A stretch of 64,000 bases of DNA from assembly GCA_956465555.1 (NCBI GenBank), contig OY101119.1:2528629-2592628 (forward strand), read 5' to 3'. How positions within the stretch are numbered: the stretch's first letter is position 1; every line of letters begins with the position of its first letter. Below are positions 1 to 64,000 of the stretch, in pieces. The position numbers and the translations under genes are program-made. The notes under the pieces were generated by a model. That model was not told the DNA's origin and searched no databases. It worked only from the letters and a program-made list of their open reading frames with translations. The DNA comes from Nitzschia sp. pyKryTriq1. Taxonomy: Eukaryota; Bacillariophyta; Bacillariophyceae; Bacillariales; Bacillariaceae.

Positions 1-41
1 AGCTACATGTCCCGATCCTAAACAACACCATACTTTTTTCT

Positions 42-692
42 CTACCTCTCTTCGTCCTTGATCATAAAATCCTCAAAGGTGACATCGAAGCCATCCTCTG
101 AGTTAGGAGAAGCACAGTACAAACCCACCTGGAGGATTGCGTCATCGACAATATCGCCCTGTCGGATCTGCATCCAATCGAAACTATCTTCCGAGATGTA
201 CACTTCGAGACCGTCGCCGATCTTCTTCGCGTGGACCCACATGAACTCGGGAAGATGGGGAAGGGGATGCATCGACCAATCTGACCAGTCGTGAGTGATG
301 GTACTGCACATGTGGGGAACATCGCCAACCATTTGGATACCAAGTTTAACCCAATTTTCCTCATCCTGGCGGACCATGACGCCAGCTTGGTCGTCAGGAT
401 TCTCATAGTTGGCCTTTACCTTGACTCGGACTTCAAAGTCACCCTCTACTTCTAGGTAGTAGAACGGGGCGTTGTCAATGATAGTATCGGTACCGGTCTT
501 CCTCCAAAAGTCCGTGCCAGGAGGAGTTCTCATAGCCACAGTTGTTCGATGCTGAGACCATTCCTCGGGCTCGTTGTGCCAGTGCATACCCTGTTTTCGT
601 TCTCGTTGCCCACCTTCTTCTTCGCTTTCCTCGTCGTAGGATTCGTCATCCTCGTTCTCTACAACGGCCTCTTCTTCTTCACTATCAGACAT
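42..692 (-). CDS. DUF1349 (concanavalin-like) protein, copy 1
   Basis: Encodes 216 aa from the ATG at 692; an in-frame ATG 21 codons upstream is less likely because the acidic Ser/Glu run MSDSEEEE is a typical start. After about 35 acidic residues comes a DUF1349 domain: FWRKTGTDTIIDNAPFYY, then DQAGVMVRQDEENWVKLG, then a WVHAKKIGDGLEVYIS strand pair and a C-terminal FEDFMIKDEER. The family is a beta-sandwich related to laminin-G/concanavalin lectin folds and includes yeast regulation-of-enolase protein 1; its biochemical role is not settled. No signal peptide or membrane segment is visible, so it is probably cytosolic. A diverged paralogue lies next door in the same orientation, indicating tandem duplication. 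Confidence 0.85.
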   Translation of the reverse strand: MSDSEEEEAVVENEDDESYDEESEEEGGQRERKQGMHWHNEPEEWSQHRTTVAMRTPPGTDFWRKTGTDTIIDNAPFYYLEVEGDFEVRVKVKANYENPDDQAGVMVRQDEENWVKLGIQMVGDVPHMCSTITHDWSDWSMHPLPHLPEFMWVHAKKIGDGLEVYISEDSFDWMQIRQGDIVDDAILQVGLYCASPNSEDGFDVTFEDFMIKDEER

Positions 693-997
693 GGTGTCAG
701 TTGTTAGGATATTGTCAGGAATGAACGATGGAGTGTTAGATTGCCAATGGAACAATGGTGGTGGTGTTGTTATTGGATCGACAACTACGAGGATCTATTG
801 GGTCTTGCGAGCAGGCGGGTTGCCGGCGGAATGGAAAGATCGCGTCTCCCTCCACATTGCGGGTCATTTCGTCATTATGTTGCGGTCATCGAAAAGGTCA
901 CATTCGACTAATACGAACAAAAGCTTGAATCGACATCTTGCAACGTTGAGAAGAGGACGACAACTCCCTCCTCTCTAAAATATATGTAGTCTCTCTC

Positions 998-1002
<5 letters not shown>

Positions 1003-1039
<37 letters not shown>
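1003..1039. repeat. (GA)n microsatellite
   Basis: An uninterrupted GA dinucleotide run, followed to about 1075 by broken AGAG and CTCTAG/TAGAG words. It lies in the gap between the two DUF1349 genes, where no other gene is seen. Confidence 0.95.
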
Positions 1040-1041
<2 letters not shown>

Positions 1042-1321
1042 CTGGTAGAGAGAGAGTGTAGAGCTCTAGAGAGAGATTTCCCTACTCGCTACTACACTTA
1101 ACAGGAGATTTGCACGATATTCTACTGACCTGCTGAGCAGTCTGAGAGGACAGTGGATTTTGAAAGAAAAAACTATTTGACATTCCTACTATGATTTTGG
1201 TTTGCGGTACAAGAAGAGGTATCGGATTCTCTCCTTGCTGTACTGGATGGTGAAATTATTTGGTGACTTTGCCTTTTTAATTGAAAGAGGAAGTCTACTC
1301 TCTAGAGAGGTGACAAGTCTA

Positions 1322-1948
1322 CTAGTTCTCGAGCAAATGATCGGCAGGGTGTTCCAGCTGGTTCTCATCTGCAAAGTCTTCGTCGTCAACGCCTCCCTTT
1401 ATCAAGAAATTGCTGAAGGTTACCTTGACTCCATCTGATTCAGGAGCAGCGGCCATCATACCCACCCGCATTCTAGGGGCGTCAGAAAAGTGCCCCTGGC
1501 GGATACGGATCCAGTTTTCGTTGTCCAACGAGTAGTAGCACTCGATAACTTGGCCCACCCTCTTTGCCCAGACATGGAACCATTCAATCTTGCGCTTTGG
1601 TAAACGATGAGTCGACCAGTCTGAGTTGCCCCTCGTGAACACACAGCTCACATACAGCTGGTCACGATAGTGGCAGAGACCAAGCTTGATCCAGTTTTCT
1701 TCGTCTACTCGAATCATTAGCCCAGCTTGATCATACAAATACTTGAATTTTCCCTTAAAGCTCAGTCGAGCCTCAAAGTCATAATCCACATACATCCAAT
1801 AGAAGGGAGCGTCGTCCTTGATAAAGCCGTGCAAAGTGTTACGCCAGAAATCGACTTCGCCAGGTGTCGTCACTTTCACATCTTCGTCCTTTTGCTTCCA
1901 CTTTTCGGGCTCATTCGTCCATCGCATATCTTGTTTGGTGACCTTCAT
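1322..1948 (-). CDS. DUF1349 (concanavalin-like) protein, copy 2
   Basis: Encodes 208 aa from the ATG at 1948 (MKVTKQDMRW); an upstream in-frame ATG would add 11 residues. It is a paralogue of the gene at 42-692. Shared blocks are W-x-NEPE-x-W near the start, FWRNT, DDAPFYW, DQAGLMIRVDEENWIKLG, DWSTHRLP, a central strand with YYSLDNENWIRIRQG, and the terminal FSNFLIKGG. It lacks the acidic N-terminal extension of copy 1 and instead has an acidic C-terminal tail (VDDEDFADENQLEH). No targeting signal is seen. Conservation of the core with different tails suggests an old tandem duplication in which both copies are maintained; function is unknown. Confidence 0.85.
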   Translation of the reverse strand: MKVTKQDMRWTNEPEKWKQKDEDVKVTTPGEVDFWRNTLHGFIKDDAPFYWMYVDYDFEARLSFKGKFKYLYDQAGLMIRVDEENWIKLGLCHYRDQLYVSCVFTRGNSDWSTHRLPKRKIEWFHVWAKRVGQVIECYYSLDNENWIRIRQGHFSDAPRMRVGMMAAAPESDGVKVTFSNFLIKGGVDDEDFADENQLEHPADHLLEN

Positions 1949-2491
1949 GGTTGCTATCGATCGTCTTCTCTCGCTTATCAAAAGTGAAAACTATTCTAAG
2001 CAAGGTATGTGTGGCAGAGTAATTCCCCGTCGTGCGTGCACAGCTGAAATAAGATCTTGCTCGATGATGATGCAGATGTGCAGTCGATGCATCGCGTTCC
2101 GATCTCTCCAGCATCCTCAGCGCGGCGTGCCCGCGCCAGATGAAAGCAGTCATCGGCTGGGTCATCCAAGACATGTTTCCAAGAAAAGAAAACCCCCGCC
2201 AAAAGTCGTTCGGTGCTGACGGATGGCAGACTGATGTGCGACTACTACGAATGCTTTATTTTGCTGGACCTGCCGGCCGAACCAGTGAATTCGCGGAACT
2301 GCGTGCGAACCGGTACCAGTACTTGTACTGGCGTACGAGTACCACCGGTAGATACGGGGTAGGAGCCGTCGACTACTACTGGAGAGAGATCATTTTCCTA
2401 CTTTGCTTTCCAAACAGGTACTGTCAGTAGTCTGCTACTCTTACTCTGTCTTGGTCGATATAATTCTGGTTCCTATTCATACGACCCATTG
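1949..2491. other. Intergenic gap with GTAC-rich cluster
   Basis: No gene is seen. It is the upstream region of DUF1349 copy 2 and the 3' flank of the kinesin gene. Around 2310-2356 it holds a dense cluster of GGTACC, GTAC and ACCGGT words, one of several such clusters in the window. Confidence 0.6.
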
Positions 2492-4498
2492 CTACTTTCC
2501 CCGTTTCAAAGAATCTACTTGTTCCCGTAACGAGGCATTCTCTTTTTCGAGCTCATTCTGCCTCGCCTCCAGTGCATCAAGAATCTTGTAGACTTCTTCC
2601 AGCAACATATCCTTTTCCTGAAGTTGTGATTGCAGAAAAGACGAATCAGCCTTTCGAAGATTGGTAGTCATCTCTTGTTGCTCTAGCTGCTTTCGGAGAG
2701 TAGCGACTTCCTTTTCTTCATCTGGAGACCGAGCAGGTGTGTCAAATTCCAGGCGTTTCACTCCTTCTGGGCTGGGAGTAGCCACGCCGCGTTTCTGCAA
2801 CACACTTCCAAGTAAGCCTCGGATGCGATTCAACTCAGTGTGCAATGCATCTTCGTTCGACTTCGATGGTGTCCTGGGCGAGACCTCAATAAGCAGATCG
2901 TCGTCATCTTCATCCTCGCCGCCGCCGTCCTTGAGAAGCAAATCGAGATCATCATCCGAAGAAGAGGACGTCCGCAATTCTTGGTGCGGTTTACTCTTTA
3001 GAATCAATCGTTCCATAGTCTTGATAGCTTCCACTAATTCTTTGATTTCTCCATCCGAAGTATCTGTACTGACAGTGAGGTCATCGCCAACAACAGGCTT
3101 GGTCTTCTCGTGGAGAAGCCGTTCCTGCTGCTCTTTAGCTTCTGCCAGTTGCTTGCGCAAATCTTCAATCTCGGACTTGTAAGTCTGTAGCAGTGTTTGA
3201 TCATCATCTGCCACATTAATAATCGCCTTTTGCTCCACTTTCTTAGCACGGGTAGCAAATTTGAAAGTATTGTGCGATTCTTCCAAATGCGATGTTTGAG
3301 GGGAAATGCAGCACAACAACACCATTTGCGCATTTCCCGATAGACTCGGTTGCAATAGACGGGTAAGCTTGGAATCACGGTAAGGAATATGCCCTGTCTT
3401 TCCTTCACTTAGACTCAAGACGACTTGCCCCAGTGTCATGAGCGACTTGTTGATATACTGCCCTTCTTCCCGTCGGTCTGTCCCGTTCAGCTTGACAGAC
3501 TCACTTCCAGCCAAATCGACCAAGGACAGCGACGATACCCGGGTGGCGGCTGATTCGACCGATGTACTCTCAATCCACAGCCTCACCATGACATGACTTC
3601 GGCTAGAATGTTGGTTCAAATGGGTAGCTCCCACTTGTCGCCGCCGTTCCCCCTTGGTGAGAATAGCATACACTTGTTCCGGCGTAGACACTATCTCTTC
3701 CTTCAAACCACGGATAATCATACCGTTTGGGCCATCAAACAATCGGATCGGCTGAGGGGTAGCACTGAGCAAGTCCCGAATATTCTCCTTGTAAATTTCT
3801 AGATAACTGATCCGAATGAGATATTCCCTGGATTCTTGAGATTTCTGTACGTATCGAAAGCAGTCGGTGATTGCCATCGGAATCAATCCTGGCGACTCGC
3901 GAGTTCCCGTCATGGTAAATGTTTTACCAGCCCCTGACTGACCGTAAGCGAGAATGGAACTATGATACCCCTCCATAGCTCGATCAACCAAAGATTTAAT
4001 GGATCGATGGTGAAGTTGCTTGGTCGTCGACTCGGGTCCATAGACATGGTCGAGAGTGTACGAGTGAGTTCGTCCTGGAACCGGTTGAGTCTGAGGCGAC
4101 TGTGCCGCCGTTTCTCCGTCACTAGACACGTCCCAAGCGACAATCCCGTCCGATTTTGTTCTTGACCGACCTGTTTCTTTCTTGGTCGAAAGCACTCTCG
4201 ACTTGACACCATTTATCATACCGGTACGTCCCGACGCCTTGGGGGCAAAATAGCCCTCGCCATCTGAAGTCACCTCCAACGGTCGAATGCGAACACAGAC
4301 CTCAATATGTGTCTTTAACACCTCCCCATCGATTTTCTCTGGTTCCGGAGCAGGGACAGTCCTCTCCAGGGTACTCGGACTTGTGGGTTTCGTCGGACTC
4401 CCAGCTGACCTTGGAGATTCGAGACGATTACCATTGTTCTGTGCCAGCGGCTTTGTAGGAGTACTAGCCGGACTCCTGCCCTTGAACAATCGTTTCAT
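2492..4498 (-). CDS. Kinesin motor protein (N-terminal motor)
   Basis: A 668-aa, intron-free kinesin. A low-complexity Ser/Pro/Lys head of about 60 residues precedes the motor. IEVCVRIRPL starts the motor near residue 65. The P-loop GQSGAGKT is at 186-193, switch I NQHSSRSH at 295-302, switch II LVDLAGSE at 326-333, and YRDSKLTRLLQPSLSGNA near 373-390. All nucleotide-contacting motifs are intact, so it should be an active ATP-driven microtubule motor. About 70 extra residues rich in Ser/Thr/Arg sit between the first beta strand and HVYGPEST. Coiled-coil heptads follow the neck (about 435-470 and 590-668). The motor resembles kinesin-7/CENP-E types, but the subfamily is not certain. It is transcribed divergently from the methyltransferase gene at 4969. 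Confidence 0.95.
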   Translation of the reverse strand: MKRLFKGRSPASTPTKPLAQNNGNRLESPRSAGSPTKPTSPSTLERTVPAPEPEKIDGEVLKTHIEVCVRIRPLEVTSDGEGYFAPKASGRTGMINGVKSRVLSTKKETGRSRTKSDGIVAWDVSSDGETAAQSPQTQPVPGRTHSYTLDHVYGPESTTKQLHHRSIKSLVDRAMEGYHSSILAYGQSGAGKTFTMTGTRESPGLIPMAITDCFRYVQKSQESREYLIRISYLEIYKENIRDLLSATPQPIRLFDGPNGMIIRGLKEEIVSTPEQVYAILTKGERRRQVGATHLNQHSSRSHVMVRLWIESTSVESAATRVSSLSLVDLAGSESVKLNGTDRREEGQYINKSLMTLGQVVLSLSEGKTGHIPYRDSKLTRLLQPSLSGNAQMVLLCCISPQTSHLEESHNTFKFATRAKKVEQKAIINVADDDQTLLQTYKSEIEDLRKQLAEAKEQQERLLHEKTKPVVGDDLTVSTDTSDGEIKELVEAIKTMERLILKSKPHQELRTSSSSDDDLDLLLKDGGGEDEDDDDLLIEVSPRTPSKSNEDALHTELNRIRGLLGSVLQKRGVATPSPEGVKRLEFDTPARSPDEEKEVATLRKQLEQQEMTTNLRKADSSFLQSQLQEKDMLLEEVYKILDALEARQNELEKENASLREQVDSLKRGK

Positions 4499-4968
4499 CG
4501 TTCTTGTTGATTAGGAATGAAAGAATGCAAGTAGCAAGGATGATACTGTATGTGTTGCAACTGGTGTCTCTCTATCGTACAAGTAGTCGATGCTTATGCT
4601 CGACGATGACAACTCCCTCCCTCCGTCCGTCTTGGCTTTGTGTTGCTGTGCTTTCGTCGAGATTTTTCCGCACCACCGCCGAAAAATGCCATCTTTCATC
4701 TTTTCTCTCTATTTTATCCAGAGATCGGGCGCGGACCGCACCGGCGCGCCATGTGACCGGCTGGCGACACAACCGTCGGTCCTTCGTCGAGAGCCGACGA
4801 AAACATCCACGTCTCGGCCTTTTTCGTGTCTCCATGATCGCAGATCGCAGATCGCAAAAAATAATAATGATCACTATGATGATGATGGATGATTGCTGCA
4901 CAAATCCTGATTTCCAAATAATAGTGATGAAAAGAAAAACTTCCAACCGATCGCTATACAACGCCGCA
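4499..4968. promoter_or_regulatory. Shared divergent promoter region
   Basis: About 470 bp separates the kinesin start (minus strand) from the chosen start of the homocysteine S-methyltransferase (plus strand). An open frame runs through the region in phase with the methyltransferase but is Arg/Ser/Cys-rich with Met runs and no family similarity, so it is read as upstream or 5' UTR sequence. No clear TATA element was recognised. Confidence 0.4.
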
Positions 4969-6108
4969 ATGTCGCTCAAAGATTGGATCCTCTCTACATC
5001 ATCAGTGACCTCCTCTCCTCCTCATCCTTCTGCGATGAGTATTCGATTGATGGATGGCGGTGTGAGCACTCATCTTGAAAAACTGCTAAAGGCTCAAAAT
5101 CCACCAGGGGCCTTTTCACATCGATCATTGTGGTCTTCATCTCTTCTCCTGGACGAGCCTGGTCGCAAGACCATTTTGCAAGGACACAAGGACTGGTTGG
5201 CGGCAGGTTCCGATATTCTGACAACGGTTACGTACCAATGTCACTTTGGAACCGTTGGGAAAGATCTTGATATTGTCACTCCGGAGGCAATGACCTCCAT
5301 GATGAACAATGGTGTTGCGCTAGCCCAGCAGGCGATTGCGGAATATTGCTGTGACGAAGAATCATCGTCATTGTCACCAAAAGGGGGAAATCGCTTTGTG
5401 GTGGCTAGCAGTGGATGCTATGGAGCTGCACTGGCCAATGGAAGCGAGTATACGGGCATTTATCCAAATATGAATTTGGAACGATTGGAAGAATTTCATG
5501 CAAAAAAGGCAAAAGTTCTCTTGGGTGCAGGTCCAGATGGGTTGGCCATCGAAACGATACCCTCGGTGGAGGAATGTACGGCTGTCTGTGCTGCGTTGAA
5601 ATCTGCTATACTAGAATCATCCCCATCTCCTACCAATGCCTGTTGTTGGTTGTCGTTAGCATGTAAGGATGGCGAAACACTGAATGAAGGCAAGCCTTTT
5701 GTCGACGCATTACAGACTATTCGTGAACAGGATCCTCAGGCAGAATATGTGCACGCAATTGGGGTCAATTGTTGCGACAGTGCTCATATTGCTTCCTTGT
5801 TGGAGCTTTTGACCAGAGACATGGCGTTGTACGGTCCCAGACGGGGCATTGTGATGTATCCCAACAGTGGGGAAGAATGGGATGCGTCGAATGAAGCGTG
5901 GCGACACGGGACAGGATGCACCGATGCTGACGATTTCTCGGATCGATTGATGGAAGCCATTGACATTGTACAGAGGACATGGAACCAGCACAGTGGAAAT
6001 GAACCCATGCCCAAGGTGATCGTTGGGGGTTGTTGCAGGACGAGCCCGGAAACTATTGCGGCGCTCAGACAGCGGATTGCCGAATGGCACGAAAGGCGTG
6101 AAACTTGA
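4969..6108 (+). CDS. Homocysteine S-methyltransferase
   Basis: Encodes 379 aa from the ATG at 4969 (MSLKDWILS); the next candidate, at 5035 (MSIRLMDGG), would start right at the catalytic barrel. The fold is the Pfam S-methyltransferase barrel. RLMDGGVSTHLE is the usual start, followed by the family blocks DILTTVTYQCHFG and GLAIETIPSVEE. The zinc-binding cysteines are in GVNCCD and in GGCCRTSPE. The family transfers a methyl group from S-methylmethionine (or AdoMet) to homocysteine, making methionine and recycling S-methylmethionine. No convincing plastid leader is seen. It ends 64 bp from the convergent exchanger gene. Confidence 0.92.
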   Translation: MSLKDWILSTSSVTSSPPHPSAMSIRLMDGGVSTHLEKLLKAQNPPGAFSHRSLWSSSLLLDEPGRKTILQGHKDWLAAGSDILTTVTYQCHFGTVGKDLDIVTPEAMTSMMNNGVALAQQAIAEYCCDEESSSLSPKGGNRFVVASSGCYGAALANGSEYTGIYPNMNLERLEEFHAKKAKVLLGAGPDGLAIETIPSVEECTAVCAALKSAILESSPSPTNACCWLSLACKDGETLNEGKPFVDALQTIREQDPQAEYVHAIGVNCCDSAHIASLLELLTRDMALYGPRRGIVMYPNSGEEWDASNEAWRHGTGCTDADDFSDRLMEAIDIVQRTWNQHSGNEPMPKVIVGGCCRTSPETIAALRQRIAEWHERRET

Positions 6109-6172
6109 GGAGAGATGGACAACCTCTTCTAGAAATGAAACAGATATAAAAGTTCACTAGACTTCTAGTCTA

Positions 6173-8581
6173 TTAGTTGCCGCCGTATTTGGAGAATTGC
6201 AAAGATATTGACACAATGACGTACGTTGCGTACATGCCCAAGGCAAGGTATCCATAGCTCGTTTCAATTCGTCCCTTGCTAAAGAGAACCCCAACGACCA
6301 AAATTGATATGCAGTTGAGCATGACGAAGATAAATCCAGTAGCAATCGGGGCTGACACAGTCACTGCCGCCTCGGCTATTCCTGTCTTGGAAGCCAGACC
6401 CGAAAAGCCCAATCCCAATCCAACTAGAATGTTGAAGACAGGGCCCGCAAAGCACGCAGTCATGGCCATGTTGGCCAGTCCCTTTCGTGCCATCGTCATA
6501 TTGGCAGATAAATCACCCATGCTGTTTCCCCATGCCAACACTGTGAGCCCCATGATAGATCCAGGAATATGAAGGATGATACCAATGAAATCCAAGAGGC
6601 TAACTAGATGATCTGCGATGTAGTCAATCCACGACGCAGCAATGATAAAACCAACAAAAGCAATGGGAGTAGCGACAATCATTTTCATGGTGCCTTCTCC
6701 TCCAGGTGCAAACCTCAGCACAGCCAATCCAGAGCCAATTGATAGTGCCCAAACACCGAGGAAGAAGAATACAGCATTTTTCGAAAACAGGTTGACTTCG
6801 TGGCCGACCCAGATGTAGTATGCGAACCACAAGGGGGAAATAGCGACAGAGAGAGCAATCATTCCACGATTATAATATCCATCGCACGGAATCGGAACTG
6901 TAGCCTATGCGAAGCGTTGAAATAATGAAATTGGAAACATTGTTGGTACCCACATCGAATAGCCTTGTAACTGCAATGCTTTTCCTACGTACCTTTCGCA
7001 AAACGGTGAATGGGAATTCACAAATCATCATGGCTTTTTCCGCTTTGTTCAAGTCACCATTGTATGCAATGTCCTCCCAGGTTTCATTCAGAGATGCCAT
7101 GACTTCTTGTTTGCCATCGTGTAGAGCGCCACTCCAGTTCATGGCACTAAAACCTGTACTGCCATCAGCAACACACAACTGATCAATTTGATCATGAATC
7201 AGTTCATAGGTGCCTCCCGCACCAGGTTCGTCAGGCGGACCTGTCGCGGAATGTTCCGCATGATGGTGGTGTCGTTCGGGAGTCAACAGTCCATGTTGGC
7301 CATGAAGAACAATCGGAGCATCCGATGCTTCAAGGGCTGCGCCTTGCTGTTGGGCTGTAGGCAAGCTTCCAGAACTCACACCCCACGCAGCATTGTCCGT
7401 ATTGTCGTCATCGAGTGTTGTATCTCGTTCACAAACATTATCGTAGTTGGAAATAGCAGTAATCACTCGCGAGAAGACCCCAACAGGCCCAAAATTGGTG
7501 GCATCCGCCGGCAGAGCGGACTCGTCCACCGTGCCAGCTGCTGACTGTTGTGCTTGCAGAGCTCGGAGCCGGGGCAAGACGACAGCACGATGATAAACAT
7601 CAGCCACCAATACGATACAGACAAAAACTCCGTACAAACTCAAGAACAAAGTAACGCTGCCAGATCCAATCTTTCCAGTTGAAAGATTCGCCCAAACCAC
7701 ACACACTGTAACGAACAAGGCTGTGACATCTCGGACCAGAGCTCCACGGCACGGAACCCCGTCCGCCACCAACACTACTATACCAGCGACCACTCCACCC
7801 ACCAACATGGCGGCTCCAGTGAGCGCACCTAAACTGAGTTTGTATCCATTATCAACGTCCCCAACTATGGCAGAAATAGTTGCCGAGACGTCCGCTGCAC
7901 CATTTCCCAGCGCCAGCAGCTGTAGGGAGCATTACAAGGCGCGAGTTTTGTTTGTCAGTGAACATAATATCGAAAAATCATGGTTGCTGTACCGGTATTG
8001 CTTCTCCCAAGACGTACCGTGACTCCCGCGAATCGCGGTGGTAGGCCCAGTCGGACGCTGAACATTTCCAGACTTGGAGAAAAGAAATCTTCTGCCGTGG
8101 ACCCCAGCAAACGAAAGAGAGTGACCATCCATACAATCATGATCGGACTGATCGCTAGAAATAAAGTCACCGCACTAAATTTGTTGTAATGGCAAAACAC
8201 AAAAGGCGCCCACACTCCTTCTCCATCGTTGCAAGTTCGAGCAAATCGACATTGTTCGTCTCCGGCATCCGGAACTTTTTCGTAAATGTAACGGCACGAA
8301 AACTGAGTGTAGTCTCCCCCACTGGTGTTGTCGTCGTCTCCCCCGTTGTTAGCGTTATCATCCCCAGCATCTTCTAACCAACGATACGACGACGATGACG
8401 ATGACGACGATACAGCGGACGAGGACTCATCATCGCCTCCAAACTCTCCAAACACGACAGAAAGCGTAATCAACAACACGAAGGTTGCCACTGTCAACAG
8501 CAGGGCCGCCTTGTTGTGGAAGCGATGACGAAGTGGATCCAACTGGATCTTGCGGGTGATCCCTCTCGACATTGTCACCAT
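6173..8581 (-). CDS. Cation/Ca2+ exchanger (NCLX/CCX type)
   Basis: Three exons: 8581-8018, 7919-6993 and 6904-6173, joined in phase 0 through introns with GTACGT donors and TACAG/ATAG acceptors, giving 740 aa. A second ATG at 8572 is equally possible. The first helix (about 27-47) is followed by an acidic Ser-rich lumenal stretch and Cys residues. The alpha-1 repeat begins at the exon 2 start with LALGNGAADVSATISA. A long hydrophilic His/Asp-rich cytosolic loop fills most of exon 2. The alpha-2 repeat near 610-650 reads LTVLAWGNSMGDLSANM and then AGPVFNILVGLG. Two GN-x-x-x-D ion-binding repeats are diagnostic of the CaCA superfamily. The subfamily exchanges Na+ (or another cation) for Ca2+ in mitochondria or endomembranes; location here is uncertain. 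Confidence 0.93.
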
Positions 8582-9519
8582 CTTCTTATGGAGCTTATTC
8601 GGTTACGTTTAGGAGGGGAGAAATAATGATACCTGGTATAAACATCAACAATCAACAAGTGCAACGCCTCTGTCGCTGGTGCGCTGTGCACAGCGCACAT
8701 TGCACAAACAATGTACAGCAGTGCCGGTACAGTCATTGCACACAACGTCTAAAAAATCAACCGTTGGAAGTTTACTGGCGGAAGGAAGCAGATGAGAGAA
8801 GGAAGCAAAAAATTGGTTTATGGGACGACGACGACTCCTTCGAGTCAGCAGTCGTACGGAATAATCCGGGGCAAGGGGCGCCCGGAGGGACAAGAATCAT
8901 CATCATCAATCGAACCCCCTCATTTCGGTGTTTGAAGCACATCTCCTCAGAAGTCTGTTTATTCGGACTTTCACTGTGAAGGAACTATAAAAGAATAAAA
9001 AGGGGGGATGTGATTGTGCTTGAAGATTCGAATGTTGTGGAGTGACGGATGGTTGGGCATAGCTTTTTCGGTGGATTTCGTGGACGTGGCAGTTTTCCTG
9101 TGACGATTTCTGGAGAATTATTGTTAATAAGTAAATAATTCCTAGTAATGAGGAAGACAAACGAAACGCCATGATGATAACAGAATTTCCCATAATCGAA
9201 TTCATCATGATACGACTACATCCGATCAGATCAATGGCCCTTCACGAGCAGGGGCTTATTGCTTCTTGAGAAGCCAATGAGCGTCAGCGCACAACTAACA
9301 ACGCAAAAGTAGTAGCAGAAAGCAGAGACAACGCATGCTGCCTCCTGCTTGTTTCTAAAATAAAATCTTGATCATATCAACACACCAACACACTCCTTCC
9401 GACGGATACCGGTACTACAAGATCGTTACTCTTATAGACTGTTCAAGCACAACACGAGCACCATTCTTGAATCCACACAAAGTCTCTCCTATCCATAATA
9501 TTATCGCATCGAGAATAAT
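8582..9519. other. Intergenic gap with 20-bp palindrome
   Basis: No convincing gene is seen; it is the upstream region of the exchanger gene. It contains a perfect 20-bp palindrome at 8679-8698 (GTGCGCTGTG followed by its reverse complement), about 100 bp upstream of the exchanger start, flanked by further TTGCACA words. Confidence 0.6.
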
Positions 9520-9990
9520 ATGACACGACGATCCCTCAACAACGTAGCGGCAGTGAAAAGCAGCAGCTCGTCTATCGACAGGAACGTGAGCTTTGATAAG
9601 GCGGGACCGAAAACATTTGTGGTAGAGTCCAAAACCAACCCTCAAAATGCCGATTGGTATTCACCAGATGAGATCAAAGACTTCCGAAAGGAAGGAGACA
9701 GTCCAATTTTTGAAAGCTCCGTTCGAAAAGACTTTGTTCGGTCACTTCTCCATGTACAAAAGGAACACAAGGACATGGGCATCCATGATCCAAAAGGTCT
9801 TCGCCAATTGTCCAGAGCCGGCAGCAGAGAATCCATCAAGAAGGCTATCGAGCGAGCGCAGGACATCGTAAACGAACCTAGCAGTGGTGTTCCCAAGCCG
9901 CCGCGACGCAGATTGAAAAACTCTCCGCTAGTGCATGGTCGAAAATCGCTCCCTGATCGAGATTCACTCCATGACCCGAACTACTCGTAG
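9520..9990 (+). CDS. Hypothetical protein with WYSPDEI motif
   Basis: A 156-aa basic protein with a good ATG at 9520, preceded by AT-rich sequence. It is Ser-rich at the start and then has NADWYSPDEIKDFRKEGD, an aromatic Tyr/Ser plus acidic/basic helix that I have the impression of seeing in many uncharacterised diatom proteins. This is followed by a long charged helix region (about 65-115) and a Pro/Arg-rich tail (PKPPRRRLK). No signal peptide, membrane segment or catalytic motif is visible. Frame integrity over 470 bp and biased composition favour a real gene. It could be a nuclear or cytosolic regulator; function is unknown. Confidence 0.65.
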   Translation: MTRRSLNNVAAVKSSSSSIDRNVSFDKAGPKTFVVESKTNPQNADWYSPDEIKDFRKEGDSPIFESSVRKDFVRSLLHVQKEHKDMGIHDPKGLRQLSRAGSRESIKKAIERAQDIVNEPSSGVPKPPRRRLKNSPLVHGRKSLPDRDSLHDPNYS

Positions 9991-11912
9991 AGTATGGCTG
10001 GGGTGGTGGGACAAGGGCTAAATTTATCACATGCTCGCGCCAGCAAGACACGTAGAACACATTTTTCTAAAGCATCATAGACATGACTGAATCATCAACA
10101 AGAAGATCCAACTCCCTTTTGTTACTCCGCAATTAGTATGACAGTATCAACAAGAACCACAGCTAGCTCCTCCAGTAATTATAAGCGGATCACGTTTTCT
10201 GCTAATGTACTGTTGGCTGCTTTGCGAACGATTACTACTCCATTGTCGCGATTATTACGTCGTCAACAAACAAGATCTTTGGTTTGTCTTTGAATTCACA
10301 CAAACTACTAGTCCTAGCGTTCCATGGCTCTCTTTTCTTTCTCAGAGATCCCCTTTGCTGCTCGTATAGCTCTACCGCTACCGGTAGCTCGTAACCTTCT
10401 CTATAGTAGAGAGAGAGCACCATTCTCTACCGTACAAGTACCAGGTACCCTCACTCTCTCTCTCTCTCTCGTAGAGACCGTGTCTACAGACGCTCAAGTA
10501 GAGTAGAAAGGGCGAGAATAGTTCATTGAAGTCGCACTAGTCGTTTAGTGCTGTCGTCGGTTAGACGGGCTCCCCCACTCACAATTTTCGGCGTTACTCG
10601 GCTTAGTCGATTGGATTGTTTGTGCGTGTGGTGTTGATGCCTGGAGTGAGTCAGGAGCACAATCCGCATCTCTCGGTCAGTCATGCATGCATGAAAGATT
10701 CATGATGCTTTTTGACAACCCGCCGAGAATTGTGATGTTCCGAGCATCATCTGACACTTTCTCGACTTTCCTGCATCTCTGCCGCCAACCATCCACAATC
10801 TGAGCTCAAGGTTATACCGTTTGGCATTCGCAAAGTATATGGAACAACATAATATTGTCGTCCTGCGAGGGTGATATTATCTTTTCGACTTGCTGTTTCT
10901 TGGCAAATAAATCTCGGTGGCAAAAAGAAAGGAGCGGGAAAAAGTAGTGCTGGTACGTTCGCAAAATGCATGGTTCAGAATCAAGTTCCATTCCACAGTT
11001 TTCGTTGAGGGAAATACTGAGGCTTTGCAAGTGACGCGACTATAAAACCAACGAGGGCCCCCTCGTTGCTTTTATACTTTGTCCATTTTCTTACACCCGG
11101 CTTCTTCCTCCGCTGTTGAATTCGCCCTTGTTGCTGCTTGCAGGAGGTTTCGTTCACCTGAAAACCCCAGTCAATTCTTTTCGAAAAAGGTAAGCAAATA
11201 GCGTCAATGCAATATTATATGCTTCTCGATCATTGATGGTCTCTCGGTCCTCTGATCATGGTGGTCGTCGTCGTCGTCGTGTAGTGTCGTCGATCATCAT
11301 CATCATCATCTTCTTCTTCTTCTATCGTTCTCGTTTTCATTCTTTTCGGGTCGTGCTTTTGGTCGCCATCCCGCACGTTGTCGACGTGTTCCGGTCGTAG
11401 AAGTCAAGTCCAGTTCAGTATTACATGTACGTTGTCGCGCGTGACGACTGACGACGTCCTCTCCATGACCTGATCAACCAATCAGAACCCTTCGATGCGC
11501 CATCCAATCGGAATTCTCACTCCGGCATACAAAAGCTCGCCAAAATTAAAATGATGAATTCGCCACGGATCTCCCGTTATTTTTGGTCATATATTGCGTT
11601 TATTCCGAATCTTCTTCCTATCATTTGCTTTTCTGTTCCCTCAATGCTTGTCTTGACAATTTTTTAGGTCAATTTTCTATTCTAAAAATCAGATTTTCTT
11701 TCAAAAGGTGTGCGCCAAAATCGCTTGCGACTTGGCTCTCTCGTCTTCGCTTCAACGCAAACACTCTCTCGCTCGCTCAGCTTCCGTCCTCTAAAGCGAA
11801 AAAACAACAACGCGCGGCCTACGGTATTTTCGCCTCCTTGCACAAAGTCGAAGATCGGCACGAGCAAGAACAACGCACAACACAAAACACAAGAAACACC
11901 AGCATAAGGATC
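9991..11912. other. Long gap: microsatellites, palindrome, probable leader intron
   Basis: No coding gene is recognised in 1.9 kb. It contains CT/GA runs (about 10400-10470) mixed with GTAC words, GTC and CAT/CTT triplet runs (about 11262-11325), and the TATA palindrome at 11041-11076. A plausible 5' UTR intron lies between an AAAAAG|GTAAGC donor near 11189 and a TTTTTTAG acceptor near 11668, which would place transcription of the 11913 gene from near 11070. Confidence 0.5.
11041..11076. promoter_or_regulatory. TATA-ended near-perfect palindrome
   Basis: A 36-bp inverted repeat that starts with TATAAAA and ends with TTTTATA around a CAACGAGGG/CCCTCGTTG core. The only mismatches are a C/C pair eight bases in from each end and the central pair. 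It places a TATA box on both strands about 110 bp upstream of the putative leader-intron donor. Promoter role for the downstream gene at 11913 is inferred from position. Confidence 0.45.
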
Positions 11913-13037
11913 ATGGCCTCTCTCGAAAAGGCAGCTCCAGCAGGGCGCCGAAAGATGACGAGTGGTTCCAATGCTAATGCCAAAAGCTCTATGAGACGGA
12001 GACGGTCCTCTTCCTCCCTCGATGAGACGCCGACGAGTCCGCACCGGCAGGCCTTGAAACGCCAGACCACGCCCGAGATGGAAATGATCGAGAAAGGGAG
12101 GGCTGCTGAGAATATCTCCATGTTCGATGTGGTGTTTCCCTCTTCCAGTTCTCAAGTATTTCTAGTAGATGAAGATGATGATGACCTTGCATCTCGTGAA
12201 ACATCTGGCCTTGTCGATACCGATGTTTCGGTTGGCGAGGAGTCGTCTACAAACTCCAGCAAGGATGTGGACGAATACATGGCAAGAAGAGAAATGACCC
12301 CTCTTCAGGAGCGGATGAATGCAATCACCGTCATTCCTGGAGCATTCTACTGCTTTCTTTTGTTGCTTTCAGGAGCATGGCTCGACCCGGCTCTTGTGGA
12401 CGAAACGATGCAGAATGATAATATGGCAACAATGGATGACTCCAAGTGCTTGTCTTCTGGTTGGCTTCCTCATTTGCATGCTCTCCCACCCTTGCCAGTC
12501 ATTGCTGCTGCGTTTGGTATTGTGTGTCACGCACCATTCTCGTTCATCTACCACTGGAGTTACGCACATCGCCTACCTGCTGGCATTGCGCGAACCAACC
12601 ACTGGAGCCGTCGCATGGATCAAGCTATGATTCACTTTTGCTCGGCTTCCATGGCGTACGCCACCTCGGGTCGTCTAGACTTTTTATTTGCCAACCTCCT
12701 GTTCAACGCCGATTGCATGTATCGGCAGTTTAAGAAGCAAGTCCGACCAAGACGGAACCAAATTCGCATTGCTATATCCGTGGTTGCATACACTATTCCA
12801 ATCCTTCGACGAGGAGACTGGGAACTATTTGGCACACTCTGGGTCATTTTTGCCGCAAGCTTTGCCTTGTTTCTCCTCTACCCAATTGGTGGATGGTCAC
12901 ATTGCGCATTCCATTTGACGATTGCCCTTGTGCCTCCCCTGCTCATGGACGCCGCGATTGATTTGCCCGCGAGTCAAGAACAACTTCAAGTTGCCGCTCA
13001 ATGTGCGGCTCTGGCTAAGCAAGCCATTGATTCGTAG
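11913..13037 (+). CDS. Seven-helix membrane protein, CREST-superfamily candidate
   Basis: Encodes 374 aa from the ATG at 11913; the frame is open upstream but that part is compositionally unlike coding. The N-terminal 120 residues are Ser/Arg/Asp-rich and disordered, followed by about seven hydrophobic segments. The helices carry an S-x3-H signature (SFIYH) in the second, an Asp (RRMDQAMIHF) in the third, and H-x3-H (SHCAFH) in the last. That order is the signature of the CREST superfamily (alkaline ceramidases, PAQR receptors, Per1/PGAP3), which are thought to be metal-dependent membrane hydrolases. Assignment rests on motif order and spacing only; the family member cannot be named. It likely sits in an endomembrane. 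Confidence 0.7.
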   Translation: MASLEKAAPAGRRKMTSGSNANAKSSMRRRRSSSSLDETPTSPHRQALKRQTTPEMEMIEKGRAAENISMFDVVFPSSSSQVFLVDEDDDDLASRETSGLVDTDVSVGEESSTNSSKDVDEYMARREMTPLQERMNAITVIPGAFYCFLLLLSGAWLDPALVDETMQNDNMATMDDSKCLSSGWLPHLHALPPLPVIAAAFGIVCHAPFSFIYHWSYAHRLPAGIARTNHWSRRMDQAMIHFCSASMAYATSGRLDFLFANLLFNADCMYRQFKKQVRPRRNQIRIAISVVAYTIPILRRGDWELFGTLWVIFAASFALFLLYPIGGWSHCAFHLTIALVPPLLMDAAIDLPASQEQLQVAAQCAALAKQAIDS

Positions 13038-13609
13038 CGACCATGCACGTAATCATATCATCAATCCAGTCAGCCCACGATGTAACACAATGCTTGCATT
13101 GGCAGTGGTTCGGTGATGCGTATCCGCCTTGAAGAGTTTCAAATAGAACTATAGCAGCAGCTACGTTTTTGGTTGCAATCTCATGAAACGTGATCTCCCA
13201 TGTTTTTCACTGCGAGTAGTAAAGCATATCGTAGTACTGGTACCAGGTACTTGCATTCCTGTTCGCACTGCTGCTCGCTTACATCGCACTTTTCTTGGTT
13301 GCCCTCCTCCGTCCATCTCCTCTCCACTCGGCGCACATAGTCTAGCGTAGACTTCGACGATCAAAACGCCTCGAAAGCGCCCCCCAAAAGTGCGTGCGCA
13401 AGACATCACGCACCATGAGGTCGGTGACGAGATCAGAAACTTTACGTCGTAAGTCGAAAGATTCTCAGGGTTTCTATACACTCCTTTCTCTCTACTGCTA
13501 GCCGGAGACATTACGAAATACCAATACTACTTCTCGCCCCTTCTTCAGTATCATAGGACATTATTTGATGTAGGTCAACATACAGTACAGTTGTGAAGAA
13601 GAAAAAATA

Positions 13610-16553
13610 ATGGACTCCGAACTGGATGCTTCCGCGCGACGGGCGGCGTCGTCGCTATTGACTCGGGCTGTCAGTTTCAAGGAAGGAGCGGCGGATCCTG
13701 CACCTTTCTCGCCATCAGGTGGGGAAGAAATGGGGACGATGTACGAGTACTCGTACCCACATCCGAGAGGAGTTTTTGTTCGAAGACCAAGTGTTCCTTT
13801 TGATCCGACCACTGCCATGAATCGACTGGTGTCTGGTATGGTGGGTGGTGTGCCGCCATCATCATTGCACACGGATTCTTCGACGGCGGATAATGAAACA
13901 ATGGCCTCCAATTTTTCGAGTTCTTCGTTTGTTAGTAGTGACGAGCAACCACACGCCACCAAACGGACACGGCAGCGAAAACGAAAAGACAAAAAAGGAC
14001 GACTCATGAGAGGCCTAGGCCAGATACCAGCCATCGCTCTCATTGCAATTTTCCACTTGATGATTGGCATCCCTTTTGGTGTCAGCTATTTTCCCATGTC
14101 TTGGAGTCCGTACGTCCAGGAAGCAACTGAGGAAGCGGGTCCTTTTCCTTTGCCTGGGAAAGAAGCTTTGGGAATACGAATGTTCCTCTTTTCTACTATT
14201 GTAGGACAGATTGTTTTCACGTGGATGAGTGGGTTCAGCAATCCGATTGGACTTCAGATGGTGGAAAATGTGCCCTTTTGTCACGAGCTTGCGAATATCG
14301 TCATTCAACGTCAAGGATACGGAGTAGATGCTATATCAACATTGCTTGTCATGTTTGGTCTTTCCTCTATTGTTGTGGGAACGATATTTTACGTATTGGG
14401 CAAGCACAACCTTGGTCGAGTGATCTACTTTTTTCCTACGCACGTTTTAATCGGCTGTATTGGTGGCATTGGAGTCTTTCTTGCCAAAACGGGCCTTGAA
14501 GTAACCATGGCAAACGTCTTTTCTGTGAAGAATATCGTAGAGTCGTGGGTTGTGGTCTGGGTCGTTTTTGCTTTCGAAATTGTACTGAGAGTCTTGGACA
14601 GGGTGCTAAGAGATGATAAACAGCCAATGTATTCTCTCCTTGCACCGATCTACTTTTGCATGATTACGCCAGTCTTCTACTTAGGCCTGAAGATCGCTGG
14701 GATCTCTATCAATCGAGCCAATGATATGGGTTTCTTCTTCCCTCCTTTGGACGATTCTTCTTCTTCGTCTGATGGCGGCATCTCTTCGATGTGGTTCGAC
14801 AGCCATACTTGGGATATGTGGACAGTGATCGATATCCCTACTGTCTCCTGGCCAGCCGTTCGGGACTCACTACCGACGTTGTTGGCACTATCCCTGTTTT
14901 CTCTGGTGAGTCATCTTGGTGTGTGGATTCGCATTCTGCTTGTTTCGGGCTTTCTCATCCTTAAGTTGCCGCCTTCAGATTCATGTTCCGATCAATATTC
15001 CAGCCTTTGCACTATCTTCAAACACAGAGGTAGATATGAACAAAGAATTGGTTGCTCATGGTTATTCCAACATGATTGCTGGTCTCCTGGGCGGACTGCA
15101 AAACTACATGGCGTATACTCAATCGGTTCTCTATGCCAAGTCGGGTGGTAAAGGCAAACCCTCTGGATTTGCAGTGGCCGCAGCTACCGGGGTCTTATTC
15201 TTCGTCGGACCAGCGATTGCCGCCTATATCCCACGATGCATGGCTGGGACATTGTTGCTCCACGTTGGGCTGGATCTGTGGTTGGAGGGTGTCTGGGATT
15301 CGTATGGAAAGTTTGACCTTCTGGAGTACAGTGGCATCCTCCTCATTATTTTTGTCATGACTCTGTATGGCATGGAGGCTGCAATGATGGCAGGTGTGAT
15401 GGCAGCAGTGTCCACCTATGCTGTACAAAGTGTTGCCTATCTGAGTCCCATTCGTGGATCCATGTCAGCCACCACTCTGCGATCCAGCCAAGTCAACCGC
15501 AGTCCGAAAGCGTATTCGATCCTGAACTCACCCGTGGAGGGGCGAAGCCGCATTCTGGTGATTCAACTTCAAGGTCATTTGTTCTTTGGTAACATGGCCA
15601 ATTTCACGGATAATATGCATCAACTTGTCCAGGGAGATGACAAGCAAAATCAACTACCACCCGTTGTAGTCGTAGTGGATTGCTCATTAGTTTTGGGCAT
15701 CGATTCATCTGCTGCCCAAGCCATCGCCAAACTCAAGGATACGTTGCTGAAGAACCATGAGATTGAATTGTTCATATTTGTTGCAGGATCTGCCAGAGGT
15801 TTCCCTACGGAGTTTCCACTCACCGATAGGTTGTCGACAGCTCACCATCCCATGGCTGTCATCGCAGAAGAAAACGATCTTCTCGATGAGACGACATCAC
15901 TTCTTCAAGACGAAGAGACGCGACCAGTGACGGAGAATAGGTATCGTGGGAGCCGGGTCTTGAATACATTAGACGAAGCGCTGGCATATGCAGAGGATGC
16001 TCTGATCTCTCTAGTAGATCGGTCGCTAGTGGAAGAGGACGCAGCGGAACTTCTTAAGTCCGTCAGTCGATTTTTGTCCGGGTCCGATGGCGAGGAAGAA
16101 AAGGCTCTTGTGACCGCGTACTTGAGAAAGATTTGTTCCGTAGCTATCCCCGATGAAGACATCGCTGTTTTATTCGCCCTTTTCGAACGAGAAGTGTACA
16201 ACAATGGAGACTATTTGTGGCGTCAGCACTCGGAGAGCGACTGTGCCAAGTTACTGGTGTCAGGATTGTTGATGGCCGAGCTTGAGAATGAGGCTGGAAC
16301 GACCGAATGTATCTTTCCGGGCACTTTGATCGGCGAAGTTGGCTTGGTCGACGGAGACGCGAGGATGAGCTCCGTGAAATGTACATCGGACGAGACAATC
16401 CTTTACAGTCTGAGCCGGGAAGCCTTTGACCATCTGGTCGCCACCAATCCACGAATTGCACGCTATATTGATCTGATGTGTATCCGATACCTTGCGTTGC
16501 GAGTTCAACATGTTAGCAACCGCATCTTTGAAACCCGATGCCTTCCAATTTGA
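13610..16553 (+). CDS. SulP anion transporter with STAS and cNMP-binding domains
   Basis: Two exons, 13610-14905 and 14979-16553, joined in phase 0 across a 73-bp GTGAGT...TTCAG intron, giving 956 aa. A charged N-terminal 140 residues is followed by a SulP/SLC26 transmembrane region (about 145-600). The stretch that opens exon 2, HVPINIPAFALSSNTEVDMN followed by KELVAHGYSN, is characteristic of the fungal Vsb1/SPAC24H6.11c-like subgroup. A STAS domain lies about 625-735 (LVIQLQGHLFFGN, VVDCSLVLGIDSSAAQAI). The C-terminal 150 residues form a cyclic-nucleotide-binding-like jelly roll (NGDYLWRQ, GEVGLVDGDARMSSV). Yeast Vsb1 acts in vacuolar arginine import, so sulfate transport should not be assumed. 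It ends 29 bp from the convergent gene. Confidence 0.92.
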
Positions 16554-16582
16554 AAAACAAGCAAATCCATTCCTTCTCACCC

Positions 16583-18238
16583 CTAAAAGAGCGGAAACTT
16601 GGGCATTTCTCGGTCGCGCTCCAGCGCTGCCCGCTTGATGCCTTGCCATGCTAGCCAGCCTTGCAGGTAGTTGATGCCTAATGCGATAGCCCGAGACGCG
16701 ATCTTTTTGGCCCATGGCGGGAGTCGTCGTCGCTTGGGTGCCAAATCTTCCAGATCATCCTCGTCAAATGCAAGGCTTTGTTCATCCTTGCGAAGTTGTG
16801 TTGCTTCCAGCATATCTTGAACCAGCCCTTGCAAGGCACTGATTGAATCGAAAGAAGCAATATTCGCCAATGGGCCGTCAGCCTGACACAGAGAGGGTAC
16901 GGCATGTTGCGCAGCGGTTTGAAAGCCTTGGGTCATGTGTTCTGCCTCGGCTGCCCAGACAGCTTCCTTCTCCTCTTGTTCGAGTGACAGTTCATAGCGC
17001 CGGCCATAGTAATCTCGTAGTGACTGCAATTGATCCTTGTACAACTGATTCACTTCCAATACTAAACGCCTCATAAATCCCGTTCTGACATTGGGAGGGC
17101 ATTGTTCGAGTTCTCGGTAGGCCTCTTCTAAAATCGCACTAGCCACACTTCCAAAGTCCAATAACGGCATTGCATTCTTGGTTGCTTGACTTTCTAACTG
17201 TACTTCTTGCATTTTGGACTCGAGGTCCGCCAACTTTCCTTGAGCATCTTGCAAGACCTTTTGAATGCGATCTTGTGGGTCTTCCAATGGACGTTCCTTT
17301 GTATTATGCCGTTTGGGTGCCTGAAAAATGGCAGCAGAAGGTGTGGGCACAGTTTGTAGTGCGAAAAAGAATGCAGAATCATCACCAGCATTGCCCATCC
17401 CATCTATCGAGGTCCCACCACTGAATCTGTAAACTTGTTGCACCAGTCTGGCAAATACTTGAGAATTATCCTCATAGGGAATCAACGTTCTGATTACCGA
17501 CCCAGACAAGCCATCCTCGTCACTCAAAAAGCAAAGGCTCCCGGTCTGCCATTGCAGTTTCAAATTTTGCGGGGTCAGAACGTCAAAGGTCTCCCAGAAG
17601 GTGGGTGTGATCGATCGAAGACGCTGTTGGACAACCTCTTGGACCCACCAAGAGTCATCGGCGCAATCTGATACCACCACTAGTCGTTTCTTGCGGGGCA
17701 AACGGTTCACATCTGCGGCATACGCAATTCCCAAGAGCCGTTCCGAAACTTCCTCCAACAACGAAAGGGCTTGATCGTTGTTGATGGTGTCCGACGAAGG
17801 GACCACGACGACAATGACATCCGATAAAAGCCCTAGAGAAGTCATCATTTTGGTATCTTGAGGAAGTCTGGGTATCCGAAAGAGAGGATGATTATTCTTC
17901 TGCTCAGTGGTCTTTGCTCCCAACAGAACCGCGGAAAAAGGAGTAGCATCATCCCCTACCAGCCAGGACAACCGAGGCGATGGAGAAAGGTTCTCCTCGA
18001 CTACTCCCAACTGGAACACTGCTACCACTGAATGTGCTGAGGTACTTGGCGACGCGGCTTCGGCACCACCACGGAGTGTTGGCGACCATGCTACTGTCGT
18101 AATCTTTGATCCAGCCGTCCAACTACCCGTAACGCCCGTAGAGCTCTCGACGAAGGTGATGGCCCACAACGATAATGACACGGAGAAAACCCACGAAAGG
18201 GGCAAGCGCCAAAAGGGACGATGCATTTCCTTTTTCAT
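16583..18238 (-). CDS. Secretory-pathway protein of unknown function
   Basis: A 551-aa protein starting with a strong hydrophobic leader (LSWVFSVSLSLWAITFV), so it enters the ER. No Phe-led plastid motif follows. An alpha/beta segment contains DVIVVVVPSSD, KKRLVVVSDCADDSWWVQE and LCFLSDEDG. This resembles the later beta strands of dynamin-like GTPases (atlastin/Sey1/GBP), but no P-loop is present and similarity is weak. A coiled-coil region lies about 330-470 with REL and EEKE repeats. The C-terminus has a basic KRRRLPPWAKKIASRA stretch and a short hydrophobic helix, possibly a membrane anchor. Function is not recognised; a degenerate GTPase fold is a guess. Confidence 0.85.
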   Translation of the reverse strand: MKKEMHRPFWRLPLSWVFSVSLSLWAITFVESSTGVTGSWTAGSKITTVAWSPTLRGGAEAASPSTSAHSVVAVFQLGVVEENLSPSPRLSWLVGDDATPFSAVLLGAKTTEQKNNHPLFRIPRLPQDTKMMTSLGLLSDVIVVVVPSSDTINNDQALSLLEEVSERLLGIAYAADVNRLPRKKRLVVVSDCADDSWWVQEVVQQRLRSITPTFWETFDVLTPQNLKLQWQTGSLCFLSDEDGLSGSVIRTLIPYEDNSQVFARLVQQVYRFSGGTSIDGMGNAGDDSAFFFALQTVPTPSAAIFQAPKRHNTKERPLEDPQDRIQKVLQDAQGKLADLESKMQEVQLESQATKNAMPLLDFGSVASAILEEAYRELEQCPPNVRTGFMRRLVLEVNQLYKDQLQSLRDYYGRRYELSLEQEEKEAVWAAEAEHMTQGFQTAAQHAVPSLCQADGPLANIASFDSISALQGLVQDMLEATQLRKDEQSLAFDEDDLEDLAPKRRRLPPWAKKIASRAIALGINYLQGWLAWQGIKRAALERDREMPKFPLF

Positions 18239-18685
18239 TCAGCTGCTGAGGATCAACTCTGAGGATGGTATACGGGAGTGGTTGTGTCAGCAGCCCGCAA
18301 AACTCAGCAGTTCCTTTTGTTGCTTTGAGCGACGTATGGTCTTTTTTTTTGCGGGGCTCGTGGCCATCGTCGCTCGAGATTTTTCCAGATGAGAGATGCC
18401 GGCCAGCAGATTTTGAGCATCAAATCCTTTCTTTGACTAAGTGGACCGGACACGCATCTTTTTGGTCCAGGTAGTCAACTAGCTGGAGACTGCCTGCTGA
18501 GCTGCGAGAAATGAGATGCGAGAAAGCAAGGAAGCACGCACACGTCACACATTTTTTTGAACATCGACCATGACGCTCGCAGTGTCTCCTCTTATTCTCT
18601 GGACATCCCATCGCAGCCACCAGCAGGGGCCGCAGGATCATTCATATTCGCCCTTGCAGTGACCTGTCGCCATTTCATTGCAAGA
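18239..18685. promoter_or_regulatory. Shared divergent promoter region
   Basis: About 450 bp between two divergently transcribed genes (the secretory protein and the mitochondrial carrier). It includes a T8 run near 18343. No gene is seen and no specific element was recognised. Confidence 0.4.
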
Positions 18686-19720
18686 ATGAAACGTTCTCGG
18701 ACCGGCACCTCTGATGATTCGAAGACGAAGAACGATGAGAAGCCACCGTCATCATCACAGCATCATGTTCCACCAAAGATACCCAAATGGCAAGATGCCT
18801 TGGCAGGAGCCACGGCAGGAGCATTTAGTAAGACGGCCATGGCTCCCGTCGAACGCGTCAAGCTATTAATGCAACTAGAAGGCTCTGTGAATGGAACGAA
18901 TTTTTCAGGACACGGCCCATGGAAGGTGGCAATGCATATTTACCACTCGGAAGGGATTCTTGCGTTTTGGAGAGGGAATTGGCCGAACGTCCTGCGAACT
19001 GCCGGACAAGCGGCCCTCAACTTTAGCCTTATGGACTATTACAAATCAGTGGCGTCATCCCCGATCGTGGAAGCTGCCATGATTTCAAGACAGGGGACTT
19101 CGACTACCACAACGACAGAGGAAGAACTGCACCGACGACGGCAGCTTGTGGTCTCTTTTGTTTCGGGAGGTCTCGCGGGAGCCACATCGACGACAGCCTT
19201 GTATCCCACAGAATTTCTAAGAACACGACTAGCCATGGATCAAGGACGATCTCTAGAAACTCGAGAGTATCGAAGTATGAGAGATTGCATTGTCAAGACG
19301 GTTCGGACTGACGGAATTTTTGGTGTGTATCATGGATATGGGATCGCTCTATGGGGAAGTGTATTATATCGGCTTTTGTACCTTGGAGGGTACGATGTTA
19401 TCAAAAATGAATTGGCGAGATACCAAGATGGATCAAAGCCATCGATTTCTATTGGAGAGAGGCTTGTGATAGCTCAAGGAGTGTCGCTGTTTGCTGGGAC
19501 ACTATGTTATCCAATCGATAGCGTGCGAAGGCGATTGATGATGCAAGCTGGCAAAACTGCAGGGCAACGCGTGTACTGGGGTACGGTGCACTGTTTTCAA
19601 GAAGTTTGGTCCAAAGAAGGGCTTAGAGGTTTTTATCTGGGATTGACACCCAATCTCGTTCGCTCTATCGGTGGTGCACTTATGCTTGTGGCCTACGATA
19701 CCATGAAAACGGTTATTTAG
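18686..19720 (+). CDS. Mitochondrial carrier, ADP/ATP-translocase-like
   Basis: Encodes 344 aa from the ATG at 18686 (MKRSRTG); an open frame extends 43 codons upstream but is dispensable. Three mitochondrial-carrier repeats are visible with signatures APVERVKLLMQ, YPTEFLRTRLAMD and YPIDSVRRRLMMQ. All three closely match ADP/ATP carriers, whose hallmark in repeat 3 is RRRMMM; here the first Met of that triplet is Leu. A Thr/Glu-rich insert (GTSTTTTTEEEL) separates repeats 1 and 2, and the N-terminal 40 residues are charged. It should exchange adenine nucleotides or a related substrate across the inner mitochondrial membrane, with substrate uncertain because of the changed hallmark. It ends 71 bp from the convergent UFD1-like gene. 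Confidence 0.9.
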   Translation: MKRSRTGTSDDSKTKNDEKPPSSSQHHVPPKIPKWQDALAGATAGAFSKTAMAPVERVKLLMQLEGSVNGTNFSGHGPWKVAMHIYHSEGILAFWRGNWPNVLRTAGQAALNFSLMDYYKSVASSPIVEAAMISRQGTSTTTTTEEELHRRRQLVVSFVSGGLAGATSTTALYPTEFLRTRLAMDQGRSLETREYRSMRDCIVKTVRTDGIFGVYHGYGIALWGSVLYRLLYLGGYDVIKNELARYQDGSKPSISIGERLVIAQGVSLFAGTLCYPIDSVRRRLMMQAGKTAGQRVYWGTVHCFQEVWSKEGLRGFYLGLTPNLVRSIGGALMLVAYDTMKTVI

Positions 19721-19791
19721 TGCCTAGTAGGTAAACGAAACAGATAGTCCGAGTCTCAGGTCTTGAACTTCTACATTCTAGATTATATCAT

Positions 19792-20706
19792 TTATTCTTC
19801 GTCCTGCTGCTGTTCCTTCTTCTGCTCCTTGCGCTTCTTCAAAGCATCCTTGGCAATCAAAAAGTCGGAAGCGAGATCGCAGTCTTGCACCTTCACCATG
19901 GGTTGCTTGTCCCCTCGTGGAGAGGACCGAAGTTCGACCACATCAAACCAATATCGCTTAGAGTTGTAGTCAAACGCAATAGTTGATCCTTTGGTAAGAG
20001 CAGAATAGTGTCGAAGCTCTGTCTCGAGGACGGCCTGTGTGTTGGCAATCTCACTGGCGAACTTGGAAGAGTGAGGTCGGAGCTTGGCCATGCTGCCCGC
20101 GGGAACGGTTGTGATTAACTTGACATCCACCACATCTCGAGGTTGGAGCCCCAGAGCTCGCATCATCCACCACGGTAGGAAACAATAATTGGAAGGCGCA
20201 CGGAAATCCAGGGCTCCTCCTACCACTTCCTGCAACTGGGCGGCAGCCAAGTCCTCGGGAACCTCTACTCGATCCTGGGTGACGCCATCCACTCGACTAA
20301 CCAAAAACAGCCAGGGAACCTCAGCCTTGTTCAGTTGGATCGTATCCCAGAAAATATGAGGCAGCGACATTTTGTCTCCAGTTTGCACATGCTCGTGGCT
20401 AAAGCTGCCCATCGGAGGATCAAACCGGCTGTCCAGGGGCAAACAGATCAGCCGACGCCTTGACGTCGATTCTGCACTATCGCGCGCACTGGCAACCCAC
20501 ACTGCGTTGTAGTCCTCCACCTCCTGTTCCAATACCGCCAGCTCTTTTGCCTGACCATACCGACTTTGTAGGTACTTGGAAATTCCATGCTTGAGAGAGA
20601 TTGGAGTAGGGGTGTTTGTCTCGGCCGACACCAACAGACGACTCGTCGTGGACGACTCGAAGCTAAGAACTCCGAAAAACAATAAAGCAACCAATTTTTG
20701 AATCAT
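19792..20706 (-). CDS. UFD1-like protein with N-terminal signal peptide (SELMA candidate)
   Basis: A 304-aa protein. Residues 1-28 form a signal peptide (KLVALLFFGVLSF) followed by a Ser/Thr-rich stretch without an aromatic at the likely cleavage site. From about residue 105 it follows UFD1 closely: GDKMSLPHIFWDTIQ, PWLFLVSR, NYCFLPWWMMRALGL, FASEIANTQAVLETELRHYS, LTKGSTIAFDYN, VKVQDCDLASDF. That is the double-psi barrel that binds ubiquitin and Cdc48. The C-terminus is a Lys/Gln/Glu tail with no long Npl4-binding region. Cytosolic UFD1 has no leader. In diatoms a second, leader-bearing UFD1 works with Cdc48 and Der1 in SELMA, moving proteins across the periplastid membrane. That identity is inferred. 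Confidence 0.88.
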   Translation of the reverse strand: MIQKLVALLFFGVLSFESSTTSRLLVSAETNTPTPISLKHGISKYLQSRYGQAKELAVLEQEVEDYNAVWVASARDSAESTSRRRLICLPLDSRFDPPMGSFSHEHVQTGDKMSLPHIFWDTIQLNKAEVPWLFLVSRVDGVTQDRVEVPEDLAAAQLQEVVGGALDFRAPSNYCFLPWWMMRALGLQPRDVVDVKLITTVPAGSMAKLRPHSSKFASEIANTQAVLETELRHYSALTKGSTIAFDYNSKRYWFDVVELRSSPRGDKQPMVKVQDCDLASDFLIAKDALKKRKEQKKEQQQDEE

Positions 20707-21639
20707 TGTTGGCTTAGATGGTTGGACTGAGGGTAGGAGATGCTGCTATCTTTTGGAATACCGGTAGACAACCAATGTTGAGCAGACTGACTGAAATTGA
20801 AAGTGAAGTTGTGAACATGCTCAAAAATCAAAATGATCGTACGTGTATACGCTGTTTCGTTTTTCTGTACGGGTACACGTGGAGGAAACCCCACGTCTGT
20901 GCGTCCACCGATATAAATCGTTTAAGTCAAATACGAACTGCGATCGTCGTAGTCGTGGAGTCCAATGGCATTCAACTCCTTGATGATTCAACTGAGTTTG
21001 TGCTCGTTGCGCCACGATCGAAGACACCTTCTATGTCCCTGTCTGACTTGTCTTTTCCAGCACATCCTGCAGGAATCTTCGATAGTCTTCTTGACCAGAG
21101 GCCTCATGTAAACCAACCTGTGCTGCCAAACCATTCTGAATAGCATCACCTCCTGATGTTACTCCTGCCGAAGTGTTCATTGAAATGCCGACTTAATCGA
21201 TCGAAAACCGCAAGCAACCATCCAAGATAATCGAGAAAGATACTTTTCGATTTGTAGTATTTCGAACTCTGCGAATTGGATAATAATTATTTCATCATTA
21301 TCGACTCATTCGAACCTTAGAAATGGAAAAGCAGGGGAATGACAGACGACAAAAGCAAAGATTTTCGTTTTTCCCACCGCGCCCAGGATCCAAATCGGAT
21401 CCAGATATCATCGCAGATCTCACAACATCTCATCCTCGCCCTAACCCCGATGACGGATGACGATGACGACGATTCTTCTTACTATGTGACCAGTTGCAAG
21501 CCATCAGCAAATTTGAACACTTCTTGATAGCCAGAATTACGACGTACGCAGGCGACAAAGTGACAGATTTCGGCTCAGTAAAAGGACACCGGAAGGACGG
21601 CAACGGAAAGCCTTGGACTCTCCCGGATCTATTTCCGTC
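20707..21639. other. Intergenic gap between divergent genes
   Basis: No convincing gene is seen between the UFD1-like gene (minus) and the methyltransferase (plus). Open frames at 20718-21143 and 21339-21527 have no recognisable features. It presumably contains both promoters. Confidence 0.4.
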
Positions 21640-22479
21640 ATGCGATGGATTCATTTGAGACACCTTTTAAACATTGTATGCTCTGCTGTATTCTCAATGG
21701 TCAGAAATGTATGGCTGCTCGACATTTCGACATGCTGTGGGTTCCCATTTGGCGTCACCCAGTCAACCTTGAACGCTCGACGACAAGGCTGGCTGCAACG
21801 ACCCCTCCTGGCTTGGAACACAGACCCTGAAGGCTCCCAATTCGGCCGCCAAGATTACTGGAACCAGATATATGAAAAGCAATCTAATTTTTCATGGTAT
21901 GCTTGCTGGGATGATCTAGAGCCGTTTGTTCGAGAGTTCGTCAATCCCGAGGATGCAGTTCTTCTGCCTGGAGTGGGAAATGATGCCATGCTCGTTGATA
22001 TGTTCGATGACGGATACAGACACCTTACCGCTATGGACTATGCACCAGAGGGAATTTCAAGATGTCGTGAGATGCTTGGTAAATCTCGAATACGCGAAAA
22101 AGATAAGGGAGAAGAAGGCGTCGATCTACTTGTAGCTGATGCTAGGGATCTCCGTGGCGTTTTCGAGGATCAGTCCTTCGACGCGGTCATTGAGAAAGGT
22201 ACTCTGGACGCGATCTTTTTGAGTGGCGGCCAAAACAAAACCCTTGCCGACCAAAATTTGAACCTTGCAATCTCGGAACTTGGCCGATGCGTCAAGGCGG
22301 GCGGTCTTTGGATCAGCATCGCGGCAGTCGTCGACGATCAGATTCAAGCCTCCTTCGATTTGCGACCTGAATGGGATTGTTTGGTAAAGAAAGGAGATCT
22401 ATTTGTTACGAAAGATGGCTACACAAGCAACAATGTAGATGGCTCTCTTTTAGTTTGGCGGAGAATACTGGAGCCGTAG
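21640..22479 (+). CDS. Class I methyltransferase, METTL13/EEF1AKMT4-like
   Basis: Encodes 279 aa from the ATG at 21640; the ATG at 21697 is an alternative. The region before residue 70 is mildly hydrophobic and may be a targeting leader. The core has DYWNQIYEKQ and FSWYACWDDLEP, motif I LLPGVGNDAMLVDMF, acidic motif II LTAMDYAPEGI, DARDLRGVFEDQSFDAVIEK and then GTLDAIF. The D-K/E-G-T-L-D-A-I block is typical of the METTL10/12/13 group that methylates lysines in elongation factors or mitochondrial proteins. The usual DKGT is EKGT here. A leader would favour an organellar target, but that is only inferred. Confidence 0.85.
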   Translation: MRWIHLRHLLNIVCSAVFSMVRNVWLLDISTCCGFPFGVTQSTLNARRQGWLQRPLLAWNTDPEGSQFGRQDYWNQIYEKQSNFSWYACWDDLEPFVREFVNPEDAVLLPGVGNDAMLVDMFDDGYRHLTAMDYAPEGISRCREMLGKSRIREKDKGEEGVDLLVADARDLRGVFEDQSFDAVIEKGTLDAIFLSGGQNKTLADQNLNLAISELGRCVKAGGLWISIAAVVDDQIQASFDLRPEWDCLVKKGDLFVTKDGYTSNNVDGSLLVWRRILEP

Positions 22480-22883
22480 TGGATATCTTTGCTGCATCCG
22501 AAAGCGAATAGAAGTTGACATGTTCTAGTAGTATGGGAACTTTCGTTACACCCACACTCACCAAGGCGCATCTTCGAAAGATAGTACCACTGTCTCTGAT
22601 CTGAGCGACATCTCAGTTTTGCTACAAGGAAGGACAACAAGTGGAACCAACGAGAGTAGGCGCAATAGCAAAAATCTAAAGGAAGTATCATCATGCACTG
22701 ATTAATTATGGCCATTATGAGGTGATTGCGCCAGGACTATGCCATGGGCTAAATTGTTATAGCAATAGAAACATTTGTTTCATTGAATGAATGCGTGGAA
22801 GGATCTCGGCAGTATCTTGGATGGTATACCTAACGTACAAAGATACTGCTGGGAACAGGCTCTAAGGAAAAACACCATCATCA

Positions 22884-23330
22884 TCACAGTATCGATGGGT
22901 CCTCATCGTGCGAAATTATCATGGGCTGTCGCCCAGTCTTTTGCCAACGGGAAACTTGTGTTTCCTGCCTGGCAACGTTGGATATAGGCGATCTGCTGCT
23001 TCTGGAGGAAATTTCTGTTGGAGGAATAGATATATTTTTGGTGGGTTGAATATCATCAATTTCGCCAGGCGTCGTGTCAGGCTCGACGTAGTCGCCATCT
23101 TCTTCCACTTCCTTCCGAAACATGTCCAAAGCTCGACGTGCTAAAGCCACGGGATCGTCTTCAGGGACGTTGTTCTCATCAACATCAGATACCACTTTGC
23201 GCGTTTTCAGAGGCCGCTCCTCCGTGCCGGAGGCTTGGCCAGCCTGCTGAGAGGATTCTTCGCCCTCTCTTACACGTTTTTCTTTTTCTTCCGTAGCGAG
23301 TCCGGTGATATCTGTATCAGGGCCCGTCAT
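22884..23330 (-). CDS. Small acidic hypothetical protein
   Basis: An open frame of 148 aa with a clean ATG. It is rich in Glu/Asp/Ser and has a basic patch PLKTRKVV that could be a nuclear signal. A predicted helix covers DPVALARRALDMFRKEVEED, followed by a Pro/Ser-rich tail. No known domain is recognised. Composition and helix-with-linker pattern look like a real disordered nuclear protein, and it sits convergent to the methyltransferase gene. It could have an unseen further exon. Confidence is moderate only. Confidence 0.5.
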   Translation of the reverse strand: MTGPDTDITGLATEEKEKRVREGEESSQQAGQASGTEERPLKTRKVVSDVDENNVPEDDPVALARRALDMFRKEVEEDGDYVEPDTTPGEIDDIQPTKNISIPPTEISSRSSRSPISNVARQETQVSRWQKTGRQPMIISHDEDPSIL

Positions 23331-24215
23331 ATTTGCCGTGCCAACAAGTCAGGCACAAATAAACAACCCAGACAAAGCGGAATCCAATTCACTTAGTATC
23401 CTTGATCCTTGAGCTTTCTCGATGAATGCTTTACGTAGCCAACCACAAAGAGCACAAAGTCGAATAGTTCAGGCCACTCTCCGAAACGAATAAGAAGGCA
23501 GTGTTTGATACAGTAAAGTGGCGACGATGCGGCGATGGTGACAATGGTGACGAGTCGAGTAGTCGTCTCAGTTCGTAGGTGTATCGTGGTGATGCGGTGA
23601 GATGCGTGATGATGATGTACTTTATGATGTGATGCTCAATACAAGAAAATCTGAAGATTTTTTTCGAGAGCTTCTCGCTTTCGCAACGGAAGCGCGCCAC
23701 CTGGATGCACGCACGGAAGGGCGGGATGTGAGGCGGTACACTAGACCACCGCCGCCGCCCGACCGTGCCTCTTCACGCTTCTTGTGTCTCAATCGTGTCG
23801 TCGAGCGCGGGCACGCCATATTTCATCTACATAGTAGGTACAACCTACTGGTACAAATCAGTCGGTATCTGCCTCCATCCAGCCTGCAATACATTATTTT
23901 ACACGAACTTTCATTTTTTCATGTGGCAGCAAAACCACCACCGGCCAATGCGCCATCAAACACAAACACCGCCTTCCCACCCCTGCCTCCACGCACACAC
24001 GACCCGCCCGGTGCATCTCGTACGAATATCCCCCAAAACCCGGTCGCTACAATAAGTTTAACAAATCTGAAAATCATCCAGAAGCATTTCGACATTCAAA
24101 ACCTCCAAGACGACGAAGAAAAAGGAATCACCAATCATCATCCTCATCATCAATAATCATCATCTGTTTATTTTCTTCCCTAGAAAATCCGTTTATCACT
24201 ATAGGCAGTACGAGT
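23331..24215. other. Intergenic gap
   Basis: About 0.9 kb with no supported gene. The 5' half has GATGATGYG repeats; the 3' half (about 23930-24170) is A/C-rich with CACAAACAC and TCATCATC words, as in a leader of the downstream membrane-protein gene. Confidence 0.4.
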
Positions 24216-24923
24216 ATGGCGAGAGCAGCAAGCCTCAATAATAACGCGGAAGATGAGGACGAAAAGTCGATGAATATCGAACTTCAGCTGACAGACTCCA
24301 CTGGAACTTCGTCGGTGGACGACACAGCACCCTCTGCATCAGTACTAGTAAAGAGCGACATTGAGCAGCAGTCTCAAGCCGATCCTGATCCGACGCCGAC
24401 TGTTGAATCATCAACAATGGAACAAGCAGCAGCCGCAAGACGAAATGCGCTCGTGGCAAAACTCGTTTCCATGCGACAGCAACGCCGGAAACTGTCAGCT
24501 CGCCAACGAATAGCCGTAGCCATAGGAACGATCCCTGTGGTCGTTTGTTCTTTGGAAATGATTCCTGATCGCTGTCATGTCTGTCGAGAAGATATGGAGC
24601 TGGATGCTTACTTTTTTACGGCAGCTATTTGTGGTGGATTTGCGGCTGTTATTTATGGAGACTCTTTGGATTATTGGATGCCACGATTGTTGGGAGGATC
24701 CATCTCGGCATTGGGCAGTCTATTTACGAATTGGATGCTCTTGACTAGCATCCCTACAAATCTGGCTTTTCTTTTTGTGTTTGTGGGGATCTTGGGTGCG
24801 ATGCCTGGACTAGTTATTTACTTTCTTCTCAAGGTCATCTCCGACGAATGCTTTGAGTCGGATATGGATGACTATGAGGAAATTGCACCACTGACGAAGA
24901 TCCGCATCTCTTCGGCGGATTAG
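24216..24923 (+). CDS. Hypothetical four-helix membrane protein
   Basis: A 235-aa protein. The first 95 residues are acidic and Ser/Thr-rich and end in a basic stretch (RQQRRKLSARQR). Four hydrophobic segments follow: RIAVAIGTIPVVVCSLEMI, then DAYFFTAAICGGFAAVIYG, then a Gly/Ser-rich helix at LLGGSISALGSLFTNWMLL, then AFLFVFVGILGAMPGLVIYF. The tail is acidic (ESDMDDYEEIAPL). A CHVC pair between helices 1 and 2 may bind metal or form a disulfide. No signal peptide or known family is recognised. The clear membrane pattern makes a real gene likely. Confidence 0.75.
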   Translation: MARAASLNNNAEDEDEKSMNIELQLTDSTGTSSVDDTAPSASVLVKSDIEQQSQADPDPTPTVESSTMEQAAAARRNALVAKLVSMRQQRRKLSARQRIAVAIGTIPVVVCSLEMIPDRCHVCREDMELDAYFFTAAICGGFAAVIYGDSLDYWMPRLLGGSISALGSLFTNWMLLTSIPTNLAFLFVFVGILGAMPGLVIYFLLKVISDECFESDMDDYEEIAPLTKIRISSAD

Positions 24924-25167
24924 AAGGGAGAATCACGAGGAGCGATTCACAACAGTATTATGATTTACACAAGAGCTCAGGGTTGGCCCGCCTTTGCAGC
25001 CCTAGAAGAGCAGCTCTCAAGAAAACGATCCAGCGCACAAGGGAGATCAATCGATAAGTACTACATGAGAAGAAACTATCTTGATCTTGATCAAGGGGAT
25101 ACAATTATTGATACATTGTATTCATGCAGCATCTTGTCACGAAAAGGAAAGAATTCCATCGCCTGCT

Positions 25168-25974
25168 TCATTTGTTTTTGTCGGCCGTCACAGTTTGCAT
25201 TCCCCACCAACAACAAACAAACACTCGGACACGGTAAGTTTCTACTCGGACATTGACGAAACCGGCCTCTTCTACCAAGCTTTGGAGCTCGGAGCTTCTT
25301 AGAGGGCCAGGATATTTGTGGGCGAACCCGTGCCAAGAGTTCCACCGAAATCGCTCGAGGAAATGATAGATTCTCACTAACCAGTAGTCGGCACACCAGT
25401 CCGTAATAATTAAGGAAGGAGTCTGGCTATCGTCATCGCCGTTGTTGTTGATGATGTTGTTAGATGGTGTTGTTGGTTTCAGAATCCGATGCATTTGCTG
25501 CAAAGCCGCTGCCTTGTCGCGGAAAAAGTGAAAGGCGTTTGTCGAGCAGACCATGTCGACGCTAGCATCCTCGAGGGGAATGGATTCGGCCGCTGCTTGG
25601 GTCCAGTTGATTATAGATGATTTGTTCCTGGCTTGTTCTAGCATTTCCGGGGATGGCTCAATTCCGTGGCAGGAAACTTTCTTCTTCATTATTTCATCTT
25701 CGCCAAAGCTATCATGTAGACGCCGGAGAAATTCTCCAGTCCCACATCCGACATCCACCAGTTGGACCGAGTCTTGTTGTTTTCTCTGACAAGCGATAAT
25801 ACTGCCCATTCGTACAAGTCGGAGGGGCAATGGAAAGGTCTGAGTCAAGTAATCGGCCCAAAAAGAATCGTACCATGGCGCCATGGCGCGATATTCGACC
25901 CGCAGGGCTTCATGGACGCCATGGTGATTTTCGGTTGTAGCAGGGAAGACGGCAGCAGGAGACTGAGACGTCAT
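25168..25974 (-). CDS. SAM-dependent methyltransferase (type 11)
   Basis: Encodes 268 aa from the ATG at 25974; the open frame extends upstream but lacks an ATG. YRAMAPWYDSFWADY opens the fold, then motif I LVDVGCGTGEF, acidic GIEPSPEML, motif II AAESIPLEDASVDMVCSTN and HRILKPT. An Asn/Asp-rich insert precedes DWCADYWLVRIYHFLERF. The C-terminal half is hydrophobic, including a CCWWGMQ segment. The Methyltransf_11 fold acts on many small molecules, including quinones and lipids; the substrate cannot be told. No targeting peptide is evident with this start. It is convergent with the membrane-protein gene. Confidence 0.88.
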   Translation of the reverse strand: MTSQSPAAVFPATTENHHGVHEALRVEYRAMAPWYDSFWADYLTQTFPLPLRLVRMGSIIACQRKQQDSVQLVDVGCGTGEFLRRLHDSFGEDEIMKKKVSCHGIEPSPEMLEQARNKSSIINWTQAAAESIPLEDASVDMVCSTNAFHFFRDKAAALQQMHRILKPTTPSNNIINNNGDDDSQTPSLIITDWCADYWLVRIYHFLERFRWNSWHGFAHKYPGPLRSSELQSLVEEAGFVNVRVETYRVRVFVCCWWGMQTVTADKNK

Positions 25975-26170
25975 TGGGTGGCTCTTACTCGCCAAGAACT
26001 CTATGAACTTTCCCGAGAAACTCCGCAGTGAAGAGAGCTGAAGGAAGAGCAATGAAGTGCTGCAGTTGTATTAATAGCTTCACGGGCATATCGACGACGA
26101 AAAAGTCTGTTGGAGAGTGTTGCTCATGATGATTCGAAGGAATCGAATATTGAGACATGCGGCGAATGAT

Positions 26171-26348
26171 TCTGTATGATTCTGAAGGATTCAGAGAGAA
26201 TCGAAGACCCCCGGAGAACATCGGAGAAACGACATGAAGAATGACACACGTTTGACCGAAAGTACATGAGAAGAAAATAGTAGAGTAGAAGTGCTCATTA
26301 ATTTTAGTAAGCGAACATTACGCTAAAGAGACACGAGAGTTTGTAACA
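26171..26348. repeat. 178-bp direct repeat, copy 1
   Basis: Starts TCTGTATGATTCTGAAGGAT and ends GAGAGTTTGTAACA. It recurs at 26512-26693, identical as far as I can read except for a 4-bp insertion (CCCG) in copy 2. The flanks are dense in GATTC/GAATC words. Both copies lie upstream of the P450 gene. Confidence 0.9.
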
Positions 26349-26511
26349 CGCTTCGAAGCGAAAGGTTAAGACGAACCTCGTTTGAAGCAACGTTTCGTTA
26401 CTGAAATTGATCAACAGTTAAGAGCTTGAACACAGAGCTAAGGTAAAGAGAGCTGAGTGGAAATTGTGTCTACCAGTTGCTTGAGATATTGTGAGAAGCG
26501 AAAGGTCGCTA

Positions 26512-26693
26512 TCTGTATGATTCTGAAGGATTCAGAGAGAATCGAAGACCCCCGCCCGGAGAACATCGGAGAAACGACATGAAGAATGACACACGTTTGA
26601 CCGAAAGTACATGAGAAGAAAATAGTAGAGTAGAAGTGCTCATTAATTTTAGTAAGCGAACATTACGCTAAAGAGACACGAGAGTTTGTAACA
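26512..26693. repeat. 182-bp direct repeat, copy 2
   Basis: Second copy of the 26171-26348 unit, with CCCGCCCGG where copy 1 has CCCGG. The spacer (26349-26511) contains a CGCTTCGAAGCG palindrome followed by AAAGGT, and GAAGCGAAAGGT occurs again just before copy 2. No terminal inverted repeats or open frame mark it as a transposon. Confidence 0.9.
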
Positions 26694-27043
26694 AAAGTCA
26701 ACAAGAGTATGCGACTGATTCTTTCGGGAACAGATGTCGTCGTCTCACAGTTACAGATGTTGTTTGCCTTGGAAAAGGCCGCGTTCGTGCGCACCGATTG
26801 TTGGAATTATCCCGTGTTTTCAACATCAAGGCCCCAAAATAGGCTTTATGCCCGTTCGTGATCTACGCGGTCGGCACGAATGACTACAAGTACGCACTCT
26901 ACGAGTACATACTGTCGGTCTGTCCAATACAAGAACTCCGTCCGGCGGGCACGATGGTGATAAGTCTGCACAATACACGGAACGCGCAAGCAGGAATGAT
27001 GACCACCACGCCTCACATTCTGCTTCATCTTCATTCAAACAAT

Positions 27044-28495
27044 ATGCCTTCTAGCTCCCTTTACACACGAGGCAATGTCGCAATCGTTGCGGGCTCCGTC
27101 GCTGCGGTGATGATAGCTCACTACTTTATCTGGGGTCGGCAACGAAGAAAAGAAAGAGAAGAGCGATATCCGCCTCTGGCGCCAGCAGGAATTGTAGAGA
27201 CCATCGAGCAAATTTCTGGATCGAACTATCCTTGGTTTATGCTACGAATGGCAAAAGAAGCGCAATCCTACACATTTCGTGTGAACCTGCCAATTTTGGG
27301 GACTCCCATGGTCGTGGCGGTCGGCGATGTTGCAACGCATCGAGCCGTTTTGACGCATCGCGCTACGGACCGACCTGTCGAATTGATGTACAAGACCTTT
27401 GACAATGTTACAGGAGGCGTCCCTTCGATTTTCTCCACCAATGGAAAATACTGGCATAAACGAAGAAAGCTTCTCGCCCCTGCGTTCGAGAAGAGCCATG
27501 TCATGAGAATGAATAGTGTAGCTCTGGCTCGCACCGAACTTTGGATCACGACTAGACTGCGGTCAATGGTTGAACAGGAAGAATCATTTGATGTAGGCGA
27601 AGAAATGCGAGAGGTGATCTTGTCAGCCCTTTGTGAGACGGCTTTTGAGTACCAACTTACAGAAGAGGACCAGCACTCATACAAGGCGGACCTCGCCTTG
27701 TGCCTAAAGGAATTTCTATTCAAGTCCACCACCAACCCACTGCGGCCTCTCCTGGGTCGTCTACTACCAGAACGAAGACAAGCGTATCAGGCCGCCGAAC
27801 GACTAATGGCGTTTGCCCAGAAAATCATGGAGAATTACCAACGATTAGAGGCGCCGGTGAAAGATACTATTATCGACCGAATCATGAAGAGTGATGTGTA
27901 TGAGAACGATCGACAGAGACAGGCGGATGTCGTTTTTTTACTGCTGGCAGGCCACGATACTACGGGATATAGCATTGCCTGGACCCTCCTGGAGCTTGCT
28001 CGACATCCCGAACACCTCCTTGATGTACGCCAGTCGCTTTCGAACAGTTCTTCGGAAGACTGGCACAAGTCCGAGCCACTGCGGAATGCGATCAAAGAGG
28101 CGATGCGATTGCATCCGGTGGCAACTGCCGGGTCTTTTCGCGTTATTGGTGAAGAGATGGAAACGCCAGATGGTCATTATCTGCTTCCAAAAGGCTCTGT
28201 AATCTTTCTGCCATTGATCTTACTGATGCGGAATCCTCGTGTGTATCAAAACCCTGATGCATTTCAACCGACGCGATGGGAAACACCTACACAAGAAATG
28301 AAAGATTCCTTCTTACCATTTTCGTTGGGAAAACAAAATTGTGCTGGCCAGGCACTCGCCAAGATCGAGCTGCATTCCGTGGTTGCAAGAATCTGTTCCG
28401 AATTCGATCTATCCGTCGTCGAGGAGGGTACCACCGACTATTTCTTGACTTTGAAACCAGTTGGTGCAAAACTTATGGCAAGAAAAGTAGCCTAG
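27044..28495 (+). CDS. Cytochrome P450
   Basis: Encodes 483 aa from the ATG at 27044; an in-frame MM at 26996 would add 16 residues. An N-terminal anchor helix (VAIVAGSVAAVMIAHYFIW) is followed by a basic stop-transfer stretch and PPLAPAG. The oxygen-activation I-helix motif is AGHDTTGYS, the K-helix E-x-x-R is EAMRLHP, the meander has FQPTRW, and the haem-binding loop is FSLGKQNCAG with the Cys thiolate ligand. All essential motifs are intact, so it should be an active ER-anchored monooxygenase. The pattern suggests the CYP4/CYP97-like microsomal class, but the clan is uncertain. A decayed tandem relative follows immediately. Confidence 0.95.
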   Translation: MPSSSLYTRGNVAIVAGSVAAVMIAHYFIWGRQRRKEREERYPPLAPAGIVETIEQISGSNYPWFMLRMAKEAQSYTFRVNLPILGTPMVVAVGDVATHRAVLTHRATDRPVELMYKTFDNVTGGVPSIFSTNGKYWHKRRKLLAPAFEKSHVMRMNSVALARTELWITTRLRSMVEQEESFDVGEEMREVILSALCETAFEYQLTEEDQHSYKADLALCLKEFLFKSTTNPLRPLLGRLLPERRQAYQAAERLMAFAQKIMENYQRLEAPVKDTIIDRIMKSDVYENDRQRQADVVFLLLAGHDTTGYSIAWTLLELARHPEHLLDVRQSLSNSSSEDWHKSEPLRNAIKEAMRLHPVATAGSFRVIGEEMETPDGHYLLPKGSVIFLPLILLMRNPRVYQNPDAFQPTRWETPTQEMKDSFLPFSLGKQNCAGQALAKIELHSVVARICSEFDLSVVEEGTTDYFLTLKPVGAKLMARKVA

Positions 28496-28619
28496 ATAAT
28501 GTAACATTGGAAGAAGCATTTATTGGGCAGAGGACTATTTCGTTCACGGAAATCATTTGCTAGATGGCCTGATTCATTGTTTACGAGGCTAAATACAAGA
28601 TGGATGCTAAAGAGAAAGA

Positions 28620-29415
28620 AAGTTTTTCTTGAGGAACTTGATCTCACACTAAAAGAATTTTTATTCAAAACAGTGGTAGATCCGACCCGGGCAGTCTTTG
28701 GTGCCCTCATTCCAACGAGGCGGCGTGCTTGGGTAGCGTCAAAGCGAATGTTCAAAGTCGCCATGAACATGTTGAACAACTATCTGAAAACTCCCATTAA
28801 AGACACCATCGTTGATCGAATCATGACCAACGAAACGATTATCACCAGCGACAAGGCCGAAATCGTCCTTTTTTGTGACAGGGTATGACACCACCGGCTA
28901 TTCTCTTGCTTGGTTTTTGTCGGAAATGGAACGGCGACCGGATCTCCAAAGGGAATTGTGTGCCAATCTCTCGGCTCAAGCTCCCGGCGACTGGAGTCAG
29001 TCAGGGGAAGGCTTTGCCAAGGAGAACATGCTCCTCAATCCAGTTACAGCCGGCTCCATCCGGGCTACTGGGAGAGGGCGGTTGATAAGTTAAAGTGGAC
29101 ACACCATTCTCAAGGGATCCATCATCTTTCCATCATCGATACTTCTACTCCGAAATCCATACGCCTACAAGAATCCAGAAGCATTTTTGCCCGATCGTTG
29201 GAACAATTCCACAAAAGAAATCAAAGACCGATTTTTGCCGTTTTCCTTTGGGAAACAAAATTGTATTGGTCAGTCGCTTGCCACTCCGGAAGTTTACAAT
29301 GTGGCTGCTTGCACTTTCTCCAAATTCGATTTGGAACTCGTCGAGGAAGGTCACATAGCTTTCTTTTTGACGCTCAAACCAGCTTGGGCTCGTTTGAAGG
29401 CGAAGAAAGCGCTAA
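28620..29415 (+). pseudogene. Truncated, decayed tandem cytochrome P450
   Basis: About 125 bp after the intact P450 the sequence matches its C-terminal half. LDLTLKEFLFK at 28640 aligns with LALCLKEFLFK, then PIKDTIVDRIM, then GYDTTGYSLAW in another frame, and finally DRFLPFSFGKQNCIG in the same frame as the I-helix piece but separated by out-of-frame sequence. The N-terminal 220 residues or so are absent. At least two frame changes split it, one near the poly-T at about 28868, and the K-helix Arg is lost (ENMLLNP). The haem loop is intact. Divergence from the neighbour is substantial, so the duplication is not recent. The 3' end approaches the convergent COG4 gene. Confidence 0.85.
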
Positions 29416-29477
29416 CGTACAAGTCTGCTGAAGTAAGATCAGGAAGTATTCACTGTAACTGTCGAAGCTGTGCAGTA

Positions 29478-31793
29478 TTATGTGGCTTCGTTGGCCTTGA
29501 CGCTGGCAACGACCGCCGCGATCGCGTCGCTCGAAAAGCCTTTGCGTAAACTGAGAATTCGCTGTAATTCCTCGGCTGTCAGCGTGGAAGATGCTTGATA
29601 AAATGACCAATCGGACGGTTTCTCCAATTGCAGAACGGTAAGGGCTTGCGACAATCTCTCCCATTGTGGAAGCATGGGAATCGCCCCGTCGGACAATTTC
29701 TCCATCAGCTTGGAAATATAGTTTTGAACTGTCCGTACTTGTTTGGACAAGAGCAGGGACCCCCAATCAGTAAACTGCTTAGGTATCACTTGTGAAGTAA
29801 GACAATCAAGAAATAGATCGACCAATCGAGATGCGAGCTCCCCACAAATCTCAACGAGAACATCCGAATCACATTTTGTAAGTTGTTGCAAGAAGAGCGA
29901 CTCTTGGAGTGGCTGGATAAGTTGCTGATACAAGCGAGCGTCGTCCTCCGCCGTCTGTAATGCTTCGACGGTGGGAATATCATAATTCTCCCTTTCGAGG
30001 TAATATCTCAGAACCGGAATACAGTGGTTTCCCCGATAAACAGGAGACTCTGCCAAGGACCCACAAAATTCTGTGACCACCACAGCCCCTTGTGTCTTCA
30101 GCAATAACGTATACTGCTTGGAATATCTGAAGAGCTCCTCGCGTGCCAACTGGATCATATCTGAGGCCTGATCAGTTCCGGTAGCACCCCTCTCTTCTGG
30201 TAGAAGCGAGTCAAGGAACTTTACCAAGGAGGCACAAGCACTAGAAGCAGAGTGTATCCCGTTCAAGGCGCACAAGCACGTTTCTATCCGTATCAGTTGG
30301 AATTTTTCACCACCTCCTGCCAAGGAGGTTGAGAGCGAGCCTATTCCTAGAAATGCTCCGGACGATGGGGCACTGGGAGGTCGATTGCTGGGGGCGGGGC
30401 TTTTTGTCGGCGTAGAAGAGGCCAAGTCCTCATCCAGCGCACCCATTAGCGCCAATGCAAAGGAATTACTGCTGGGTTTTGAGCTCTTGGGTGAGAGCGC
30501 CGCCGCGGAGGCCGACTCAGTTGCTTGTTCTTTATAGCATCCTTTTTGTTCCACTAGGGCTTGATGAACTCCACCCACAGCCGTAGGTTCTGTTGACCAG
30601 ACATTGCTTGCAATTGCATGTGCGACCGTTCCAATGGCTTGAGTAGATCGCGCTGACGCGGCCCGTTCCAACGCTCTTGTACTCAAATATTGCGCATCTT
30701 CCACCACCGATGGGACTTGAATAGGGGTCCCCAAGACGATTTGGACAGGATGTGCGAGCCGGAGGGCCGACTGCAGCTGTTGTGTGGTCAAATACCGTTC
30801 GAGGGATGCATACTTCCAGTTCCATTCTGCGTGCAGGTCTCGAATAATCGAGGCAGTTTCCTTGTTTTGTTCAGGTGCCAGTAGACTTAGATAGCGATCG
30901 AAAATTTGACAGGCAAATGCCAATTCGTCCACGAGACCATCCAGTTCCCCCAGTTCCGAAGAATCACAGGGAACTTCCCCGGCAGATTGGCCCATCCAGA
31001 ACGTATCTACACGCTTATCCTCCAAGCACCACCCAGAAACAGTCTGTGTCAAAGTTTGAGCCTGTTGATCTAGAATAGCAATAGCGTCGGTGCAAAGTTG
31101 TCGTATCGGTGTAGCCGATTCCTCTGGGGGCGGCAAATGTGATTTCCACACTATCAGCGGATGAATCAAAGCACTCGCTTGTCCTAATATGGTAGTGATA
31201 ACATTTGAATGTGTCGCTTTTTGGTGCGACCCATCTTCGTCATCGTCCTCTTCCTCCTCTGCTTGATTCGCCCAACTTTCGGCATGTTTCATTTTCCATT
31301 GTCGTCGGGCCACTAATTTTGTCATAGAGGGGGTCACTCGCTGCCGAATCACCTTGCGCTGGTACGCCGCATATGTCGCAATAACATCCTGTCGTATTGA
31401 CTCTTGATCTTCTCTTTCGTGCAACGCGAATGTCAGCTCTGCCATTCGAGCCACGGCTCCCTGCACATCTCGCTCAACGTCGGGATTGTCGTGTTCGGGA
31501 TCATCGCTTTTGGAAGTCACATATTGTAGGGCCTCGAGGGCTACTGCACCAGCACGAGAATGGCAGTGGTGTCTCAAGTCAGCCTCCACCTCATCCCGAG
31601 GATGCAGCGAAAATAAAATTGGCATCAGCTCCTCCATTCGATGTCGAATTTGGAGGCACATGGGCGACGTGATTTCCTCATCCTGCATCAAACTTTGTCT
31701 CAATTCTTCCGTCGCCATGAGAGCTGCTGCGACTCCGTCTTGATAGGATGCTCCATTATTATGTTGGGGAGCAGCGCCTTGAGGACTATCCAT
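29478..31793 (-). CDS. COG4: Conserved oligomeric Golgi complex subunit 4
   Basis: Encodes 771 aa from the ATG at 31793, intron-free. The N-terminal third is helical and charged. The C-terminal region is diagnostic of COG4: DWGSLLLSKQVRTVQNYISK, a W-E-R-L-SQALTVLQLEKPSD block and a terminal LSLRKGFSSDAI helix. Two inserts are seen: an acidic EEEEDDDEDG run near 195 and a Ser/Pro-rich linker near 465-515 (SPKSSKPSSN, PSNRPPSAPSSG). COG4 is a core lobe A subunit of the tether for retrograde vesicles at the Golgi and binds SNAREs and Sly1 in animals. It is divergent from the GT10 fucosyltransferase gene, whose product would also act in the Golgi; that may be chance. Confidence 0.9.
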   Translation of the reverse strand: MDSPQGAAPQHNNGASYQDGVAAALMATEELRQSLMQDEEITSPMCLQIRHRMEELMPILFSLHPRDEVEADLRHHCHSRAGAVALEALQYVTSKSDDPEHDNPDVERDVQGAVARMAELTFALHEREDQESIRQDVIATYAAYQRKVIRQRVTPSMTKLVARRQWKMKHAESWANQAEEEEDDDEDGSHQKATHSNVITTILGQASALIHPLIVWKSHLPPPEESATPIRQLCTDAIAILDQQAQTLTQTVSGWCLEDKRVDTFWMGQSAGEVPCDSSELGELDGLVDELAFACQIFDRYLSLLAPEQNKETASIIRDLHAEWNWKYASLERYLTTQQLQSALRLAHPVQIVLGTPIQVPSVVEDAQYLSTRALERAASARSTQAIGTVAHAIASNVWSTEPTAVGGVHQALVEQKGCYKEQATESASAAALSPKSSKPSSNSFALALMGALDEDLASSTPTKSPAPSNRPPSAPSSGAFLGIGSLSTSLAGGGEKFQLIRIETCLCALNGIHSASSACASLVKFLDSLLPEERGATGTDQASDMIQLAREELFRYSKQYTLLLKTQGAVVVTEFCGSLAESPVYRGNHCIPVLRYYLERENYDIPTVEALQTAEDDARLYQQLIQPLQESLFLQQLTKCDSDVLVEICGELASRLVDLFLDCLTSQVIPKQFTDWGSLLLSKQVRTVQNYISKLMEKLSDGAIPMLPQWERLSQALTVLQLEKPSDWSFYQASSTLTAEELQRILSLRKGFSSDAIAAVVASVKANEAT

Positions 31794-32367
31794 TATCGAT
31801 GTGATTCGGTGAAGTAGAATTGTAGAATTGCGCAAATTTATCGGAGGGAGACAACAGTATTAGTAGTAAGAACAGCAACTCTGATGCCACCATGGTCAAA
31901 AGGCGAAAAGAAGCGTGTTGATGTCGTGCTCCACCATCACAATACGTCATCCGCAGAAATCGGCGAGCGTGCTTCACGCCAGCACGCGTGTCTGAGCGTG
32001 ATTGAACCACCATCATGACTGAAAAGCGCGCCAAAAACCGACTTCGTCGACCCAAGGCTAGAAGAACGAAAAACGACAGCGAGAAACACGAAACAGGAAT
32101 AGGCACCAGAAGCATGATGTTCCCCTCTTTCATTGTAACTTAGTCGAGCCGTCGTCATACTGCACTTTGACATTGTGGTCTCTCTATTCAGAAGCTCGGC
32201 TATCATCAGCATGGATTGACTTCACGGGATATTTGAACAAAGAAAGAGTGGTGTACAGACGGACTGTCAGGGTCGCGAAAGAGCCCTTGCAACTTGCAAC
32301 CAGCACTTCCTCGTATTAATACCTCTTCGGATTGCTGCGATCATCAACCCTCATTGATTTCAGATTG

Positions 32368-33945
32368 ATGGCGATGGTGCCACAATGGAGAAAGCAATTT
32401 CGATCTCGGAGGCACCACTTTCTCCTCTTTTGTGTCTTTCTGGTATCTCTTCTCCGCGGTCCTCCCACTTTCCAGCACCCAGAAGGAATTGCGTTTTCCT
32501 CCAAGCCCTCCATTGCTGCTGCCTCATTGAGTTCATCGTCAGTAGTGGACAACGACAACGACACTGACAATGATACCAAGACCATTCTCTATTTCACGAC
32601 ATACTGGTTCAAGCCCGACTTTCAGTTTGGTACTGGAAGACAGCCATTTCTCGAGCACAACTGTCCTGTTCATAATTGCTGGGCCCACTCGATTAGTATG
32701 GAGACACCCAAAAACAACCAGTCTACCTTGGATGATGATTCCTCCGGACGAGAAAACGTACTGATACCACCAACACTGATGAATAATTTCAGTAACTTTG
32801 ACGCGGTCCTGTTTTCCGTGCAAGCCTATGATAATTTCGATTTGGGTGACACGCAACTACGATCCCAAATTGTCTCATGGCGGAAACCTGAACAACGTTT
32901 TGTATTCTTCATGATGGAAAGTCAATCGTACCGTGTTCATAATCTGCTGGGAATGAATGGATTTTTCAACTGGACCATGACGTTTCGATGGGACTCGGAC
33001 ATTCCAAGGCCGTATGGGTGGTTCGAAGAGATATCAAAATCAAAAGAAGATCATTCTTCCTTCTATGCTTATAAGCCCGACCCGTGGGTCCAATACGATG
33101 AAACACGATTCCGTGATAGTTTATCCGCCCGACCCAAGAGTTTTCATGACATGGCGAAAAAGCCTGGCAAAGTTGCTTGGATTGTTTCGCACTGCGAGAC
33201 GGATTCTCGTCGAGAAGATTATGTCTATCAATTGCGCAAATACATTACGGTGGATGAATTTGGTGGGCAATGCCAGAACCGCGATTCTCCCACTTGTGAC
33301 CAGCCCTATTCCGTTTCACACATCGACAACTGTACGCGACACGTACAAGACAACTACAAATTTTACCTAGCCTTTGAGAATCAATTCTGCAATGACTACG
33401 TTACAGAAAAATTCTTTCAACGAATGGAGCATTCGGTCGTCATAACACTGGGACAGGCAAATTACAGTGACATTGCACCACCGCATTCGTCCATATCGGT
33501 TTTCAACTTTGATACGGCTCAAGACCTGGCAAAATACCTACACCAGTTGGACCAGGATGATGCAAGCTATCTGTCCTATTTCTGGTGGAAGGATTTCTAT
33601 CGTGTGCGACATCCTCGATCCAGCGATGGCAGGAAAAAGAATAACTTTGCACAATCGATGTGTCGGTTGTGCGAAAAGTTGCACAGTGGCCAGGAGGAAC
33701 CCACCAAGGTGTACAATGACATGTATCAGTGGTGGCGAGGGTCGGCGGAATGTGGTAGGGGTTTGCACGGTCTCAGAGCTCGCATGGTGCGAGATCCGAG
33801 CTTACCGGGGCCCCGGACCATGCCAAGAGGGGGAATCTCAACAGTAAGTGCATTTGCGAGGAATAATCACGCCACCGCGCAGTGGCAGCAATCCAGCTCT
33901 GCCTCATCTTCTACGCTTTTGGAGAAGAATCACTCCCAAAAATAG
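32368..33945 (+). CDS. Alpha-1,3-fucosyltransferase, GT10 family
   Basis: Encodes 525 aa from the ATG at 32368 (MAMVPQW); the open frame extends upstream without an ATG. It is a type II Golgi protein: a short basic cytosolic tail, anchor helix HFLLFCVFLVSLL, and a Ser-rich stem with many N-glycosylation sites (NDT, NQS, NFS, NWT). The GT10 donor-binding motif is intact: FYLAFENQFCNDYVTEKFF. VAWIVSHCETDSRREDYV is the preceding Rossmann block. The family uses GDP-fucose to fucosylate N-glycan cores or antennae. A C-terminal Ser/Gln-rich tail of about 60 residues lies beyond the catalytic domain. It ends 83 bp from the convergent PAP/fibrillin gene. Confidence 0.93.
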   Translation: MAMVPQWRKQFRSRRHHFLLFCVFLVSLLRGPPTFQHPEGIAFSSKPSIAAASLSSSSVVDNDNDTDNDTKTILYFTTYWFKPDFQFGTGRQPFLEHNCPVHNCWAHSISMETPKNNQSTLDDDSSGRENVLIPPTLMNNFSNFDAVLFSVQAYDNFDLGDTQLRSQIVSWRKPEQRFVFFMMESQSYRVHNLLGMNGFFNWTMTFRWDSDIPRPYGWFEEISKSKEDHSSFYAYKPDPWVQYDETRFRDSLSARPKSFHDMAKKPGKVAWIVSHCETDSRREDYVYQLRKYITVDEFGGQCQNRDSPTCDQPYSVSHIDNCTRHVQDNYKFYLAFENQFCNDYVTEKFFQRMEHSVVITLGQANYSDIAPPHSSISVFNFDTAQDLAKYLHQLDQDDASYLSYFWWKDFYRVRHPRSSDGRKKNNFAQSMCRLCEKLHSGQEEPTKVYNDMYQWWRGSAECGRGLHGLRARMVRDPSLPGPRTMPRGGISTVSAFARNNHATAQWQQSSSASSSTLLEKNHSQK

Positions 33946-34028
33946 CTACATTATAGTGACAGAGTACTCCGAGTAGATTGCAGTCTATTCCGATCAAGCA
34001 ACTTTGATAGCATTTTATATACATGACT

Positions 34029-35312
34029 CTAAATGTAGAATTTAGTGATGGCGTCATTGAATCCCTCCAAGAGCTTGAGAACTCCCAAGTCCGCCTCGAC
34101 CTTGGAATAGTCGGACGGCTCCAACTCGTCCGAAAGTTTGCCGTACACGAACACTTTTCCATCTTGTTCCCGACTGATTCGCAGGTTCTTGCTGAGGTAG
34201 GTGATCTCAAAGACAGGACGAGGATTGGTGTAACCGTCCAAATTGTTTTCTAAAAAGTCGCCCAGCTGTCGCGATCCTAACATCAGACCTTGATCAAGAA
34301 CTTGACGCAAGCCTGGGATGTTGGATCCTTTAATCTCCACTAATGTATTCCAGGAAAGAAAGTGAGCGGGGATGGGAGAGTTAGCACCAAAGATCAATAC
34401 ACCTGAATTGTGCCACCCAACGACAAATTTGTTCTTTGGGTACCGGTATTCAAAATTCAAAATAGTACCTACCTGTGTCCATGTATAGTTCCCAGGCATC
34501 ACCAAAAGCGTTAGGCGAGATGTCGGCAGAGCTCACAATAGCCCCTTCAATGGTGACCTGTAAAAACAATCGACCGGTCTTTAGAATAAAATTCCAATAC
34601 TACTTCGAAAACAACCGCCACCCATACTTACTGGCCACCCCCCAGAGTAGGCAAAGGGGGTAAAATCCCTCAAGAATGGAACTGCTCCGACGGTAACCTC
34701 GAATTCTGAGACCATTCTGGTCGGCGAAATGATTTGACGGACCTGACCAATGCTGCTGATTGCAAGTGCCTTTCGATGCATATCACAGAACCAATCGTAT
34801 TGCTTTGCCTGCTCAGGCGTCGAGCAAACAGCCCTACCAGCCATGAAAAAGGGAGAACTTCGGAATAGCTGGGTCGACGAGTAAAGAAGCTCCCAGCGTC
34901 CATTGACGAGAGGAGAATTGGCTGGTTCTGCAGTAGGGTTTTGCGCTTCAATTATTGCGATGAGACTTTCGGCCTTCTCCTTTTGCGTTGGTGTAGCGAA
35001 CTCTCCTCTTCCAGTACTGGCAGCAATTTGCAGCAAAGTTGTCAATGCGTCTTCAATTGGCATCGGTGGAGCAGGAACGCCGGCTGGCATGGAAGATGAA
35101 CCCTTCACTTCTTCCTCGACATCAGACGGTGCATCGTCCAGGGACTCGGCTTCATTCACTGCTTCAATAAACGATTCGTCACTAGGCATATCGTCCAGGC
35201 TATCATAATCGGTGCTGCCCAGAAGAACAGGATGGCGACGGGGCATCAACGGAGACATGAACCCTGTGACCATCGTCGCCCAGAGGACGAGAAAGACTGT
35301 TTTCTGCATCAT
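34029..35312 (-). CDS. PAP/fibrillin family plastid protein
   Basis: Three exons, 35312-34632, 34557-34473 and 34339-34029, joined at CCA|GTAAGT...ACAG|GTC (phase 0) and ACAG|GTAGGT...ATTAG|TGG (phase 1), giving 358 aa. The leader MMQKTVFLVLWATMVTGF fits a diatom bipartite signal, with Phe after the likely cleavage site, so it is plastid-targeted. An acidic Ser/Asp linker precedes the PAP/fibrillin domain (from about residue 95): NGRWELLYSSTQLF, GAVPFLRDFTPF, ELYMDTVEIKGSNIPGL and LRISREQDGKVFVYGKL. Family members coat plastid lipid bodies and thylakoids and bind hydrophobic metabolites. Intron 2 uses an AG that fits phase; an earlier AG would break the frame. Confidence 0.92.
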
Positions 35313-35906
35313 GGTCAAGATATGTTCTCTCTGTTGTTGGGTCTGACTCTGCTTTCTCAGCAGTTTGTTTGGTCTAACAAACTGTCCAGACAGCAAATAA
35401 ATCCTCTCGTGGTTGGTCCTCGGGGCAATTCTTTTGGAATGCAATCGCAAAAAGACTTCCGTCATCATCGTCGATCGTCATGAATTTTGAATACTATAAT
35501 ATGTTGGAAAACGACGCTGAGTCAGTCTTCGAAGCACTTGCCCACGTCACGCGGGACTGAATGATTCGTGAAAAATATGACTACTGTACTGTACTACCGT
35601 ACTCGTGTACGTAGCGGTACCGTACGACGACGAAGAGGCCTGACTTCATTCGACCATGCCTTGCCTTTTATTGCTTCCCTCGCTTTCTCTTCGTTCATCT
35701 GTCATTTCCCAGACACTCGAATTGGAGCAAGGGGTGTGCGCCATCTACAACTTTTAGTCCGCTGGAGACAAAATGCAAATCTCCTATAGTAGTTGTAGAT
35801 TATTTTCTACTGCATCCCAACGTATCAACGTGGTTGTCTCCTCATAGCGTGTATGAGAATTGATCATGACCATGCTCGCAGCGGCAGCAAGAATAATTCA
35901 GTAGAT
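35313..35906. other. Intergenic gap with GTAC cluster
   Basis: Upstream of PAP/fibrillin and downstream of the chimeric gene. About 35585-35635 is packed with GTAC/CGTAC words. No gene is seen. Confidence 0.5.
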
Positions 35907-37868
35907 CTAGGCAACATAATCTTCCAGTTTTTTCCCTCTCGTCACGGCGTGGAGCCCTATGGCAACGCGCTGCAGATTGTCGTTGTTCAAGGCAGCCAGA
36001 CTGATTTCCCCTTTGCGGGTGGGATAAACATCATATTCCCTGGCAAGCTGATCACACATTTCCGTGGTCATTCCTGTAAACACAAAAATGCCTTTTTGCT
36101 TGGAAATATGGGACCAATCATGGGTGCTTCCGACATTCTTGAGAGCTTCTACCAAACATGTCCTCATGTGTTGAATGCGATCGACCATAGACGCTGAATA
36201 ATTTTCGTAGTAGCTTTTATTTCCGGCAGTCAGATCAGTTCTAGGAGCAGAGATCCTTGAATTGGGAAATCTTGGTGATCCTCCGGAAAGCAAAGCAGCT
36301 CTATTTTGTCCCCCCCCTTTACTGCCACTGAGAATATCGTGCTGTACGATGCTCTTGTTCACGCCTAGTCCTCCATTCCCGGCAAGCGATGGATGAAAAC
36401 CCAAAAGCGCTCGATTGTGGCGTTCAAGAGCCTGCCGTCGCAAGGCCTCGTCCTGCCTTGCGATCCCCAACTGGGCGAGATACATTTGGTTGGCAGCACC
36501 ACCCTGTTGTAGGTAGTTGCTAAAACCACTGCTCCCATCATGATGTTGCAGGCCGCTAGCGCCGGAAGCTGACGACAATCGAAGTGAAGAGCCAGCACCA
36601 GCATAATCGCCGTATAATAGAGGGTTCCCACCAGATGGGGCTGTGGAAAAAGGAGACCGAGGGAGAATGGGAGCGTTGTTATTGATTCCAGAAGAAGAAT
36701 GGTCCGAATACTGAGAGGAGGAGTCTTCGTTGTCAGTTTTTTTCGTTTCGTCCATTGGTCCGGACGACTCTTCTGAGCTTCCTCTATTCTTCTTAAAACG
36801 TCGAGTCGATGCCTTGCTCTCGCTGCTGCTTTTGTATGCATCGGATTTCATGTTCCGAAAGGCCTGGGAGATTTTCTCTCTCACAATGTTCTCATCAACC
36901 TCCCAGTATCTTTCGGTATCTTCCTCAAACTTGACGAAAGCTCCCACGGGACATTTCCTGTACATGTGTAGCATTATTTTTCGAATGATTCTGGCTCTTT
37001 CGCCTCGCGCTATGCCCTCTCTGCTGTATTCAGCGAGATGCCCACGAATGATTGCCCTAAGACGAATGTTTCCTGGCGAATTCTTTGCGATCGACCCCTT
37101 AGCGACGAGGACTGTGTCGTCTGTAGGGGTGAAATCGATTGGCAATTCTTTCCTTATTCTTCGCATCTTGTGTAAAAAATCAGGTAATCTGCCCTGGGCC
37201 AGATCCTCCTCCCTTCGCCTGTCAATCTCTAGTTGCTCCGCCGGAGTAGGGAAGCTGGACGGTGGCGGTTTCGATGCATTTTTCGGTAATCGGAGTGGCT
37301 TGGATGTGGAAGGCGAAGGCGCTAGCTGTGTCCATTGATGGGGCGGCCTGACCACCGCTGAGTGGGCGTTCGTGATAGGCGGCGGTGGTGCATATGCGTC
37401 GTCGTCTAGAATCACAAAAGGATTCTTCCCCGACCCAGCACTACTGGAGCCGGGGTTACTTGTACCGACCTTGAGGGAAGGCGCGGCCGATTGTGAAGAA
37501 TCATGCCTCCCGATTTGCTCGGATGCCATGATCATCTTTTCCCGGAACATCTTGTCGATCTTCTTCCAAATCAGAGCTTCGTCTGCCTCCCAGTACGACC
37601 TACCATCGAACGTGACGAAACCAGCATCTGCGGGGCACAAGTCGTTGATGACCAGTATCACTGTCTGGATGATGGCATCCTTTTCGAATTCACCCCCGGA
37701 CGCGTAGACTTGGAAGTAATTTTGTACAATTTGCCGCAGTCTTCGGTTTCCAGTGACGATACTTTCCACAGAAGCTTCATCGTCTCCGGCCGCCAGAACG
37801 ACAGTGTTGGCACAGGGCCTAAACTTTTCGGGAAATCTTTTTCTCGTCAATACCACTCCAAACCCCAT
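35907..37868 (-). CDS. DUF6824 double-domain protein fused to aminotransferase C-terminal fragment
   Basis: An uninterrupted 653-aa frame. Two DUF6824 domains, known mainly from diatom and other stramenopile regulator-like proteins, lie at about 22-112 (GNRRLRQIVQNYFQVY, YWEADEALIWKKIDKMF) and 250-340 (GNIRLRAIIRGHLAEY, RYWEVDENIVREKISQAF). A long Ser/Gly/Asn/Gln-rich linker follows. Residues about 553-653 then match the C-terminal small domain of aspartate aminotransferase: MRTCLVEALKNVGSTHDWSH, FTGMTTEMCDQL, LNNDNLQRVA. By eye about 60% of these residues match the intact enzyme encoded at 39950-41345. The pyridoxal-lysine domain is absent and the substrate Arg in DGRIS is Glu (KGEIS), so catalysis is excluded. 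DUF6824 function is unproven; a nucleic-acid-binding role is inferred. Confidence 0.88.
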   Translation of the reverse strand: MGFGVVLTRKRFPEKFRPCANTVVLAAGDDEASVESIVTGNRRLRQIVQNYFQVYASGGEFEKDAIIQTVILVINDLCPADAGFVTFDGRSYWEADEALIWKKIDKMFREKMIMASEQIGRHDSSQSAAPSLKVGTSNPGSSSAGSGKNPFVILDDDAYAPPPPITNAHSAVVRPPHQWTQLAPSPSTSKPLRLPKNASKPPPSSFPTPAEQLEIDRRREEDLAQGRLPDFLHKMRRIRKELPIDFTPTDDTVLVAKGSIAKNSPGNIRLRAIIRGHLAEYSREGIARGERARIIRKIMLHMYRKCPVGAFVKFEEDTERYWEVDENIVREKISQAFRNMKSDAYKSSSESKASTRRFKKNRGSSEESSGPMDETKKTDNEDSSSQYSDHSSSGINNNAPILPRSPFSTAPSGGNPLLYGDYAGAGSSLRLSSASGASGLQHHDGSSGFSNYLQQGGAANQMYLAQLGIARQDEALRRQALERHNRALLGFHPSLAGNGGLGVNKSIVQHDILSGSKGGGQNRAALLSGGSPRFPNSRISAPRTDLTAGNKSYYENYSASMVDRIQHMRTCLVEALKNVGSTHDWSHISKQKGIFVFTGMTTEMCDQLAREYDVYPTRKGEISLAALNNDNLQRVAIGLHAVTRGKKLEDYVA

Positions 37869-38636
37869 GATGAATTAGTAATGCGATGTGATGCTCAACT
37901 TAACTCACTACTGGTCTACGAGGTACTCGTTTCGTCGTCAGTCGTCACAGTCGGTGAATGTTCTTCAGGCCGGCTGCTTGCTGTTCAAAAGCACGACTAC
38001 TGTGTGAGATGTTCCGCCCTATGACCAGATACTTGATACTTGTACTGTACGAGTAATGCTCTGACTGATGCGATGTTTGCTCTTCGTCTCCTCGAGAGAG
38101 GGGAACAACGACCCACCGGCTACCGGTGTCCAAAAGTGATGCCGTTGCAAAAGTGATGCCGTTTTTTCGCTGCGCGCGTAAAAGCACGCGGGGTTTCCTG
38201 ACTTGTACGATTACAGACCCACGCACAGCTTTTGTTGTTAGCTACAATAGAGTAGTGATGAACTCCTAGACTAGCTACGAACAGGACAACAACGGCATAG
38301 GTGATGTAGACTACGAGACATAATTATCATTTGACAGCAACCTAAAGTATGAGTTACAACTTGGTGCCGCCACCAACTACTGGTACAGTTAGTAGGGAGT
38401 ATCTCTACTAAAAAGGTCTTGCTGGCAATATTTACTAGCTAAATTTACACGCGGATTTTCACGCAGTACCTACCCAGCACAACATAGATCGGTGAGATTC
38501 AGGTCAAAAATCGATCATTTGAAAAATCCAACACAACACAATATTTCTTCATACAATGAAGAATATTGTCATAATTGGCTTACCTTCGTTTCATGGTCTG
38601 GTTGTTGAGATATGGTCTTCCCCACAACCATGTTCC
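37869..38636. other. Intergenic gap upstream of chimeric gene
   Basis: No gene is seen. It holds a short tandem duplication AAAAGTGATGCCGTT at about 38131-38162 and scattered TACTAG/GTAC words, and runs into the repeat nest at 38637. Confidence 0.4.
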
Positions 38637-39523
38637 ATGGCGCAGGCGCCAACCAGCCCTCAACTCTCTCGGACAGTATAGACCGATGAATGTTAGTGTA
38701 GTCTTTCAAATTCGTTGGCCTAAGACCCTACTCGACTTCGAACTGCGTAGCGGTTCTCTGTCTTTCGGGTTACCCTTTGGTACATCACCTTGCCTCGTTT
38801 CAAGGTGTAAGGGATGGTGGGCGGGTTTTTTAAACTATTCTTACTGGTAACTCGAAGACGAAGCGATGTTCGTTTGATCGATGATCTTGTGTGATCATCG
38901 GTCGTCTCTCGTTGGTCGGTTGGAAATTATTTGGCGCACTCTGGTCGACTTCTGGTCTGTCCATCTCTCGTTGGGGGTGCGAATGGCGCAGGCGCCAACC
39001 AGCCCTCAACTCTCTCGGACAGTATAGACCGATGAATGTTAGTGATGGCGAGGAACGTAGCGAGATGACCCAGCCCGGTAACCCCTACCAAGACGAAATC
39101 CTCTTGGGTTTTCGCCAAGGTGATGTTGTGGACGAATTTCACCTCTCCTTCTTTCGTGGCCACCAGCATCGCCGCGTCTCCTCCTGCCGCCGCCACTTCG
39201 AGCTTCATCATCTCGGTCGTCGTCTCGTTGGTCGCATCAAGGTTGTTGAGTTGTTTTTCGATTTTCGCCTTCGCCCACGATCCTTCTTTTTGGATTCTCT
39301 CCTGGAGATAGTCTCCCCACTTCGGGTTGGTAGTAGACGCCATTGAAAGGTTTGTAAAGTGTGCTTTTTAAACTATTCTTACTGGTAACTCGAAGACGAA
39401 GCGATGTTCGTTTGATCGATGATCTTGTGTGATCATCGGTCGTCTCTCGTCGGTCGGTTGGAAATTATTTGGCGCACTCTGGTCGACTTCTGGTCTGTCC
39501 GTCTCTCGTTGGGGGTGCGAATG
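38637..39523. repeat. Nested direct-repeat block (62 bp and 159 bp units)
   Basis: Unit B, 62 bp (ATGGCGCAGGCGCCAACCAG...GAATGTTAGTG), occurs at 38637-38698 and 38983-39044 and reads as identical. Unit A, 159 bp (TTTTTAAACTATTCTTACTG...GGGGTGCGAATG), occurs at 38827-38985 and 39365-39523 with two substitutions. A1 and B2 abut with a 3-bp overlap. Units A flank about 380 bp containing most of a small open frame. The arrangement looks like remains of an inserted element or a local segmental duplication; family not identified and no clear ends seen. It lies between the aminotransferase gene and the chimeric gene. Confidence 0.85.
38927..39343 (-). CDS. Repeat-borne small open frame, hypothetical
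   Basis: A 138-aa frame whose ATG lies 21 bp inside repeat copy A2; it runs through unit B2 into A1. It is charged and helical at first (KWGDYLQERIQKEGSWAKAK, EKQLNNLDATNET) with an Ala/Gly stretch, then a hydrophobic segment (FVLVGVTGLGHLATFLAI), then the B-encoded HRSILSERVEGWLAPAP. No family is recognised. Because its 3' part is built from repeat units it probably belongs to a repetitive element rather than being a conserved host gene. Confidence 0.4.
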   Translation of the reverse strand: MASTTNPKWGDYLQERIQKEGSWAKAKIEKQLNNLDATNETTTEMMKLEVAAAGGDAAMLVATKEGEVKFVHNITLAKTQEDFVLVGVTGLGHLATFLAITNIHRSILSERVEGWLAPAPFAPPTRDGQTRSRPECAK

Positions 39524-39949
39524 TTGCGCGGAAGAATGAAACCCTGCGGTATCGGTATGTACCGTAAAGCAGCGAAAAACTGTACTCGTAGTCTAATTTA
39601 GCTACCAGGTAGCTAGTCTATCCCCTCTACTACTCCTTCGAACTGTACTACTTGCAGAGAAAAGCGATGACAAATGAATCTATCATTACGACACAGAGGC
39701 AGCAGGAGCAAAACAGCAACAATTATTCTCTAATTCAGGATTAGATCTCAGAATATTCGTAGTCTCTTCCCGATCCTACTACAGTACTACCCGTCGTTCC
39801 TGTCACCAGTACCATGGCTATAGCTCTAGCGCTCACTGTATGTCTTTATGATTTATCAATGGATTCACAAGGTGAACCATGTATATGAATCATCATCTTC
39901 GTCGTTTTTCAATATTAGCTACTACGTGTACTCGTGCTGGGCAATTTTT

Positions 39950-41345
39950 TTAATTCGAAGTAATGCTTTTCCCGTTTGTCACTGCGTGGATCGCGGTCGC
40001 GACGTACTCCAGATTATCGTCGTTCAAACCAGCGATACTGATCCGTCCATCACGAGTCAGAAAAATGGCATATTCACTCGTCAATTGGTCACACATTTCG
40101 GCTGACATCCCCGTGAAGGCAAACATTCCGATTTGTTCGGTGACATGCGACCAGTCATGAGTACTGCCAGCTTCCTTCAGAGCATCTACCAGTCGCGTCC
40201 TCATGGATTGAATTCGGCCTGCCATGGTTTCACATTCCTCATAATATTGCTTAGTCAAAGTTGGATCCGAAAGAACCGTACGGACAATCGAACTTCCATG
40301 TTTGGGTGGCGAGGAGTACATGGGCCGGATGACACATTTCAGTTGGCTCATCAAAATCTCTTTCTGTTCCTCGTCGTTACCAACGACGCTAAGCGTGCCG
40401 CAACGTTCTCCATAAAGCCCAAAATTCTTGGCAAATGATTGAGCAAGCATGACTGGTAAACCTTCATCAACGACCCGACGAAGAGCTTTGGCATCGGCTT
40501 CTGCGTCACCGGAAGCAAATCCTTTGTTTTCATCAAATAATAATAGGGGAATTGTGAGAATTCATTTCATCGCGTCAAGGCCCGACAATGACTTGAGGTG
40601 ACTCACCTTGGTATGCGGAATCAAAAAAGACTAAATGTTGCTTTCTCTTGATGAGATCAATCAGTTGTGACCACTGCTCGTCGGTAGGGTCACAGCCTGT
40701 TGGGTTGTGGGCACAGGCATGCATCAACAAAACGGATCCCTCAGGGGCCGACTCAAGGTCCTCCAACATTCCATCAAGATTCAAGCGGTTAGTGGAGCGA
40801 TCATAGTATCGGTACGTTTGCACGTCCAAACCACATTCGGCGAAAATTTTGTGATGGTTGCCCCAGGTCGGTACGGGAAGGTAAATGGGTTTTCCAGGGT
40901 AGAACAAGGCCAAAAATTCGCCGCCGATACGGCAAGCTCCCGTCCCCGACAAAGTCTGCACTCCCGCGATACGTTCCAAAGGTGCATCTCCTCCATAGGC
41001 AAATTTAAGGGCCTTTTCAACAAATGCTTGATCTCCCTCGATCGGCAAATATTCCTTGTTCTCGTTGGATGCCAACATTTGTTCTTCGGCTGCTCGTACC
41101 GAAGGAAGGACCCAAGGTTTCCCAGAAGCATCACGGTAGGCTCCAACGCAAACATTCACTTTTCGATCATCCTCACAGGTTCGAAAAGCTTGAGCGATTC
41201 CCAAGATAGCGTCGGGTGGGCCCCTGGGGACATCATTCCAGATAGAAATCGGCGGTTTCGACGTTTCGGCGGTGACCGGGAAGGACGACGCCAACAACCC
41301 ACCAGATGCAACAATGAACAGGAACGCATTCATGATGAGCTGCAT
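39950..41345 (-). CDS. Aspartate aminotransferase, plastid-targeted
   Basis: Two exons, 41345-40607 and 40521-39950, joined phase 1 across an 85-bp GTGAGT...AAAG intron, giving 436 aa. The leader MNAFLFIVASGGLLASSFPV is a signal peptide with an ASSF|P site, the diatom stromal bipartite signal. The fold-type I enzyme is complete: VNVCVGAYRD, SGTGACRIGGEFL, PTWGNHHKIF, HACAHNPTGCDPT, FFDSAYQG, the pyridoxal lysine in QSFAKNFGLYGERCG and the substrate Arg in DGRISIAGLN. It interconverts aspartate plus 2-oxoglutarate with oxaloacetate plus glutamate, supplying amino groups and C4 acids. Its C-terminal portion is related to the tail of the chimeric protein encoded downstream on the same strand. 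Confidence 0.94.
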
Positions 41346-42050
41346 GATTGAAGAGACTGTCTTGACGAGCGACGCTTTGTCGATTAAAAATGAAAAATGA
41401 CAGTTTTGTTGGAAGGTTCGGAAGAGCAGGTCGTTGGCAGTTGGCACTTGGTGTCGAGAACAAACGTGTGGCTTTTATATAGAGTTAGTGGATCCAAATT
41501 TGCTGACGTAACGTTGGGCGAATGCGGATCTTCGCGAAGTTGAAAGTTTCGGCGGGAGCTGAAATTTCATCATACAGTACCATCGTTGACGACCAATCCG
41601 ACCATTTTTGCTAAACGGCATAAACTGAAAACTAAAGAGAGCAAGACCACTACTCGTACTCACATTGAATCATCATCATTGGGATCCACGCTCTACTCTC
41701 TCTAGTCTAGACTGGCAGAGTACTGGTACCGGTATGAATGCATAAAAGTAATTCAAGGCCATTATCTATAGCAACACTGTAGGTCTCCTACTGTAGAGCT
41801 AGAGATCGTTACTGTCTGATGTAGCTCCCTCTCGAAAACCTCTGCAATGGTCTACACCAGAATGGAACGGTATTATTCATAAAATTAAGTTGCGATTATT
41901 TTATTTCAGCTAATATCATTCAGCTAGCTACTCTGCAAGAATGTTCTGAATCCTTCGACAACCCACCTCGAACCACTTCACCGCAATGATCCTATAAAAG
42001 TTGTGAAGGTTGGGAGGCAAATCAGACCGATGGGAGACGAGGACTCCTCA
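41346..42050. other. Intergenic gap
   Basis: Upstream region of the aminotransferase, with CTCTCTCTAGTCTAGACTGG and GTACTGGTACCGGTATG near 41690-41735. No gene is seen. Confidence 0.4.
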
Positions 42051-43367
42051 CTATGCTGCCACATCCGTGGTCTCCACGACAGCGGGAGTTTCTATGCATT
42101 GCTTCTCAGTTTCTGCTCTATCCTGTTGTCGCGAGGCTATGACTGATAGCTGATTCGACAAGTCGTTCGTCGATGGGATATTTTTAACTTCTTTCTTGAT
42201 TCTCGCCAGTCGCTCGGCTTTTTCGCACTGATTCCCAGCCCGAATCTTATCCACAGTATTTTTCATTTCCCTTGCCTCGGTGACAATGGAAATTGCACTC
42301 AGCGCACCAGCTGTGAGGGGCTTAAGCCCATGCATTGCAGTTCGAGCCCAATGCAGTCGAGTTTGGTCCTGATCTTTCTTCAATGTATTGGCGAGCTGTT
42401 CTTCCTCCTTTTCCTCCATATCCATGATACTGGGTAGCCGAGCAATACACGAAACGATCGAGTGAAGAGTCAAGATCTTCGACGACATTTTGTTTGGCTC
42501 GCCTCGATAATTGACCGCTTCACTTCCCGCTGTGGCGGCGGTGGCACCTCCACCGAAAAGAATGGAGGCCAGGAGTAAAGGAGGACCGACGGGTGTGAAA
42601 ATAGTGCAAGCCGCCGCCACACCTAAACCACCCGAAACCATTCCGGTGGCGCTGCTTGCCAATCCGATTTTATTGTGACGAGATGTATTGCCTTGTAGCG
42701 CCACGACGACTTCGTCGATAAATTGCGTGGAATACATCAACACCAGAAGGGCCCTGTCGTATACTTCGAGCATGCTGTTGAGCCGGTCCCTTTTCTGCAC
42801 CGGATCCTCTTCTTGCATTATATTTTTCACGAGATAGTTCACGGAGAACAAATGGGCACACTCCGAACAAATTGTGATGTTCTGTTTGCCAAAATCAGAC
42901 GAATGATGAAGCTTACAGACCGGTGATCCACATGTTAAACAGGGCGACGCGGCCTTTTTCGACATCCACTTTCCGAATTTCGACTTGACAATGTTCGAGG
43001 AGTGTTCGGCACGAAGACAGGGGACGCAATGATTGACATCAACCTCTTTTCCGAATTCGACCTGCAAGTTAACTTTTCGAACCGTTTCGAGACTTTGATA
43101 AGCGACGTCCAAGGTCATTGCTTGGGCCACCATCTCCTGGACAACTTCTCTCTGGACTTCCGACGCTGTTTTCGATTCGTCTTGAGTTATCGGGATCGGA
43201 GCTGGCACTTTTGGAGCCGACGAGTCATCGCCTTCCTCGGCGCCTTCGTCCTTTTTCTCCTCGTCGACGTTTTCTGGTACTCCATCGTCTTCTGTTGATG
43301 GACGAGGTGTGGCATTGCTGTCAGACGATTCTGTTCTCTGCTCGTTGGCAGAATCATCATCCCCCAT
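42051..43367 (-). CDS. Zinc-finger protein with hydrophobic ApoL-like segment
   Basis: A 438-aa protein. The first 75 residues are acidic and disordered. From about 113 to 175 lies a zinc cluster: NHCVPCLRAEH, PCLTCGSPVCKLHH and ICSECAHLF, resembling a FYVE/RING-type eight-ligand finger but without the FYVE basic patch. After a helical region comes a long Gly/Ala-rich hydrophobic stretch (SATGMVSGGLGVAAACTIF, then GPPLLLASILFGGGATAATA), similar in character to the membrane-inserting hairpin of apolipoprotein-L-like proteins. A charged coiled region closes the protein. No signal peptide is present. Membrane association from the cytosolic side is inferred; the combination is not one I can name. 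Confidence 0.75.
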   Translation of the reverse strand: MGDDDSANEQRTESSDSNATPRPSTEDDGVPENVDEEKKDEGAEEGDDSSAPKVPAPIPITQDESKTASEVQREVVQEMVAQAMTLDVAYQSLETVRKVNLQVEFGKEVDVNHCVPCLRAEHSSNIVKSKFGKWMSKKAASPCLTCGSPVCKLHHSSDFGKQNITICSECAHLFSVNYLVKNIMQEEDPVQKRDRLNSMLEVYDRALLVLMYSTQFIDEVVVALQGNTSRHNKIGLASSATGMVSGGLGVAAACTIFTPVGPPLLLASILFGGGATAATAGSEAVNYRGEPNKMSSKILTLHSIVSCIARLPSIMDMEEKEEEQLANTLKKDQDQTRLHWARTAMHGLKPLTAGALSAISIVTEAREMKNTVDKIRAGNQCEKAERLARIKKEVKNIPSTNDLSNQLSVIASRQQDRAETEKQCIETPAVVETTDVAA

Positions 43368-45247
43368 GCTTGTTCACTTCAGTAATGCCGCTATGCTTGT
43401 GTAACCAAAACCCAACCAGCTTTACAGCACAATCATTGTCCTCGTGGTAACAAAGGATTGATGATGATTCACAATAGAGGGCGCGGGGTATCCGACAGTT
43501 GAGAGTTGAGAACCGCGTCCTTTCAGTTGGCACGCACACATCCGACATCCGACCCACCAGAAAATACAGCCAGTAGCTATCGTATTTTTCACCTTTTTCC
43601 GCTTTCTCCGCGCATTTGCGTGTTGAGCGTTTTACAGTATGGAAAAATACCAAAAAATGAAAATCGCGGTTTTGGTTTCACCGCGCAAATGAACTCTGTG
43701 ATCGAATTGATCAAACACTAATTCTACCACAGTACAGTGCAATACACACGGTCTACGCGACTCGTACGACCATATTCTGACCGTCGTCGGTAGATAATGT
43801 CCTGAAGGATCTTCCACGCTAGTGCGCGCCGTGCATGCGCAGACGCCCTAGCCACGACCAGTCGATGACGTGGTCGGCCCGTAATGACTCGGGTGCGTGT
43901 GAGACGCGCGACGTACGACTGGCCCCCGTCCGTTGCAAAGACTCAACAGAAACTACAAGTCTAAGTACTAGACTACAACTGCCAAACAGGCACAGAAAAT
44001 AGCTCACCACACAAAATGAGATTCATACCACATGAAATAGATTCATCTGGTCAACCATGTGAAAGTCATGCAAGATCAATATTTCGCCAAGTCAGCGCAA
44101 TATCTTTTCTCAACAATTGATTTTGCAACAAGTAGTTCCAAAATATCTTGTCCATGGAATCTTTGGAAACCCAATCTGACAAGGTTGTACCTTAGTGAGG
44201 GATCGCCAGGAGCATTCGCCAGAGAAAATCTGCAGGTGGAATTTGCAAGCTCCCTGGAGAATTTGGCAGAGAAAAGGTACCTTAATTAATTCTGAAGTTT
44301 TGTCTTAAGAGAATTCTGCCTACTATATAAATAATATCGGGGACATCCTGCCAATCCTGCCGATTCTGCGCCTCTGATGAGTGAGGCCCTGAGTTCGAAT
44401 CGTTGCGCGATGACAGCTTTCTATGCTGTTTGTCGTTACACTCAAGCCCAATATTTACGTTTAAGAAGTCCGATCTGTCCAGCCACCTTGTGTGACCTAA
44501 TGCTGACGCAGATACACGGACTCAACTCCTGATGCGCAGGTGGCGCAGGCCCCCCTGATTCGCAAGCAGGGCAGGCCTATCATCGCGAATCTCTGCATGG
44601 ACTCATGTACCCCGCCGTGACACTAGCAGACACCCATTAACGATACTGCGAGCGTGGCACACTTGCGCCTTCTGTACTTAACATCAAAGGAAAACCCGCC
44701 GGGCCTCTGCTGGGATCGATATCCCGAACTAAGCAAGCCCCCGGCTAGTAGTGAGATGACAGACGACGCTAAAATGAGCGGTAGTCCAACCAGAGCAGCC
44801 TAGGTGCCCGCGAGCCTCTGCCGGGATTGGAATCCCATGCTGGGCAAGCTCAACGACACCGGAGGTAGTTAACAACAACAACCGGTACAGTACTGTATGA
44901 GTACCGGTTTCTCACCACTCCTCGAGAAACTGAACAAGAACTACCAGTACAAAGTCTCGTGACGACTACAGGACCATGGTACAGGTAGTCTAAGTTGCAA
45001 CGAAGGGAATTGGAAGTGATAACGCGCGCAAGGTTGAATCGAACAACTACGCCGCTAGGCGTCCCAAGGTTTGAAGCCTTGACCCACCACCAGGCAGGAT
45101 CATGCACGCCGTTTGGAGAAAGATAATGTCTAGAGGTTTCTAAAATAACGGGAGAGTGGACCTCGGCAACAAGTGCGTCAACGGCCAAATTTGGTACAGT
45201 AGTATACACAGGTATTAGGATTGCTCCATCTTTCCAAGTTAGTCTTC
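43368..45247. other. Long gap with imperfect repeats
   Basis: 1.9 kb without a supported gene. About 44695-44738 and 44808-44851 form an imperfect direct repeat (CTCTGCNGGGAT..ATCCC...AAGC), and GAGTTCGAATC at about 44391 resembles a pol III B box. These could be tRNA-derived SINE remnants, but no complete tRNA fold was found. Confidence 0.4.
44695..44851. repeat. Imperfect tandem repeat with B-box-like words
   Basis: Two related units of about 44 bp, the first CCCGCCGGGCCTCTGCTGGG..., the second CCCGCGAGCCTCTGCCGGG..., each with a GGGAT...ATCCC inverted pair, 113 bp apart. The reverse strand looks like tRNA 3' halves but the T-arm does not pair properly. Confidence 0.35.
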
Positions 45248-46039
45248 TTAAGCTTTTCCCAAAGAGGCAAGCTTCTTGGCTTCCTCTTGAGCAAGGGCCT
45301 TGGCACGCTTGTCGAGCTTGGCTTGAGTCTTGAGACCCATGATACCACCTCCCCACTTTCGGATCAATTCGGGGTTGGTGTTGTACTTCTCCATGGCCAA
45401 GCCCTTGAGGAGTTCGAGTTGAGACTCATCGGCCTTGCCAACACCGGTCAAGCAGACGACAGCGGCGTTCTTTTGGTGAACCAAGGCGCCCAATCGGGCC
45501 TTGTCCTTGACAATCATGAAGGGAACCTGCATCTTGCGGCAAAGGGTGGGAAGCCACATGACGACCTCGAGGGGGTCAACGTCGCAGGCAATTAGCACAA
45601 GTTGCGCCTTCTTTTCTTCAACGAGAGTGGTGACGTGCTTCAAGCCGAACTTGACCACATTGGGGGCCTTGGAGGCAGAGTCCTCCTTGCCGGCAGCCTT
45701 GGCAGCAGCAGCTTCCTTGATGCGTTGCTTCTTGGCAGCGGGAGTCTCAGGTCGGTACTTGTTGAAGAGGGTGAACACAGTCATGGCCTCATTCTTGCCA
45801 AGAGTCTTGGTGAACTGGTTGACTGCTGGGGGGACCTTCAAACGCTGGTAAAGGACCGCTCGTTGGCGTTGGATACGCACGTACTTGGGCCACTTGACGA
45901 ATCGAGAAAGGTCACGGCCCTGCGGGCGGATATCCCCTCCGATGCTGAAGTTGCGAGGACGGGATGGGAACAAGGGATCCGCGGCCTTGACAGCCTTGGG
46001 CTTGTCGTCCTTCTTGGACTTCTTTCCTTTAGGAGCCAT
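45248..46039 (-). CDS. RPL7A: 60S ribosomal protein eL8 (L7a)
   Basis: Encodes 263 aa from the ATG at 46039 (MAPKGKKSKK). The N-terminal basic region is followed by PLFPSRPRNFSIGGDIRPQG and DLSRFVKWPKYVRIQRQRAV, which are family blocks. The L7Ae RNA-binding domain then follows: GLKHVTTLVEEKKAQLVLIA, CDVDPLEVVMWLP, then DKARLGALVHQKNAAVVCLT. It is a structural protein of the large cytosolic ribosomal subunit. The coding region is GC-richer and uses a narrow codon set (GCC, AAG, TTG), as expected for strong expression. No intron is seen. Confidence 0.97.
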   Translation of the reverse strand: MAPKGKKSKKDDKPKAVKAADPLFPSRPRNFSIGGDIRPQGRDLSRFVKWPKYVRIQRQRAVLYQRLKVPPAVNQFTKTLGKNEAMTVFTLFNKYRPETPAAKKQRIKEAAAAKAAGKEDSASKAPNVVKFGLKHVTTLVEEKKAQLVLIACDVDPLEVVMWLPTLCRKMQVPFMIVKDKARLGALVHQKNAAVVCLTGVGKADESQLELLKGLAMEKYNTNPELIRKWGGGIMGLKTQAKLDKRAKALAQEEAKKLASLGKA

Positions 46040-46756
46040 GTTGTCTTGAATAGATAGATATGTTTTTGACAAAATAGTGAGATGAAAGGTGCAGCTAGTA
46101 GTAGAGAGCCCGCGCTTTTGCCTTCTTGTACCATGTGGCTCCTGGCGTTTCGCGTTTTGAGTTTCATGCTTGGCTCCCCAAGGTCTCCTTCCTCACCGTA
46201 CAAAAACCTACCAGCGCAACGTAAGGAACATTTTCAGTAAGAGGTACAGCGAAAAACGGCACGACCCGTCAGCCGATGACTAGACTACCGGTACCACGGT
46301 ACTTGTTCGGCTGTACTGTACTGGTACCTGTTATCTGTACCCCGGTACGCTACCAGGTACCCGGACGTACAGGTACGTACGCATGGCGGGCCGGCGGTAC
46401 AGGTCTGTCTGTATGTACCGGTATGTATGTACGCTGTAGCGTCCGGTGCAGTTAGTCGCGTCAATCAAGGTCCACCGTGCGTGCGCGCGTCCGTCCGGTC
46501 TCAAATAAACGGTAGTGGGCATAATATCTTTTTTTTGAATTTCTGATTCTTTGCCCCGCCCGCCGGCCGAGCCTGCTTGCCTCTTGTCTCGCCTCAAGCA
46601 CATCTTCTTTCCAACCTTTCACATGAACGGCAGTGCTTGTTTGACTTCATTCATCATTAAATCATTACATACTTTACAGTCCGTTTGCACTAGCTAGGCG
46701 TTTGTCGAAACATCAGACAACCACGTACCGTCGGTAATCCTTCAAATCTACACAAG
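46040..46756. promoter_or_regulatory. Divergent promoter region with dense GTAC words
   Basis: Separates eL8 (minus) and the secreted protein (plus). Positions 46287-46440 hold one of the densest runs of GTAC, GGTACC and ACCGGT in the window; the rest has no recognised element. Confidence 0.45.
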
Positions 46757-48895
46757 ATGCGTTTTGTTTTGGCTGCCGCTATCTTGGCCCAAACGGTGCC
46801 GATCTCCGTAGCTTCAGAGACGAAAGGACGAGTCGAGCACAACAGACGAGAAAGGCGTCAACGATTGCAGCAGCTGCTGTTGCGAAAGTCAGCAGAAGGA
46901 AATAAAATCGAAGATCTTTTGCTAGGAAAAACTAACTGGCTCCACAAACGTCATGAACACAATGGTGTATTGAAAAATGATAATGCCGCCAGGTCTTCGT
47001 TCACAGAGTGCAGGATCGCAGCCAAAGGAGATGCCGATGTTGGAATTTTGGGCTGTGCTGCAGACGAGTACTGTGTTGCGAGCGATTCGTCGAGTCTTGG
47101 AGGTTTTTGCATGACCAATGAACGCAATGGTCGACTTTTGGAAGATACTTCACCTCTCGATGTCTGCGACCCCGACTTCATTGACTCCGGCCTATACGAT
47201 TGTGACTGCTCTCTCTTTGATTTGGAAACTAAAACGGGACAGCTTACGTGCATTTATGACTACGGGTGTTTCTTTGCTGAATACTGCGGCTCTTTGGTTG
47301 CTAAACGTGTTATCACGGACGAAATCGAAAGCGCGGAATACTGTTATAAATTCGTCACTCCTTCACCCGTTGAAATCTGCTACGGCCTTGACAGCATCCC
47401 TGCTTGCAGCTTTTCAGTGGATGGTGTGACTTGTAACAGCTGTCAAGTTCTCCCGTCCGAAGACGATGTGTACTTTGCCTGCTACGAATTTGACTGCACC
47501 AACACCATAGCCAACGTTGCCGGAAACGACTGCGACAACGATTCCGTGATCGAGGGAGTTTTCCCCAATGCCTTTCAAACTCTAGCACCAACGCCGGATT
47601 TCTTTGTATGCGACATCTGTGGAGGGGGTCGTGTCCCAACAATTCCAGATGGTCTTGTGGAGATTCCCACGCAGGGTACCCTCAACTGCACTGAGATTGA
47701 AACTGCAGCTAATATTGGTGGTATTCTCGAGGCACAGTGTCCACTTCTACAGCCGTTTGTGCAAGTTCCCTGTGGGTGTGCTGAGATATTGCCCACCGAC
47801 AGCCCGGCGGTTGATGCTACACCTGCCCCAGTTCCTGCAGCACCAACCTGCTTCTCGACGACCACAGAAATTCTCCTAGCCCAGCTCGCCAACCCGCCAG
47901 TTAAGAATATTGTAATTTGCCCCGGTACAACCATCAACATTGGATTGCCGGCAAATGCAGAATTTTCAGAGTTTGTGGGTGGTGATATTCCGCTCACACC
48001 GCTTCATGATGATGTCACTATCATGTGTGGGGATGACGGCAGCTCGGACAATGAGTGCAAGATTTCTGGAGGACTTGTTCAGATGGCGACATCTGTGAGC
48101 AATCCATTCGTCCAGGGCAAGATTACCACTCACAACTTGAAAGTAAAAGGTCTTACATTCACCGGTGACTTGACCTCTATTCCTGGCTTTGGAAGTGTTT
48201 CTGTCCTTCTCAGTGCACCAGGTGACAACATGGTTTTTGAAGACTGTCTCTTTCAGTTTATCAAGGCGGAACAAATTGTCGGTAATCAAAGGAACACTCT
48301 CACGGACCCTTTGGATTATCCCAGCTTTTCAAGCAGCGTTACATTCGATAGGGTGTGGTTCGCTGACGTGGCGTACGGTGCCAGTATCCTCACCAATGCT
48401 GACCAGACGATGAATTTGAAGGAAGTGTCCTTTGAGAATTTGATGCACGAAGACTGTGGCTGTAATCCTCCTATCCCTGTGATCAACAACATTCGTGGAA
48501 TTATGGATATGTCCGATTCTTCTTTTAGAGTTGCTGATGTCGTTACTTCGGTTGTCTATTGGTCCGCCTTTACCAACACCAGCTCCTTCTCGTTCAGTGG
48601 AAACACCCAGACGGGTATACAAATCATTGATAAAGACATTCGAGATCCATCCGAGTACTGCGAAGGCGGTCTCATGGTTGACCGCGAGCAAGATGGCAGC
48701 TTGGGTACGGAATGTTATCAACTTTTCCAAGATTTCAGCACGCCTCCTCCAGGATCTATCCCGCCGACCCTGCCGCCTCTTCCATCAATGCCACCTGTGG
48801 ACATGTCGATGTCCATGTCCATGTCGCTGGGACTTCGCCGCCGTGATCTTGAAGAATTCGAGGAAGCCTTGGACTCCGAGTTTGGACGCTTTTAA
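46757..48895 (+). CDS. Secreted Cys-rich protein with beta-helix-like domain
   Basis: A 712-aa protein with a clear signal peptide (MRFVLAAAILAQTVPISVAS). The N-terminal half has many Cys residues in pairs (CDCSLF, CSFSVDGVTCNSC, CDICGGG), suggesting disulfide-bonded extracellular modules. From about 370 there is a right-handed parallel beta-helix pattern, with repeated short strands such as DNMVFEDCLFQFI, SVTFDRVWFADVA and MNLKEVSFENLMHEDC. A Pro-rich linker follows, then a SMSMSMS run and a charged tail. Beta-helix folds are common in pectate lyases and adhesins. Catalytic residues could not be identified, so a cell-wall or frustule-associated role is only a suggestion. No GPI or membrane anchor is evident. 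Confidence 0.85.
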   Translation: MRFVLAAAILAQTVPISVASETKGRVEHNRRERRQRLQQLLLRKSAEGNKIEDLLLGKTNWLHKRHEHNGVLKNDNAARSSFTECRIAAKGDADVGILGCAADEYCVASDSSSLGGFCMTNERNGRLLEDTSPLDVCDPDFIDSGLYDCDCSLFDLETKTGQLTCIYDYGCFFAEYCGSLVAKRVITDEIESAEYCYKFVTPSPVEICYGLDSIPACSFSVDGVTCNSCQVLPSEDDVYFACYEFDCTNTIANVAGNDCDNDSVIEGVFPNAFQTLAPTPDFFVCDICGGGRVPTIPDGLVEIPTQGTLNCTEIETAANIGGILEAQCPLLQPFVQVPCGCAEILPTDSPAVDATPAPVPAAPTCFSTTTEILLAQLANPPVKNIVICPGTTINIGLPANAEFSEFVGGDIPLTPLHDDVTIMCGDDGSSDNECKISGGLVQMATSVSNPFVQGKITTHNLKVKGLTFTGDLTSIPGFGSVSVLLSAPGDNMVFEDCLFQFIKAEQIVGNQRNTLTDPLDYPSFSSSVTFDRVWFADVAYGASILTNADQTMNLKEVSFENLMHEDCGCNPPIPVINNIRGIMDMSDSSFRVADVVTSVVYWSAFTNTSSFSFSGNTQTGIQIIDKDIRDPSEYCEGGLMVDREQDGSLGTECYQLFQDFSTPPPGSIPPTLPPLPSMPPVDMSMSMSMSLGLRRRDLEEFEEALDSEFGRF

Positions 48896-49987
48896 AACCG
48901 CCAGCTCGATCTCAAGGGAGCCCACCCAAACCGCCACTTGTATTCTCTGTATGCATGCATGCATGCATGGTGGCGCTTGCATACTACGACCATTACGACG
49001 CATAAGATTATGCTCTTCACATATTGAATTTTTAAAATGTTAAGCAAGATTCTGCATCTCGCAAAATGTGGTCTGGTGCTTCGTCGCCGTGTTCGCATTG
49101 TTTTCGACCGTCGAACCTTGTCGTCGATGGTGGTTAGGTTTGCTTCTTTGGAAAAAAGTGGAGGCTTCTCGTACCGTACTCCGGAGCACGAATACTTTAG
49201 AATGCAGCCAGTATGCTCGATAGCAAACGGAATAGGGTCTTGCAAGTCAAAGCGGAAATGCCACAGAATTGATGTTCTTTGTTCATGTTGTAGTCTACTC
49301 TAGTAGAGAGAGATTGATGATATCAAATGCCAAAAGCAAAGGTTCATGATGGCAGCGGCATTCGGCATCATCGGCTCCACTTGGCAGGTCATGCAAAAGA
49401 TACCAAAAATAAATTGCATCATCATCGATCATCGATGATTTTCTGGATTGATGTGAGGGTGATGCCATTCTTCTTTGTTGAGGAGTTGTCCGAGAGAGTG
49501 ATCGTCCGCCGCACCTGCTGTACAGACTCGTTCGTACGGTACCGGTACTGTTACTGTACAGTCCCAGGTACTCGTACCTGGTACCAGTACTGTCTGCACG
49601 AAGTACAGTACATCAACAGTCCAGTGCACGTAGCACTTCTACTGGAACGGTCGGTATGCCATACGTGTACGCGTGGTTGTCCAAGTTGAACTGTCTGTCC
49701 CATTCGCTCGGTTCGCTTTTTGCAAGCGACGACTCCAACCGACCGTCCGCTAAGTGTCGGGTGACGCAGGCTCTCTGGGGTGTCAAGAACCGGAACGTCA
49801 TGTTCCATCAAACCGAAGCGCGGGCAAACTTGCGCTCAAAAAGAAAATCATCATCGACGCTTCCCATCATCTTTCCCATCCCACACACGGAAAAGATTGC
49901 ATTCTGCCGTCGTCGTCATATTTGGTCGTCGGAAGCTTTTCCACAAAAATCAATTGCATTGATTCATTCGGAACAACCAAAACAACA
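48896..49987. other. Intergenic gap with GCAT repeat and GTAC cluster
   Basis: About 1.1 kb. It contains (GCAT)n at about 48950-48968, CTACTCTAGTAGAGAGAG near 49292-49311, and GTAC/GGTACC words at 49535-49625. No gene is supported; the last part is the PEPCK leader. Confidence 0.5.
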
Positions 49988-52054
49988 ATGTTGGCTACTT
50001 CATTTGCAACCAAGCAATTTTTGCGAAAGGTAGTTGGGCACGGCTCAAGAGTTGCCGGGAGGGCACTCAGCACCCAGTCGTCGATCTTCACCCCCCAAGT
50101 GGTACGTGAGTGTGTTGCAGAAGATGCCATTCGCTTTGTCGATGAAGAAGCCTTCTCCAGGGGACTCATCTTGCCGTATTTTTTTTCTTTGTAATTACTA
50201 TGTCCACCCATGGCATCTATAGATTCACAAAAGACGCGAGCAGGCATTCACACAGCAATACAAGGTCTACAAGAGTACCCTTGCGGCCGACCCTCCCCAC
50301 GGATCAGGAACAAGTGAATCGCGTGACACCTATAATGTCGCCCAGCATCTCGAGGGAACCGACGCCTGCGCCAGAGTTGGCTTGGATTCCCTCGGTATCA
50401 CGGGACCAACCACCATTCATCGCAACTTGACATTCCAAGAGCTCTACGAGCATGAACAAGCCAACAACGAAGGAAAAGTTGCTACTGCTGAATATGGCGA
50501 CACATTTACAGTTTACACCGGAAAGTACACTGGTCGTTCTCCTAAGGACAAGTGGATTGTCTACAACGAAGGTTCTCAATCGGCCGAGAACATCGATTGG
50601 AATGACATCAACAGAGCCACAACTCCAGAGGTCTTTGACGAACTGTATGACAAGGCAGTCGCACATTTTAACTCCATCGACAAGGCTTACGTTTTTGATT
50701 GCTACTGTGGGGCTAGCCCCAACTCACGCAAGAAGATCCGTTTCGTCCATGAAATGGCATGGCAGCAACATTTTGTTTCTAACATGTTCATCCGCCCGCA
50801 CACGCAAGAGGAACTGGAAAATTTCGAGCCCGATTTCACCGTTATCAACTGCTGCTCGCAAGTCGATGCAGATTGGGAACGCCACAATCTCAATTCCGAG
50901 ACGGCCGTCGTTTTCAATATCGAAAAGGGTAAGGCTGTCATCTTCGGAACTTGGTATGGTGGAGAAAACAAGAAGGGCATTTTCTCCTTGATGAACTACT
51001 GGTTGCCATTGGCAGACCCTCCTCAACTCCCAATGCATTGTTCTGCGAATGTCGGAAGAGAGGGAGACGTTGCTCTTTTCTTCGGTCTCAGCGGCACAGG
51101 AAAGACGACTCTTTCTGCCGACCCTCATCGAGCTCTTATCGGTGATGATGAGCACGGATGGGACGAGGATGGAATCTACAACTTCGAAGGTGGCTGCTAC
51201 GCCAAAACGATCAACTTGAGTGAAGCGACCGAACCAGACATTTACCGCGCTATCCACACCGACGCTCTTTTGGAAAATGTAGTCCTCACTGGCGACAAGA
51301 ATGTGCCCGACTATTTCGATACCAGTATTACTGAGAACGGGCGTGTTTCGTACCCGATCTTCCATATTCCTGGATACGTAAGTAAAACACGCAAAAATGA
51401 CGAGAACAAATACTCCGATACCAGAAAACTTACCCACTCTTCTTGCCTTTTTTATAGCATCAAGAACAAATGGCCGGACACCCCGAGAATATCATTTTCC
51501 TTTCATGTGATGCCTTCGGTGTGCTTCCTCCCGTGGCGAAGCTGACCCCAGAACAAGCGATGTATCATTTCATGAGTGGCTACACAGCCAAAGTCGCAGG
51601 AACAGAACGGGGAATTACCGAACCGGTAGCTACATTCAGCACTTGCTTTGGTGCCGCCTTCATGACTCTCCATCCTACTGATTACGCCGAGCTTTTGGCA
51701 AAGAAGTTGAAGAAGCACGGTACCCATACCTACCTGGTGAATTCCGGTTGGGCGGGCGGAGCATATGGCGAGGGTAAACGCATGTCTATCAAGACTACTC
51801 GAACATGCATCGACGCAATTCTTGACGGATCTATCCAACATACAGAATTCACAAAACATCCTATCTTTGGATTTGACGTTCCGGTTCATTTGGATGGAGT
51901 CGACTCCTCTGTCCTGGATATCAAGAGCTCTTGGTCGGATCCTGCCAAGTATGACCAACAAGCGAAGAAGCTGGCTACCATGTTCATCGAAAACTTCAAG
52001 AAATACGAGGGCAAAGGAGACGTCGACTACACCGCCTATGGACCCCAAATCTAA
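49988..52054 (+). CDS. Phosphoenolpyruvate carboxykinase (ATP), mitochondrial
   Basis: Three exons, 49988-50101, 50223-51377 and 51458-52054, all joined in phase 0 (GTG|GTACGT...ATAG|ATT; TAC|GTAAGT...ATAG|CAT), giving 621 aa. Exon 1 alone encodes an amphipathic mitochondrial presequence ([20 protein letters not shown]). The mature part has the ATP-PEPCK landmarks [33 protein letters not shown], the kinase-1a P-loop [44 protein letters not shown] and [14 protein letters not shown]. It converts oxaloacetate plus ATP to PEP, CO2 and ADP for gluconeogenesis, and in diatoms is discussed as a C4-like decarboxylase. Length is slightly above the usual 530-560 because of the leader. Confidence 0.96.
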
Positions 52055-52371
52055 AATGCAAATTTTATGAGGTATGCATACATGCATAGAAAGTAAACGA
52101 GGGGAGGACTCAACCTAAATAGTATAAAAATTTCAATCGCTACGCTCTAGCTACTACTAGAAGAGTCCTTCATTTACTTTGGGAAAAGTTGAAGCTGGCA
52201 ATAGGCGATAGCGGGGGGCACCGCCTCTCATCAAGCAGATAATAGAGTCACGGTAATCGTTCCTTTTCGTTGTGAGGTGTCCAAAGTTTTGTGTCAGCCA
52301 AAATAGCGCACATGTAGCTTACAGTTGAAGTAGCGAATTAGAAATGCGAAAGTGCACTCTGATCGTGCTTG

Positions 52372-52917
52372 TTACAAGAGATCAAAATCATCGAGTTTGT
52401 CGTTGTATTTCTGAACTGTTCGTCGGACCTTGGAGGTATCTACCCACGTAACATAATCTTCCATTGATTTGGTGACCAAAAAGGCTGGGTCCGTAACCAC
52501 GTGAGGTCCCACACGCACCTGCCCCTGCTCCACAAAAGTAACCGCCGCTTTCATGGTTTCCGCCATTTTCAGGCGGACCATGATAACCGGAAGTCGTCGA
52601 CGACAAATAGCAGATGCGGTGAGATCTTCTGCTTGCTTCAGGGAACTAGCCTGTTGGATAAGTCCGAGGTCCGAAAGTTTGGTCAGCAGTTGATCTGTCA
52701 TCGCGACACGAAACGGATCATCTGGCTTGAGAGTCTTGAGTTTTGATGACAGCTTGGTTGCCATTCCGACTATTCTGGTGTAGGCAGTGTAGTCCTCCCG
52801 ATTTTGAATATGATAACGGCGGAGGATTTTTGCCACCCGCAAATTGTCTTCTTTCTTCCAGGAATACAGGTCAATCTTTCGAAGAAGCTTCTTCTCGTGA
52901 TGCTTTAACTGCCTCAT
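52372..52917 (-). CDS. IMP3: U3 snoRNP protein IMP3
   Basis: A 181-aa protein matching IMP3 nearly end to end. The start MRQLKHHEKKLLRKIDLYSW is followed by ILRRYHIQNREDYTAYTRIV, DPFRVAMTDQLLTKL and LGLIQ, then an S4 RNA-binding domain (SAICRRRLPVIMVRLKMAET, FVEQGQVRVGPHVVTDPAFL) and the tail SMEDYVTWVDTSKVRRTV. IMP3 joins Mpp10 and IMP4 in the small-subunit processome and helps U3 snoRNA pair with the pre-rRNA in the nucleolus. Length equals the family norm and no intron is present. It is convergent with PEPCK. Confidence 0.96.
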   Translation of the reverse strand: MRQLKHHEKKLLRKIDLYSWKKEDNLRVAKILRRYHIQNREDYTAYTRIVGMATKLSSKLKTLKPDDPFRVAMTDQLLTKLSDLGLIQQASSLKQAEDLTASAICRRRLPVIMVRLKMAETMKAAVTFVEQGQVRVGPHVVTDPAFLVTKSMEDYVTWVDTSKVRRTVQKYNDKLDDFDLL

Positions 52918-54359
52918 GATCTCACAATAAACCTCAGTGATTAAACTATCCTTGTCTCTAAACGATTATTGCGATACGAAGAAGGACTGATGATACACAC
53001 AATGATGCTTTTGCTTTCGCGCCAAGCTAAAGTGCTTCTTCTCTTTTGCTTCTCTCTCTACTAGAGTAGATACCACGCTACTCGTACCATAGTACTACTT
53101 GATACTTGATCTTGGCGTTTCGCGTCTCTCGAAAAACTCTCGCAGAGCGCTTGGATCGAATGGATACCACCGGACTGCGCAGACTGCGAAGGGCAAAGGA
53201 CAGACGCAAAAGAAGCTAATCGAATGAGTCATTGTTTCGAGCTCTCGGAGCGGAAAATATTGAATTACCGCGGTTTCACTTACTAATCTGAGTCTCGTAG
53301 ACTTGTTACTGCATCCGGTGCACGTTCGATATTTCGTCATCTGTAATCAAAATTTGATTGGCTGAAAGACGTCGAGCTGCGCAAGTATCAAATATTGAAC
53401 TTGTCCATACGACGTCTCACATCATTCATAGTGTATACAGTATTGAATGATTTATTCAAAAATCATTAATCACTAAGTTATAGCCACGACATCAAGAGGA
53501 TATCCCTCCAATATGCACAAAATCGAGAAGGACATTCTGGCCCGCTTGCCTGCGGAACTCTGAACTTCGGCGCGGCCTCGCCTTCTTTGTTTCTTTCCGG
53601 CTGTCGCAGGGAAGTGAGCGCGCGGAAAACCAATCATCAACTCGAAACCCTCGCAACTTTTTGTGATGCTTTTGCCCGTTTAACACTTTTATCACGGAAA
53701 ACTTGACTCGAAGATCTACACCTTCAGGTTAATTTACATTCAAGTACAACATCTATTGCAATCAATCAATCGGTGAGATATTCTGCAACGTCAGTGTATG
53801 CTACAATACCGAACAAAGCAAGAGCGAAGGAGAGAGTCAAGAAGATGGAAGCACAACGGCTGGGGAAGTTCTGTTGCTACTACCAAGCCTTTGAGATAGC
53901 ATTTCGAAGAGGATCGGGGAGGGATTGAAGGAGTCATGGGTGCCATCGTCAGTGTGGTAGAGATCCCAGAACTGAGACTCAAGTGTTATTTGGGGCTATG
54001 CTTGTTGTCAATCTTCTGGGCGTAAAAGAACATTCCACAGATGTGGAGTGCAGGTCTGTTCTTGAAACGTTTCCAGAACTTGATGTCAACACACACCAAG
54101 AACACTGGACCCCCCCCCCCCTCTTCCAAGAAATCTACGAGAATGCCAGAGTCTGCAACATCTTCCACCGGGTGCCGGAATGCACTTCTCTCTTTTGCTC
54201 TTGGTGCTTGTTGTAGTTGTGAATGGTTCAATCGTAAACGGGACCCGAGCAAGCAAAATGTTTCAACTTTCGATACCCTCTACTCATTCCCCTTTGTCTC
54301 TGCTTCCTCTCCTCTTTGACACAGATCTTATATTTCAAAACACTTTTCGTCTTCCAATC
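52918..54359. other. Intergenic gap
   Basis: 1.4 kb without a supported gene. Contains CTCTCTCTACTAGAGTAG near 53053-53070 and a C11-12 run at about 54110-54121. The last 200 bp would be the leader of the CCT-protein gene. Confidence 0.4.
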
Positions 54360-56306
54360 ATGACCACAGTAGAAACCCGAGTTGTTGAACCAGTTCCCAG
54401 CCATGCATCCGTGAATGCTGTTGATGTCTCCGAGACCGAGATTGTCGATGCCGCCTTGAAGCACGAGGAGAACAAGATGCTCGAGGACGAAGAGATTGAT
54501 AGTTGCGAAGGCGAAGATTTGGAGGAGCAGATGATCAATGTAGCTCTCATGAACAGCGTTGTGGACTCCGTGGGCCAGCCCGTGCCATCGGGAGGCACTC
54601 AGCAGTCTCCGACGCGCTACGGATTGAGGAAGAGGCAACGCCCAGGCAACTCATCCGATGGCGAAAACAACGGTGAGACGGACATGGCACCGCCTCCGAG
54701 TGAAGTCTCGTCTGTAGTACCAAAAGCGACTATAACTAATGGTCGCTTAAGTTTTGTGGCGCCAACTGCAAGCGCAGTGGGTGACACGGGGGGACAGCAC
54801 TCCATACATCCGGGGGAGGCAACAGTGCCACATCTGAAACTGGAACCATTACCGTTTGGTGTTCCAGCAGTATCACAGCCCATCTCCTTATTATCTAGCG
54901 CGGGAACAACAATAGGGAAATCAAGGCAAAGACCTGTGCAACCGATCGCTCCGAACATCCCAATAAAGGCCGAGCCTGCACAAGTTCTCCCGAAGCCTGC
55001 AGCACCTCCATTGATGCACCCGGGCGCACCGCGACCGACCGCGCCTTCTCCTTCCAAGGCCCGAAGCAAGCCTGTAGCTACGAAAGCAAAGAAGCCGTCA
55101 TCCATGAGACAGAAGGGCGGGCGGCAAGTCGTATCAAAGGCGAAAGTAGCTGCTTCCTCTCTCCGTTCTGCTCCGCTAGTGCCAACTTCGGGTGCTGTAC
55201 CAAATCCATTGTTGCAGTCTCAGTCAACGCCACCCCCGCCCGCGCGTTCGATGAAGACAGCGATGAAGTCGGCGCCAAAGGTGCCTAACCATCGTGGGGC
55301 GCCCTCGGTGCCATGCCCGCTCCCAGCTGCAGTTCCTTGCCCCCTGCAACCGCAGCAGCTCGAAGCGCCAGCGGATAGGAGGGTAACCATCGCTGATCCC
55401 CCAGTTCTGACAACTCGGAACAGAATCTTCTCTGTTGACCTGGACCGTAAGTTTGCATTTAACATCGTTGAGAGTCGATGATTTGAATTGCCGATGATTT
55501 GAGTTGCAGATCTCTGACTTGCCATTTCATTCCACCTGTACACAGCCTCCACGTTCGACTTCCCTGACATGTCAGGAGACGGTGACATGGAAAAGGGCGA
55601 AGATGTCATTCCAGAAATCCCAGAGGATTTGGCGCCATTCAAGCGCGACAGGGCCTTTTCGTTCGAGTTCTTCTCATTTGCCGGTGATGATCTTCTTCCG
55701 GCCCCACCTGCTGCACCAGCCCCGGCGCCACATTTGCCAGATCCCCCGACGACGGATGGAGTTGTTTCTTCTCGCCCCAGAGGCGATTCTATCATCTTTG
55801 ATCCTGTTAGCTTCCAGGATGGTGGAATCCACGAGAAGAATGCCATCATCAAGGTGAATGCGGCCAAGAAATTTGAAACCAACCCACCCTTGCTTGCAGA
55901 TTCCAGATTGGCTGCCCCTTCCCCTGTACAGGTACGACCGCAGCCTTCAAGACTGATCGCGGCTGCCCCTCAGCCCGGCCCGCCACCGGTGTCACAGCAT
56001 CCAAGTTTCCCCATGTCCCCGCCCAGTACTGAGAATGGACAGCTGGTGACACTTCCCAGCGCACTGACGATGCCGGATGCCAACGGAAACAACTCTGGGA
56101 CTTTCCAGATGGAGTTGCTGAACAAGGACGGACGCATCGGCATTTATCTTCCAGATGCTCGTAGGGCGCGAATTGCCCGATTTCATGCGAAGCGGAAGAT
56201 GAGAATATGGCGCAAGCGAATCAAGTATGACTGCCGAAAGAAACTGGCGGACAGTCGTCCTCGAATCAAGGGTCGGTTTGTGAAGCGGTCGGACATGGAT
56301 GATTAG
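54360..56306 (+). CDS. CCT-motif nuclear regulator
   Basis: Two exons, 54360-55446 and 55546-56306, joined phase 1 across a GTAAGT...ACACAG intron, giving 615 aa. An in-frame ATG at 54180 would add a hydrophobic leader that does not suit a nuclear protein. Residues 1-360 are acidic, then Pro/Ala/Lys-rich and disordered; YGLRKRQRP is a possible nuclear signal. Across the splice the text reads IFSVDLD then PSTFDFPDM. The C-terminus is a CCT domain (about 555-605): YLPDARRARIARFHAKRKMR, RKRIKYDCRKKLADSRPRIK, GRFVKRSD. CCT domains bind DNA with NF-Y-type partners in plant CONSTANS and PRR proteins; diatoms have their own large set. Target genes are unknown. Confidence 0.9.
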
Positions 56307-57113
56307 ATAATGTGCACAATGTAGTACGGAGATCCTTTGCATTTTTCTTGATTACATTCTAAAACGTAGCGTGCACGAAGACCTGTAGTGAAGACTCACA
56401 AGTAGAAGTCGGGCTCCTTGATATTACCTTGGAGTCTTTATTCCAGTCAATGCCAAGTTCAACAGGGGATCACCGTCGAAAAAAATGCGAGCGACCCTCC
56501 GAGGAAATTGAACATTACCTTTATGTTCGATGCATCACAATGCCGATGACTACTTCCTTTCGCACGGAAAATACCAGCAATGAAACATGTACCATTTATG
56601 ATTGTGGTAAATCGATGGCTATGGTCGTCATGTCGGAAGATATGAATCAATCACCCACATGATACATGATGTACCGTACTTGTATCGGTACTCGTAGTCG
56701 GTGGAACTGAAGAGATCTCGATAGATGATGATGAGCGATGAGAGGAATGGAAAATCGACCAGCGTCGTCGCGTGTACTCGTATTTCATCGCGAGAATAAA
56801 GCACTGCTCCATACGTCAGATTTTTTATGGAGAGCAGCCGACGGCTGGCGTTCTTCTTTTCCTCCTCACATCAGCACGCCCGCCGCGCTCGGGGCATATT
56901 TTCTGACCAAACGACTACTTTGACCGCTACGTCTTTCCGTCAACCTGCTGCCGCTGGGGCCGCACATTTCCGATGGAGGCATGGATGGAGCGAGAGGCAA
57001 GAGCGAGATCCCCATGGTAGAGAGAGGAGGGTTGTTGGCTTTGAATAGCCACCCCATGCCTCCAACAGATTCAGGATATTAGTTCCAAGCCACCTCCATT
57101 TCTACTATCAACC
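56307..57113. other. Intergenic gap
   Basis: 0.8 kb between two plus-strand genes. Nothing is recognised beyond short GTAC words near 56670-56700. Confidence 0.4.
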
Positions 57114-57693
57114 ATGGCGACTTGCGTTTGCACATTCCAAGCAGAAGGAAATTCTGGCGTCTCTGGCGCGCTCAAGCTTTCTCAGAGCTCTGAAAATGGA
57201 CCAACTAGCTTTGAGGGAACCATCCGCGGTTTAACTCCCGGTCAGAAGCACGGCATTTCCCTCTGCGTTTACGGCGATTTGAGCGATGGTGGCACATCGT
57301 GCGGACCCGCATTCAACCCCTTTGGTACGTTTGGCGATATAATATGAACTCATATCGTTCATAGGCTCGTTCTCATGTTGGACTGTATCAACTAATCACC
57401 CACCACTCACTTTTGCCACAGGAAAAATGCACGGGGCTCCATCCGATGACCCAAGTTTGAGAATGGTTGGGGATCTGGGCAACGTGGAAGCTGACGATTC
57501 CGGTGTCGCAGTGGTCAAGATGGAAGATAAAATGGTCAAGCTTTTTGGACCTCATTCTGTCATCGGACGATCAATAGTGATTTGCGCAGGTACGGATGAT
57601 ACTGGCCGAGGAGGGCAGGAGACATCCTTGTCTACTGGTAATGCTGGACCTAGAATTGCCTATGGTGTAATTGGAATCGCGGCCTCGTCTTAA
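57114..57693 (+). CDS. Cu/Zn superoxide dismutase-like protein lacking metal ligands
   Basis: Two exons, 57114-57324 and 57422-57693, joined phase 1 (TTTG|GTACGT...CCACAG|GAAAA), giving 160 aa, the length of a Cu/Zn SOD. The fold is clear: [77 protein letters not shown]. The copper ligands are gone: the usual H-V-H is SLCV, and the later copper His is Cys (VICAG). Of the zinc site, the bridging His (GPAF) and the His before VGDLGN (LRM) are lost; one His (KMHG) and the Asp remain. A dismutase reaction is therefore unlikely. It resembles domain II of copper chaperones (CCS) but has no Atx1-like metal domain. Confidence 0.88.
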
Positions 57694-57833
57694 ACAGCGA
57701 AATTAGAGGATTCTATAACAGCGTATTACGCACGGCCTAAAGACTACCTACTAGTACTTCTACTGTTTTAGAGTATGAATACTTGTAACATCGAAGCAAG
57801 AATTGATTTGATTCATATCCGCATTGAACTGGT

Positions 57834-59346
57834 TTACCCCAAAATCTTGGTAATGATTCCAGTTCCAACAGTCATACCACCTTCTCGCATATTGAAGCGC
57901 AAACCGGTTTGCAGGGCAATGGGTGTGATAAGCTCGACCTCCACAGTTGTGTTGTCTCCGGGCATGACCATTTCTGTACCTGCCTTCAAGTGAAGTGCGC
58001 CCGTAATATCAGCTGTTCGCAAGAAGAATTGAGGGCGGTAGTTGGACATGAACGGCTTGTGGCGACCACCTTCTTCCTTGGTCAGAGCATAGATCTCAGC
58101 TTCAAACTTGGTCCCTTTTTCAACACTGCCCGGCTTGCATAGAACTTGTCCTCGTCGCACATCTTCACGCTTAAGACTGCGCAACAAAGCTCCAATGTTA
58201 TCACCAGCCATACCCTTGTCCAGCAGTTTTCGGAACATTTCAACTCCAGTACAAATAGTCTTCGCGTCCATTCCAAATCCAACAACGTCAAGCTCGTCTC
58301 CCACATTCACAATACCCTGTTCGACACGACCCGTCACAACAGTTCCTCGACCGGCAATCGAGAACGTATCCTCAACACTCATCAAGAAGGGCTTGTCCAA
58401 TACACGCTCAGGTTCGGGAATGGTCGCGTCGACAGCATCCATCAGTTCCAACACAGCATTTTTCCCTAGTTCGTCGTTGGTACCCTCGGCGGCAGCCAAG
58501 GCCGATCCTCGAATGATGGGGATTTCGTCGCCATCGTAGCCGTATTGGCTCAACAACTCACGGATTTCCATCTCTACCAACTCCAAAAGCTCCTCATCAT
58601 CGACCAGGTCGCACTTATTCATGAAAACAACCAGATTGGGGATACCGACTTGCTTCGCCAACAAAATATGCTCACGAGTTTGGGGCATCGGTCCATCAGT
58701 AGCCGCGACAACCAAGATTCCACCGTCCATCTGTGCGGCACCGGTAATCATGTTCTTCACGTAATCGGCGTGTCCAGGACTAGAGATACAACAATTTCGA
58801 AACATCCATGAGCAACAAGAAGGAATCATGCATCAAATCAAACTATATTGACGATTCCCAAAGTGCAACTCACCAATCGATGTGTCCGTAGTGTCGGTTT
58901 AGGGTTTCGTACTCAATGTGTGTGGTGTTGATGGTAATCTTACGAGCCTTCTCCTCGGGGGCACGATCAATATCTTCGTATGTCAGTGCCTCCGACCATC
59001 CTTTCTCACTCAAAACCTTGGTGATGGCTTGCGTCAAAGTTGTCTGAAATAAACGAGAGAAAGTCCAAAATAGTGGGCAAAATAGTTATGAGAATGGATA
59101 CGATATTCTTCGTCTCGCTGAAACTCGCAGCAATAATCAAGGCCAAATGAATGCATAGAGCAGCACATGTAAGGTAGTAAAACCCACCTTTCCGTGATCG
59201 ACGTGTCCAATGGTACCAATATTCACATGTGGCTTGGTACGATCAAATTGTTTCGCGAATCCACGAGACAAATTTAAGACATAACTCTGTCTCTGGGATC
59301 GGGATGCCAATGCGGTGGCAGTTTTCGTAGCAACTCGCGAGAACAT
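57834..59346 (-). CDS. TUFM: Elongation factor Tu, mitochondrial
   Basis: Three exons, 59346-59188, 59043-58874 and 58779-57834, giving 424 aa. Joins are AAAG|GTGGGT...TTTCAG|ACA (phase 0) and GATTG|GTGAGT...CTCTAG|TCC (phase 2). The presequence [20 protein letters not shown] is mitochondrial; plastid EF-Tu is normally encoded in the plastid genome. The P-loop GHVDHGK|TTLT spans intron 1 and the DCPGHADY box spans intron 2. Both introns therefore cut conserved GTPase motifs, so splicing is essential. NKCD, domain 2 ([13 protein letters not shown]) and domain 3 ([19 protein letters not shown]) are complete. It delivers aminoacyl-tRNA to mitochondrial ribosomes. A further ATG four codons upstream is possible. 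Confidence 0.96.
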
Positions 59347-59884
59347 GGCTTCGTTCAAAGAAAGATGTTGCAGAAGAATGCGGTTTGGAGCTTTCTTGCC
59401 TCAACTATGTAATAAAGCTCGACGATGACGAAGCGCTCATCAGGAGGAGGGCAAGGTCCCCAACGCAACAACAACGCCGCCAGCAACTGCTTCTTTCGGC
59501 TCTCGGAACGAGAAAGAGAGTTCATGCTGGACAGCGAGCGAATACGAGCGTGGGGAGCGAACGAAGGCAGACCACATCATTGGCGGCCACAAAAAAGATA
59601 TGACGGGCGAAGGCAAGACGAGCGAAGAAATCCGGAGGAAGTCGAGTGAGTCATTCGCATTAAGTCGTCCTCGACTCCTCCTCCTCCTCCTCCTCATTCT
59701 TCATTGATCAAGACAACAACGCCTCCTCTATGAAAAGCCACAGCAGACCTACCGGTACATAGCCAGACACGAAGTACTCGTAATCAAACCAACATTGCTT
59801 GAAAACAGGATGTACTGTGGGCCAGGCAAGTATGTTAAAATTGTATTGATATTCATACTATATCGTAAAGCAGCGAACTAGTAG
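59347..59884. other. Intergenic gap
   Basis: About 0.5 kb: EF-Tu upstream region with a (CTC)n triplet run near 59676-59694. No gene is seen. Confidence 0.4.
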
Positions 59885-61408
59885 CTAGTTCTTTGTCCTA
59901 ATAAGTTCTTCCTTGGTCGTTAAGTCCACCACAAGGCTCAGGTAGCTCAATGCTTCCTGGAATACTTCTCTCATGAAAAAGTTGTATCTTGCAATCATGG
60001 ATAGACGAGGGTGTATCGCGTAGTCTTGCTTGCTGAAGGAAAGCGCCGGATAAACGGAATCCAACAAGAACTCAAAGTGGCTCTTCAGCTCCAGCGCAAC
60101 AATAAGTTCCCAGTCTTTAAACAATTCATTCAGAAGAACGTCTACATACCCATCATCATCATTATCATAGGCATTCTGTATTCTTTGAATCTCTGACGGA
60201 TCTCGCTCTTTCAGGACCTTTAAGAGAAAAACAACCCACACGTCTTCCGCAACAGCCCCGTTGTCAGTGGAAACTACAAGCTGGGACGGATCAAATGGGG
60301 GCCACGTCTTTTCGTCTGAAATTGGCGGAAGCCCACTTCTCGAGAGATATAGGTCGACGTAAGCGTCGATCAGGGCGGCGGAGGTATCGCAAAAACCGAA
60401 ATTGACCAAGAACCGGGCGGGTTCATGGGAAAGCCCATACGCCAGATGGATACAAGCAGGCTCGTCACGGGAACATTTGGTATCCTCAATAAGACATAGT
60501 TGAAGAGCATTGTCACCTTGTCGAAAGCAAGGTCGTACATTGGCATATTGGCTATGATGGTTGATCATGTCTCCTATTGGCACTAGTGTTGCGTGCTTTC
60601 CATCTGGAGTCCTCCAGCTGCGAGTCAGTACAATAGAAAATGCCCATTGCACCGTCAAAGATAGATTTGGTTGTGATATAAGCCAATTTTGAAGGACGGG
60701 GGGGATGATGTTACTCGTGTCTCGCACAAGTTTTGAGATCAACGAATTGCAAGTCTGCCATTGCTTCTCGTGATTTTCTAAGAATTCTGGTGCCATCCGT
60801 TGCACGTGCGACCTCTCAAACGAGTCCAGATAAAGCCCAGTAGAAAAATCTGTTGGCAGCGATTCCAGCCAGCTATACCAAAGCGACGATTCTCCTTTGG
60901 AAAGTTCCCCCAGCAGTCCCACTGCCAAAAGACACTCAGGAAGAAAACGTGTGTCCGACATGCTCTGTTTCATCCAGCTGTACACTTGGCTTTCCTCAAA
61001 GGATTGTGTCGATAAAATCAAACCAGATGGTATTGTTAAAATGGCAGTTCCTTGTTGCTGAGGCTGCACAAGTTCGACACTCCAGTCTCCCTCGGAATCG
61101 GCCACGATCTCTGTGCCTGGTGCAAATTCGATCCCCAAATTTACGGCCCATTGCAGAAGAGGCTGCATGAATGCATATCGGTAGTCCTCGTACATAAAAT
61201 CAGAGAATTCTCCACCATTATCAGGGTCGTCGAAAGGCCCAGATAGTGTATCGTTTAGCGTGCTGGAGTGGAGGCTTCCAAGTCTGACACCCTTGCCATT
61301 GGCGATCTTTGACGATATCGGCCGTGGAGGTTTCAACTGGAGAAAACAGTGGGCCCCGTGCAGCAAACACCATATTATCGATGATATTGATGTTGACTTT
61401 TTCATCAT
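59885..61408 (-). CDS. SET-domain lysine methyltransferase (RuBisCO LSMT-like)
   Basis: Encodes 507 aa from the ATG at 61408. The leader MMKKSTSISSIIWCLLHGAH followed by CFLQL can be read as a signal peptide with Phe near the cleavage site, suggesting plastid import. A split SET domain is visible: an N-part near 75-130, a long insert, then VPIGDMINHHSQ (catalytic Asn-His) and YGLSHEPARFLVNFGFCD. A RuBisCO-LSMT substrate-binding helical domain follows (WVVFLLKVLKERDPSE, ELIVALELKSHFEFLLD). Known members methylate plastid proteins such as RuBisCO large subunit or aldolase, and also cytosolic targets. The N-terminal GxG portion is weakly conserved here. Confidence 0.87.
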   Translation of the reverse strand: MMKKSTSISSIIWCLLHGAHCFLQLKPPRPISSKIANGKGVRLGSLHSSTLNDTLSGPFDDPDNGGEFSDFMYEDYRYAFMQPLLQWAVNLGIEFAPGTEIVADSEGDWSVELVQPQQQGTAILTIPSGLILSTQSFEESQVYSWMKQSMSDTRFLPECLLAVGLLGELSKGESSLWYSWLESLPTDFSTGLYLDSFERSHVQRMAPEFLENHEKQWQTCNSLISKLVRDTSNIIPPVLQNWLISQPNLSLTVQWAFSIVLTRSWRTPDGKHATLVPIGDMINHHSQYANVRPCFRQGDNALQLCLIEDTKCSRDEPACIHLAYGLSHEPARFLVNFGFCDTSAALIDAYVDLYLSRSGLPPISDEKTWPPFDPSQLVVSTDNGAVAEDVWVVFLLKVLKERDPSEIQRIQNAYDNDDDGYVDVLLNELFKDWELIVALELKSHFEFLLDSVYPALSFSKQDYAIHPRLSMIARYNFFMREVFQEALSYLSLVVDLTTKEELIRTKN

Positions 61409-61855
61409 TCTATCCTCGTACTGGGTTCTTAATGTGGGTCTTAGCAAATCACCGATAGTTGATTCAGAGAAAAAGGGATGCTGATGATGTTGATGTGATC
61501 AAGTTGTGATCATTCGTCATCCGAACCGAAAAATCGACGGTTATTAGAAAAAGTTGCAGTTGATGATTTTTCGCGCCACAACCGCATAACGTCTTTTATT
61601 TCTGGACGACAGACGACGACTCAGGCGACCGCAAATAGACCTCGTAGGGAGCCCGAGAGCGAGCTGTCAACTCCTACCGGTACCAGGTACAGTACTGGTA
61701 CTGGTACTGGTACAGTACCAGTACCAGGTACACACTGGCTACCGGTACACTGCATGCACCCCGCCGGAAAAGCAAAAACTGTGGTGCCCTATGCACGAGG
61801 TAGTCGACAGGAATGATTGAAAGTAAAAATTGTGAGCTAGAAATGAATTGTTATT
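61409..61855. other. Intergenic gap with GTAC array
   Basis: The SET-gene upstream region. Positions 61673-61755 are an array of TACTGG, GGTACC and CAGTAC words that can form a long hairpin. No gene is seen. Confidence 0.6.
61695..61727. repeat. Perfect 14-bp-arm hairpin of TACTGG units
   Basis: Left arm 61695-61708 (CTGGTACTGGTACT), loop GGTAC, right arm 61714-61727 is its exact reverse complement. The left arm comes from a (TACTGG)n run. It lies in the GTAC-rich array between a SET gene and a retroelement fossil; no terminator-type T tract follows. Confidence 0.85.
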
Positions 61856-62520
61856 TTGGAACTACTTGTTTCAAAATCAGGGTCCAATCATGTCTACGCA
61901 CAATTTTTCCCATGGGTAGGTTTCTGTGCCTTGGATCAGCGCAATGAAGTCGTCCACTTATACGTCGGCATACGCCAGGGGGCGCCGATACTTCGGGGTG
62001 TGGACTCGCTTTTGTGGCACGCTTGTAGTTTGTGGCAAGGAACGATGCTTGTTGGTGTCCACCGCTGGTTCGTTGGTGGCCGCCTCTCGCAGGGCTAATT
62101 CCTCTAAGCGATGTCTCGGGAGGTTCGTTGCTCCGTCGTTCATCTTGTTCAGGTAGCGGTTCATCAGATCGGCTCCCGTTTCCGTGGCTGCCGAAAAATA
62201 TGGTGGGGAGTGGACCCATCCCATTGGTAACGTATTGGGAAAACCGACCATTGGCTCTTCTCCCGGGACAGTCGGGAGTAGCACGCCGAGTTTCGGAATG
62301 TCTGGAGCCGCCACTTTGATTCTGTAGAAACCGTCGGCAATATCAATCTTGGACATGTATACTGGTCCGAATCGTGGGTCGGCGTCCAGTATCCGTTGTA
62401 GTAGCCTTTGGAGTGTGCGGCCGAATTGCAACTCCGTGGTTCCGTAGAACTCTGAGTAGTTGCGTGGCCCCATTGGGACCGTAGGTCCTGTGGGTGCCGC
62501 CGACATGGTTTAACTAAAAC
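61856..62520 (-). mobile_element. Retrotransposon fossil with reverse-transcriptase fragment
   Basis: A minus-strand remnant of an LTR-retrotransposon-like element, probably of the Ty3/gypsy kin. The recognisable part is a piece of the reverse-transcriptase palm (SKIDIADGFYRIKV, LPMGWVHSPPYF), followed directly by what looks like a short integrase remnant. It is broken and only a small part of a full element: gag, protease, RNase H and both terminal repeats are not seen. Several breaks are present. Age cannot be set without terminal repeats. Neighbouring genes seem undisturbed. Confidence 0.75.
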
Positions 62521-62927
62521 AAACTTGCTTGCTTTGCTTTCCTCGTAACAGCTTGTTCGAGGAAACAAAGCAACAAATTATGAGTCTCGTGGTCATCGTA
62601 CTCCTTCGGTTGTCTCTCGCTGCTTGGGAGGATGACCCTCCTGCTGCTCGAGCACCGAAGGGAAGATTGGCACGGCGGCTTTTCAAGACTGCCAAAGTCT
62701 GACCTTCCTCCGTCCTAGTTCCCCAACTACGAAGTATCAGGATTAGACTCTACCGTACCAGTCTACCGTACGAGTACCGTAGAGAGGTGACGACGGATCA
62801 CGGTATCACGGTTCACAACAAAACACAACATGGTCTTCTTCCTGCAATAGGAAACCCCGAGTATGATTCGAGGACCAGTACCAAACAACAGTCCAAGAGA
62901 GATCACGCGTCAGTTGTCTCTGTGGCA
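62521..62927. other. Intergenic gap
   Basis: Separates the fossil and the last gene. CCGTACCAGTCTACCGTACGAG at about 62753-62774 is another GTAC cluster. The frame open before 62928 has no ATG. Confidence 0.4.
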
Positions 62928-63980
62928 ATGAAAGTCGCCCGCCGGCGCAATTCAATAGGAACCTTCATTCAGAGGCATCTTCAAAAATTTCTTGTTCGAA
63001 TAGTAATTTGCGCCTGCGCTATTTTAATTCTCCTCAGCTGGAGCTCGGGTGACGATGGTTCCACTTTAACTGTGCTCACAAAAGACGAAGAAAGCCAGCT
63101 ATCGGCAAAATACCATATCAGGTTCCAAAATACAACTATCGATACTAATAACTCGGCAGCGGGCATCGGCATCCATCCCTTCGAAATGAACACGAAGAAC
63201 AGAGCGGTCGTATGGTCTCGTGCCCGTTCGGATCGCTCGGGCGCTGCCATTCAAGACATGCTCATGTGCCATGCGTACGCCTTTCACCATGACATGTTCT
63301 ATGGAGGAGCCTGTGCCCGTAACATGAATATGAAAAGAATAAATGAACACATGCCAAATCACGAGCAGTTGCTGGATGCAGTGGGGCTCTCGAAAGTCTT
63401 GCGATTTCGATGCCCCGAAAACAACCGTACTCCACTTAGAGATCGCGAGGATTACATCCAAAATGATACTGGGATATTCACTCCTCGGTATCTGGAATAC
63501 CTGAAAAGTATTATCGAATATCCACCCAAACCACAACGACGGCAGATTGCGGTGCACCTTCGGCGGGGTGACATTACGCCGTGCCGGCCTCGGACACGCG
63601 GGTATCCCCGCTATCTACCCAATCAACATTTTTTACGACTGATCGACCGCTACAATCCAAAAAACAATAGCAATGTCGTCGTCTATTCCGAATCGGAATC
63701 GTTCGAGAGCTTTGACGAGTTTCGCAACCGGGGCTTTCAAGTAGTGCTTGATGGTTCCATTGGCGACGTTTGGAAAGGGATTTTGGTGAGCGACGTCATC
63801 ATATTATCGCGGAGTAGCTTTTCCTTGGTACCTGCCATTATGAGCAAAGGAACAGTCGTCTTCACGCCGTTTTGGCACTCTCCATTGCCGCACTGGGATG
63901 TCGCCGACGACTACTTCGTGAACGAAACCTTGACGGAATTCCGCCGCCTCAAAGCGACATGCCCAAAGAAGGGTAAGTAG
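62928..63980 (+). CDS. Type II membrane fucosyltransferase-like protein (NodZ/GT11-type motif)
   Basis: Encodes 350 aa from the first in-frame ATG at 62928. Short basic tail, anchor FLVRIVICACAILILLSW, then a lumenal domain. The key motif is IAVHLRRGDITPCR, the GDP-fucose-binding H-x-R-R-x-D motif I shared by alpha-1,2-, alpha-1,6- and protein-O-fucosyltransferases. Also present are FYGGACARNMNM near the start of the fold, VVVYSESESFESF, and the C-terminal SDVIILSRSSFSLVPAIMSK, which has the arrangement of motif III. It is not related to the GT10 enzyme at 32368. Acceptor and linkage cannot be told. The gene ends 20 bp before the window edge. Confidence 0.82.
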   Translation: MKVARRRNSIGTFIQRHLQKFLVRIVICACAILILLSWSSGDDGSTLTVLTKDEESQLSAKYHIRFQNTTIDTNNSAAGIGIHPFEMNTKNRAVVWSRARSDRSGAAIQDMLMCHAYAFHHDMFYGGACARNMNMKRINEHMPNHEQLLDAVGLSKVLRFRCPENNRTPLRDREDYIQNDTGIFTPRYLEYLKSIIEYPPKPQRRQIAVHLRRGDITPCRPRTRGYPRYLPNQHFLRLIDRYNPKNNSNVVVYSESESFESFDEFRNRGFQVVLDGSIGDVWKGILVSDVIILSRSSFSLVPAIMSKGTVVFTPFWHSPLPHWDVADDYFVNETLTEFRRLKATCPKKGK

Positions 63981-64000
63981 AGCCCTTTGCGTTTGATTCA

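Follow-up and report, generated by a model that had tools for sequence, protein, structure and literature searches.

A probable partial-duplication chimera of an aspartate aminotransferase 3' end and a DUF6824 gene in Nitzschia sp. pyKryTriq1

Partial or chimeric gene duplicates, in which a fragment of a parent gene is joined to other sequence so that a new reading frame arises, are treated in sections of PMC3449122, which include examples of enzyme fragments that were reused for other tasks, such as the step from trypsinogen to antifreeze glycoprotein. The locus described here lies in a window of 64,000 nucleotides (the whole stretch of DNA that was analysed) of the diatom Nitzschia sp. pyKryTriq1 and is an event of this known type, a partial-duplication chimera: part of a parent gene, itself still present, is fused in frame with sequence from elsewhere. 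It differs from the described cases in that the partner is a member of the large DUF6824 family, and in that the parent contributed its 3' end. Like other DUF6824 (PF20710) proteins, the product carries two DUF6824 domains and a low-complexity linker. With class I aspartate aminotransferases (AATs) it shares a match to the Aminotran_1_2 profile, but only to its last quarter.

In layout alone, the protein also resembles the bacterial MocR/GntR regulators, which have an N-terminal domain, a linker and an AAT-derived C-terminus. According to the partial descriptions of these regulators that were consulted, they combine a GntR wHTH domain with a whole AAT-like domain of ~350 residues. Neither was found in the chimera: there was no GntR match with Pfam (E <= 1), none for the second DUF6824 domain with Foldseek at E <= 0.001, and the AAT-derived part comprises only ~100 residues. 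Because of this similar layout, the statement of a previous sequence-only reading that no described family has such a domain order was too strong, although MocR proteins, as described there, contain a complete AAT domain. A protein with DUF6824 domains and an AAT tail was not found in the literature searched, which consisted of open-licence PMC papers.

Architecture of the reading frame and its family

The frame runs uninterrupted from ATG to stop over 653 codons on the minus strand, from 37868 to 35907 (Table 1); the sequence-only reading names no strand. The DUF6824 profile scored 75.4 bits, against a curated cut-off of 27, in two stretches, and Aminotran_1_2 (PF00155) scored 31.8 bits, against a cut-off of 19.7, over residues 556-636 (profile positions 270-358 of 361). 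In a search of PDB sequences, the best solved relatives of the tail were mitochondrial AATs, with 5ax8 aligned to residues 535-644 at E = 6.3e-18. The sequence-only reading had described a single frame with two DUF6824 domains, a low-complexity linker and an AAT tail of about 100 residues; the reading frame and Pfam bore this out, and the aminotransferase profile and the PDB match agreed with its assignment of the tail to the C-terminal part of an AAT. In Table 1 residues are counted from the ATG; the first DUF6824 domain corresponds to residues 41-112 in the stop-to-stop frame, which starts two codons before the ATG.

Table 1. Positions of the features in the window
Feature	Position	Strand	Basis
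Chimeric ORF, 653 aa: two DUF6824 domains, low-complexity linker, AAT C-terminal tail	35907..37868	-	ORF and Pfam
First DUF6824 domain, divergent, residues 39-110	37539..37754	-	Pfam, two stretches; placed by own HMM
Second DUF6824 domain, residues 253-339; AKG instead of the usual GRG	36852..37112	-	Pfam, alignment, AlphaFold (mean pLDDT 95.4)
Low-complexity linker, residues 340-550, open and in frame	36219..36851	-	Coding score; splice-pair control
AAT-derived tail, residues 551-653, C-terminal part of AAT small domain	35910..36218	-	Pfam, genome search, PDB sequences, fold match
Codon of Glu621, at the site of the AAT substrate-binding arginine	36006..36008	-	Alignment with neighbour AAT and 8skr
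Dispersed repeat between likely donor and chimera	38600..39530	-	At least 64 matches, itself included (40 of 213 candidates scored)
Complete 436-aa AAT gene with a single GT-AG intron of 85 nt (inferred); likely tail donor	39950..41345	-	Genome search; Pfam in both exons

This genome contains at least 150 DUF6824 matches (150 of 237 candidates were scored). From 40 of 132 regions, together with loci from the searches, we obtained 68 DUF6824 frames; 12 were dropped because they duplicated a place already represented or the chimera itself, leaving 56, or 57 with the chimera. Among these 57 (Pfam, E <= 0.01), a scan that covered single frames rather than spliced genes and in which some frames were cut at the ends of their loci, Aminotran_1_2 occurred in the chimera alone. 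The other extra matches, one to CotO (6.3e-5) and one to PPP4R2 (0.0024), were taken as low complexity, so that at the sequence level the chimera appears to be the only scanned frame with a credible extra domain. Its second DUF6824 domain grouped with five paralogues (97/87 support), and the highest identity to any row was 38%, so within this sample the DUF6824 part is an old family member and no recent copy. A GRG near the start of the domain is a majority trait rather than a curated criterion (the first G is found in 52, the R in 45 and the second G in 55 rows of the 56-row alignment); the second domain has A-K-G at this place.

The AlphaFold model of the second domain (36834-37136) reached a pLDDT of 95.4 and consists of short helices, a long helix, two strands and a C-terminal helix. 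Foldseek returned no fold match for it in PDB or BFVD at E <= 0.001, and the best hit of the DUF6824 profile among PDB sequences had an E of 0.27. The family is large and has a compact, confidently predicted fold that, judged from the model, is possibly new. Since the name DUF6824 was also absent from the open-licence PMC literature searched, the designation of the protein as a regulator in the sequence-only reading found no footing. By eye, the C-terminal ends of four related DUF6824 proteins (L018, L020, L021 and L023) contain a similar acidic motif, like DLPDDLSDIFEDE, which may serve in interaction or activation.

The AAT homology is clear from ~residue 551 (window position 36218) almost to the stop, and the phmmer alignment reaches up to residue 535. 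An extension of the homology further into the linker was rejected, as ungapped extension above residue 551 gains nothing and is equalled by 10855 of 20000 shuffled linkers. The linker has only a marginal match among the 56 other DUF6824 frames (L015, E 0.0085).

The junction between linker and tail could be an artefact of the gene model, in which the main mRNA product lacks the tail owing to an intron or an alternative end in the linker. There is a possible acceptor at 36241, and the best pairs with it, removing 82 or 122 nt, would shift the frame and lead to a stop within a few codons, yielding a tail-less protein of 518 or 503 aa. However, the best splice pair at the junction is an ordinary one: its score of 7.67 was equalled or exceeded in 165 of 234 control segments from DUF6824 frames, compared to 11.0 for the segment with the inferred intron of the neighbouring AAT gene, and a hidden intron was rejected on this basis. 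Moreover, the coding signal is in frame on both sides of the junction. With codon usage trained on the 56 other DUF6824 frames, the frame itself scored above both alternative forward frames as well as the antisense in 28 of the 32 windows, including those at the junction (501-540, 521-560 and 541-580); the four exceptions (61-100, 161-200, 401-440 and 461-500) lie elsewhere in the gene. We therefore regard such an artefact as improbable. That an assembly error has joined a DUF6824 gene to an AAT fragment is barely credible. It is true that the join rests on the assembly rather than on reads, and that this assembly holds a near-identical AAT locus on two contigs, but the tail occurs at one place in the genome, its join is in frame within a 3.3 Mb contig, and with only 61% identity to its nearest relative it is not a misplaced copy.

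Origin of the tail and the neighbouring aminotransferase gene

When the whole genome (40.65 Mb, 20 contigs) was searched in six frames with the tail, five places emerged, the tail itself among them, and no second AAT fusion. The closest, at 61% identity and 4 kb away, falls in the second exon of the AAT gene at 41345-39950, which is located ~2 kb upstream of the chimera on the same strand; this parent-like gene had escaped the sequence-only reading, which was correct on the AAT nature of the tail. Identity was 51% to copies on contigs C1 and C3, and 45% to an exon of a mitochondrial-type AAT. At the DNA level, 174 of 250 aligned nucleotides are identical between tail and neighbour (69.6%), with no gap. 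Beyond this coding block, there was no further similarity at E <= 0.1 between 34501-38600 and 39301-43000, and the flanks compared have no match. Over 86 aligned codons, the tail and the neighbour share 8 residues against the C1 copy, and the tail and the C1 copy share 3 against the neighbour. A search of viral contigs with peptide patterns confirmed no relative of the tail, one canonical DUF6824, the second DUF6824 domain of the chimera or the end of the neighbouring AAT.

At the level of sequence, the DUF6824 gene and the AAT fragment are demonstrably juxtaposed and the homology of the fragment is clear; from this we infer the order of events. The final ~100 codons of an AAT gene ancestral to the present 41345-39950, together with the stop, would have ended up in frame behind a DUF6824 gene, either taking the place of its C-terminus or lengthening it. 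The simplest history is a partial tandem duplication of the 3' end that was captured by the DUF6824 gene; equally compatible is a full AAT duplicate of which the 5' part was replaced. A genome search with the first exon of the neighbour turned up the known AAT genes and, on C3, a single weak 25% match (E 0.08); an orphan N-terminal half of a second AAT copy was therefore not seen. We also considered, from the coordinates, whether the tail could serve the neighbouring AAT gene as an alternative last exon. This was rejected, because exon 1 ends at about residue 246 of the neighbour and the tail begins ~100 residues later, and the product would therefore lack the PLP-lysine region.

Several other observations were made on the surroundings and the AAT genes. 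The repeat between the two genes has many copies in the genome and contains internal direct repeats (180 nt twice and 62 nt twice); no Pfam match was found for its 138-aa frame, and it is possibly a non-autonomous mobile element. The neighbouring AAT starts (41345-41250) with a signal-peptide-like stretch followed by ASSFP, which presumably recalls the diatom plastid-targeting motif ASAFAP. Near-identical AAT genes are present on different contigs (L011, C1:4103204-4106467, and L012, C3:2963457-2966723); they differ in 4 of 503 residues, with a DNA identity of 98.8% over 3.19 kb including flanks, and stem either from a segmental duplication of recent date or from a haplotype retained in the assembly.

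Structure, constraint and possible role of the tail

The AlphaFold model of the tail, based on an alignment of five sequences of our own, has a pLDDT of 72 and a long first helix. Among the 50 matches listed, it aligned to AAT chains with TM scores of 0.73-0.79 by query length, and corresponds to the AAT small domain, a fold match that may in part be the predictor's memory of AAT. We take the tail to be without the N-terminal part of this small domain. The AAT dimer is held together mainly by the large domain and the N-terminal arm, and both are absent from the chimera; dimerisation, one of the roles put forward for the tail by the sequence-only reading, found no support. Also absent is the PLP-binding lysine of the large domain, as the homology starts past that region. 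Tail residue 621 is a glutamate, where the neighbouring AAT has an arginine that aligns to residue 407 of the human mitochondrial AAT 8skr. This residue is presumably Arg386 in the standard AAT numbering. In the part of PMC6411801 that was consulted, Arg386 of AAT is described as binding the substrate carboxylate; PMC3870968 was set aside as support for this role, since the Arg386 in the part consulted belongs to another enzyme. With no PLP-lysine region, no large domain and Glu621 in place of the substrate arginine, the chimera cannot, on sequence grounds, be a transaminase, and catalysis of this type by the tail is excluded. By the same features, the tail would not bind PLP or dicarboxylates in the way AAT does, and AAT-type sensing of dicarboxylates is unlikely. 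Metabolite sensing, proposed by the sequence-only reading, thus fails as far as the AAT substrate site is concerned. A eukaryotic analogue of MocR whose tail senses dicarboxylates or PLP would fit the shared layout, but considering the lost site and large domain, the missing GntR domain and the lack of a fold match for the DUF6824 model, we consider this very improbable.

The tail might also be a neutral accident, a recently captured AAT fragment without function, which is translated only because nothing terminates the frame before it. The tail evolves faster than the neighbour (18 versus 3 specific residues) and has lost the substrate arginine, which would fit such an accident. It is stop-free, with one 1-codon indel in the aligned part. 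A stop-free frame alone is not rare under neutrality, and was kept in 14% of the simulations at 0.21 changes per site and in 34% at 0.1. The combination of no stop and at most one indel is less common: depending on the assumed indel:substitution ratio (0.1 or 0.05), 0.4% or 2.9% at 0.21 per site, and 8.5% or 19% at 0.1. The tail-specific changes are also conservative, with a mean BLOSUM62 score of 0.22 compared to -0.57 in neutral simulations that assumed 0.19 changes per site, 0.9% of 5000 reaching 0.22. Of the 25 columns that do not vary among three AATs from this genome and one from PDB, 4 are changed in the tail, about as many as in real AATs, since each of these four changed 3/28, 2/27, 8/38 and 6/31 when compared to the other three.

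Codon tests were done on 86 codons of four sequences, with one inserted codon of the chimera excluded, the mitochondrial-type copy truncated to 72 codons where its exon ends, and the near-identical C3 copy dropped. Under a clock, with tail and neighbour branches of equal age, the tail had an omega of 0.167, compared to 0.042 for the rest; a tail omega of 1 was worse by 2dlnL = 30.1, and equal omegas by 13.4. Without the clock, the fitted branches were very long and saturated, the tail branch, at 0.63 substitutions per codon, fitted almost as well under neutrality (worse by 2dlnL = 4.0), and the tail omega did not differ from the rest (2dlnL 0.84). The tail branch therefore appears to be under relaxed but real constraint if a clock is assumed, and the signal is weak without one. 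Some or most of this constraint may predate the fusion: the averaged omega mixes the time before and after it, so a recent loss of constraint could be hidden in it, and an arithmetic estimate leaves room for neutrality during at most roughly 13% of the time that has passed since duplication. That the tail is not simply decaying, in line with the earlier view, is supported by the open frame, the invariant columns and the test with a clock; without a clock neutrality is barely rejected. Altogether, this point stood along with the fused frame and the assignment of the tail, and the regulator, the dimerisation and the substrate-site sensing did not. Weighing these data, we think a neutral accident is unlikely, while giving it more weight than the other alternatives.

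With a probability of about 0.6, we favour a chimera of the AAT 3' end and a DUF6824 gene that arose by partial tandem duplication, with a tail probably kept as a stabilising or contact extension; the sequence data suggest that the gene is a fusion in which the tail probably has a new use. As a stabilising or protein-contact extension, the tail would perhaps pack on another partner that replaces the missing N-terminal segment of AAT. There is a slim chance that it has gone further, and that a subdomain of a fold-type-I PLP enzyme now serves a DUF6824 protein as a non-catalytic module for docking or assembly, for example by pairing with the neighbouring AAT.

What the chimera may mean

If this docking reading were true, a protein of the large algal DUF6824 family would be tied to nitrogen metabolism. 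If the tail is neither conserved nor functional, the locus would be an ordinary duplication accident, and if it is both, the chimera would provide a first handle on one member of this large family. The chimera presents a new protein architecture in a form that is easy to read, and since donor and chimera lie only 2 kb apart, the path from a fragment of an enzyme to a part of a non-enzyme can be followed.
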